42,460 nt of DNA from Methanobacteriota archaeon (GTDB taxonomy: Archaea > Thermoplasmatota > Thermoplasmata > RBG-16-68-12 > JAFNFQ01), in NCBI GenBank assembly GCA_017885655.1, contig JAFNFQ010000065.1, positions 1 through 42,460 on the forward strand, in the 5' to 3' direction. The position numbers were made by a program, and so were the translations under genes. Shown in pieces: positions 1 to 42,460 of this stretch. Numbering within the stretch: the first letter of the stretch is position 1; each line of letters opens with the position of its first letter. The notes beneath the pieces were generated by a model that was given only the letters and a program-made list of their open reading frames with translations, was not told the origin of the DNA and ran no database searches.

Positions 1-506
1 TCGAGGTGACGTTTGACATCGACGCGAACGGGATCATCAATGTCTCCACAAAAGACCTCGGAACCGGCAAGGAGCAGAAGATGATGATCACCGCCACGAA
101 GAGGCTCGGCGAAAACGAGATCGATCGCATGGTCAAGGATGCCGACAGGTACTCCGAGGATGACAGGAAACGGAAGGAGGCCGCGGAGATAAGGAACCAG
201 GCGGACCAGGCGGTGTACACGACCGAGAAGATGCTCAGGGAGATGGGCGACCAGATAAGCGAGGCGACGAAGGCGAGCGTCCAAGCGAAGGTCGAAGATC
301 TGAAGAAGGCGCTCCAGACCAGCGACATAGCGCAGATCAAGACGAGCCTCGAGGCCCTGAACCAGGAAGCGCAGAAGATCGGGGTCGAGATATACCAGAG
401 GGCGCAGTCGAGCCAGTCGACTCCACCGCCTTCGGGCGAGTCGAAAGGGTCGAAGCCGGGCGACGACAACGTCGTGGACGCTGACTTCAAGGATGTGAAA
501 GACTAG
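1..506 (+). CDS. dnaK: Chaperone DnaK (Hsp70), C-terminal fragment, truncated by window start
   Basis: Frame continues upstream of base 1; [27 protein letters not shown] is the Hsp70 substrate-binding domain signature; followed directly by dnaJ. Confidence 0.95.
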
Positions 507-540
507 ACGGCGGGAACGCCGGACCGGATGCGCTGAGTGC

Positions 541-1689
541 ATGGCGAAACGTGACTATTACGAGGTGCTCGGGGTTACCCGCGAGGCCTCCAAGGCTGAG
601 ATCAAGAGCGCATACCGGAAGGCCGCCAAGAAGTATCACCCCGACCTGAACAAGGACAATCCCCAGGCCGAGGAGAAGTTCAAGGAACTCTCCGAAGCGT
701 ACGAGGTCCTGATGGATGATCAGAAGAAGCAGCTCTACGACCAGTACGGCTTCTCCGGGGTCCAGCAGCAGTGGGGCGGCGGGGGCTTCGACTGGTCACG
801 GTTCACCCACTTCAACGACATCGAGGACATTTTCGCCGACTTCTTCGGAGGCGGCGGGTTCGGGGGCGGCCTCAGCGGAAGCCTGTTCGACCAGTTTTCC
901 AGGTCGCGCGAAAGGGCGGGACCGTCGAGAGGCGCCGACCTGAGGTGCGGCATCGAGATTTCGCTGAAACAGGCGCTGGAGGGGGCCAGGAAAACGATCC
1001 AGCTGCCGATGCGCGTCGCATGCGACAAGTGCGGCGGGAGCGGTGCGGAGGGCGGGAAGATGACCGTCTGCCCGGAGTGCGGCGGGCGCGGTCAGATAAG
1101 CAGGGGCCAGCGGAGGGGTTACAGCCAGTTCGTCACGATCACCACCTGTCCACGCTGCCGCGGTCGGGGTCAGTGGCCCGAGAAGAGGTGTGCGGCCTGC
1201 TCGGGACTTGGGGAGATCGAGAAGACATCGACGATCTCCGTGAACATCCCGCCGGGCGCCCACGACGGTCTCAGGTTGAGGCTGCAGGGCAAGGGCGAGC
1301 CTGGAGCCAGAGGTGTGGCGCCAGGTGACCTCTACCTCGTTGTCCACCTTAAAGAGGACGAGAGGTTCGCGCGGGACGGGAACGATGTGATCGTGGAGGT
1401 TCCAATCACATACAGCCAAGCCGCGCTCGGTGCGGAGATAGAGGTGCCGACACTCGAAGGGACGGCGATGCTCACCGTCCCTGCGGGCACCCAGAGCCAC
1501 ACACTTTTCAAGCTACGGGGGAAGGGCCTGCCCAGCCTCGACGGGCGGGGCAGAGGGGACGAATACGTCCGCGTGACAGTGAAGACTCCAGCGAGGCTCT
1601 CCTCCGAAGAACGACGGCTACTGGAAAGACTTGGCGAACTGGAAGGTTCAGCGTCCACCAAGCCTCGTTTTTTCGGGAAATCGAAGTAG
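541..1689 (+). CDS. dnaJ: Chaperone DnaJ
   Basis: J-domain with HPD ([28 protein letters not shown]), G/F-rich region, four CxxCxGxG-type zinc motifs, C-terminal DnaJ domain. Confidence 0.97.
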
Positions 1690-1692
1690 CGC

Positions 1693-1854
1693 TCACGGGA
1701 GGTTCGCGATGATCGAGAACGCCTTCACCAAGAAGTAGAAGGCAATGATTGCCCCGCTCGCAATCACGATCACAAGAACATCCTTGAGGACGACTCTCCC
1801 TATTCCCGGTTCCGAGCTGCTTGCGGTTACGTTACCGTGCTGCGTCGAATGCAT
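1693..1854 (-). CDS. Small single-TM protein (53 aa), absent from the supplied ORF track
   Basis: Reverse-strand translation MHSTQHGNVTASSSEPGIGRVVLKDVLVIVIASGAIIAFYFLVKAFSIIANLP*; C-terminal hydrophobic helix; TATA-like TCTTATTAGG about 25-35 nt upstream of the ATG. Confidence 0.6.
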   Translation of the reverse strand: MHSTQHGNVTASSSEPGIGRVVLKDVLVIVIASGAIIAFYFLVKAFSIIANLP

Positions 1855-1969
1855 CCTCAACATCAATAATGGCCTCGCGGCCTAATAAGAATTGTTGTTT
1901 GCTTCTCGAAACTGGAAACTCATCCAGGCGCTAACCATATCTAAGCAGAGCGCGCTTCACTATGTGAGC

Positions 1970-2719
1970 ATGAAGAAGGTACTGGGCATCCTGACGGAGG
2001 ACTTCCGCCTCTATCATGACCTGGTCGCAACGCTGAAGGCGAGGGACATACCGTTCGTGAGCCTCTCATTCTCCCAGCGAATACCTTCCAATGTCGGGGC
2101 GATACTCACTTCCGTCGCCGAATCACCGCGGATCCGCTTCCCTCACAAGGCCGAGTGCGGGGACATCGAGGATTCAGTGATGAGAGCCCTGCAGCTGCTA
2201 AGAGGGAAGACCGGGTGGAAGGAGGTCATCATGGGCATCGACCCGGGGAGCGAGCCCGGGCTGGCGGTGATCGGGGACGGGGAGGTTCTGGACGCACGGA
2301 GCGTCAATTCCCCGGAGGCGGTCGCACCCGCCGTTGTCTCGGCGATCAGCAACTTCCCGGCTGATAATTACAGGATCAGGATCGGTCACGGGGACGCGAC
2401 GAACCGCAACAGGATCATCAACACCTTGGCGGAAAACGATCTCAGGGTCGACATCGTCGACGAGAAGGGCACGACCAGGCGAACAGAACACCCGGATGCC
2501 GATGCAGCAATCCGGATCGCCTTCACACCGGGAGTGAGCGCCGCAAGGCACTATGACATCCGGCCGACCGGAGGGGAGCTGAAGGAGATACAGAGAAGGA
2601 GCCGCCTGAAGAGCGAGGGGGAGATGACTATATCCAAGAGCCTTGCCAGGTCGGTTGCCAGAGGGGAGATGACCCTGGCAGAGGCCATCTCGGTCCACCG
2701 CCGGAGGAAGGAGCGCTAG
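1970..2719 (+). CDS. Conserved archaeal protein with RuvC/RNase H-like fold (putative nuclease or pseudo-nuclease)
   Basis: MGIDPGSEPGLAVIGDGEVLDAR resembles the RuvC beta1-beta2 hairpin with catalytic Asp; distal DADAAIRIA; ATG at 1970 (MKKVLGILTED) preferred over the upstream start in the track. Confidence 0.55.
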   Translation: MKKVLGILTEDFRLYHDLVATLKARDIPFVSLSFSQRIPSNVGAILTSVAESPRIRFPHKAECGDIEDSVMRALQLLRGKTGWKEVIMGIDPGSEPGLAVIGDGEVLDARSVNSPEAVAPAVVSAISNFPADNYRIRIGHGDATNRNRIINTLAENDLRVDIVDEKGTTRRTEHPDADAAIRIAFTPGVSAARHYDIRPTGGELKEIQRRSRLKSEGEMTISKSLARSVARGEMTLAEAISVHRRRKER

Positions 2720-2784
2720 CAGTTTTCAAAGTCAGCTAAAGGCATCCTAAGACTCATATAGTTCGTTGGACTTGAAATCAAACC

Positions 2785-5013
2785 GTGACCGATAAAGTCG
2801 TTCTCAAGGTTGCGGAGGCGCCACAGTCCGACGTGGGACTTGGCAGGGCGCGAGTGGACACGAAGACCAGGATGGCCCTGGGACTCGATGTCGGTGAGAT
2901 AGTCGAGATCATCGGCAAGAAAAGCACGTCCGCCAAGATCTTCAGGGTCATGCAGGAAGACGAAGGGAAGGGCATCATCAGGATAGACGGCTTGGTGAGG
3001 AGAAACGTCGGCTGCTCCATCGGTGACAGGGTCGAGGCGAAGAAGGCCGAGGTTCTGACGGCCGAGCGCGTCACGATTGCGCCGATAATCTCCGAGGGCC
3101 ACAGGATCTCGTTCGGCCAGGGAATAGAGAACTTCGCCAAGCGCGGGCTGCTGAAGAGGCCGCTCATGAAGGGGGACGTCGTCATAGTGCCCGGCATAGC
3201 GCTGATGGGCGGTGCACTGCCGTTCATGGTCGTGAAGACCACGCCTAAGGGCGTCGTCCAGATCAACGACGAGACAATCATCGAGATGAAGGAGGAACCC
3301 GTGAGGGAGGGGGAGGTGCTCACCTCCGCCGTCTCCTACGAGGACATAGGCGGGCTGAAGGAGGAGCTGCTCAAGGTCCGCGAGATGATCGAGCTGCCGC
3401 TGAAACACGCGGAGCTGTTCGAACGCCTCGGTATCGACCCGCCAAAGGGAGTCCTGCTCTACGGACCGCCGGGCACCGGCAAGACGCTGATCGCGAAGGC
3501 GGTAGCGAATGAGGCGGGTGCGAATTTCTATTCCATACAGGGCCCGGAGATAATGAGCAAGTACTACGGGCAGAGCGAAGAGAGGCTCAGGGAGAAGTTC
3601 GACGAGGCGCAGAAGAACGCGCCGAGCGTGCTGTTCATCGACGAGCTGGACAGCATTGCCCCGAGGAGGGAAGAGGTCACGGGAGAGGTGGAGAGGCGGG
3701 TCGTCGCCCAACTGCTGACGCTCATGGACGGGCTGTCCGACCGCGGGCAGGTCATAGTCATCGCAGCGACCAACCGCGAGGAAGCAATCGACCCGGCTCT
3801 GAGGCGCGGGGGACGGTTCGACAGGGAAATCGAGATAGGCGTCCCGGACCGCATAGGCAGGAAGGAGATACTGCAGATCCATTCGCGAGGCATGCCGATA
3901 GAAGGCAACGAGGAGGACAGGGAGAACCTCCTCACAGAGCTGGCGAACGTCACTCACGGCTTCGTCGGGGCGGATATGGCCGCGCTGGCGCGGGAGGCGG
4001 CTATGAGGACCTTGCGGCGCTATCTCCCCGAGATAGACTTGGACAAGCCGATACCGTCCGAGATACTGGAAAAGATGCGGGTGACCCCGGGCGATTTCAA
4101 GGAGGCGCTGAAGGAGGTCGAACCGAGCGCTATGAGGGAGGTCCTGGTGGAGATACCGCACACCACCTGGGATGACGTCGGCGGTCTGGAGGACCTGAAA
4201 GCGAAGTTGAAAGAGGCGGTCGAGATGCCGCTCAAGGACCCCGAGTCGTTCAAGCGCATGGGCATAACCCCGCCGAGGGGTATACTGCTCTACGGCGCCC
4301 CGGGGACCGGCAAGACGCTGATCGCCAAGGCGGTCGCGACGGAATCGGAGTCGAACTTCATCAGCATCAAGGGTCCCGAGGTCATGAGTAAGTGGGTGGG
4401 GGAGAGCGAGAAGGCGGTGCGCATGATCTTCAAGAAGGCGAGGCAGGTGGCGCCCTGCATAGTCTTCCTCGACGAGATTGACGCGATAGCACACAGGCGC
4501 GGCGGGGGGGAAGGCGACTCGGGTGTCACGGAGCGGGTGGTCAACCAGCTGCTCACGTCCATGGACGGCTTGGAGAGCAGGGAGGGCGTGCTGGTGATCG
4601 CCGCCACGAACAGACCGGACATGGTGGATCCGGCGCTGCTGAGGGCGGGCCGGTTCGACAAGCTGATCCTGGTCCCTGTGCCCGACGAGAGGACCCGTCT
4701 GGAGATACTCAAGGTCCACACGAAGAGCATGCCTCTGGACGGCGACGTCTCGATCAGCGAGTTGGCCAAGGAGATTGAGGGCTACACCGGCGCAGACATC
4801 GAGGGGCTGTGCCGCGAGGCGGCCTTGTCCGCCCTGAGGGAGAACAGGAAGGCCAAGAAGGTCTCCATGAAGCACTTCGAGGAGGCCAAGAAGAGCGTGC
4901 ACCCTTCGATGGACGAGGAGACGGCGAGGGTCTACGAGAGGATGGGGCAGGAGATGGAGAAAGGCATCTCCAAGAAGGAGCGCGAAGAGATCAGCATGGG
5001 GTACTATAGGTAA
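2785..5013 (+). CDS. CDC48/VCP-like (VAT) AAA+ ATPase, two AAA domains
   Basis: CDC48 N-domain; two Walker A ([16 protein letters not shown]) and Walker B ([26 protein letters not shown]); GTG start. Confidence 0.96.
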
Positions 5014-5086
5014 CCGGGCCCCGCCATCGCAGAGCTAAAATACGTCTGGCGTGTTACTGACTCAAAGAAAGCCAGGAGGCGATGGG

Positions 5087-5332
5087 ATGAAGAAGTTTGT
5101 CAGCGAGCTCCGCGGCAAGACCGTCATGACGCAGGATGGGCAGATTCTCGGCATGATCGAGAACCTCATGGTCGACACGAGGTCTGGGAAAATCCAGGAC
5201 GTGCTGGTCATTCCCGCAGAGGAGGTCGAGACGAAGCTCTATAAGACCGACGCCCAGGGCCGCATAATCCTGCCCTTCACGGGCATGAAGTCGGTCAAGG
5301 ACGTCGTCGTGATGACGGTAAAGCCAGAGTGA
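5087..5332 (+). CDS. PRC-barrel domain protein
   Basis: MKKFVSELRGKTVMTQDGQILGMIENLMVDTRSGKIQDVLVIPAEE is typical of archaeal PRC-barrel proteins; GGAGG just upstream of ATG 5087. Confidence 0.85.
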   Translation: MKKFVSELRGKTVMTQDGQILGMIENLMVDTRSGKIQDVLVIPAEEVETKLYKTDAQGRIILPFTGMKSVKDVVVMTVKPE

Positions 5333-5428
5333 ACCGCAAGCTCCCGTTTCAGCATTTTTCGCCCGGACTTGGGCGAGCGCCCCAATAAATGATATATCAC
5401 CGAAGCTATACGGGAGCAGAGAGGACTG

Positions 5429-5911
5429 ATGGTAGCGGAATTCACCCTTGGACTCGTGTTCCTAGTCATCGGAGTGATAATGCTCGTTATTGAGGCGGCC
5501 TCTCCCGGCTTCTTCATGGCGGTCCCGGCCACGGTGCTAATCGTCATCGGTCTACTCGGCATGTTTGTGGAAGGTTTCCTGTTCTCGGTCTGGAGCCCAA
5601 TACTGGCCATGCTCATCGGCATCCCGATAACGCTCTTCACGATGTGGTTCTACTCGCGGTTCTCCCCGCCATCACCGCCGACGACCACGGTCGGAGAGAG
5701 CCTGATTAGCCGCCAGGGTATCGTCACCGCCTTGGTGAGACCGCATTCCTTGAGGGGCAAGGTGAGGATCGAGAACGAGAGCTGGAGCGCGACCTCCGAC
5801 GAAATCATACCCGTGGGGGAGCGGGTCTTGGTGATCGGGAGCGAGGGAGTCCATGTCATCGTCCGGCGGCTGACAGCCCCGGGCACAGGGAAGGAAGGAG
5901 GGTCGAAATGA
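5429..5911 (+). CDS. NfeD-like membrane protein (short form)
   Basis: Hydrophobic helices followed by an OB-like domain (ISRQGIVTALVRPHSLRGKVRIENESWSATSDEIIPVGERVLVIGSEGVHVIVRRL); overlaps the downstream stomatin gene. Confidence 0.88.
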   Translation: MVAEFTLGLVFLVIGVIMLVIEAASPGFFMAVPATVLIVIGLLGMFVEGFLFSVWSPILAMLIGIPITLFTMWFYSRFSPPSPPTTTVGESLISRQGIVTALVRPHSLRGKVRIENESWSATSDEIIPVGERVLVIGSEGVHVIVRRLTAPGTGKEGGSK

Positions 5912-7155
5912 AGGAAAACGATGTGAGGTCGGGCAAGAGGGAGATTGGCGCAACGATCATGCTCGGAACTCTCGGTCTGATGTCGCTGGACATGTTCGGG
6001 CTGACGGCGCAGGTGGAAATCGGAATCGTGGTCGGGCTGTTCATCCTGATCCTGATCGCCGTCATGATACTGCTGGCGAGCTCGATGAAGATAGTCCAGC
6101 CGTATCAGCAGGGACTGCTCATAGTCCTGGGGAGCTTCCGCAGGGTGCTCAATCCCGGCATGAACTTCGTCCCGCCGATGATTTCCGAGGTGAGGAGAAT
6201 AGACCTGAGGACGCAGGTGCTCGATGTTCCCCGCCAGGAAGTCATCACCAAGGATAACTCGCCGACGAACGTCGACGCGGTCATCTACATCAAGGTCATA
6301 GACCCCAAGAAGTCGTTCTTCGAAGTCACGGACTACCATATCGCAACTTTAGCACTCGCGCAGACCACGCTCAGGTCGATCATCGGTGACATGGAGCTGG
6401 ACGAGGTTCTGTACAACCGAGACAGGATCAACCTGAGGCTCAGGGACGTGCTCGACGAGGCGACTGATAAATGGGGCGTGAAGGTGGACGCCGTCGAGAT
6501 AAGGGAAGTCGACCCGGTGGGCCCGGTCAAGGCCGCGATGGAGGAGCAGACATCTGCAGAGAGGCAGAGGAGAGCAGCGATCCTCCGAGCTGACGGTGAG
6601 AAGAGGTCTGCCATACTCGTGGCGGAAGGGCAGAAGAGATCCCGCATCTTGCAGGCCGAGGGTCTTCGGCAGGCGAAGATACTCGAGTCCGACGGACAGC
6701 GGCTTTCAATCATCCTGGAAGGGCAAGGAGAGGCGCAGAAGCTGCGCATACTCGCGCTTGGCGCGGCTGCTCTCGACACGAAGGCGCTCTCGGTCCTGAG
6801 CATGGACACCGTGAAGGAAATGTCCCGTGGGCAGGCGACCAAGATAATCTTCCCGTTCGAAATCAGCAAGATGATCGAGGGCATCAGCTCCTATCTCGGC
6901 GCAGCGACGGCGAGAGTCCCGGAAAGGGGGATATCGGATCTCCCTTCATTGGAGAAGGCCCTGGGCAGGATTGACCAGGTTCTCGGCCCCTTGCCGAACC
7001 CCGAGGAGATTAGGGAGGAGATGAGATACATCAAGGAGGAGATGAGGGGGATATCGCCTTCCACCGGGGCCAGCATGCCCGAAGAGGTCAAGAAGCGCAA
7101 GACCGTCGAAGAGATCTTGAAAGAAGAGGAAGACGAGGCGATAAAGGGCAGGTAG
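5908..7155 (+). CDS. SPFH/Band 7 (stomatin/slipin-like) membrane protein
   Basis: PYQQGLLIVLGSFRRVLNPGMNFVPP...RIDLRTQVLDVPRQEVITKDN SPFH signature; translationally coupled to NfeD. Confidence 0.93.
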   Translation: MKENDVRSGKREIGATIMLGTLGLMSLDMFGLTAQVEIGIVVGLFILILIAVMILLASSMKIVQPYQQGLLIVLGSFRRVLNPGMNFVPPMISEVRRIDLRTQVLDVPRQEVITKDNSPTNVDAVIYIKVIDPKKSFFEVTDYHIATLALAQTTLRSIIGDMELDEVLYNRDRINLRLRDVLDEATDKWGVKVDAVEIREVDPVGPVKAAMEEQTSAERQRRAAILRADGEKRSAILVAEGQKRSRILQAEGLRQAKILESDGQRLSIILEGQGEAQKLRILALGAAALDTKALSVLSMDTVKEMSRGQATKIIFPFEISKMIEGISSYLGAATARVPERGISDLPSLEKALGRIDQVLGPLPNPEEIREEMRYIKEEMRGISPSTGASMPEEVKKRKTVEEILKEEEDEAIKGR

Positions 7156-7238
7156 CTGGCAAGCGATCGGCTCTTGGCAATCAGTTTCACCTCTCCCTCG
7201 GGCGAGGCTAATACCAGCCTTGGAGTTCATGGGCTCGG

Positions 7239-7703
7239 ATGTACTGGACAGAGGAGATCATGTGCCGCCCCGTCTTGGCGCACTTCCGGTCCTTGGGCTA
7301 CCGCGTCTACCGCGAGGCGAAGGTTGCGGGAAGGTGGGTGGACATCTTGGCGGTGGGCAGCGAGATCGTGGCGGTGGAACTCAAGATTCGAAACTGGCGG
7401 GAGGCCCTCAAGCAGGCGATGTCTTACCAGCTCGGCGCGCACTACGCGCTCGTCGCCATGCCCCTCGACCACGTGTTTCCCGCGATGAGATCCCGGCACC
7501 TGTTCGAGCGCGAGGGAGTCGGGCTTATGGCGGTGAGTTCGGCCGCGGGCGACGTGCGGGTCCTGATCGAACCGGAAGCGTCGCCCAGGCTTCTGCCGTT
7601 CGTCCTTGACGGGGTGCTTTCTGGCGGGGACGGGAAATCGGGAAAGCCGGTGAGGAGAAGGAAGGTCCCTGTGATCGAGATACCGGGGTTCTCGGCGCCT
7701 TAG
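7239..7703 (+). CDS. PD-(D/E)XK-type restriction-endonuclease-like fold protein
   Basis: GRWVDILAVGSEIVAVELKIRNWREALKQAMSYQ matches the D-(x)n-ExK core with trailing Q helix. Confidence 0.65.
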   Translation: MYWTEEIMCRPVLAHFRSLGYRVYREAKVAGRWVDILAVGSEIVAVELKIRNWREALKQAMSYQLGAHYALVAMPLDHVFPAMRSRHLFEREGVGLMAVSSAAGDVRVLIEPEASPRLLPFVLDGVLSGGDGKSGKPVRRRKVPVIEIPGFSAP

Positions 7704-7785
7704 ATATTCGTCAGCGATTCTGCCGAGACTGAGCAACTTTATTACCGGTCATCGCGATGCCGTTGCGTCCCCCGGGGGTTCTGTT

Positions 7786-9123
7786 ATGGCTGATGACAGT
7801 CCAACAAACAGAGTGCTTGAGGCCGTGAAGAAGGAGAAGGTCAACTTCGTCCAGATGCAGTTCATGGATTTGCTGGGATTCGTCAAGACGGTCACAATCC
7901 CCACGACCAAGATCGAGAGTGCCATGGAGAATGGCGTAGTTTTCGATGGCTCCTCTGTCACCGGCTACGCTGAAATAGAGGAGAGCGACATGCGCGTGCG
8001 GCCGGACCCCACGACGTTCAAAATCTATCCGTGGATATCCGGCGACCTCAAGACGGCCGCGATGGTCTGCAACGTGTACGACTCGAGCGGCAAGAGGTTC
8101 AGCGGCGACCCCCGGTACATCCTCGAACAGACCATGAAGAAGGCGAGGGAACTGGGATACATCTGCTACACCGGTCCCGAGTACGAGTTCTTCCTCTTCA
8201 AGATGGACGGCGGGGGCCAGGTGACGAGCATCCCCTGCGATTCGGGTCGATACTTCGAGCAGCTGCCCCTGGACAAGGGCGAGGTCGTGAGGAAGAAGAC
8301 GATCCTTTACTTCAACGAGATGGGGTTCGATGCGGAGGCAGGGCATCACGAGGTCGCGCCGGGCCAGCACGAGATAGACCTGCGGTACACCGATGCGTTA
8401 TCCTCGGCGGACAGGGTGCTGACCCTGAAACACGCCATCAAGACGGTGGCGCTGGAGCAGGGTCTGCACGCGAGCTTCATGCCGAAGCCGATATTCGGGG
8501 TGAACGGCAGCGGGATGCACGTGCATCAAAGCCTCATGACGCCTGAGGGCGAGAACATATTCTACGAGCCTACGGCGAAGTGGGAGCTCAGCGACAAGTG
8601 CATGTGGTACATTGGCGGCCTGCTCATGTTCGCAAGGGAGAACTGTGCCGTGCTCGCCTCCTGGGTGAACAGTTATAAGAGACTGGTGCCCGGGTACGAA
8701 GCCCCGGTCTACATCAGCTGGGCGAACAAGAACAGGTCGGCGCTGATACGAGTCCCGGCGGGCAGAGGGATGAGCACCCGTCTGGAGGTGAGGAATCCCG
8801 ATCCCAGCGGCAACCCCTACCTGCAGTACGCAGTCATGCTCGCGGCGGGGCTGAGGGGGATGTACAAGCAGGTAGAGCCGCCGAGCCCGGTGGAGACCAA
8901 CATCTACGCTCTCGGGGCTCTTGAAAGGAAGAAACTCTCCATAGGCAGCCTTCCCGCCGACTTGGAGGAGGCGCTGGACGAGCTGGAGAAGAGCGACCTT
9001 ATGCGGGAGACTCTCGGGGCGCACGTCTGGACCAACTACCTATACCTCAAGAGGCAGGAGTGCGAGGAGTACAGGATGCAGGTGACGGACTGGGAGCTGA
9101 AGAAGTACCTAGCGGTCCTCTAA
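7786..9123 (+). CDS. glnA: Glutamine synthetase, type I
   Basis: FDGSSVTGYAEIEESDM, GPEYEFFLFK, HEVAPGQHEIDLRYTDAL, NGSGMHVHQSL, RLVPGYEAPVYISWANKNRSALIRVP; full length. Confidence 0.97.
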   Translation: MADDSPTNRVLEAVKKEKVNFVQMQFMDLLGFVKTVTIPTTKIESAMENGVVFDGSSVTGYAEIEESDMRVRPDPTTFKIYPWISGDLKTAAMVCNVYDSSGKRFSGDPRYILEQTMKKARELGYICYTGPEYEFFLFKMDGGGQVTSIPCDSGRYFEQLPLDKGEVVRKKTILYFNEMGFDAEAGHHEVAPGQHEIDLRYTDALSSADRVLTLKHAIKTVALEQGLHASFMPKPIFGVNGSGMHVHQSLMTPEGENIFYEPTAKWELSDKCMWYIGGLLMFARENCAVLASWVNSYKRLVPGYEAPVYISWANKNRSALIRVPAGRGMSTRLEVRNPDPSGNPYLQYAVMLAAGLRGMYKQVEPPSPVETNIYALGALERKKLSIGSLPADLEEALDELEKSDLMRETLGAHVWTNYLYLKRQECEEYRMQVTDWELKKYLAVL

Positions 9124-9129
9124 GAAATC

Positions 9130-10032
9130 TCAATACATAGGGATCTTGCCGCTCGCCATGTCCCTGAGTCTCCTCAGTCTCTTTTCCATTGGCGGGTGAG
9201 TGGAGAACAGCGTGAAGAAGAAGCTTCCGTTGAACGGGTTGACTATGAACAGGGACGACGACGCAGGGTTCCCTCGCCGCATCGGCCTACGCTTGTTCGC
9301 GACCTCCAGCTTCTCGAGAGCGTCAGCGAGGTAGGACGGCTTCCCGATCGTTCGCGCTCCGACGAAATCGGCCTTGTACTCCCTGCTGCGCGAGATCGCC
9401 AACTGAACCGCAACTGCCGCGATCGGAGCGGTGATCGCGACCAGAATCACTATGAGGATGTCCCCACTGCCTTCCCTCCGACCCCTGCCGCCAAGGAACA
9501 TGTTCCAAACGAACATCCGCGCCATGAAGGCTATCGCGCCCGCCACCGTCGCCGCGACGCTCATGACGAGGATGTCCCTGTCCTTGACGTGAGCCATCTC
9601 GTGCGCGATGACCCCGGAGAGCTCATTGTCGTTCAGGAGTTCGAGGATTCCCTCCGTCGCCGCGACGACAGCCCTTTCCGGGTTCCTGCCTGTCGCGAAG
9701 GCGTTGGGCGTCTTGGACGGGACGATCGCGATCTTGGGCATGGGCAGGCCGTTCAGACCAGCGACGTAGCGCACGATTTTGTAGAGGCGCGGGGCCTCTC
9801 TTTCGCTCACGATCTTGGCGCGGTAGGACCACAGCACGATTTTGTCGGAAAAGAGGTAGCTGACCAGGTTCAGCACTCCCGCCAGTATGAGGAAGAAGAG
9901 CGAACCGGTGATCCAATCGTCGAAGAACACCGCACCGATGATCCATCCTATCGCAACGAAGATCAACATGAGCACTGCGAACATCGCGAACAGACGGAGG
10001 TTCGGATGGGGTCGGCTGTATGCGGGTTCCAT
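9130..10032 (-). CDS. htpX: Membrane zinc metalloprotease HtpX homolog
   Basis: VIAHEMAHVKDRDILVMS zinc motif; SREYKADFVGA; FSTHPPMEKRLRRL C-terminus; four hydrophobic segments. Confidence 0.95.
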   Translation of the reverse strand: MEPAYSRPHPNLRLFAMFAVLMLIFVAIGWIIGAVFFDDWITGSLFFLILAGVLNLVSYLFSDKIVLWSYRAKIVSEREAPRLYKIVRYVAGLNGLPMPKIAIVPSKTPNAFATGRNPERAVVAATEGILELLNDNELSGVIAHEMAHVKDRDILVMSVAATVAGAIAFMARMFVWNMFLGGRGRREGSGDILIVILVAITAPIAAVAVQLAISRSREYKADFVGARTIGKPSYLADALEKLEVANKRRPMRRGNPASSSLFIVNPFNGSFFFTLFSTHPPMEKRLRRLRDMASGKIPMY

Positions 10033-10105
10033 GGGAATTATATTCCATCACATCGTCAGTTAAGACGCTTTCGTTATTTCGAGGCTGAGCATCGAGAGTC
10101 CGCTC

Positions 10106-12010
10106 CTACCTCACGCCTGCTTGCAGATCGATCCCAACCGCTTCCTTGACGCCGAACGGCCCTGGCGGGAGGATCCTTGTGACCTCCTCCACGGGCACCT
10201 CGAAGATGCGGGCCAAGCGGCCAGTCAACTTCTCCTTGGAGATGTCCCCGGGCTCCAGGATGGCGTAGCGGCGGGATTTGACGGTGACCGCGGACGGAGG
10301 ACCTGCCATCGCCTTCCTGTGTCCTTCATATTCGATTTCGCCTATGGCCACTCGGACCTGGAGATCCTTGAAGTGGTTCCTCTTCCCGCGGATGATGAAC
10401 GCCCCCTTGGGAACGTACTCGCCGCTCTCGGGCGTCTTGCTCACCTGTTCCGGGGTGACCCAGTAAGCTGACCCGGACGCGAGCTTGGACGACCACGCCT
10501 TGCTGTGGAGGAGGGCGAACTCGCATACCTCGCGCAGGGTCTGCTCACCCGCCTTCGCTCCATCCTTGACGACCACGCTCGGGGCGCCGTGAACCTCGGC
10601 GTGCGCGTACCTGTCCCCGTCTTTCAGGTGCTTCCTGACGAGGCTCTCGTTCGACCTCGCGTCCCTCCCGCCAATCACAAGGAAACCCTCCGATGAAATG
10701 AACCAGCGATAGGCCTCGAACCAGAACTGCTTGGTCGGCTTGATTTTCGGATGCGCGGCGGTCTTCTTCGCCTTCTTCACCGCCCGCTCCATCTCCTTCT
10801 TCGTCTCGGCCAAGGCGGCCCCGACCTTTGCGGACTGTTCCTGCGCCTTGCGGCGCTTCTCGTAGAGCAGCTGAGTGTTCCCGTTCACATCTTCCCGATA
10901 GTCGAGCTCGATTGAATCCTCCTCTCCTATCATCACCGTGATCGTGTGCATCTCGTGGTCGATCGACTTGACCCGAACGTTCTTGGGTTGTCGTCCCTCT
11001 CTCACCATCTTGAGTAGCTCTTCGAATTCCTGGAAGTGTTCAAAGAGGAAGAACGCAAGGAACTCGCACTTCACCTGTTCATCCTTGAGCGCCTTGATGC
11101 TCTCCTCTTGCTGCTGGATTCTTCTCTGGAAGCGCCCGGCGACGTCTTCTCCAGGTTCGACCTCCTTCACCTGCTCCTCGCCCTTGGCGGTATCGAGATA
11201 CTTGGAGAGCGCCTCGCTGCAGGTCGAGCACTGGATTCTTTCCTTGTCGGCGTAGACTTGCAGGTCGATCGGGACGGCATCAATCGCCTTGCCGTCTTGC
11301 ACTATGAGGGCAGGTCTTCGGTCCTCGGTCACCGCCACAACGAGGTTATTCAGGGCGGTGAAAAATCCGTCGAGCTGCTCCTCCGTCAGAATCGACGCCT
11401 TGGACTTCTTGTCGACTCCCGCCAGAAGGCACAGTTCCTCTGCGTAGAGGCCCCCCAGGTTGAACTCCGATGCGAGGGCTCTCGAAACCGCCCCCTTCCC
11501 CGCCTTGAGCTTCGCATGGAATTCCTCTCTATCGATGTCGAGCGGGTTGAGGCCCGGCGGCGGGAAGTCGTAATCTTGTCCAGGCTTAATCTGTCTGTTC
11601 CTGAGGACCTGAGCGCGCTGGCAAAGAACTGTCTTCCCGTCCTCGACTAGGACGAGGTTTCCCCCGCCAAAGAGTTCGACCACGAGCATGTATTTCTTCT
11701 CGGTTTCCAGGTCGAAGACGACGACGCGGTCGAATCCTCTCTGGGTGATGGCGGCGATTGTCGGATTGGAGATGTAGCGTCTCAGCGCCTGCGCAAATGG
11801 CGGGGGCGTCTCTGGCTTTTCCCGGGCCTCTTGGAGACACAGCCACTTCCCTGGCCTCAGGTAGACCTCCTGTTTCCCGCCGCCTAGCAGGTTAACCTTG
11901 AGATAGAAATTGTCATCGCTCTGGTAGATCTTGTCGATGTGACCGCCAACCAGGACTTGCATCTCTGCAACGATTGCGATGAGATCGAAACTGGACACCG
12001 CCTCTTTCAT
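10106..12010 (-). CDS. Rqc2/RqcH/NEMF (NFACT) family ribosome quality control protein
   Basis: MKEAVSSFDLIAIVAEMQVLVGGHIDKIYQ N-terminus, coiled-coil middle, NFACT-R region FWFEAYRWFISSEGFLVIGGRDARSNESLVRKHL; start at 12010 preferred. Confidence 0.93.
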   Translation of the reverse strand: MKEAVSSFDLIAIVAEMQVLVGGHIDKIYQSDDNFYLKVNLLGGGKQEVYLRPGKWLCLQEAREKPETPPPFAQALRRYISNPTIAAITQRGFDRVVVFDLETEKKYMLVVELFGGGNLVLVEDGKTVLCQRAQVLRNRQIKPGQDYDFPPPGLNPLDIDREEFHAKLKAGKGAVSRALASEFNLGGLYAEELCLLAGVDKKSKASILTEEQLDGFFTALNNLVVAVTEDRRPALIVQDGKAIDAVPIDLQVYADKERIQCSTCSEALSKYLDTAKGEEQVKEVEPGEDVAGRFQRRIQQQEESIKALKDEQVKCEFLAFFLFEHFQEFEELLKMVREGRQPKNVRVKSIDHEMHTITVMIGEEDSIELDYREDVNGNTQLLYEKRRKAQEQSAKVGAALAETKKEMERAVKKAKKTAAHPKIKPTKQFWFEAYRWFISSEGFLVIGGRDARSNESLVRKHLKDGDRYAHAEVHGAPSVVVKDGAKAGEQTLREVCEFALLHSKAWSSKLASGSAYWVTPEQVSKTPESGEYVPKGAFIIRGKRNHFKDLQVRVAIGEIEYEGHRKAMAGPPSAVTVKSRRYAILEPGDISKEKLTGRLARIFEVPVEEVTRILPPGPFGVKEAVGIDLQAGVR

Positions 12011-12106
12011 TGCTCGTGGAAACAATGCTGCCTTACTTAATCATGAGCCCCCGCCATGGTGGCTCGAAGCAACGTTTATTACGCCTCCTGGCTTAGCTCG
12101 CCAAAT

Positions 12107-12178
12107 GCCGCAGTGGCTTAGTGGTAGAGCGGCGCCTTGGTAAGGCGCAGGTCGAGGGTTCAATTCCCTTCTGCGGCT
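12107..12178 (+). tRNA. tRNA-Thr (anticodon GGT)
   Basis: Cloverleaf: acceptor GCCGCAG/CTGCGGC, anticodon stem GCGCC/GGCGC around TTGGTAA, T-loop GGTTCAATTCC; TATA-like TTTATTA about 30 nt upstream. Confidence 0.95.
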
Positions 12179-13162
12179 TCAGACTTGTATATCTAGTGTC
12201 GGTTTCGCTGCTTTCGCCCGCTTGGCGACGTTCCATGCAATGAAAAGGGTTGGCACTAGAGTGAAGAAGTAATCTAGAAACGCTTGGCCGCCCGCCTCAC
12301 CCATATAGATGAAGTACACCCGCAGACCGTTAATCAAGTCGAATCCGTAGCCAAGCTGGGCTCCGACTGCCGTTATCCACAACCATACGCCTAAGAAAGT
12401 GGAGAGCAGAGCGAACAGGATCATCATGATAATCATGGGGCCCGTGACTTTCTTGGCCCCCCACTGCATAGCCACGGCGACTATGAACCCGTTGACCAAG
12501 CCAACCAGATAGAAGATGTTGCCTGTGGCTAAACCGATCCCCGCCCAGATCGCCGCGCCCACCAGCGCCCCGAGCAATCCCATTGCGATTGCGAGACCCC
12601 ATCTCGGCTTGGTCGCGCGGTCGACTGCCGCCACTTGGGTGAACTGCTGCTGCAGCCTCGTGAGGTCGTCATCGCACATGTACACAGGGACGCTGTTCAC
12701 GAGGATCAGGCGATTGACGTCCCTGCCGCACTTCTCGCACTTGGACGGATATGAGGGTATGACTGGCTTCAGGGCTGTGGTGAACTTCCTGAAGGTATCG
12801 AGGATATCCTCCACTTTCGGCGTGCGAATCGCCGGCATCAGAATGTAGCTCACGATTCCGTACTGGGAATCGAGTCTGACCATCGCATGTTTCAATCCGA
12901 GGTTCTTCCACATTTCCTTGTTCGAGATGATTGCGTTCAGGGACTGCATGACCGTGCCGGGCGGCAGGACCAACGCCATCGAGATGTATTGAGTCTGCGA
13001 CAAGGTCGGCGTCCCTTGGATGCGGACGAGTAAATCGTTCCAGCGACCCCAGGCTGTGCCATCGTTCGATCTCAACCCAAGCTGCGCCCCCGCCTCGCGA
13101 GCGACTGCCTCCATGCCCAAGCTTATTCCCCGATGCGGGACGACTTGGAGAGTAGTTAACAC
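12179..13162 (-). CDS. Hypothetical membrane protein with Cys motif and C-terminal TM helices
   Basis: CEKCGRDV...YMCDDD partial zinc-ribbon-like motif followed by about five hydrophobic segments; start uncertain (GTG 13162 or ATG 13114). Confidence 0.75.
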   Translation of the reverse strand: MLTTLQVVPHRGISLGMEAVAREAGAQLGLRSNDGTAWGRWNDLLVRIQGTPTLSQTQYISMALVLPPGTVMQSLNAIISNKEMWKNLGLKHAMVRLDSQYGIVSYILMPAIRTPKVEDILDTFRKFTTALKPVIPSYPSKCEKCGRDVNRLILVNSVPVYMCDDDLTRLQQQFTQVAAVDRATKPRWGLAIAMGLLGALVGAAIWAGIGLATGNIFYLVGLVNGFIVAVAMQWGAKKVTGPMIIMMILFALLSTFLGVWLWITAVGAQLGYGFDLINGLRVYFIYMGEAGGQAFLDYFFTLVPTLFIAWNVAKRAKAAKPTLDIQV

Positions 13163-13505
13163 TTATGGAAGCTAATGATCGACGGGCAATCCTGTGATTG
13201 GTCTCCTGGAGGCGAACGGGGTCATGCTGTACGTTCCATTGGTCTTTTCAGGGTCCTTGCCCCAGAGGCGACGAAGCAGCGCCGATTGGCGGTTGCGAAC
13301 TCACACATCCCAAGCCCCTCGCCAAGGGGGGAGGTTTTTTTCTCTTTCCATTTTCATTGGAGGAAGCCCTCTGTTGACCCTTTCCTGCCGTGGGCAGGAC
13401 CAGTCTATCTGCAGGATTCCAGCAGACACGGAAGAGCGTCCATCAGCCGATTGGATTCCACCTCTCGACGATCCGCGTCCAATCCCGGATGACCCTCGCG
13501 CACCT

Positions 13506-14028
13506 TGAGAACACTCTGACACACCTCCAGCCGACTCAATCCAATATCAAACCGGTCTTGGCGGGGTGTGAGAACACCCTGACGCACCTCCAGCCGATCC
13601 AATCCCTTATCCAGCGGATTCGAACGGAGTCCCGGACGGTCGTCTGGAACCACCAGACAGTCTTCCGACAATGCCAGAAGGTCCGCTAGAACCATTAGAC
13701 GATCCGAAGCGAGTCCCAGACAATCCTCTGGAGGTGCCAGAGGGCCTTGACCCCCCTCCTCCAGCCCTCCGCTACCGCCAGACGGTCGTCTGGAATCCCC
13801 AGACGGTCTTCTGGAGGTCGCAGACGGTCCTCTGGAGGTCCCGAACGATCCTCTGGAGGTATCAGAGAGTCGTCTGGCGGTCGGTTCGGATCGTCCGGAC
13901 CCCCATTCGGACCTCTGGCGGTCCAAAACGGTCGTCTGGGACTGTGAGAGATCCTTCTGGAGGTCCCAGAGGATCGTCTGGAGGTCCCGGACAGTCGTCT
14001 GGAAGTAGGTTTTGGCTGTCTTCAGGTA
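13506..14028. repeat. Degenerate tandem 21-bp repeat array (about 25 units) in three blocks slipped by -1 nt
   Basis: Units such as ccagacggtcgtctggaatcc (13778), ccagacggtcttctggaggtc (13799), gcagacggtcctctggaggtc (13820); same 21-bp register traced from 13569 to 13737, then at 13778, then at 13924-14008. Confidence 0.85.
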
Positions 14029-14411
14029 GCCACGGACTGTGTGGAAGTCCGTGCAGGTCGTCTGAGAAGTGCCGCAAATCGTTCGGTTGCATGCTCCGAG
14101 AGTGTGGAGGCACGTGACGCCAATCCCGGAGTCCCTCCATCGGTCTGAGAGCGCTCCGCCATCCAGCCGATTCCTGCGGTTTCCATCCGCGAGACACCTC
14201 GCAATCTCCCCTGAGAACCTTCTTCGGATCTGAACTTGGCGATTGAGTACACAGACTTGACCCCATCTTCCATCGCGGCTATCATCCGTGCGACCTGCCC
14301 CTGCGTCAGCCTGGGCATGGGGGCTCATTGCGGTCTCTCCAAGAAAGTGATTTCGAGATTCGACGGGACGCCAATGATCGGTAGGCAATCCACCTTCGAT
14401 TGAACGGGTTC

Positions 14412-15011
14412 TCAGGCGCTCACGCTGCGGAATTCCTCACCGGACGCGGCTCTGGAAATGTGGTTGAACAGCAGATGGCCCAACTTGACAGCCTCGTCCA
14501 CCCGCTCATGGAATGTCGTGACCGCCGAAATTTCCAGCTGCCCGCCGCGGATTGTCGCGTCGAGCTGCACCTTCCCATCCCCGGTGATCCATGAGAGTCG
14601 AAGACCGTCAGGAGACTCGGTCAGCCCCTGCCAGCGAAGCGGACCAATCCAGCTGCCTTTCAGAACCGCAACTGCCTCACGGGCGTCCATATTCCCTGGC
14701 ATGTAGGTCTGCAAGATCGTGATGCCCGCGTGGTCCTCTGTCATGACATCCGAATCCAGGATTGTGAGGCCCTTCTGCGTGACGCGGTAACCCAGCTCGG
14801 TCTGCTCGACGAAGCCGTCGGCGGAAAGCCGCCGCAGCGCCCTCGAGAGCTGCTCGGAGTGGATACCCAGTCGCCTCTTGAGTCCTTGGAAACCCATCAT
14901 CGACGAGGGGTTCTGCGAGAGGAACGCGAGGACTTCCTTGTCGTGTTCGCGGAGGCCGATCTCCTGAGATAACGAGACGCCCGCATCTGTCATTTCGCGC
15001 TCAGAATTCAT
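14412..15011 (-). CDS. Winged-helix/HTH transcriptional regulator
   Basis: REHDKEVLAFLSQNPSSMMGFQGLKRRLGIHSEQLSRALRRLSADGFVEQTELGYRVTQKG reads as a wHTH with wing. Confidence 0.75.
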   Translation of the reverse strand: MNSEREMTDAGVSLSQEIGLREHDKEVLAFLSQNPSSMMGFQGLKRRLGIHSEQLSRALRRLSADGFVEQTELGYRVTQKGLTILDSDVMTEDHAGITILQTYMPGNMDAREAVAVLKGSWIGPLRWQGLTESPDGLRLSWITGDGKVQLDATIRGGQLEISAVTTFHERVDEAVKLGHLLFNHISRAASGEEFRSVSA

Positions 15012-15159
15012 CTGATAGAAAATAGGCAGGCGAGGTTTATGAACTCCTCGGGTTCCGACTCTTCGGAAGGGCAGGGTTTCCCGCCGTGCGTGTGACTAGG
15101 GTAACGAGTATCTAGTCAACAAAGCCCCGGCCCGCCATATCATCGTCGAGGCAATCACA

Positions 15160-16098
15160 ATGATGACTCAGTTTGAAGAGGCCTACACGAAGGCCGTTGA
15201 AAAGGCGTCGGCGAGCACAGTGAGCATAAGCAGCGCGAGTGCGTTTCACGGACCGCCTTGGACGCGGTACTGGCGGCGTGGAGTCGGTTCGGGCGTTGTG
15301 CTGGACAGCAAGGGGCACATCCTGACGAACTATCACGTCGTCGACAGGGCCGAGAGGATAATCGTGACGCTTGCGGATGGGAAGGTCCTCAGCGGCGCCG
15401 TGGTGGGCGGTGACGAGGAGACCGACATCGCTGTGGTGAAAGTCGAGGGCCTGAGCATCCCGCCCGCGGAATTCAAGGACGAGGACGGAGTGAAGGTCGG
15501 GCAGCCGATTCTGGCAATAGGCAACCCGCTCGGCATGCCTGGCGGACCGACGGTCACGTCGGGCATCGTGAGCTCGCTCACGAGGAGCCTGCAGATGTAC
15601 CCCGGCGGGGGGCTCAAGGTCATACAGACGGACGCGGCGGTGAACCCCGGGAGCAGTGGCGGTCCGCTCATCGACCTCGAAGGCAGGGTGCTCGGAATCA
15701 CAACCGCAGTGATGACGAACGCAGAGGGAATCGGGTTCGCGATACCGAGCAAGGTGGCCTTGGACATCGCGAAACAGATCATCGAGCACGGGCAGGTCAT
15801 CAGGCCATGGCTTGGAATCACTGGCTTCGATGCGAACAGCCGCCCCGCCTACTACTACGGGATGTGGGCGCCGAGCGGGGTGTTCATCGCAGACGTCGCG
15901 CCCGGAAGCCCGGCAGACAAGGCGGGCATACAGGTCGGGGACAACATCCTCGCCATGGACGGGAAACCTCTGGCGGGGCTGGGAGACCTCCTGGAAGGGC
16001 TTCGCGCGAGGAAGGTGGGCGACAAGGTCGAGCTCGATGCGGTGCGGCAGGGCAGGCAGGGCAAGGTCAGCGTGATTCTCGGCTCTCGCCCCTCATAG
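15160..16098 (+). CDS. HtrA/DegP-like trypsin-fold serine protease with PDZ domain
   Basis: Triad motifs TNYHVVD (His), DIAVVKVEG (Asp), NPGSSGGPL (Ser); PDZ ADVAPGSPADKAGIQVGDNILAMDGKPL. Confidence 0.95.
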   Translation: MMTQFEEAYTKAVEKASASTVSISSASAFHGPPWTRYWRRGVGSGVVLDSKGHILTNYHVVDRAERIIVTLADGKVLSGAVVGGDEETDIAVVKVEGLSIPPAEFKDEDGVKVGQPILAIGNPLGMPGGPTVTSGIVSSLTRSLQMYPGGGLKVIQTDAAVNPGSSGGPLIDLEGRVLGITTAVMTNAEGIGFAIPSKVALDIAKQIIEHGQVIRPWLGITGFDANSRPAYYYGMWAPSGVFIADVAPGSPADKAGIQVGDNILAMDGKPLAGLGDLLEGLRARKVGDKVELDAVRQGRQGKVSVILGSRPS

Positions 16099-16253
16099 GG
16101 TTGCGGCAGACTCCGATCGTCAAATCGGGTGCCGAACGATGATTGGTCCTGTCTGGTCCAGTACGTAGAAGCCTCAACATTCTTGCGTGATGTCTGCCCA
16201 ACCATCCGGATTGCCGGATGGCCATTTGATCCTGGGAGCGGAGCCCTCGCCGT

Positions 16254-19200
16254 TCAGTCTGTCGGCGGCGGTGGGAGCCCTATGTGCGATTGTGTCGGCT
16301 CCGCAGGAGGCGGTGGTGGGAGTCTGCGTGGCTGAGTCGTCTTCTGCTCCGGCTGCCTCCTCCTTCGTGCCAAGGCGACGATGACGAGCATGGACAACGA
16401 GGCGATTATCCCCGCAAGGAGGGCGTAGACGGTCCATGGCGGGACATTCTGCGTGGAGTCTGGATTGGCGCTCGCAAGACTGCGGACGCCGAAGCCCATC
16501 TGCTTCTCCGCCATATTGCCCGCCTTGTCGAAAGCTCTCAGGATGATCGTGTGGTTGCCGTTGACAAGAATGCGTTCCGCACTCGTGGCGATTCCCTGGT
16601 TCTCGAAGGAACCGCCGTCCACGCTCAACTCGACGCGGTCGAGGCCAGACATGTAGTCGCGTCCCCGCCACACGATATTCACATTGGAATCGTCGACATC
16701 GCCCATCGGGGAATCGATATCGATTATCGGTGCCGCGCAGTCCATCTTGATGGACGTGCTTTGTGTAGTCTCGATGTGTCCAGCAACGTCCTGCGAATAG
16801 TAATCGATGAAGTGCGTTCCATCGGCTGTTATCGCAAACGGGCCTACGTAGTTGGTCCATGAACCGCCGCCGATTCTGTACACGGTCCGACTTACGCCGC
16901 TCGTCGCATCCGCGGCGGCTATCGTATACGTCGCCGCACTGACATGCCAGTCGTTCTGCCCCATCGTCGAGTCCAGGCTGATCGTGCTTGCAGGGCCGAC
17001 GGTGTCGATCCCAATGGTGATTCTGTTGACGCTTTCGGTGTTACCTGCGTTGTCGGTCGAGTAATACTCGATGATGTTCGTCCTGTCGCCAGCGACGTCT
17101 ATTCCCGCCATGTACGATTGCCACAAGCCGCCATTGAAGCGGTAGTAGGTGCTCTTCACCCCGGTCGTCGCGTCGATCGCAGACAGGGTCACCACGGCGG
17201 GAGAGACGAACCATCCGTTCTGTCCGCTCGTCCCTGCAACCGCACTATCCGTTGTCGGCGGCAGACTGTCGACGGTGAACCCGATTGATTTCTCCGTGGA
17301 AAGTCCCGCCGCGTCAACTGCCCTGATGGTGATGCTGTGCAAACCCTCGGAAAGTCCGGAGAGCTGCTGCGACATCGCGCCCGGCAGTTGCACAGCGAAC
17401 GGAGACCCGTCGAGGCTGGTCTCGATGCGGTCGAGTCCGCTCACGATGTCCAAAGCGCTCCACGTGATGGTCACCGAGGCGGTGTTGAACACCGTGCCAT
17501 CTGTCTGGATGATCTGAAGTATCGGTGCATCGTGATCTATGCTGATTGTTGTGTTTGCCACGATCTCCCTGTTCCCCGACACATCCTCCGAGTAGTACTC
17601 AATCGTGTGCGCGCCGTCAGCGAGGATCATGAAGAAACCCGTGTAGAGCTGCCAGGCGCCCGAATCGAGCCTATACGCTGTCCAGCCAATCCCGCTGGTG
17701 TCATCGAATGCCGAAAAGGACAGACCGACATCTGACGTGTACCAGCCATTGTTACCCAGCGTTCCCGTGACCGATATGACGGTCGCGGGCGTCTCTTGGT
17801 CGACCCTGATTTCCACCGAGTCCGGGGCCCCCATGTTTCCTGCAACGTCTTGGGACTCGAACTCAATCACGTGCACGTCGTCCAAGTCGAACAGGCAGAG
17901 GTTGCCATACTGCCAACCGCCGCCATCGATCCTGTACCTCGTCCAGCTGACGCCGCTGTCGGCATCCGTGGCTATGAGGGAAACCGAGACCGGCGTCACG
18001 TACCATCCGCCCGCACCCATCGTGCCGCTCAGGTCCGCCGCGGTACCCGGACCCGCCGTGTCTATCTTCACGTTGGCGCGCTTTTCGACTTCCGTGTTCC
18101 CGACCAGGTCGACCGAGTAATAGTCAATGAAGTGCGGGCCATTCCCCGAAACCGCGAAGGGAGAGTTGTAGGTCGTCCACGCGCCACCGTCAACGCGGAA
18201 CCGGGTGTAGTCCACGCCGCTGCCGTTTTCGTCGGACGTGCTCAGGGTAATCGTCACTGCACTCACGTACCATCCAATGAAGCCCATGGTCCCGCTCACG
18301 AGGGCCATCGTGACCGGTGGGGTGGTGTCGATTATGATGCTGTCAACCCACCCGCAGTCGCCGCGCTCGCTCGTGCCCGCGCTCTTGATGTACTCCCACT
18401 TGAGCGTGTGCGGCCCCGTCGGTATCGAATAGTGCATCGGTTGCCAATCCAGGTCGCCGCTAATCGCGGCGTACTTCATTCCATCGATGCTGAATGACAG
18501 GAAATCCAAGCCGGTCTCCGAGGAGACCTTCCAGTTGAACCATATCTCCACCGGACCGATCACCGATGTCTGCATGTCCGAGACCTCGAGGTCCCCGATG
18601 TCGCCGCTCTGCATCGACGAGCCCCCCCGGTAGGAGTGGTGATCCACCGCCGTCCAGGTCGCGAGCGTGTTGGAGCTGAAAACCAGCCCCGCCATGTCGA
18701 GCGCTATGTCCGCTGGAATGCTGACGTAATGTCGCAAATGGTTTGTCACAATATTCGGCGTCTGCTTCGGGACATCCGGCGACTGTCCTGAAACCTGAGT
18801 CGGCTGCCCCGGCGTGTACCCGCCGTCGTAGGATTCCACTTTGAAGTCCGATATCACGCCGGCCGAGGAAGAAACCCCGATGCTGAGGAAAAAGTCAGTG
18901 TAGCCGGCATCATAGTCGGCCCTGAAATCGGTCATGTCGAGCGCCATGAACGTCGGGAACCTGTGGGCGTTCTCATGCGCGAAAACGGGAATCCTCGAGT
19001 CTTGCGGCGAGGTGAACGAACCGATGCCGACCTGGGGGTCGGCAGACCTTGTCGGTGCGGTGTTGAAGTGCCAGACGGCGAGGAGACTCGGGACGTAATC
19101 CGTCATGTCCACTATGTAGGTCAGATTGAGTACGCCTATCAGGCCCAGCTCCTTGAACGCGTCGTACGTCAGCCAGTAGAAGCCGCCGTCGCCCCAGCCC

Positions 19201-20153
19201 GCGCCCCAGGAGTTCACGACCCTGAACGCTCCCTTCTCACTGCCGTCCTGTATCGAGTCGTCATAGCCCACGATTGTCTGCGCGTGGTTCAGCCCTAAGG
19301 AATTGTATTCTCTGGCGGACATGATCCAGTCGCCGTCCGCGAAAGCTGCATCGTACTGTCCCGCGTCGAACGCGAACGTGACAGGCGTGCCAGAGGAGAT
19401 GAGCGTCTTGACGGAATCAACCGTCGTCTGACCGAGGTAGCCTATGCCCCTCACTTCGCTGGCCCTGTGGAGCGGCGCCTCCCTGAATGCCGCCATGGAA
19501 CCCCAGCTGACGGGATCGCTCGGGTTGTAGGGCATCGTCGCCAATGTCGCCCCGCCCCAGTCGCGGATTATATCCATGTTCGTTGACATCCATGAACCGC
19601 CATCCCCGCCGCCGTTGACCTTGTTGTAGGTCCATGCCGCCGACATCAGATGGTTCGAGGCACCAATCTTCGCATCGGTCCAACCGTTGTCAGTTGCCTC
19701 GATGTAACCATAGCCGTAATACGTCGCGGCCCAGGCCGCGCACGATCCCTGCCACTGCTGGTTACCCACTTTCGGGAACGTCGGGTTGGCCGTGAGGTCG
19801 ACCGAGGATGCGAGCAATCCTCTTGGTGCGACGGAGTCAACGATGACGAATTGCCCAACCATCCGGGCCCATTCCTCATCCGTCGGCGGTGCCAGGCCAG
19901 TGCCGTGCCCGTCGAAGAGGATGTTGTAGTTCCTTCCAGGTTCCCTGACACCGACGACCTTCTTCATCTCCAGCATCTCCTGTGAGGTCATCTTGTGGGC
20001 GGCATAGGTGAACCCGCCGCTATCGACGAAGATGACTTCATCGGGGAGGACGACTGCAGTCGTCCTCTGAGCAGTCACGGTCAGAGTCGAGAAGAAGCAT
20101 GCGGTCAAAGCTAACGTCATGACTAACGCTGAAACTGTTCGCCAGTTGGCCAT
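16254..20153 (-). CDS. Secreted/anchored papain-like (C1A) cysteine protease with seven Ig-like repeat domains, C-terminal TM and Pro-rich tail
   Basis: Signal peptide; QQWQGSCAAWAATYYG (Gln/Cys), LNHAQTIVGYDDS (His), VVNSWGAGWGDGGFYWLTYD (Asn); repeats YRIDGGxW...HFIDYYSxDVAGN; TM VYALLAGIIASLSMLVIVALARRRR; tail RRLPPPPPAEPTQSHIGLPPPPTD. Confidence 0.92.
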   Translation of the reverse strand: MANWRTVSALVMTLALTACFFSTLTVTAQRTTAVVLPDEVIFVDSGGFTYAAHKMTSQEMLEMKKVVGVREPGRNYNILFDGHGTGLAPPTDEEWARMVGQFVIVDSVAPRGLLASSVDLTANPTFPKVGNQQWQGSCAAWAATYYGYGYIEATDNGWTDAKIGASNHLMSAAWTYNKVNGGGDGGSWMSTNMDIIRDWGGATLATMPYNPSDPVSWGSMAAFREAPLHRASEVRGIGYLGQTTVDSVKTLISSGTPVTFAFDAGQYDAAFADGDWIMSAREYNSLGLNHAQTIVGYDDSIQDGSEKGAFRVVNSWGAGWGDGGFYWLTYDAFKELGLIGVLNLTYIVDMTDYVPSLLAVWHFNTAPTRSADPQVGIGSFTSPQDSRIPVFAHENAHRFPTFMALDMTDFRADYDAGYTDFFLSIGVSSSAGVISDFKVESYDGGYTPGQPTQVSGQSPDVPKQTPNIVTNHLRHYVSIPADIALDMAGLVFSSNTLATWTAVDHHSYRGGSSMQSGDIGDLEVSDMQTSVIGPVEIWFNWKVSSETGLDFLSFSIDGMKYAAISGDLDWQPMHYSIPTGPHTLKWEYIKSAGTSERGDCGWVDSIIIDTTPPVTMALVSGTMGFIGWYVSAVTITLSTSDENGSGVDYTRFRVDGGAWTTYNSPFAVSGNGPHFIDYYSVDLVGNTEVEKRANVKIDTAGPGTAADLSGTMGAGGWYVTPVSVSLIATDADSGVSWTRYRIDGGGWQYGNLCLFDLDDVHVIEFESQDVAGNMGAPDSVEIRVDQETPATVISVTGTLGNNGWYTSDVGLSFSAFDDTSGIGWTAYRLDSGAWQLYTGFFMILADGAHTIEYYSEDVSGNREIVANTTISIDHDAPILQIIQTDGTVFNTASVTITWSALDIVSGLDRIETSLDGSPFAVQLPGAMSQQLSGLSEGLHSITIRAVDAAGLSTEKSIGFTVDSLPPTTDSAVAGTSGQNGWFVSPAVVTLSAIDATTGVKSTYYRFNGGLWQSYMAGIDVAGDRTNIIEYYSTDNAGNTESVNRITIGIDTVGPASTISLDSTMGQNDWHVSAATYTIAAADATSGVSRTVYRIGGGSWTNYVGPFAITADGTHFIDYYSQDVAGHIETTQSTSIKMDCAAPIIDIDSPMGDVDDSNVNIVWRGRDYMSGLDRVELSVDGGSFENQGIATSAERILVNGNHTIILRAFDKAGNMAEKQMGFGVRSLASANPDSTQNVPPWTVYALLAGIIASLSMLVIVALARRRRQPEQKTTQPRRLPPPPPAEPTQSHIGLPPPPTD

Positions 20154-20332
20154 CCTTAGTCCCCTAACGAATGAAAGTTGATTCCCCGGTGGCTTAATAA
20201 GCCTTGCCTACGCACGCGACTGACTGGCATAGTCAGAAAGCCCGCCTAGGAAGGCGGAAGAGGTCTGAACGGAAGGTCTATACATCACTCCCGCTTCGAC
20301 CGAGACGAAACGCAAGAACAGGAGCCCAGACG

Positions 20333-23300
20333 ATGATTTTTGCGCGCATCGCCGATTTCGTGGTTAAACATCACAAGGCGATTGTGATTTTCTGGGTCAT
20401 CGTGTTCGCCGCTGCACTCGTCGCCAATCAATTCTGGAAGCTCGACGATATAACCTCCTACTCCGTGGGAGGCTTCCTCCCCAAGGACACAGAATCCGCG
20501 GAAGCGGATAGGATTGTCGCAGATCAGTTTCCTACCGGTACCGCCAAGAGCACACTAGCCGTGGTCATAGTCGCTCCAGACGCGACGAGCGACGATGTCC
20601 GGATTTTCGCCACCGACCTCGACGATATCATCGCCGCATCGCAATACGTCAGCCCGAACCAGGGGTTGAATTATAACCTCACAGATGGCCAGCAGGTCTC
20701 GCTGAACGAGCCTGTCAGGTACATGCTCGACCCGAGCCAGTCAACGATCTACAGCATCTATCGCTCGATGGCTTTCTCCCTGGGACAGAATCTAACCTGG
20801 CCGTTGCATGACAACGTTACCTACGTGCAAGGTTTTCTCGGGCTCTATTACGGGATCCCGCTCTACTACGTGTCGACATGGACGGCGCTTGGCGGGACGA
20901 TGGCAAACAACTCCATGGCCTACAGCCTCACAACGGCGTACATTCAGGCGTCGGTGCCGCCATCGGAGCAGTCCCTCGCCTCAGGCTACTTCCAAGTATT
21001 TGCCGGTTACTGGAACGCCTCGTTCTTCCAACCCATATACACGGGTTCAACGCCTGGGCAGCGCGGTGACGGGGTCATCCGTGACGCCTTGCCGACCTTC
21101 CTCGATCAGGCGCCCTTCCCGCCAGAAGCCAAGGCGATGCAGGCGGGCTTCATCGGTGTGTTCAACCTCGGCAACTTCGCTCAGATGCCGCTCATCGAGA
21201 ACTACACTTTCACCGCCTTCGCGTCTTTCGTCCCCATGGCCAGCCCTGCCTTTTTCCAGGAGGTATATTCTTCGCTCCCCGCCACCGCCACCTTCAATGA
21301 GACTCTTGGATTCGCGAGGATGTTCATCAGAGCGCACAACATCAACCAATTGGAGAGCCTGCTGCACCTGCCGTATGATCCATCCCCCTTCTTCTTCAGC
21401 CCTGACCGCACGATAATGCTGATGAGCTACAGCTTCAGCCAGCCGGATGACTATGAGGCGCAGGATGGGTTCCGCCCGATCGAACGCAATGTCGCGGTGG
21501 TCCGCAGTTTGATACGCGAGATCGAGTCCAAGACTAACGTCACGTTCAAAGTCTACGTCACGGGTTCCGCCGCTTCGTCAGTCGACCAAGGCCTTGTGTT
21601 CTCCGGAGGAGCGGAGTTCATTGTGACCCTCGTTCTTGTCATCCTCCTCATAGGACTCTACTTCCGCTCGATAGTCTCCTGGACGGTTCCCGTGGCGACG
21701 ATAGGCATCGCGATCTTCATCAGCAACCTGTTCATCTATTTCATAGGCACCCACTTCTTCACGATCGACTTCACCACGCCCGCAGTCCTGCAGACGATAT
21801 TGCTGGCGGCGGGGACGGACTACTCCATATTCCTGATCTCCAGGTACAGGGACGAGAGGCTCGATGGCAAGAGCCGCGAGGAGGCGGTGAGGCAATCGGT
21901 CACCTGGGCGGGAGAGAGCATCGCGACCAGCGGCGGGGCGGTGCTGATTAGCTTCGCTGCATTGGGTCTCGCCAGCTTCCCCGTCGTGAAGACCATGGGA
22001 ATCTCAATGGGGTTCGCCATCACCGTGGCGATAATCCTCTCCATAACCCTGATACCCTCGATTGTGCTCCTCGTCGGCAATAAGGTATTCTGGCCGTACA
22101 ACCGGCGGATGAAGCAACTGAGGAAGGAGAACAAGAGGGTACAGAGCCTTTCCAGGAAGTACTTCGCCGCCTCCGCCAAGTTCTCCATGAGGCACGCGGA
22201 GGTCATCGTCCTCATCGCCATCCTCATCTCCATACCGGCGACTTTCCTAGTGCTGACCCAGCCGCCGTCTTACGACTTCATGGCCGGCGTGCCGGCGACA
22301 GAGAGCTCCGAGGGACTCGACGCAATGTCGAACGCCTTCGGCGCGAGTTACTTCTACAAGAGCTACATTGTAATCAGATTCCCCGACGAGATAATAACAT
22401 CCATCGGCGACCTGTCGATTCCCAAGATGTATGCCCTGGAGAATCTGACGTTGGGCATCCAGAACGAGAACTTCGGAGTCAAATCGACTCAGGGGCCAGT
22501 GAACCCCGAGGGTGCGATCCTTCCATACAGGAATTGGGCGCTGCTCTCTCCCGCGGAAAAGCAGCAACTGACCGCCTCCGTGAGACCATACGTCGGCCTT
22601 GACAATAAGACGGCCAGGATATTCATCATGCTGAGCGCGACGGTGTTCTCGGAGGACGCTGTCGGCGCAATCGATCAGGTCGCGCGCGACACTGCCCGAA
22701 TGAAGGAAAGTGATCCAATCCTGGCGTCGAGCCATATCTATATTGGAGGCGCCACCGCCATCATCCGTGACGTCGCCGTGAGCACCAACCAGGACCTCCA
22801 GGTCATGGCAGTCGTCGTGGCTATCGGCTTGTTCATCATCCTCATGATCGTCCTTGGCTCGATCTTGATACCGCTAAGGGCGATACTCACCATCCTGCTG
22901 AGCATCACATGGACTCTCGCCACGACCATCATTGTTTTCAAGTTCTGGAAGGGCTTGGACATGATATTCGTCCTTCCTCTCATAGTCTTCGTGCTGGCCA
23001 TGGGCCTGGGCATGGACTACGACATCTTCATAATCACGAGGGTTCGGGAAGAGGTCAGCAAGGGCAAGACGGACAAGCAGGCCATACTGACCTCCATCTC
23101 GAGGACCGGCGGAATAGTCAGCGCCTGCGGCATCATCATGGCGGGCGCATTCTTCAGCCTCATGCTTTCCCACCTCCCCCTGCTGCAGGAGATGGGCTTC
23201 GCTCTCGCCTTCGTCGTGCTCATAGATTCGATGGTGGTGCGGATCTACCTCGTCCCGGCGATCATGGTTTTGGCGGGGAAGTACAACTGGTGGGCTCCAC

Positions 23301-23368
23301 GCTTCCTGCAAAGGGTCCGCAGGAACGACGGCGGAGGACGGTTGGGCAGGAAGCCAAGGAAAGAATAG
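20333..23368 (+). CDS. RND superfamily / MMPL-type exporter
   Basis: Two hydrophobic six-helix sets; MMPL motif AAGTDYSIFLISRYRDERLDGKSREEAV and GLGMDYDIFIITRVREEVSKGKTDKQAI; ATG 20333 preferred. Confidence 0.93.
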   Translation: MIFARIADFVVKHHKAIVIFWVIVFAAALVANQFWKLDDITSYSVGGFLPKDTESAEADRIVADQFPTGTAKSTLAVVIVAPDATSDDVRIFATDLDDIIAASQYVSPNQGLNYNLTDGQQVSLNEPVRYMLDPSQSTIYSIYRSMAFSLGQNLTWPLHDNVTYVQGFLGLYYGIPLYYVSTWTALGGTMANNSMAYSLTTAYIQASVPPSEQSLASGYFQVFAGYWNASFFQPIYTGSTPGQRGDGVIRDALPTFLDQAPFPPEAKAMQAGFIGVFNLGNFAQMPLIENYTFTAFASFVPMASPAFFQEVYSSLPATATFNETLGFARMFIRAHNINQLESLLHLPYDPSPFFFSPDRTIMLMSYSFSQPDDYEAQDGFRPIERNVAVVRSLIREIESKTNVTFKVYVTGSAASSVDQGLVFSGGAEFIVTLVLVILLIGLYFRSIVSWTVPVATIGIAIFISNLFIYFIGTHFFTIDFTTPAVLQTILLAAGTDYSIFLISRYRDERLDGKSREEAVRQSVTWAGESIATSGGAVLISFAALGLASFPVVKTMGISMGFAITVAIILSITLIPSIVLLVGNKVFWPYNRRMKQLRKENKRVQSLSRKYFAASAKFSMRHAEVIVLIAILISIPATFLVLTQPPSYDFMAGVPATESSEGLDAMSNAFGASYFYKSYIVIRFPDEIITSIGDLSIPKMYALENLTLGIQNENFGVKSTQGPVNPEGAILPYRNWALLSPAEKQQLTASVRPYVGLDNKTARIFIMLSATVFSEDAVGAIDQVARDTARMKESDPILASSHIYIGGATAIIRDVAVSTNQDLQVMAVVVAIGLFIILMIVLGSILIPLRAILTILLSITWTLATTIIVFKFWKGLDMIFVLPLIVFVLAMGLGMDYDIFIITRVREEVSKGKTDKQAILTSISRTGGIVSACGIIMAGAFFSLMLSHLPLLQEMGFALAFVVLIDSMVVRIYLVPAIMVLAGKYNWWAPRFLQRVRRNDGGGRLGRKPRKE

Positions 23369-23398
23369 GAGAGAGGGAGGTCTACTCTCCGTCTCTCC
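23368..23398. terminator. Imperfect inverted repeat between convergent gene ends (possible bidirectional terminator)
   Basis: GGAGAGA GGGAG GTCTACT CTCC G TCTCTCC: 7 bp, one mismatch, 4 bp; overlaps the stop codons of the MMPL and DUF11 genes. Confidence 0.4.
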
Positions 23399-26300
23399 CC
23401 CAAGTTGTTCTTCCCGTGATTGAGAAGGCGCAGGATTGTGTCGTCGAGCTCGATGTCGGCAAGGATGCTGGACCGGCGGAGGCAGGTGAGATTGTAACCT
23501 CTGCTAGACCAGGCTCCCTCGCGTTCAGGGAGGCTTTCATGTCGATTGTGGGCTGAACCTTCGTGTCAATCGGGATTTCCCGCAGGCCGGCGGCGTCTGA
23601 TTGCATTTCATCTGGAAGAGACTTGACGCTCTCATCGATGCATTCGCGTGCGGTGTCGGGCGAGGTGGGGGTCATCTGGTTCAGGGCGTAGTGCGTTGCT
23701 CCGACGTCGCGATTCCGGATGCCGCTGTCGCTCAAGCCAACGTGACCAATATTGCCTTCCGTGATTGGCCGGGGTGGCACGCTTCGCGGGCTCACCGCCG
23801 GCGTTTGTTTCAGGAGCGCTCCGTTCACCGGTTCGACTTCTGGGGTGGCTGGCGTGATTCCAGGCGCGGTGTTGAGGCCGCCATTGATCGGGCTGACATC
23901 GTTTATGCCATCGATATCGGGGGCTATGAGTACAGAATCCAGGAAAGCCCGCAGTTGTTCGATGAAGTTGCCGTTGGCATCCGAGTAGTCCAATGTGGCT
24001 TCGTTCGTCACCACTGTGCCGTTGACCTCGAAGATGTAGCTGATATTCGTGAAGACGTAGCCCTTTCCTCCGGCAGCGACATATCCGATGTACCATGTGT
24101 ACACATCGCCGCTGGAGGAATCATAGGGTGGGCTGGAATTCAGCAGCGTCGACCCCGCCGGGAGGATGTCGCTGACGACCACATTGGTGGCGTCGCCGGT
24201 CCCGATGTTCTCATAGACGACCGTGTACGGGATTGTGGCGTCGAACGTGATCGGCTCGTTCTTGATGTAGGGTAGGAAGTCGGGGATTTCCCATATCCAA
24301 GTGTCCTCATGCCTCACGTTGAAGTTGTGGAACAGCCTCTTGACGTCCCCGTCCCTGAAGGTCAAGGTGAGCCAGCATGGGTCGTCACCCCACCATTGCC
24401 CGTTGATCGGGTCATCTAATGGCGTGTATACGATTCGGGCCGCGAACGGTCTGAGAACGTATATCCTGACGTTGTACACCGTGACGGATTGATCGTCTGG
24501 CGAGCCGGGGTAGCGCGTGACTGAAGCCACCTCTGTCCAAACGTTACCATCCCAGAGTGAAAGGCGGACATCGTGCCACTTCTCGCCCGCTATCCGGATC
24601 GTGAAGTTCGCCATGACGAACGCTCCGTATGTGATGTTTCCTGCGGTCTTCTCGAAGGTCATCACAGGCGCTGTCACGGCCGCGTCCGCGTATCCGCTCA
24701 ACTGCTCGATGAAGTTGCCGTTTGCGTCGGAATAGTCAAGCGTTGCGGCATTGTGCAACTGTGTCTGGTCCGCCGTGCCCACGTTGACCATGACGACGAC
24801 CGTGATGCTCACGCTGGTCGAGGGCGCGACAGACTCGATATCCCAGGTCAAGACCTGTCCGAATATCGAGGTCGGCTCAATCGACGCCAAGATGAGGGTG
24901 ACATCCGCGGGTAGAGTGTCCGCGATATTCACATCGCCCGCGTATCCCGTTCCGGTGTTCTCGTAGTGCAGTGTGTAGGTGATATAGTCGCCGGGATCCG
25001 CCTTGTCGGCATCTGCGGACTTGGTGAAGGTCATCACTGGTGCGGTTACATGGACATCCCAATAGCCGCCAATCTGCGGGTACTGGTTGCCGTTGGCGTC
25101 AGCGTAGCCGAGATCGGCTGTGTTGTGCAGAAGGATCCGGTCAGCGGTGCCAGGCTCGACCTGTACGACGAGCGATATGCCGCCACTGCCGCCGCCGACG
25201 TTGCCGATGTTCCAGTACAACGTGGCTCCGTTTTGGCTGTCTGGCAATGGAGTGGAGTCGTAGAATGTCACGTGGTCAGGCATGGTGTCGCTCACGACGA
25301 CGTCTGTCGCCATGCCGGCGCCGCTGTTCTCGTAGCATAGTTGATATGTGATGTAGTCGCCGGGGTCTGCGGTCGTTACATCGCCGGTCTTCTCAAAGCT
25401 GAGGACGGGTGCGGTGACCTGAACATCCGCGTAGTCGCTGATCGGCGGGTAGACGTTCCCGTTCGCGTCGGCATATTCGAGCGTCGCAACGTTGTGCAGT
25501 ATCGTCTTGTCAGGCAGGCCGACCTGGACACTCACCGTTATGATGATCTGGCCGTACTCGCTCGGGCCCACATCCCCCAGGTCCCATGTGTAGACGTTGC
25601 CGTTCACGCTCGTATACGTCGGGGACGAGGCGACGAACTGTACATGGTCCGGCAGAGTGTCCTGTATCACGACTCCCGAGGCCCATCCTGTTCCGAGGTT
25701 CTGCCAGTTGAGCGTGTAGGTGATTTCGTCTCCCGGGTCGGCCGTGTCGACGTTGGCCACCTTGTAGAAGGTGAAGTCGGGCGCGGTGACCACCGCGTCC
25801 GCGTAGGCAACGAGCTGCTGGTACGGGTTTCCATTATCATCGTTGTAGTCTGCCGTCGCGTAGTTGTGCAGCAGCGTCTGGTCGGGTGTGTACGCGTCGA
25901 CTTCCACCACGATGATTATCGTGATGCTCTCCCCCGGCCCGAGGGATCCCCGGTACCAGGTGTATGTCCTGCCGCTCACGCCCGAATACTCCAGATTCGA
26001 CGAGATGAAAGTCACATGCTCCGGAATCGTGTCGGAGATGTAGATGTCTGTCGCGCTCCCGCTGCCGGAATTCGCGAATATGACCGTGTAGGTGATCTGG
26101 TCGCCGGGATCGGCGTATTCGACGTCCGCGGTCTTCGTGAGGTCCACGACAGGGGCGGTGACGGTTGTGTCCGCATCATCGCTCAGCTGATCGTAACAGT
26201 TGCCGTTCGCGTCAGCATAGTCCAGCGTCGCAACGTTGTGCAGCAAGGTCGCATCGGGTGTGCCAGCGTCGACCTGGACAACGATGACTACACTGCCGCC

Positions 26301-29300
26301 GTTGCCATCGCCTAGGGCGGCCCCAATGTCCCACTCATAAGTCCTTCCGTTCACCTGGTCATACGAGGGTGTCGAACTCACAAACGTGACATGTTCGGGG
26401 ATGGTGTCTGTGATCACTACGCCGGCCGCGACGCCGCTCCCGCTGTTGTAGTACGTGATCGTGTAGGTGATGTAATCACCCGGATCCGCCTCGGTCACGT
26501 CGGCGACCTTGCTGACATGGAGGATTGGCGCTGTGACGGTGACCTGGGCTTCGCCCGGCAACTGCTCGTACGCATTCCCGTTCACGTCGTCGTAGTCGAG
26601 CGTGGCGGTGTTGACCAGGAAGGTGCCGTCCGGGGTGCCGACATCGACCATCACTGTGATTGTGATGTCGCCTGATGTGTGCGCCCCGACGGTACCGACA
26701 TCCCACGTCAGGACCCTGCCTGAGATGGAGTCGGGGTATGGGCTTGCGGTGATGAATGCCACATGCTCAGGCAGGGTATCCACGACAACGACCGCGGTCG
26801 CCGCCCCGCTGCCGCTATTCCCGTAATGTAGTGTGTAGACAATTTGGTCTCCTGGATCGGCCGTCGTGACATCGGCGCTCTTCATGAAACTCATGACAGG
26901 CGCACTCGTCTCGACGTCAAAGGAATCGCTTAGTTGCGGGTAGTAGTTGCCGTTGGCGTCGGCATAGTCGAAAGTCGCCACGTTGTGGAGGAGGGATCCA
27001 TCCGGCGTCCCAGCGTCCACAGTGGCCCGCAATACGACCGTCTCGGTCGCGCCGGGGGCGACGTCGCCGATGTCCCAGGTTATCGTGTTCCCCGATATCG
27101 AGTCTGGGTAGGGCGTCGCGTCAAAGAATGTCATGTAAGTGGGCAGGTAATCCACGAGGACGACGAGACTCGCCATGCCGGTGCCCGTGTTCTTGTAGGT
27201 GAGAGTGTAGGTTACAGTGTCGCCAGGGTTGGCCAATTCGACGTCGGCCTCCTTCGAGAACGACATCACCGGCGCAGTCACGGTTGTGGTCGCGTCATCG
27301 CTCATCTGCGGGTAGTAATTCCCGTTTGCGTCAGCGTAGTCGAAGGTCGCGACATTGGTCAGCGCGGTCTGGTCGGCCATGCCAGCGTCCACCTGAACGG
27401 TGATCGTTATTGTGCCGGTGACCCCGGCGTCAACCGTCCCGACGTCCCACTCGTAAGTCTTGCCGCTTACGCTAGAGTACGAAGGCGACGATGATACGAA
27501 GGCGACACCATTCGGTATCGTGTCCTTCACAATCACGCCGGTAGCGACTCCCGTCCCGATGTTCTTGTAGGTCAAGGCGTACTGTATGTAGTCGCCAGGG
27601 TCCGCAAAAGCCACATCAGCGGATTTGCTGAACGTCATGACGGGAGCGGTCACTGTCGTGGATGCGCTGTCCGAGAGCTCGTTGCCAGGGTTCCCGTTTG
27701 CGTCATCATAATTGAATGTGGCGGTGTTAGTGAGGACGGTCTGGTCTGTCACTCCTACATCCACATTAACGGTGACAGTTATCGTGCCTGAGCTTTCAGG
27801 TGCGACATCACCAATGTCCCACGAATAAGTCCTGCCATTGACGCTCGTGTACCATGGATTGGCGGTTTGGAACGTGACACGCTCGGGGATCGTGTCGGTG
27901 ACAACTACTCCGGTAGCCCATCCAGCCCCGTCGTTGCTATAGGTCAGCGTATAGGTAATCGTGTCGCCAGGATTGGCGAACTGGACATCCGCCACCTTAC
28001 TGAAAGACATGACAGGAGCCGTGACAATCACGGTCGCCTCGTCCGACAGCTGGTTGTCCGGGTTCCCGTTCGCGTCATCGTAATCCAATGTGGCTGTATT
28101 AATTATCCCCGTGCCGTCGGGAGTCCCGGCGTTCACTTTCACCTTGAGGATTATATTCCCCTCAGCCCCGGCAGGGACAGTCCCCACGTTCCATGTGTAG
28201 GTGCGCCCGCTGACGCTGCTGTACCACGGGTTCGCATCATAGAAGGTCGTGTAGGATGATATCGTATCCTTGACGACCACGTCTGTGGCATCTCCTGTCC
28301 CTGTGTTCTTGTATTGCAGGGTGTAGGTGATGACGTCGCCAGGATCGGCCTGGCTGACATCCGCGCTCTTCGTGAAGGTCATCACGGGTGCAGTGACAGT
28401 CGTGGTTGCGCTGTCGGTCATCTGCGGATAGCTGTTGCCGTTCACGTCCGCATAGTCAAGAGTCGCATGGTCGGTGAGCCCTGTCTGGTCAGGCGTCCCT
28501 GCGTTGATTTCAATCGTTATCGTGATGGTTCCGTCATCGCCCGGAGCGAGATCGCCCACGTTCCACGTGTACGTCATGCCACTCACGGAATCGTATCCCG
28601 GCGAGGAACTCACATAGGTCACGTGGTCGGGGATCGTGTCGGTGACAACCACTCCGGTGGCCCAACCGGTCCCTACATTCGCATAAGCCAGCGTGTAAGT
28701 GACTTTGTCGCCCGGGTCTGCGAACTCGGCGCTGGCTGTCTTGGAGAAAGTCATCACGGGCGCGGTGACCGTCGTGGTCGCGCTGTCTGACTTTTCCGGG
28801 TAGGGGTTGCCGTTTGCATCATCGTAGTTGAATGTGGCCACATTGATCAGTTCGGTGCCGTCTGGCACGAAGGCGTTCACTTTCACCACTATGGTGATCG
28901 TGCCGCTGGCTCCGCCGGCGAGCGAGCCGATGTTGTAGGTGTACACGCGCCCGTTGACGCTGCTCGGGGATGGCGTGGAAGAAACGAAGGTCACATGCTC
29001 TGGGATGGTATCTTGAATCACGACTCCGGTCGCTGTGCCGGTGCCTGTGTTGTGATAGCTCAGCGTGTAAGTAAGCAGGTCCCCAGGGTTTGCGTTCGTT
29101 ACATCGACGCTCTTGTCAAACGTGATGATGGGGGCTGTCACCGTCGTGGTCGCGCTGCCCGGTTCCTCTGGATATGGATTGCCGTTCGCATCGTCGTAGT
29201 TCATCACCGCCACGTTTTCCAAGATTGTGTCGTCAGGGGTGCCCGCGTTCACTTTCACCGTAATAACCACGGTGCCGCTCGTCTCAGCAGGAACCGAACC

Positions 29301-31451
29301 GATGTCGTATGTGTACATGCGTCCGTTGACGTTGCTCGGTGACGGGGTTGAGGATATGAACGTGGTGTATTCGGGGATCGTGTCGACAATGACGACGCCC
29401 GTAGCTGTGCCGTTCCCGGTATTGTGATATGCCAAAGTATAGGTGATGATGTCTCCGGGATCCGCTGTCGTGACATCCGCGGTCTTGCTGAAAGACATGA
29501 CCGGCGCGGTCACCGTGATATTCTTCCAGTCGTCGACTGGCGGCTCGGGGCCACCGGGGCCATTGTACTTCACGCTGCCAAGGTTGGCCAGCACCGTCCC
29601 GTCTGGCGTCCCAATGTCGACTTGGACGGTAATGGTCACTTCTCCCGATGCACCCGCGTTGACGTCGCCGATGTTCCACGTGTAGACCTTCCCGCTGACG
29701 GTGCTATAAGGTGGAGCGGAGCTAACGTAGGTCACATGATCTGGGACGGTGTCCTGGATTACCACGTCGTAAGCAGTGCTGCTGCCAGTATTTGCATAGT
29801 GCAGAGTGTAGGTTATTTCGTCGCCGGGATCGGCCGCGTCTTGGTCGGCTGTCTTGGTGAAGGCTAATTGAGGAAGGCCAACGACCGGCTCAGTGTAGAG
29901 CGGTGGCGTGGGGCCGTCGAAGATTGTCGCGCCCGATGTCCCGCTCTTCCCTGCCGCGTAGGCGCCGGCGTTGAGCATGATGGTCTGGCCCGCCTTCTCG
30001 GGCCCTGGGAGCAGAAACACCTGATAGTCCAAGGTCGCGCTCGTATTCGGTGCCAACATCCCGACGCTCCACGTTATCTTGCCGGTGAGTGGGTCGAAAG
30101 ATAGCGATCCTTGTGTGACGGTGTATATGCCGAGCCACGTGACGTCGCTGAGCTGGGCCGTGTCAGTCACGACAACATTGGTTGCAGTGTCCGCGCCCGT
30201 GTTGGCGACATTGATGCTGATCTCATAGACGGTGGTCTCGCCAACGATTGGCGGGTTGGGGCCGCTCACGACGCCACCTGGATAGCTCTCTGAGAAGTAC
30301 TTTGAGATGTCGAGGACCGCCGGGTTTACTCCGCCAGGCACGTGGCTCTGGAAGTTTCTATATCCGGTGTCAACCTTCCAAGTGTCACCGCCCTTCTTCG
30401 TCTGTATGTAGGGAATGACTTCACTGAAACCTATTTCCCTCACTTCGAACGTGTAGTCGGTCACCCAGAAGTCCTTGTTATCGGTGTCGCCTAGATCCGA
30501 GCCAGTGTACTGCTGCTTGTCAGTCCAATACATGCTGTAGCCCGGAGGGACGCCGTCGACTATGCTGCCGGGATCGTAATCGTCATAGAAGTACATGGAG
30601 ACGGACATCATCCTGATGCTGATTCCATTGAAATAGCACTGGAGTATGAACCAATCCAGCCCCTGGGCGCTGGATTGTTGGTACATGCTGCGGACATGGA
30701 ACAAGTCCCCCGCGTCCGCGAACACAATCTTGGGCTCCGTGTCGATCCATTCAAGGTCGTTCTGGCCGATGGATGCCGTCTTACCCATTTCTATCGTGTA
30801 GAGGTCGGAAGTGATGGTCTGCATCGAGCCGCCCTCGGTCGTGCTGAAATTCAGCTCCAATTGGAACTGCTCCATGTCGTCAACGAGTGAGAGCGAAGCG
30901 GAGTTTGAGCCGTTGTAGTCGGAACCGGGCGTGGTGTTCACCGGGACATAGCCGGTCTTGTTCAGATTCCAATATATGTAGTAGGTGCCGACAGCCAGCT
31001 GGCCATCGTTCAAACCATCGAGCATGTCGAGGTTCCTCGGTGTGTCATCGTCTATGATCAGGTCATTGACACTGTCGTAATTGTAGTCAAGCATCGTTGC
31101 GGATGGGCTGTATATGACCTCGGTTGTGGCTATCTTCCCTAAAAGGAAAGCCTCCTCCGGGTCCGCCTCAGATTTTGTCGGCGGGAAACCGTCTTTGTCG
31201 CTTGCGCGCGTCGTGGGATCGAGCACCGCCCAAGGCGAAAGTATTGTCGCCGTCGGGAGGCTCTCTGGCGGATTCGATTGCGGTGCATTTTGGTTCTGGC
31301 TGATTGCCAGTGCCGTGAAAGCACTCGCAAGAATCGCGGTCGCAACTATGGCACTCGTCACGCGGCGGGAGAGGACCTGCCGCACTTTCTTGGCTCCGAT
31401 ATTTACCAATGCTCCACTCACCCAGGGCGAAGAGACGACCCGAGTCGCCAC
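23382..31451 (-). CDS. Giant secreted/surface protein (about 2.69 kaa) with tandem DUF11-type repeats
   Basis: Signal-like VRQVLSRRVTSAIVATAILASAFTALA; repeats of KTADVxxADPGDxITYTLxYxNTGTGxATxVVVxDTIPxHVTFxSSxP...YTWDIGxVxxGxxGxITITVxVxxGTPDxTxLxNxATxDYxDANGNxYxQ. ORF track starts at 31571 but a TATA-like element at 31511-31520 argues for a GTG at 31451. Confidence 0.88.
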   Translation of the reverse strand: MATRVVSSPWVSGALVNIGAKKVRQVLSRRVTSAIVATAILASAFTALAISQNQNAPQSNPPESLPTATILSPWAVLDPTTRASDKDGFPPTKSEADPEEAFLLGKIATTEVIYSPSATMLDYNYDSVNDLIIDDDTPRNLDMLDGLNDGQLAVGTYYIYWNLNKTGYVPVNTTPGSDYNGSNSASLSLVDDMEQFQLELNFSTTEGGSMQTITSDLYTIEMGKTASIGQNDLEWIDTEPKIVFADAGDLFHVRSMYQQSSAQGLDWFILQCYFNGISIRMMSVSMYFYDDYDPGSIVDGVPPGYSMYWTDKQQYTGSDLGDTDNKDFWVTDYTFEVREIGFSEVIPYIQTKKGGDTWKVDTGYRNFQSHVPGGVNPAVLDISKYFSESYPGGVVSGPNPPIVGETTVYEISINVANTGADTATNVVVTDTAQLSDVTWLGIYTVTQGSLSFDPLTGKITWSVGMLAPNTSATLDYQVFLLPGPEKAGQTIMLNAGAYAAGKSGTSGATIFDGPTPPLYTEPVVGLPQLAFTKTADQDAADPGDEITYTLHYANTGSSTAYDVVIQDTVPDHVTYVSSAPPYSTVSGKVYTWNIGDVNAGASGEVTITVQVDIGTPDGTVLANLGSVKYNGPGGPEPPVDDWKNITVTAPVMSFSKTADVTTADPGDIITYTLAYHNTGNGTATGVVIVDTIPEYTTFISSTPSPSNVNGRMYTYDIGSVPAETSGTVVITVKVNAGTPDDTILENVAVMNYDDANGNPYPEEPGSATTTVTAPIITFDKSVDVTNANPGDLLTYTLSYHNTGTGTATGVVIQDTIPEHVTFVSSTPSPSSVNGRVYTYNIGSLAGGASGTITIVVKVNAFVPDGTELINVATFNYDDANGNPYPEKSDSATTTVTAPVMTFSKTASAEFADPGDKVTYTLAYANVGTGWATGVVVTDTIPDHVTYVSSSPGYDSVSGMTYTWNVGDLAPGDDGTITITIEINAGTPDQTGLTDHATLDYADVNGNSYPQMTDSATTTVTAPVMTFTKSADVSQADPGDVITYTLQYKNTGTGDATDVVVKDTISSYTTFYDANPWYSSVSGRTYTWNVGTVPAGAEGNIILKVKVNAGTPDGTGIINTATLDYDDANGNPDNQLSDEATVIVTAPVMSFSKVADVQFANPGDTITYTLTYSNDGAGWATGVVVTDTIPERVTFQTANPWYTSVNGRTYSWDIGDVAPESSGTITVTVNVDVGVTDQTVLTNTATFNYDDANGNPGNELSDSASTTVTAPVMTFSKSADVAFADPGDYIQYALTYKNIGTGVATGVIVKDTIPNGVAFVSSSPSYSSVSGKTYEWDVGTVDAGVTGTITITVQVDAGMADQTALTNVATFDYADANGNYYPQMSDDATTTVTAPVMSFSKEADVELANPGDTVTYTLTYKNTGTGMASLVVLVDYLPTYMTFFDATPYPDSISGNTITWDIGDVAPGATETVVLRATVDAGTPDGSLLHNVATFDYADANGNYYPQLSDSFDVETSAPVMSFMKSADVTTADPGDQIVYTLHYGNSGSGAATAVVVVDTLPEHVAFITASPYPDSISGRVLTWDVGTVGAHTSGDITITVMVDVGTPDGTFLVNTATLDYDDVNGNAYEQLPGEAQVTVTAPILHVSKVADVTEADPGDYITYTITYYNSGSGVAAGVVITDTIPEHVTFVSSTPSYDQVNGRTYEWDIGAALGDGNGGSVVIVVQVDAGTPDATLLHNVATLDYADANGNCYDQLSDDADTTVTAPVVDLTKTADVEYADPGDQITYTVIFANSGSGSATDIYISDTIPEHVTFISSNLEYSGVSGRTYTWYRGSLGPGESITIIIVVEVDAYTPDQTLLHNYATADYNDDNGNPYQQLVAYADAVVTAPDFTFYKVANVDTADPGDEITYTLNWQNLGTGWASGVVIQDTLPDHVQFVASSPTYTSVNGNVYTWDLGDVGPSEYGQIIITVSVQVGLPDKTILHNVATLEYADANGNVYPPISDYADVQVTAPVLSFEKTGDVTTADPGDYITYQLCYENSGAGMATDVVVSDTMPDHVTFYDSTPLPDSQNGATLYWNIGNVGGGSGGISLVVQVEPGTADRILLHNTADLGYADANGNQYPQIGGYWDVHVTAPVMTFTKSADADKADPGDYITYTLHYENTGTGYAGDVNIADTLPADVTLILASIEPTSIFGQVLTWDIESVAPSTSVSITVVVMVNVGTADQTQLHNAATLDYSDANGNFIEQLSGYADAAVTAPVMTFEKTAGNITYGAFVMANFTIRIAGEKWHDVRLSLWDGNVWTEVASVTRYPGSPDDQSVTVYNVRIYVLRPFAARIVYTPLDDPINGQWWGDDPCWLTLTFRDGDVKRLFHNFNVRHEDTWIWEIPDFLPYIKNEPITFDATIPYTVVYENIGTGDATNVVVSDILPAGSTLLNSSPPYDSSSGDVYTWYIGYVAAGGKGYVFTNISYIFEVNGTVVTNEATLDYSDANGNFIEQLRAFLDSVLIAPDIDGINDVSPINGGLNTAPGITPATPEVEPVNGALLKQTPAVSPRSVPPRPITEGNIGHVGLSDSGIRNRDVGATHYALNQMTPTSPDTARECIDESVKSLPDEMQSDAAGLREIPIDTKVQPTIDMKASLNAREPGLAEVTISPASAGPASLPTSSSTTQSCAFSITGRTTWGRDGE
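24663..29867 (-). repeat. 14 consecutive ~124-aa (~372-bp) DUF11-type repeat modules
   Basis: Module starts LAFTKTADQ, MSFSKTADV, ITFDKSVDV, MTFSKTASA, MTFTKSADV, MSFSKVADV, MTFSKSADV, MSFSKEADV, MSFMKSADV, LHVSKVADV, VDLTKTADV, FTFYKVANV, LSFEKTGDV, MTFTKSADA; 5205 nt/14 = 372. Confidence 0.9.
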
Positions 31452-31510
31452 TCCTCTGCCACGACCACCGATGAAGTGATTGCGGCTTCCCCGCGGACCG
31501 ATTGAGAGGT

Positions 31511-31520
31511 GCTTATATCC
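31511..31520. promoter_or_regulatory. TATA-like element gcttatatcc in the divergent intergenic region
   Basis: AT-rich box between divergent DUF11-protein and ABC genes; spacing fits an archaeal TATA box for either direction. Confidence 0.45.
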
Positions 31521-31576
31521 CCATTTTGGCACAAGTGTGGAACAGCTGGTTCTCAAACTTGAAAAGAACAACCTTT

Positions 31577-31634
31577 AGACCTACGCAGGTCTGCTGGAAA
31601 GGACAGGCATGTCCCGCTGAGTCTCCCGACTCAG
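31577..31634 (+). promoter_or_regulatory. Candidate structured 5' leader: three consecutive perfect stem-loops upstream of the ABC exporter operon
   Basis: AGACCT-ACGC-AGGTCT (31577-31592), GGACA-GGCA-TGTCC (31601-31614), CTGAGTC-TCCC-GACTCAG (31617-31634). Confidence 0.45.
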
Positions 31635-31657
31635 GTGACCAGTCAAGAGGCTAAACC

Positions 31658-32629
31658 ATGGCAATGATCGAGACCGACAGACTGAGCAGGAAGTTCGGAG
31701 ACCTGACGGCAGTCGATTCCGTGAGTTTCAATGTGGAGCGGGGGGAGATCTTCGGGCTGCTTGGGCCGAACGGCGCTGGCAAGACCACGACGATAAACAT
31801 GCTCGTCACCCTGCTCCCGCCAACTTCGGGCACTGCCAAGGTCAACGGTTTCGACATACGCGCTCAGCCCGCGAAGGTCCGGCAATCTGTGGGGATAGTC
31901 TTCCAGGACCCGAGCTTGGATACTATTCTGACGGGCCGCGAGAACCTGGAGCTGCACGCACGCCTCTACAGCGTCCCCAAAGCGGTCTGGAAAAAGAGGA
32001 TTGCCGAACTACTGGCCCTCATGGATCTGGAGGACAGGGCGGACAACATTGTCAGGCATTATTCTGGCGGGATGAGGAGGCGGCTCGAGCTGGCCAGGGG
32101 CCTGCTGCATCGCCCCGCCGTGCTGTTCCTCGACGAGCCGACCCTGGGGCTCGATCCACAGACACGGGAGCTCACATGGCGGTACATCAAGGCGATGGCG
32201 CAGCAGGAGCAGACCACGATAGTCCTCACGACCCATTATATGGAGGAAGCCGACAACGTCTGCGACCGCATCGGCATTATCGATCACGGAAAGGTCATAG
32301 CCCTCGACACCCCGGACAACCTTGAGCGTCGCCTTGGCGGGGATCTCGTGTGCCTGAAAATCAAGAACCCGGATCTCAAAGTACTGGAGCGACTCTCCTA
32401 CGTCAAGAATGTCGAGGTGAAGGATGGGCAGGTCGGCCTGACCGTCGAGAACGCGGCGGTGCATCTGAAGGAGATACTCTCGTTGTTCGATAATGTGGAA
32501 GCCGTGGAGGTAAGGACGCCGACGCTCAACGACGTATTTCTGAAATACACGGGGCGGGCGATCAGAGAGGATGATACCGACGAAGGTTGGGCCGAGGCTG
32601 CTTGGCGGTACCAGGCAGGGGGGAGATGA
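31658..32629 (+). CDS. ABC transporter ATP-binding protein (DrrA/ABC-2 type exporter)
   Basis: Walker A GPNGAGKTT, signature HYSGGMRRRLELARGLLH, Walker B VLFLDEPTLGLD; DrrA-like C-terminal extension. Confidence 0.95.
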   Translation: MAMIETDRLSRKFGDLTAVDSVSFNVERGEIFGLLGPNGAGKTTTINMLVTLLPPTSGTAKVNGFDIRAQPAKVRQSVGIVFQDPSLDTILTGRENLELHARLYSVPKAVWKKRIAELLALMDLEDRADNIVRHYSGGMRRRLELARGLLHRPAVLFLDEPTLGLDPQTRELTWRYIKAMAQQEQTTIVLTTHYMEEADNVCDRIGIIDHGKVIALDTPDNLERRLGGDLVCLKIKNPDLKVLERLSYVKNVEVKDGQVGLTVENAAVHLKEILSLFDNVEAVEVRTPTLNDVFLKYTGRAIREDDTDEGWAEAAWRYQAGGR

Positions 32630-32630
32630 A

Positions 32631-33386
32631 ATGCCAGGAACCCTTGGGGGCATCTACGGCATCTGGCTGAGGGAGTTCAAGGTCTTCCAGAGAGAGAAAT
32701 CCAGGGTCATATCGAGCATAGTCACCCCGCTGATGTGGTTGGTTATCGTCGGGGGCGGTCTTGGCGGCTCGATCAATCCCGTGGGTTTCAGCTATCAGGC
32801 GTTTATGTTCCCTGGAATCGTGATGATGCTGGCCTTGTTCTCCTCGGTCTTCTTCGGCCTCTACATAGTCTGGGACAGGAAGATAGACGTGCTCAAGGAG
32901 ATCCTGGTCTCACCCGTGCCGAGGACGGCTATCTTCTTCGGCAAGGTTCTAGGCGGTTGCACCGACGTCATCCTGCAGGTTTGCGTTTTCCTGGTCATAG
33001 GAGTATTCTTCGCGCCGATGTCCGCGGTGATTGTCGTTGCCGCGCTGGGAATAGCGATGCTGGTGGCGATCGGAATGGTTTCGGTCGGTCTGACGATCGG
33101 CTCTTTCTTTGAGAGCTTAGAGGGGTTCCAGGTGATAATCAGCTTCCTCGTCTTCCCGCTTTTCTTCCTGTCCGGCGCCCTGTATCCGCTCAGTGGCGGC
33201 AATGTGCCGGTATGGCTGACGACGGTTTCTTACCTCGACCCGCTGACCTACGGGGTCGACGCGCTCAGGTCGATCCAGCTCGGAACGCCTTCAGCCATCC
33301 CGCTCCCGCTCGATTTCGCGGTAATCATCGGATTTGCTGCCGTGATGGTCGTGGTGGGGACTTTAGCTTTCAAGCGCATGAAGTAG
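32631..33386 (+). CDS. ABC-2 type transporter permease
   Basis: Starts 1 nt after the ATPase stop; six hydrophobic helices; VTPLMWLVIVGGGLGG and FPLFFLSGALYPLSG motifs. Confidence 0.93.
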   Translation: MPGTLGGIYGIWLREFKVFQREKSRVISSIVTPLMWLVIVGGGLGGSINPVGFSYQAFMFPGIVMMLALFSSVFFGLYIVWDRKIDVLKEILVSPVPRTAIFFGKVLGGCTDVILQVCVFLVIGVFFAPMSAVIVVAALGIAMLVAIGMVSVGLTIGSFFESLEGFQVIISFLVFPLFFLSGALYPLSGGNVPVWLTTVSYLDPLTYGVDALRSIQLGTPSAIPLPLDFAVIIGFAAVMVVVGTLAFKRMK

Positions 33387-33428
33387 AGAAACCCTAATGA
33401 ATCCGTAGACGATGAACCCGCCGGACCT

Positions 33429-33983
33429 ATGGCCAAGATATACACGCGTCGAGGAGACTCAGGGGAGACCGATCTCATAGGCGGGACGCGGGTCCCCAAA
33501 GACGATCTGAGGATCGCGGCTCTCGGCGAAGTCGATGAACTCAACGCCGCAATCGGACTCGCGATGGCGGTGATAGAGGATAGAGACATCACCGCAGCCC
33601 TTCATCGAGTCCAGAACGATCTGTTCACGGTCGGGGCCGATCTTTCCGTCGCGCCTGGCAAAGAGCTGAAGCTGCCGAAGGTGACAGAGGGGCATGTCAA
33701 AGCTCTCGAGCGGGATATCGAGAAGTTGAGTCCGGGAGCGGCGAGCGAGTTCGTCTTGCCTGGCGGGTCGATGCAGGTCGCATGCCTTCAGCTCGCCAGG
33801 GCCATTGCCCGCCGGGCAGAGAGGGCGGCGGTCGCACTCTCCCGACACCAGGAATTAAGCAAACACGTCCTGGAGTACCTCAACCGCGTTTCCACGCTCC
33901 TATATGTGTTGGCATTGAACGTCAAGAAGTCCACGGGCTTGACGGAGGAGCACCCGAAGTACGATTCGCAGGAAAGGAAGTAG
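33429..33983 (+). CDS. PduO-type ATP:cob(I)alamin adenosyltransferase
   Basis: MAKIYTRRGDSGETDLIGGTRVPKDDLRIAALGEVDELNAAIGLA; LPGGSMQVACLQLARAIARRAER. Confidence 0.95.
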   Translation: MAKIYTRRGDSGETDLIGGTRVPKDDLRIAALGEVDELNAAIGLAMAVIEDRDITAALHRVQNDLFTVGADLSVAPGKELKLPKVTEGHVKALERDIEKLSPGAASEFVLPGGSMQVACLQLARAIARRAERAAVALSRHQELSKHVLEYLNRVSTLLYVLALNVKKSTGLTEEHPKYDSQERK

Positions 33984-34041
33984 CGCAGCACATTCGTTCA
34001 TCCCCACGCCAGCCTTTTTAGCTCCGCCGTCTTCTCAAATA

Positions 34042-35097
34042 GTGATGGATGTCAGGACACTCGCCCGATATCCCTTCTTCAAGGAAAGCGGCCAGCTCAT
34101 CAGAAGCAAGGACATCAGCCTGGAGGATCTGGTCGGCGACATCGCGTTGGAACGAGCGAGGCTCATGGGCAAGAGGAGGGTGCTCGTCGCCCTGGAAAAG
34201 GGCGAGGTGCCGGAGGCGCCTTTCGCCAGCGAGTACGAGGCTCTGCTGGAGCTCCTGTCCTATCCGGTCGCCCGGATGATGGTCGCTTCAGTCCAGGATC
34301 CTTACCTCACCCGCCGCTACGCTCTCTCGGAGGCGGTGGCGGCGAACAGCCGGCTACAGGGCGAGGAGATCGTTTTCATCGAGGCGGTCGCGAAGGAATT
34401 GGAGGTCGACCTCAGTCGGGAGAACGGCTCGGCAAGGATCCACTTCAGCGATTTCCTGCGGTACACGAACCAGATGAGGAGCAAGACATGGAAGCTGATC
34501 AACCAGATCGTCGATGGCGGCTACGTCATCCTCACCAAGCAGAAGGCGATACGCGTCCTCCAGAATGCCATCCAAAAGAAGATCGAGAAGGAGCTCGAAG
34601 AGATGGTCGTGAACGATCTAATCCTCAGAGGCTTCCAGGGTCAGTTGGATGAGATAAGGGGGATCGTTGCTGAGAAGAAGGCCAGATTCAAGGCGGAGGA
34701 CCTCGGCAAGGTTAGAATCACTAGATTCCCGCCATGCATGTACCAGCTGCTCGCAATGGTGCAGGCCGGTGAGAATGTTCCCCACACCGGGCGGTTCGCG
34801 ATAGTGTCCTTCCTCCACAACTTGGGGATGTCCAACGAGGAGATTTTCAACGTGTTCGCGACGGTCCCAGACTTCAACGAGCGCAAGACTGGCTACCAGA
34901 TCGAGCACATAACCGGGAAGATCAGCTCCACCGAGTACACCCCGCCTGAATGCGCGACGATGAAGTCGTATGGCCTGTGCCCCGGCCCCGACGAGACATG
35001 CCTCAGAATCAGACATCCACTGAGCTACTACAGACTCAAGGCTAGGATGGAAGGCCAGAAAGGCACCGGTTCCCCGCCAAGGAAGGCTGCGAAGTAG
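34042..35097 (+). CDS. priL: DNA primase large subunit PriL
   Basis: RYPFFKESGQLI N-terminus; four conserved Cys for the Fe-S cluster (FPPCMYQ, PECATMKSYGLC, DETCLRIRHPLSYY). Confidence 0.93.
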   Translation: MMDVRTLARYPFFKESGQLIRSKDISLEDLVGDIALERARLMGKRRVLVALEKGEVPEAPFASEYEALLELLSYPVARMMVASVQDPYLTRRYALSEAVAANSRLQGEEIVFIEAVAKELEVDLSRENGSARIHFSDFLRYTNQMRSKTWKLINQIVDGGYVILTKQKAIRVLQNAIQKKIEKELEEMVVNDLILRGFQGQLDEIRGIVAEKKARFKAEDLGKVRITRFPPCMYQLLAMVQAGENVPHTGRFAIVSFLHNLGMSNEEIFNVFATVPDFNERKTGYQIEHITGKISSTEYTPPECATMKSYGLCPGPDETCLRIRHPLSYYRLKARMEGQKGTGSPPRKAAK

Positions 35098-35107
35098 CCG
35101 TGCTTCC

Positions 35108-35713
35108 CTAGGTGCGCGAGAGCTTTCTCCAGGTTGCGACTCCCCGCTGGATGGCGGTGAGGTTCCCAAACACTGCGAATATTATCATGGCCCACTCGAT
35201 GATTGTTAGACCGAAGTTGCCGAGGACCACTATCAGTTGGAGGAAGGCCGCGATGAATGTGATCACAAGGCGATCCGCCCGGCCCAGCAGACCACCGTAG
35301 TCCCGCCCGACCCCGACCGCCTGCGCCTGCGTGCCCATATAGCTTGCGAGGAGCACGCCGAGCACCGCCAGCACGCCGATACGATAGTCACAGTACGGAC
35401 CGAAGGCGATCCCGCCGAGCATGAAGATATCCGCATACCTGTCGAGGACGTGGTCGAGGAAATCGCCGCGGCTGGACGCCTTCCCGGCCAGCTTGGCAAT
35501 TCTGCCGTCAAGTGCATCGAACAACGCGTTGAGAAACACGCAGAACATCGCGGCGAGCAGGAACAGGACTCCGCCAAGGTAGAATGCGGCTCCCGCCAAG
35601 ACAGCGAATCCGAACGCCATCCACGTGAGCATGTCCGGGTCGACGTCGATCATCCTGTTGGCAATGGGCAGCAGGTACCGATCTGCCAGGTCCCGACGAG
35701 CGTCTAGTACCAT
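35108..35713 (-). CDS. CDP-alcohol phosphatidyltransferase family (archaetidylinositol phosphate synthase-like)
   Basis: DALDGRIAKLAGKASSRGDFLDHVLDRYAD matches the CDP-OH-P motif DGx2A(R/K)x8Gx3Dx3D; multi-TM. Confidence 0.88.
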   Translation of the reverse strand: MVLDARRDLADRYLLPIANRMIDVDPDMLTWMAFGFAVLAGAAFYLGGVLFLLAAMFCVFLNALFDALDGRIAKLAGKASSRGDFLDHVLDRYADIFMLGGIAFGPYCDYRIGVLAVLGVLLASYMGTQAQAVGVGRDYGGLLGRADRLVITFIAAFLQLIVVLGNFGLTIIEWAMIIFAVFGNLTAIQRGVATWRKLSRT

Positions 35714-36225
35714 GACAGAATCTCCTCGCTCCAGTCTATGCGTCCGGGCTCGTGACCCTTCACCGACCCTTTCACTATTTCAAGGATTTGGCGCGCGGCT
35801 TCCTCGGCGCTGATTGAAGTCGTGTCCACCTCGTATACGTTCTTGTTCTTCTCCAGAGCCTCGACCGTTATCAGGTCTATCGCCTCGGCCTCGAGATTTT
35901 CCCTGATTTTTTTTTCGTTCCAGCCCCTTTTCAGCAACCTGGATCTGAGGACGCTAGGCGAGCAACGAAGGACGACCACAGTGTCCGCACCGAGGCGGTG
36001 AGCGAAATGGGCGTAGATGAAGACGGAGTCGTCCGCAGGCAGGGGCAGCTCGTCCAGGCGTTCGACATCGACGATTGCGGGGAGGCCGGGTTCATCGGGA
36101 GACTCGATGAGCCCGCCTTTCCAAGCGAGATCGCTCAAGTCGACGACCTTGTGGCCTTCGCGCGAGAGCACCTCGCACACCGTGTTCTTCCCGGTGCCGG
36201 GCGTCCCAGTGATTGCCACGCGCAT
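35704..36225 (-). CDS. AK6/Fap7-like adenylate kinase/NTPase
   Basis: MRVAITGTPGTGKNTVCEVLSREGHKVVDL P-loop; VVVLRCSPSVLRSRLLKRGWNEKKIRENLEAEAIDLI; ATG 36225, upstream extension in the track is spurious; 3' end overlaps the phosphatidyltransferase start. Confidence 0.88.
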   Translation of the reverse strand: MRVAITGTPGTGKNTVCEVLSREGHKVVDLSDLAWKGGLIESPDEPGLPAIVDVERLDELPLPADDSVFIYAHFAHRLGADTVVVLRCSPSVLRSRLLKRGWNEKKIRENLEAEAIDLITVEALEKNKNVYEVDTTSISAEEAARQILEIVKGSVKGHEPGRIDWSEEILSWY

Positions 36226-36268
36226 GACGAGCGCACACTCGGCTGAGCATTTATGGCTTGTGCCGGTC

Positions 36269-36766
36269 TCATCGCTTGGAGGCTCTGACCGCGTCTTCAG
36301 CGAAAGGCGATTTCGCCGATCGCACCGCCATGTGCTCGCTTGCATAGGTCCCGAAGAAACCGCCGACGAAGAGCACCGCCCCGCCGAGAATGAGAAGCGG
36401 GAGCGCAGACCTGAGCGTGAAGAATATGTATTCCTCCGCGAACGGAATCTCGATCTCCGGAGAAAACGTCGGCGAGATGAACAGGATGTAGCCCAAGAGA
36501 GCGCCCTCCACGATGCCGAGAAGGATTTCCACGGCGAGCGTCTCGAGGCTGTCCGACAGAGCCCCGACAATCAGACCGAGGAGCAATAGGATCGCGCCCG
36601 CCAAGAGCAGGGAGGGATTCTTGGTCGTCGGAACGGACACGCTCGGCATCGTGACATAGAAAGAGAAGTATCCGACCGCGACGCCAATGGCTGCCGAGAG
36701 TGCGATTATCTTGAGGATCTTGATTGCATTCTCGCGGGTGAACTTCAGGGCGACTCCTCCGGCCAT
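36269..36766 (-). CDS. Hypothetical membrane protein
   Basis: 165 aa with about four hydrophobic segments; start overlaps the 3' end of the upstream gene. Confidence 0.7.
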   Translation of the reverse strand: MAGGVALKFTRENAIKILKIIALSAAIGVAVGYFSFYVTMPSVSVPTTKNPSLLLAGAILLLLGLIVGALSDSLETLAVEILLGIVEGALLGYILFISPTFSPEIEIPFAEEYIFFTLRSALPLLILGGAVLFVGGFFGTYASEHMAVRSAKSPFAEDAVRASKR

Positions 36767-37413
36767 GTCGTCACCTGCTCCTTGCGAATAACCGGCAATT
36801 CGATAAGGTAGCCCGAGTTCGGTCCGGTGTAGTCCGACGGGACGTCTGTGACCTTAAGCATGAAGACGAAGTAATGGGTCATCTCGAGATTCCTCCAACC
36901 CAGCCCGAGGTTGGTCAGGGCGAAGTTCATGATGTCCCTGGCGTGTTCAAAGCCCCCCGAGTTATCTGTCCGGCTGAAGTTCCAGGCACAGTAGAAGTCT
37001 TTGACGCTGTTCGCGGCGATCAGGCCGTCCGTGGGCCGGAGTGAGGGGTCCGCGACTATCATCGAGAAGGCCAGCGGCACCTGACTATGGGTCAGATTCT
37101 CCATGTAGTAGTCCCTGATCCACCCCTGATATTTCATGAACTGGAGAACCACGTCCTTCCGGCTCGGATTCGTCACATTTACATAAGCCACGTAGTGGAA
37201 GATCGTGTCATCGGTGACTTCGCCCGATGGTCCCAGATTAGATGTGGTGATGTTCAGGTCAGCGACCGGGGACACCGCAAGCTTGGCCATCGCGACGTCC
37301 GTGTAGTTGATCGCGCTCATTGTCGAGGCTGCCACGAAGACGAGGGAGACCGAGGTCAGCGTGACCCAGAGGGCTATTCGTATTCTGGCGACTCGGCGTG
37401 CGTCAAGTCGCAT
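36745..37413 (-). CDS. Hypothetical membrane-anchored extracytoplasmic protein
   Basis: N-terminal TM (IALWVTLTSVSLVFVAASTMSAI) then a soluble domain; start M(RLDARRV) at 37413 (alternative 37431); follows the opp operon on the same strand. Confidence 0.7.
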   Translation of the reverse strand: MRLDARRVARIRIALWVTLTSVSLVFVAASTMSAINYTDVAMAKLAVSPVADLNITTSNLGPSGEVTDDTIFHYVAYVNVTNPSRKDVVLQFMKYQGWIRDYYMENLTHSQVPLAFSMIVADPSLRPTDGLIAANSVKDFYCAWNFSRTDNSGGFEHARDIMNFALTNLGLGWRNLEMTHYFVFMLKVTDVPSDYTGPNSGYLIELPVIRKEQVTTWPEESP

Positions 37414-37418
37414 GCGGT

Positions 37419-38492
37419 TCACCCTTCCCATTCCTTTGGCGGGGACGGCGGGATTAATGATCCGACCGAGTAGAAATCGTGCGCGAAGTGGCAGAGGGTC
37501 GCATGTCCGGGACTGACCTCGACGTGCGCCGGTTCCACTTCCCTGCAAACCTGCTTTGCATAGACGCATCTGGTGTGGAAGCGGCACCCCTTCGGAATGT
37601 TGACCGGACTCGGGAGTTCTCCCGTGATCGGGACTATCGAGTACTCGTGCTCTGGATCCGGGACCGGGACTGCGGCCAAGAGCGCGCGCGTGTAGGGATG
37701 AGCGGGGCGCGAGATGACTTCCTCGGTCGGTCCCATCTCCGCCAGCCGCCCAAGGTACATGACGCCGATCGTGTCGGACATGTACCTGGCGACGGCGATG
37801 TCGTGCGTGATGAAGAGGAATGGGATGTCATACTTCTGCCTCAGCTCGAGCATGAGGTTCATCACTCCCGCCCGGATAGAGACGTCGAGCATGCTCACCG
37901 GCTCGTCAGCCACGATGAACCTTGGCGACACGACGAGCGCACGGGCGATGGCGACGCGCTGTCTCTGGCCCCCGCTCAGCTCGTGCGGGAACCGCCCGAG
38001 CAGCTCGTCCGCAGGCCTGAGCCCGGCATCCTCGAGCGCCTTGATCACCAGCTCCAGCCGCTCCTCCTGTGTCTCAGCAATGCCAAGAACGTTCAGCGGA
38101 TCCGCCACGGCGCGGAAGACCGTGAACCGCGGGTTCAAGGACTCATAGGGGTCCTGGAATATCATCTGCATGTACTTCCTGAAGCCGACCAGGTCGCTTC
38201 CCCTGAGAGTCGCGATATCCACGCCGAGGAAGTCTATGCGGCCGGACGAGGGATTCTCGAGGCGCGTGACCAGCCGACCGGTCGTGGTCTTGCCGCAGCC
38301 AGACTCGCCCACCAGCCCCATGATCTCCCCGGTGTGGATCTTGAACGAGACGCCGTCGACTGCCTTGACCGTGAGAGGGGGCGCGCCAAGCGCGAAGAAC
38401 CCGGCCTTCAGCTCGAAGTGCTTTACCAGGTTCTGGACATTCATCACGAATCCCGGTTCGACGGAGGGTTGGGTGGGCACGACCGCGCTCAA
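37419..38492 (-). CDS. Oligopeptide/dipeptide ABC transporter ATP-binding protein (OppF-like)
   Basis: Walker A GESGCGKTT, signature LSGGQRQRVAIARAL, C-terminal Cys motif CRFHTRCVYAKQVCREVEP; TTG start overlapping the upstream TGA is likely. Confidence 0.93.
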   Translation of the reverse strand: MSAVVPTQPSVEPGFVMNVQNLVKHFELKAGFFALGAPPLTVKAVDGVSFKIHTGEIMGLVGESGCGKTTTGRLVTRLENPSSGRIDFLGVDIATLRGSDLVGFRKYMQMIFQDPYESLNPRFTVFRAVADPLNVLGIAETQEERLELVIKALEDAGLRPADELLGRFPHELSGGQRQRVAIARALVVSPRFIVADEPVSMLDVSIRAGVMNLMLELRQKYDIPFLFITHDIAVARYMSDTIGVMYLGRLAEMGPTEEVISRPAHPYTRALLAAVPVPDPEHEYSIVPITGELPSPVNIPKGCRFHTRCVYAKQVCREVEPAHVEVSPGHATLCHFAHDFYSVGSLIPPSPPKEWEG

Positions 38493-39505
38493 ATGAACAC
38501 CTCCGGCGACAGCTTTCCCTGCAGGTCCTTCGCGAAGTGACAGAAGGAGATGTGCCCCGGACTCATCGTGAGTCCCGGCGGGTTCTGAGTCTTGCAGATG
38601 TCCTGCACGTAGGGGCATCTCGGATGGAAGCGGCAGCCGGTCGGCGGCTCGACGAGGCTCGGCGGATTCCCTTTGATCGTGGCGAGTCTCCGCACCTTCC
38701 CCTTTATGCTCGGGAAACTACCGAGCAGGCCAGAGGTGTACGGGTGGGCGGTCTCCTTGAAAATCTCCCTTGTCGTGCCCGTCTCCGAGATCTGACCGGC
38801 GTACATCACGGCGATTCGTTTCGCGGTCTTCGCGACGACGGAGACGTCGTGGGTGATTATGATCATGGCCATCTCGAGGCGGTCCTGGAGCTCTCTGACC
38901 TTCGTCAGTATCTTGTTCTGAGTAATCACGTCGAGTGCAGTCGTCGGCTCGTCTGCGATGACGAGCTTGGGGTTGAGGGCTAGTGCCATCGCTATCATCG
39001 CCCTCTGCTTCATCCCGCCGCTGTATTCATGCGGGAAATGGTCGATGCGGTCCACCGGGATCCCGACGAGGTTGTACAGTTGCTCGGCCCTTTGCCTGGC
39101 CTGCTGCTTCGTGACCCGCTCGTGGAACAATATCGCCTCTGCAATCTGGTCGCCGACGCGCTGGACCGGATTCAGGGCGTTCATCGCGCCCTGGAAAATC
39201 ATGGAAATCTCTTTCCACCTTATCTTGTTCAGCTCGTTGTCGTACTCCTTAAGCCTCCCGTCCTTCTTCATCGTCATCTTCAACAGGTTCTTGCCGTCGA
39301 AGATGACCCTCCCGCCCTTGATGTAGGCGTTCGAGGGCAAGAGCTGGGAGATTCCGTAGGCGAGCGTCGTCTTGCCGCAGGCTGACTCGCCGACCAGCCC
39401 CAAGGTCTCTCCCTTGTCCAGTTGAATAGAAACCCCGTCGGTTGCGTGCACCCAACCAGTCTTTATCTTGTAGTGCACGACGAGGTCCTGGACTTCGAGC
39501 AGCAT
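38489..39505 (-). CDS. Oligopeptide/dipeptide ABC transporter ATP-binding protein (OppD-like)
   Basis: GESACGKTT, YSGGMKQRAMIAMALALNPKLVIADEPTTALD, CRFHPRCPYVQDICKTQNPP. Confidence 0.95.
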   Translation of the reverse strand: MLLEVQDLVVHYKIKTGWVHATDGVSIQLDKGETLGLVGESACGKTTLAYGISQLLPSNAYIKGGRVIFDGKNLLKMTMKKDGRLKEYDNELNKIRWKEISMIFQGAMNALNPVQRVGDQIAEAILFHERVTKQQARQRAEQLYNLVGIPVDRIDHFPHEYSGGMKQRAMIAMALALNPKLVIADEPTTALDVITQNKILTKVRELQDRLEMAMIIITHDVSVVAKTAKRIAVMYAGQISETGTTREIFKETAHPYTSGLLGSFPSIKGKVRRLATIKGNPPSLVEPPTGCRFHPRCPYVQDICKTQNPPGLTMSPGHISFCHFAKDLQGKLSPEVFI

Positions 39506-39511
39506 GACTCC

Positions 39512-41779
39512 TCACCTCTCCCTCAGGCGCGGATTTATGATATCGTCTATCGCTCTCCCCACGAGGTAGAAACCCAGGGAGATCAGGGTGATGCACAGGC
39601 CCGGGGGCAGGAGCCACCACCAGGCGGTGAGGGTGTTGCCCGAGGAGCCCAGCGTCCTCAGCATGATTCCCCATGAGACGTTCGACGGCCTGGGGTCGCC
39701 CAGTCCGATGAAACTCACCGCAGCCTCGGTCAGAATCGCGCCCCCGACGCTTAGCGTCATGTAGAGGAAGGCGAACGGGAGGACGTTGGGAGCTATGTGG
39801 ACCACCATCGTCCTGCTCCTCGAGGCGCCGGATATCCTGGAGGCATCGACGAACGGTCTCTCCTTCAGGGACAAGGTCTGCGCTCGAATGACACGGGCTA
39901 TCCCCGGCCAGCCAAGTACCGCTATCACGATCACGATGTTCCATATGCTGGGACCGAGTATCGATGCGAGAATCAGGACCAGAGGCAGGAAAGGCAGCAC
40001 GAGCGCGATATCCGTTACCCTCATCAGCAGGGTGTCAAGGAATCCCCCGTAGAAGCCCGCAACGAGTCCGACGAGCGTCCCGATCACCACAGAGAATAAG
40101 GCGGCAAGCACCCCGACGATCAGCGCAACCCTCGAGCCCCATATCAGTTGCGTCAGGATGTCGTAGCCCTGGGCATCGGTGCCGAGGATGTAGGTGTTCC
40201 CCGAAGGATATGTGCCTGGAGGCAGAGGCGCTCTCGAGACCCCGAGCAACCTATAGACAACCATGTTCCCGGTGCTTGGCTCGAAGACCAGCGCGAGCAT
40301 CTCCTCGCTCGAGAGACCAATGGCGTACTTCGTCCCCGCCGAGCTGCCCATGTATTCTATGTATATCCTCAGTGGGTCGCTGTCCTTGAAGAAGTTAATC
40401 AGTCTCTGGCGAAGCCTCGTCTCGGAAACGGTGGGGGCGCTCCAGACGACCCCGTCCGTGTCAAGAGCCTGCACGAGCGAAGTGGTGGGACTGTAGAACA
40501 ACGACCTCACCGGCTTCGAGAGGCTGATGTTCAGGACGGAATCAAGAGTGCCGTTCGCCGATCCGCGCAATAAATCGCTCGAGGTCGCATTCCCGACGGC
40601 ATCGTAGTGGGTGAGAACGAAATGCGGGTTGCCCGAGTTGCCCGGGTCCGGCTGGGTTGTGATTGCAGACGATGAGCTATCGAATGTCAAGGTGCGGAAG
40701 ACCGTGAGGTTCCCCGCCGTGACGTTTCGGGGAAGGAGGTACCAGATGGCCGCCTTCGTGGCGGATCTCAGCGGGACGTACAGCATCTGGATCTCGGGGG
40801 CCCGGAAGTATCCTATCGGCGCGGTCATGTTGGCGGGCTCGCCCGATATCGCTAGGTCGAGGTCGAATCGAGCGGATCCGTTCAGGGTGAACACGGCCAG
40901 CTTGTTGTTGCTCGTCGGCACGAAGATGCCGGAGAGTTCGGGCTTCAGCTGGAGATAGTAGGCAAGCGGTTTCGCGGTGACCGGCATGTCGACCGAAAGC
41001 ACGGAGGCGATACCGAACTGGGGGATGGGCGGGTCGTCCTGACTAGATTTGTAGTTCACGCTGAAGACCTGGACATGCGTGTCCGACGCGGCGACTATGT
41101 ATCGGTCGGAGTGCAGGCCGCCGGTGTCGTTCCTTATCTGGAACGGGAAGTCGTACATCTCTCCGGCGGAGACCGGGTCCTCCACCAGCCATCTGGGCTG
41201 GAACCCGATGTACTCCGAATGCAGTTTCCTCTTTGTGAACGGATCGAGCAGGACGAAGTAGCCGTTCGCCACGAAGCCGATCAGGCCGTTCTTCGTCAGG
41301 TCGTCGTCCGTGGCCCGCTTGCCTAGGTTGTCGCGCCCCGGCACGAGGTACAGGACGTTGGAGAGCGGCGTGCTGAACCCGAAATCGGTGATGTTGATCC
41401 AAATGGTCCGTCCGGGGATTGAGAACGGGCTCTCGTTCTTCGCGACCGAATCCATCACGATCTTGCCGTTGCTGTCGGCAACGATTATCCAGAGCCTGCC
41501 GTCATCCTCGGTCGGGTCTTTCGGGGACGACGGTCCGATCACCGGCTCGAAGAAGCTGCCAGTGGTGTTGTACGTCTTGCTGTAGCTGGCGGGAACGAAT
41601 ACGTCGACGTCAGGGGCGAGGAACTCGGGGCTGTATGGAGAAATCATCGGTGCGAACACGGCCATGAACACGAACACGGTGATTATCGCGGTACCCGCTA
41701 GGCCGAGCTTGCTGCGCTTGAAGAGGTTCCAGGACTTCTTGAGCGCGATCCAGAATGCGCTGAGGCCGCCGATTGCCAC
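39512..41779 (-). CDS. OppC/DppC-like ABC permease with ~480-aa extracytoplasmic insertion
   Basis: N-terminal TM plus C-terminal permease core GTDAQGYDILTQLIWGSRVALIVG and EAA-type loop FVDASRISGASRSRTMVVHIAPN; extra region aa ~54-532. Confidence 0.93.
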   Translation of the reverse strand: MAIGGLSAFWIALKKSWNLFKRSKLGLAGTAIITVFVFMAVFAPMISPYSPEFLAPDVDVFVPASYSKTYNTTGSFFEPVIGPSSPKDPTEDDGRLWIIVADSNGKIVMDSVAKNESPFSIPGRTIWINITDFGFSTPLSNVLYLVPGRDNLGKRATDDDLTKNGLIGFVANGYFVLLDPFTKRKLHSEYIGFQPRWLVEDPVSAGEMYDFPFQIRNDTGGLHSDRYIVAASDTHVQVFSVNYKSSQDDPPIPQFGIASVLSVDMPVTAKPLAYYLQLKPELSGIFVPTSNNKLAVFTLNGSARFDLDLAISGEPANMTAPIGYFRAPEIQMLYVPLRSATKAAIWYLLPRNVTAGNLTVFRTLTFDSSSSAITTQPDPGNSGNPHFVLTHYDAVGNATSSDLLRGSANGTLDSVLNISLSKPVRSLFYSPTTSLVQALDTDGVVWSAPTVSETRLRQRLINFFKDSDPLRIYIEYMGSSAGTKYAIGLSSEEMLALVFEPSTGNMVVYRLLGVSRAPLPPGTYPSGNTYILGTDAQGYDILTQLIWGSRVALIVGVLAALFSVVIGTLVGLVAGFYGGFLDTLLMRVTDIALVLPFLPLVLILASILGPSIWNIVIVIAVLGWPGIARVIRAQTLSLKERPFVDASRISGASRSRTMVVHIAPNVLPFAFLYMTLSVGGAILTEAAVSFIGLGDPRPSNVSWGIMLRTLGSSGNTLTAWWWLLPPGLCITLISLGFYLVGRAIDDIINPRLRER

Positions 41780-41811
41780 CTTCTTCTTATCTTCGGCTAT
41801 TTGGAATCCCC

Positions 41812-42460
41812 CTACAACCTCACCCGCGGGTCAAGCCAGGCATACAGCAGATCCGCCACGATGTTGCCCACGATCACGAGGATGGCCAAGATGAAGAGGG
41901 TCGCCCCCGCGAGGAAGTGATCCTGGATGAGGATGGCCTGGAGGAAGTAGTAGCCTACTCCCTGATAGGTGAATATCTGCTCGAGGATGATCGCGCCTCC
42001 GACGGAATAAGCTAGGGCTATCGTGAACGAGGTGACCACCGGCAGATACGCGTTCCTGTTCGCGTGGCGTCGCCTGACGATGCGCTCCGGCAACCCCTTC
42101 GCCCTCGCCGTGAGTATGTAATCCTCCTTGAGGACCTCGAGCAGGGAAGTCCTCATCAGGAGTATGACGCCGGCGAGGCTGATGAGCACTAGGACGACGA
42201 GAGGCAGTACCATGTGCCACATGTAGTCGAAGGGGCGCGCCAAGATGTTGTTCTCGAGGAACGGAAACTTCCTGACCAGGTCCGCCATGTTCGCCGACTG
42301 GAAGCCCGAGAGCGGGAACCACCCAAACTGGAATGCGAATATCCAGATGAAGATCAGGCCGATCCAGAACGAGGGCATGTTGTAGAAGAACAGACTGAAG
42401 AGTATCCAGCCGCCCTCTTCGACACCTCCGCGTTTCCAGCCGATCCGGGAACCCACGACG
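41812..42460 (-). CDS. OppB/DppB-like ABC permease, 5' end truncated by window end
   Basis: MRTSLLEVLKEDYILTARAKGLPERIVRRRHANRNAYLPVVT EAA loop; TYQGVGYYFLQAILIQDHFLAGATLFILAILVIVGNIVADLLYAWLDPRVRL C-terminus. Confidence 0.93.
   Translation of the reverse strand, partial: VVGSRIGWKRGGVEEGGWILFSLFFYNMPSFWIGLIFIWIFAFQFGWFPLSGFQSANMADLVRKFPFLENNILARPFDYMWHMVLPLVVLVLISLAGVILLMRTSLLEVLKEDYILTARAKGLPERIVRRRHANRNAYLPVVTSFTIALAYSVGGAIILEQIFTYQGVGYYFLQAILIQDHFLAGATLFILAILVIVGNIVADLLYAWLDPRVRL

Follow-up and report, generated by a model that had tools for sequence, protein, structure and literature searches.

In the usual picture of ABC importers, short loops make the contact with the binding protein, and the locus described here raises the question of what a whole folded domain would be doing in the OppC-type permease of a putative archaeal peptide importer. 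In the window analysed, a stretch of 42,460 nucleotides, this permease is encoded by a single unbroken open reading frame with a GTG start (Table 1). Two Pfam domains delimit the protein, OppC_N at residues 14-52 (E 2.9e-10) and BPD_transp_1 at residues 567-753 (E 1.7e-29), which is the arrangement of TM1 domain and core that characterizes the OppC/DppC family; no significant Pfam match was obtained between the two. The DppC/OppC proteins of E. coli and M. tuberculosis with known structures (cryo-EM 8z1v, 8z21, 8j5q, 8wd9) share the permease core and the operon partners, but they are 287-302 aa long, possess a short TM1-TM2 loop without an inserted domain, and align to the window permease only from residue ~520 (phmmer E 1e-32 to 1e-49 over residues 520-755; Foldseek TMt 0.57-0.72). 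Since OppC_N ends at residue 52 and this alignment begins at ~520, the insert was delimited to residues ~54-524. The ORF, Pfam matches and alignments thus confirm the original prediction of a 755-aa OppC-type permease with a large insert after TM1. The proposed start near residue 54 is retained, whereas the proposed end (residue 532, position 40183) slightly overlaps the core and is moved to residue ~524 (position 40208). The spacing between TM1 and the core is consequently ~470 residues, compared with 22-44 in ordinary OppC proteins; the short loop and overall length of ~300 aa from which the window permease departs are traits of size and not criteria of homology. The N-terminus ahead of TM1 carries five K/R and no D/E, consistent with an N-in orientation, and this positive charge (positive-inside rule), together with the topology of DppC, would place the insert outside the cell.

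The permease gene is accompanied by genes for OppB and two oligo_HPY ATPases. The four cysteines of OppD have a spacing (6/7/18) that matches the [4Fe-4S] site of DppD in E. coli (PMC12136057). The OppC insert aside, the transporter conforms to the standard for type I peptide importers, with canonical OppB, OppD and OppF; that it imports peptides is presumed from the family to which it belongs.

Table 1. Coordinates of the importer genes, the parts of OppC and other genes of interest in the window.
Feature	Position	Strand	Basis or remark
OppC-type permease with extracytoplasmic insert, 755 aa	39512..41779	-	ORF, Pfam, alignment to solved DppC/OppC
TM1, residues 25-43	41651..41707	-	Pfam, topology
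Inserted domain, residues ~54-524, predicted ~8-bladed β-propeller, 11 sequons	40208..41620	-	
Permease core, residues 525-755: TM2-TM6, BPD_transp_1, coupling-helix region	39512..40207	-	
OppB permease, 3' part	41812..42459	-	N-terminus (BPD_transp_1_N) on the same contig but outside the window, past two N
OppD ATPase, C-terminal oligo_HPY, 4-Cys motif	38489..39505	-	Pfam
OppF ATPase, oligo_HPY, 4-Cys motif	37419..38444	-	ORF opens at 38618; likely start Met 38444
280-aa ORF just downstream of OppF	36745..37587	-	One TM helix, several sequons, no Pfam family
2729-aa surface-type protein	23382..31571	-	16 DUF11 repeats
1299-aa papain-family peptidase with Ig-like domains	16254..20153	-	Plausible secreted peptide source

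In order to predict the fold of the insert, a single-chain AlphaFold2 model was built from an alignment of 19 relatives carrying homologous inserts (mean pLDDT 76.8; ~80 across most of the insert). In this model the insert is all-β, with ~31 strands spanning residues 65 to 510 of the permease, which at four strands per blade corresponds to about eight blades. When the PDB was searched with Foldseek, DppC/OppC structures ranked first and were followed by β-propellers, from E 2e-8, including WD40 proteins, the designed eight-blade protein Cake8 (TMt 0.69) and BamB (TMt 0.60). The radial four-stranded blades of the model and these structural matches make it very probable that a β-propeller is built into OppC. 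The original prediction had suggested a β-propeller/PQQ-like fold; the compact domain and the propeller are borne out by the predicted structure, while the PQQ profile, like those for kelch and WD40, gave no Pfam match to the window insert.

The insert had also been described as rich in N-x-S/T sequons, and this holds up well: 11 are present, against 3.7 ± 1.7 in shuffled sequences (an approximately threefold enrichment, with none of 2000 shuffles reaching as many), and the core of the same permease has a single one. Among 65 relatives, 596 sequons were counted in the inserts where 285 were expected, and only 12 in all of the cores together. As the genome also encodes an STT3/AglB-type oligosaccharyltransferase, both the sequon excess and the enzyme expected for an N-glycosylated surface protein are at hand, and the insert is likely to be N-glycosylated.

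When 84,980 genomes were scanned for the permease core, 398 relatives were recovered, the best 80 of which were examined. Two odd labels aside, these 80 come from archaeal MAGs titled Thermoplasmata, Thermoplasmatota, DHVE2/Aciduliprofundum, Methanomassiliicoccales or unresolved Euryarchaeota. An insert of 427-888 aa (median 496) is found at the same site in nearly all complete proteins among the best 80 of the 398, the outliers being L063 (gapped), L097 and L088 (truncated at the start) and L075 (fused to OppB). The architecture is therefore not the rarity that had been implied; judging from the best 80 of 398 relatives, it is what members of this OppC clade normally have in Thermoplasmata. 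The original prediction had named a common and already characterized architecture as grounds for its refutation: common it is, but a search of the open-access literature for an OppC with a propeller or a permease with PQQ returned no relevant description. Propeller-bearing OppC is conserved in many Thermoplasmatota and is apparently undescribed.

The loops following TM1 of OppC fall into three size classes (22-44 aa, 185-235 aa and 440-890 aa), the window permease belonging to the largest. Ordinary members were tallied by profile search; ORF length is uninformative as a bacterial control, since a GC-rich genome inflates the length of stop-to-stop frames. The 22-44-aa class also occurs in Thermoplasmata, as paralogs in other genomes, and no short OppC was found in the genome studied here, both Opp systems of which are of the propeller type. 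The 185-235-aa class is found in the phylum of G061 (labelled Bathyarchaeota) and in some Thermoplasmata (archaeal examples are L147-L151, L158 and L167-L169); its insert occupies the same extracytoplasmic site after TM1 but is half the size and lacks the junction motif ahead of the core. At the other extreme, inserts of ~800-890 aa are present in L076, L090, L093, L098 and L073, that of L076 consisting of tandem kelch and PQQ propellers.

By sequence, three clusters of inserts were distinguished among the best 80 of the 398 relatives: A (25), B (23) and C (21). The window insert belongs to cluster C, and the PQQ-like OppC insert of the second Opp system of the same genome (contig C30) to cluster A. 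Cluster A inserts contain internal repeats and match the PQQ (PQQ_2) and kelch families of Pfam, with kelch and PQQ propellers arranged in tandem in one group; BamB/PQQ-repeat and kelch propellers share the fold of the window insert, but a sequence match to them is seen in these cluster A relatives and not in the window insert. A separate model of a cluster B relative also predicted a propeller, and BamB was the closest match to it outside the permeases. On the strength of these models and profiles, the inserts of all three clusters are predicted propellers at one site. The alignment of cluster A with cluster B has a probability of 94.5%, whereas cluster C aligns only weakly to either (E about 1e-3), and its homology to them is putative at the level of sequence. 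Two motifs at the junctions, AP-x-x-D after TM1 and SGN-x-Y-x-LG ahead of the core, are shared by 56 of 65 relatives, and the second of these was seen in none of the 11 OppC proteins with short or medium inserts that were checked. In a tree of the cores only, the large-insert proteins group together, albeit with weak support (SH-aLRT 82) and with the exception of the divergent 797-aa L166. Distribution of the insert labels on this tree requires 10 changes (minimum 5; mean of shuffled labels 55), suggesting that the inserts have been inherited together with the permease core. A single ancient insertion followed by divergence would be the simplest history. Swapping of three unrelated inserts into one site is not favoured, given the shared junction motifs, the alignment of A with B and the agreement of the labels with the tree.

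What, then, might the propeller do? In the E. coli importer, DppA forms a cap over DppB and DppC, and a scoop motif between TM1 and TM2 of DppB reaches into the cleft of DppA (PMC12136057). Because the propeller fills the equivalent loop of the other subunit, it would lie beside the landing site of OppA. The OppA proteins of the related loci end in a TM helix, possess Ig-like domains where scanned, and differ in size along with the OppC insert: class A is associated with OppA of 916-1031 aa and a mostly enlarged OppB, class B with OppA of 1473-1645 aa and an OppB of ordinary size (~335 aa), and the soil and groundwater orthologs of class C with OppA of ~1620-1670 aa when complete. The size class of OppA and the OppB insert thus track the OppC insert class, although shared ancestry could also have produced this coupling. 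We tentatively favour, with a confidence that falls just short of even and well below that in the fold and architecture, the view that the propeller is a docking and retention platform, specific to this lineage and probably N-glycosylated, for a large, C-terminally membrane-tethered OppA. This idea was already contained in the original prediction, and we too place it ahead of recruitment of another partner and of a peptide sieve. The TM1-TM2 extracytoplasmic loop of OppC, in an OppBCDF importer of type I, would have been expanded to a whole β-propeller projecting from the outer face beside the OppA landing site, where it would keep OppA locally concentrated and/or close off the vestibule during passage of the peptide to the pore. 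It would thereby play the part that the P2 loop of MalF plays for MalE. P2 is likewise a folded extracytoplasmic domain between TM helices of one permease subunit, lying beside the binding protein (PMC8134467); the parallel would be functional, since P2 belongs to another permease family, occupies another loop, has another fold and is much smaller. GlnPQ and OpuA importers also have extracytoplasmic domains that are covalently part of the permease (PMC8025302), but those have the substrate-binding fold, to which neither Pfam nor Foldseek found a match in the window insert, and here separate OppA genes persist. As the sequence of the propeller is far less conserved than that of the core, no binding patch was identified on it.

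A bolder proposal, which we consider possible but rather doubtful, is that a distinct class of peptide importer has evolved in Thermoplasmatota, with large extracytoplasmic domains that match one another acquired by the permease, the binding protein and, in some cases, OppB. In this view the OppC propeller would form a ring at which docking is obligatory, in co-evolution with the giant tethered OppA, and a further propeller could be acquired at the fixed site, as where kelch is added to PQQ. A clade with a 50-kDa propeller in its permease offers a natural test of an extra docking surface, and of peptide capture and handover where binding proteins are tethered and an outer membrane is absent. 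The host archaea are widespread, mostly uncultured and in many cases probably peptide users, so that such importers are likely to represent a main nutrient route. All that annotation pipelines show of these proteins is the name 'ABC transporter permease' and an odd length.

Partners other than OppA were considered as well. By binding the S-layer or cell-surface matrix, or secreted peptidases, the propeller would position the importer at a supply of peptides, a scenario compatible with the abundance of sequons in this surface domain, with the common use of propellers as protein-binding scaffolds (cf. the BamB and WD40 matches) and with the gene for a large papain-type peptidase bearing Ig-like repeats elsewhere in the window (Table 1). 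We nevertheless judge it unlikely, as no such partner is consistently linked to the locus, the conserved neighbours being OppA, OppB, OppD and OppF. We judge about as unlikely a role as vestibule or sieve, in which the central channel or a face of the propeller over the pore would pass only unfolded or short peptides and OppA docking would be secondary. The propeller of prolyl oligopeptidase or DPP-IV limits access to the active site to just such peptides, and in the window permease a large eight-blade ring is predicted on the outer face, adjoining the translocation entrance of an importer whose substrate class is peptides. However, OppA itself must cap the pore (PMC12136057), which leaves little room for an on-axis ring, and the ~800-aa double propellers of kelch and PQQ type at the same site fit a scaffold better than a fitted sieve.

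The original prediction had also proposed that the permease acts as its own receptor, the propeller replacing the soluble binding protein, and had pointed out that no binding-protein gene is visible. The latter is true locally, since OppA is absent from this contig, but does not amount to a genuine lack, because the contig ends ~280 bp upstream of oppB. Of the 48 related loci in which 2 kb or more of sequence is available upstream of OppB, 41 have a family-5 binding protein directly upstream of it, the closest orthologs included. Seven cluster C loci with at least 2 kb upstream have no adjacent OppA, a lack noted in cluster C loci of DHVE2 type and, in favour of a receptor, in some DHVE2/Aciduliprofundum-type loci. 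The genome itself encodes six SBP_bac_5 proteins, all away from the window locus, one of them belonging to the giant class found alongside orthologs of the window permease. With OppA upstream in 41 of 48 relatives and six family-5 proteins elsewhere in the genome, the insert is most probably no replacement for OppA. Moreover, OppB keeps its N-terminal domain, and in E. coli DppB this domain holds the scoop motif contacting the binding protein (PMC12136057); a receptor function of the propeller is thus quite improbable. The SBP_bac_5 protein on contig C48 (1551 aa) aligns best to the OppA proteins of orthologous operons (544 bits over 1047 aa with that of L053), followed by that on contig C19. 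Neither adjoins oppB, and both are candidate partners, their pairing with this permease being suggested by these alignments.

Finally, an assembly chimera or fusion artefact of one metagenome bin, to which the fragmented genome (86 contigs) and the N gap in neighbouring oppB might point, has a negligible probability: full-length orthologs (40-48% identity) occur independently in other MAGs, which excludes chance and mis-assembly, and the same architecture is present in the single-contig genome G049 (1,486,778 bp). Several minor observations were made at this and related loci. Upstream of oppB, at the end of the contig beyond the window (L011:4040-4103), lies the tail of a proline-rich ORF (PPMQYPVQPPTQPPSQPPS, followed by a stop codon) which is unlike OppA C-termini. 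In L075 (3534-8690), an unbroken frame of 1718 aa apparently joins OppB and a propeller-bearing OppC, either as a natural fusion or as an effect of assembly. Thermoplasmata-type Opp loci are present in bins labelled Candidatus Eisenbacteria (L057) and Bathyarchaeota (L097), and are probably misbinned contigs, or else cases of transfer. Lastly, the OppB of the second Opp system of this genome (L010:4087-5898, contig C30) has an extracytoplasmic insert of its own, ~200 aa long, after TM1, and lengths of 560-697 aa are common among the OppB ORFs of class A.
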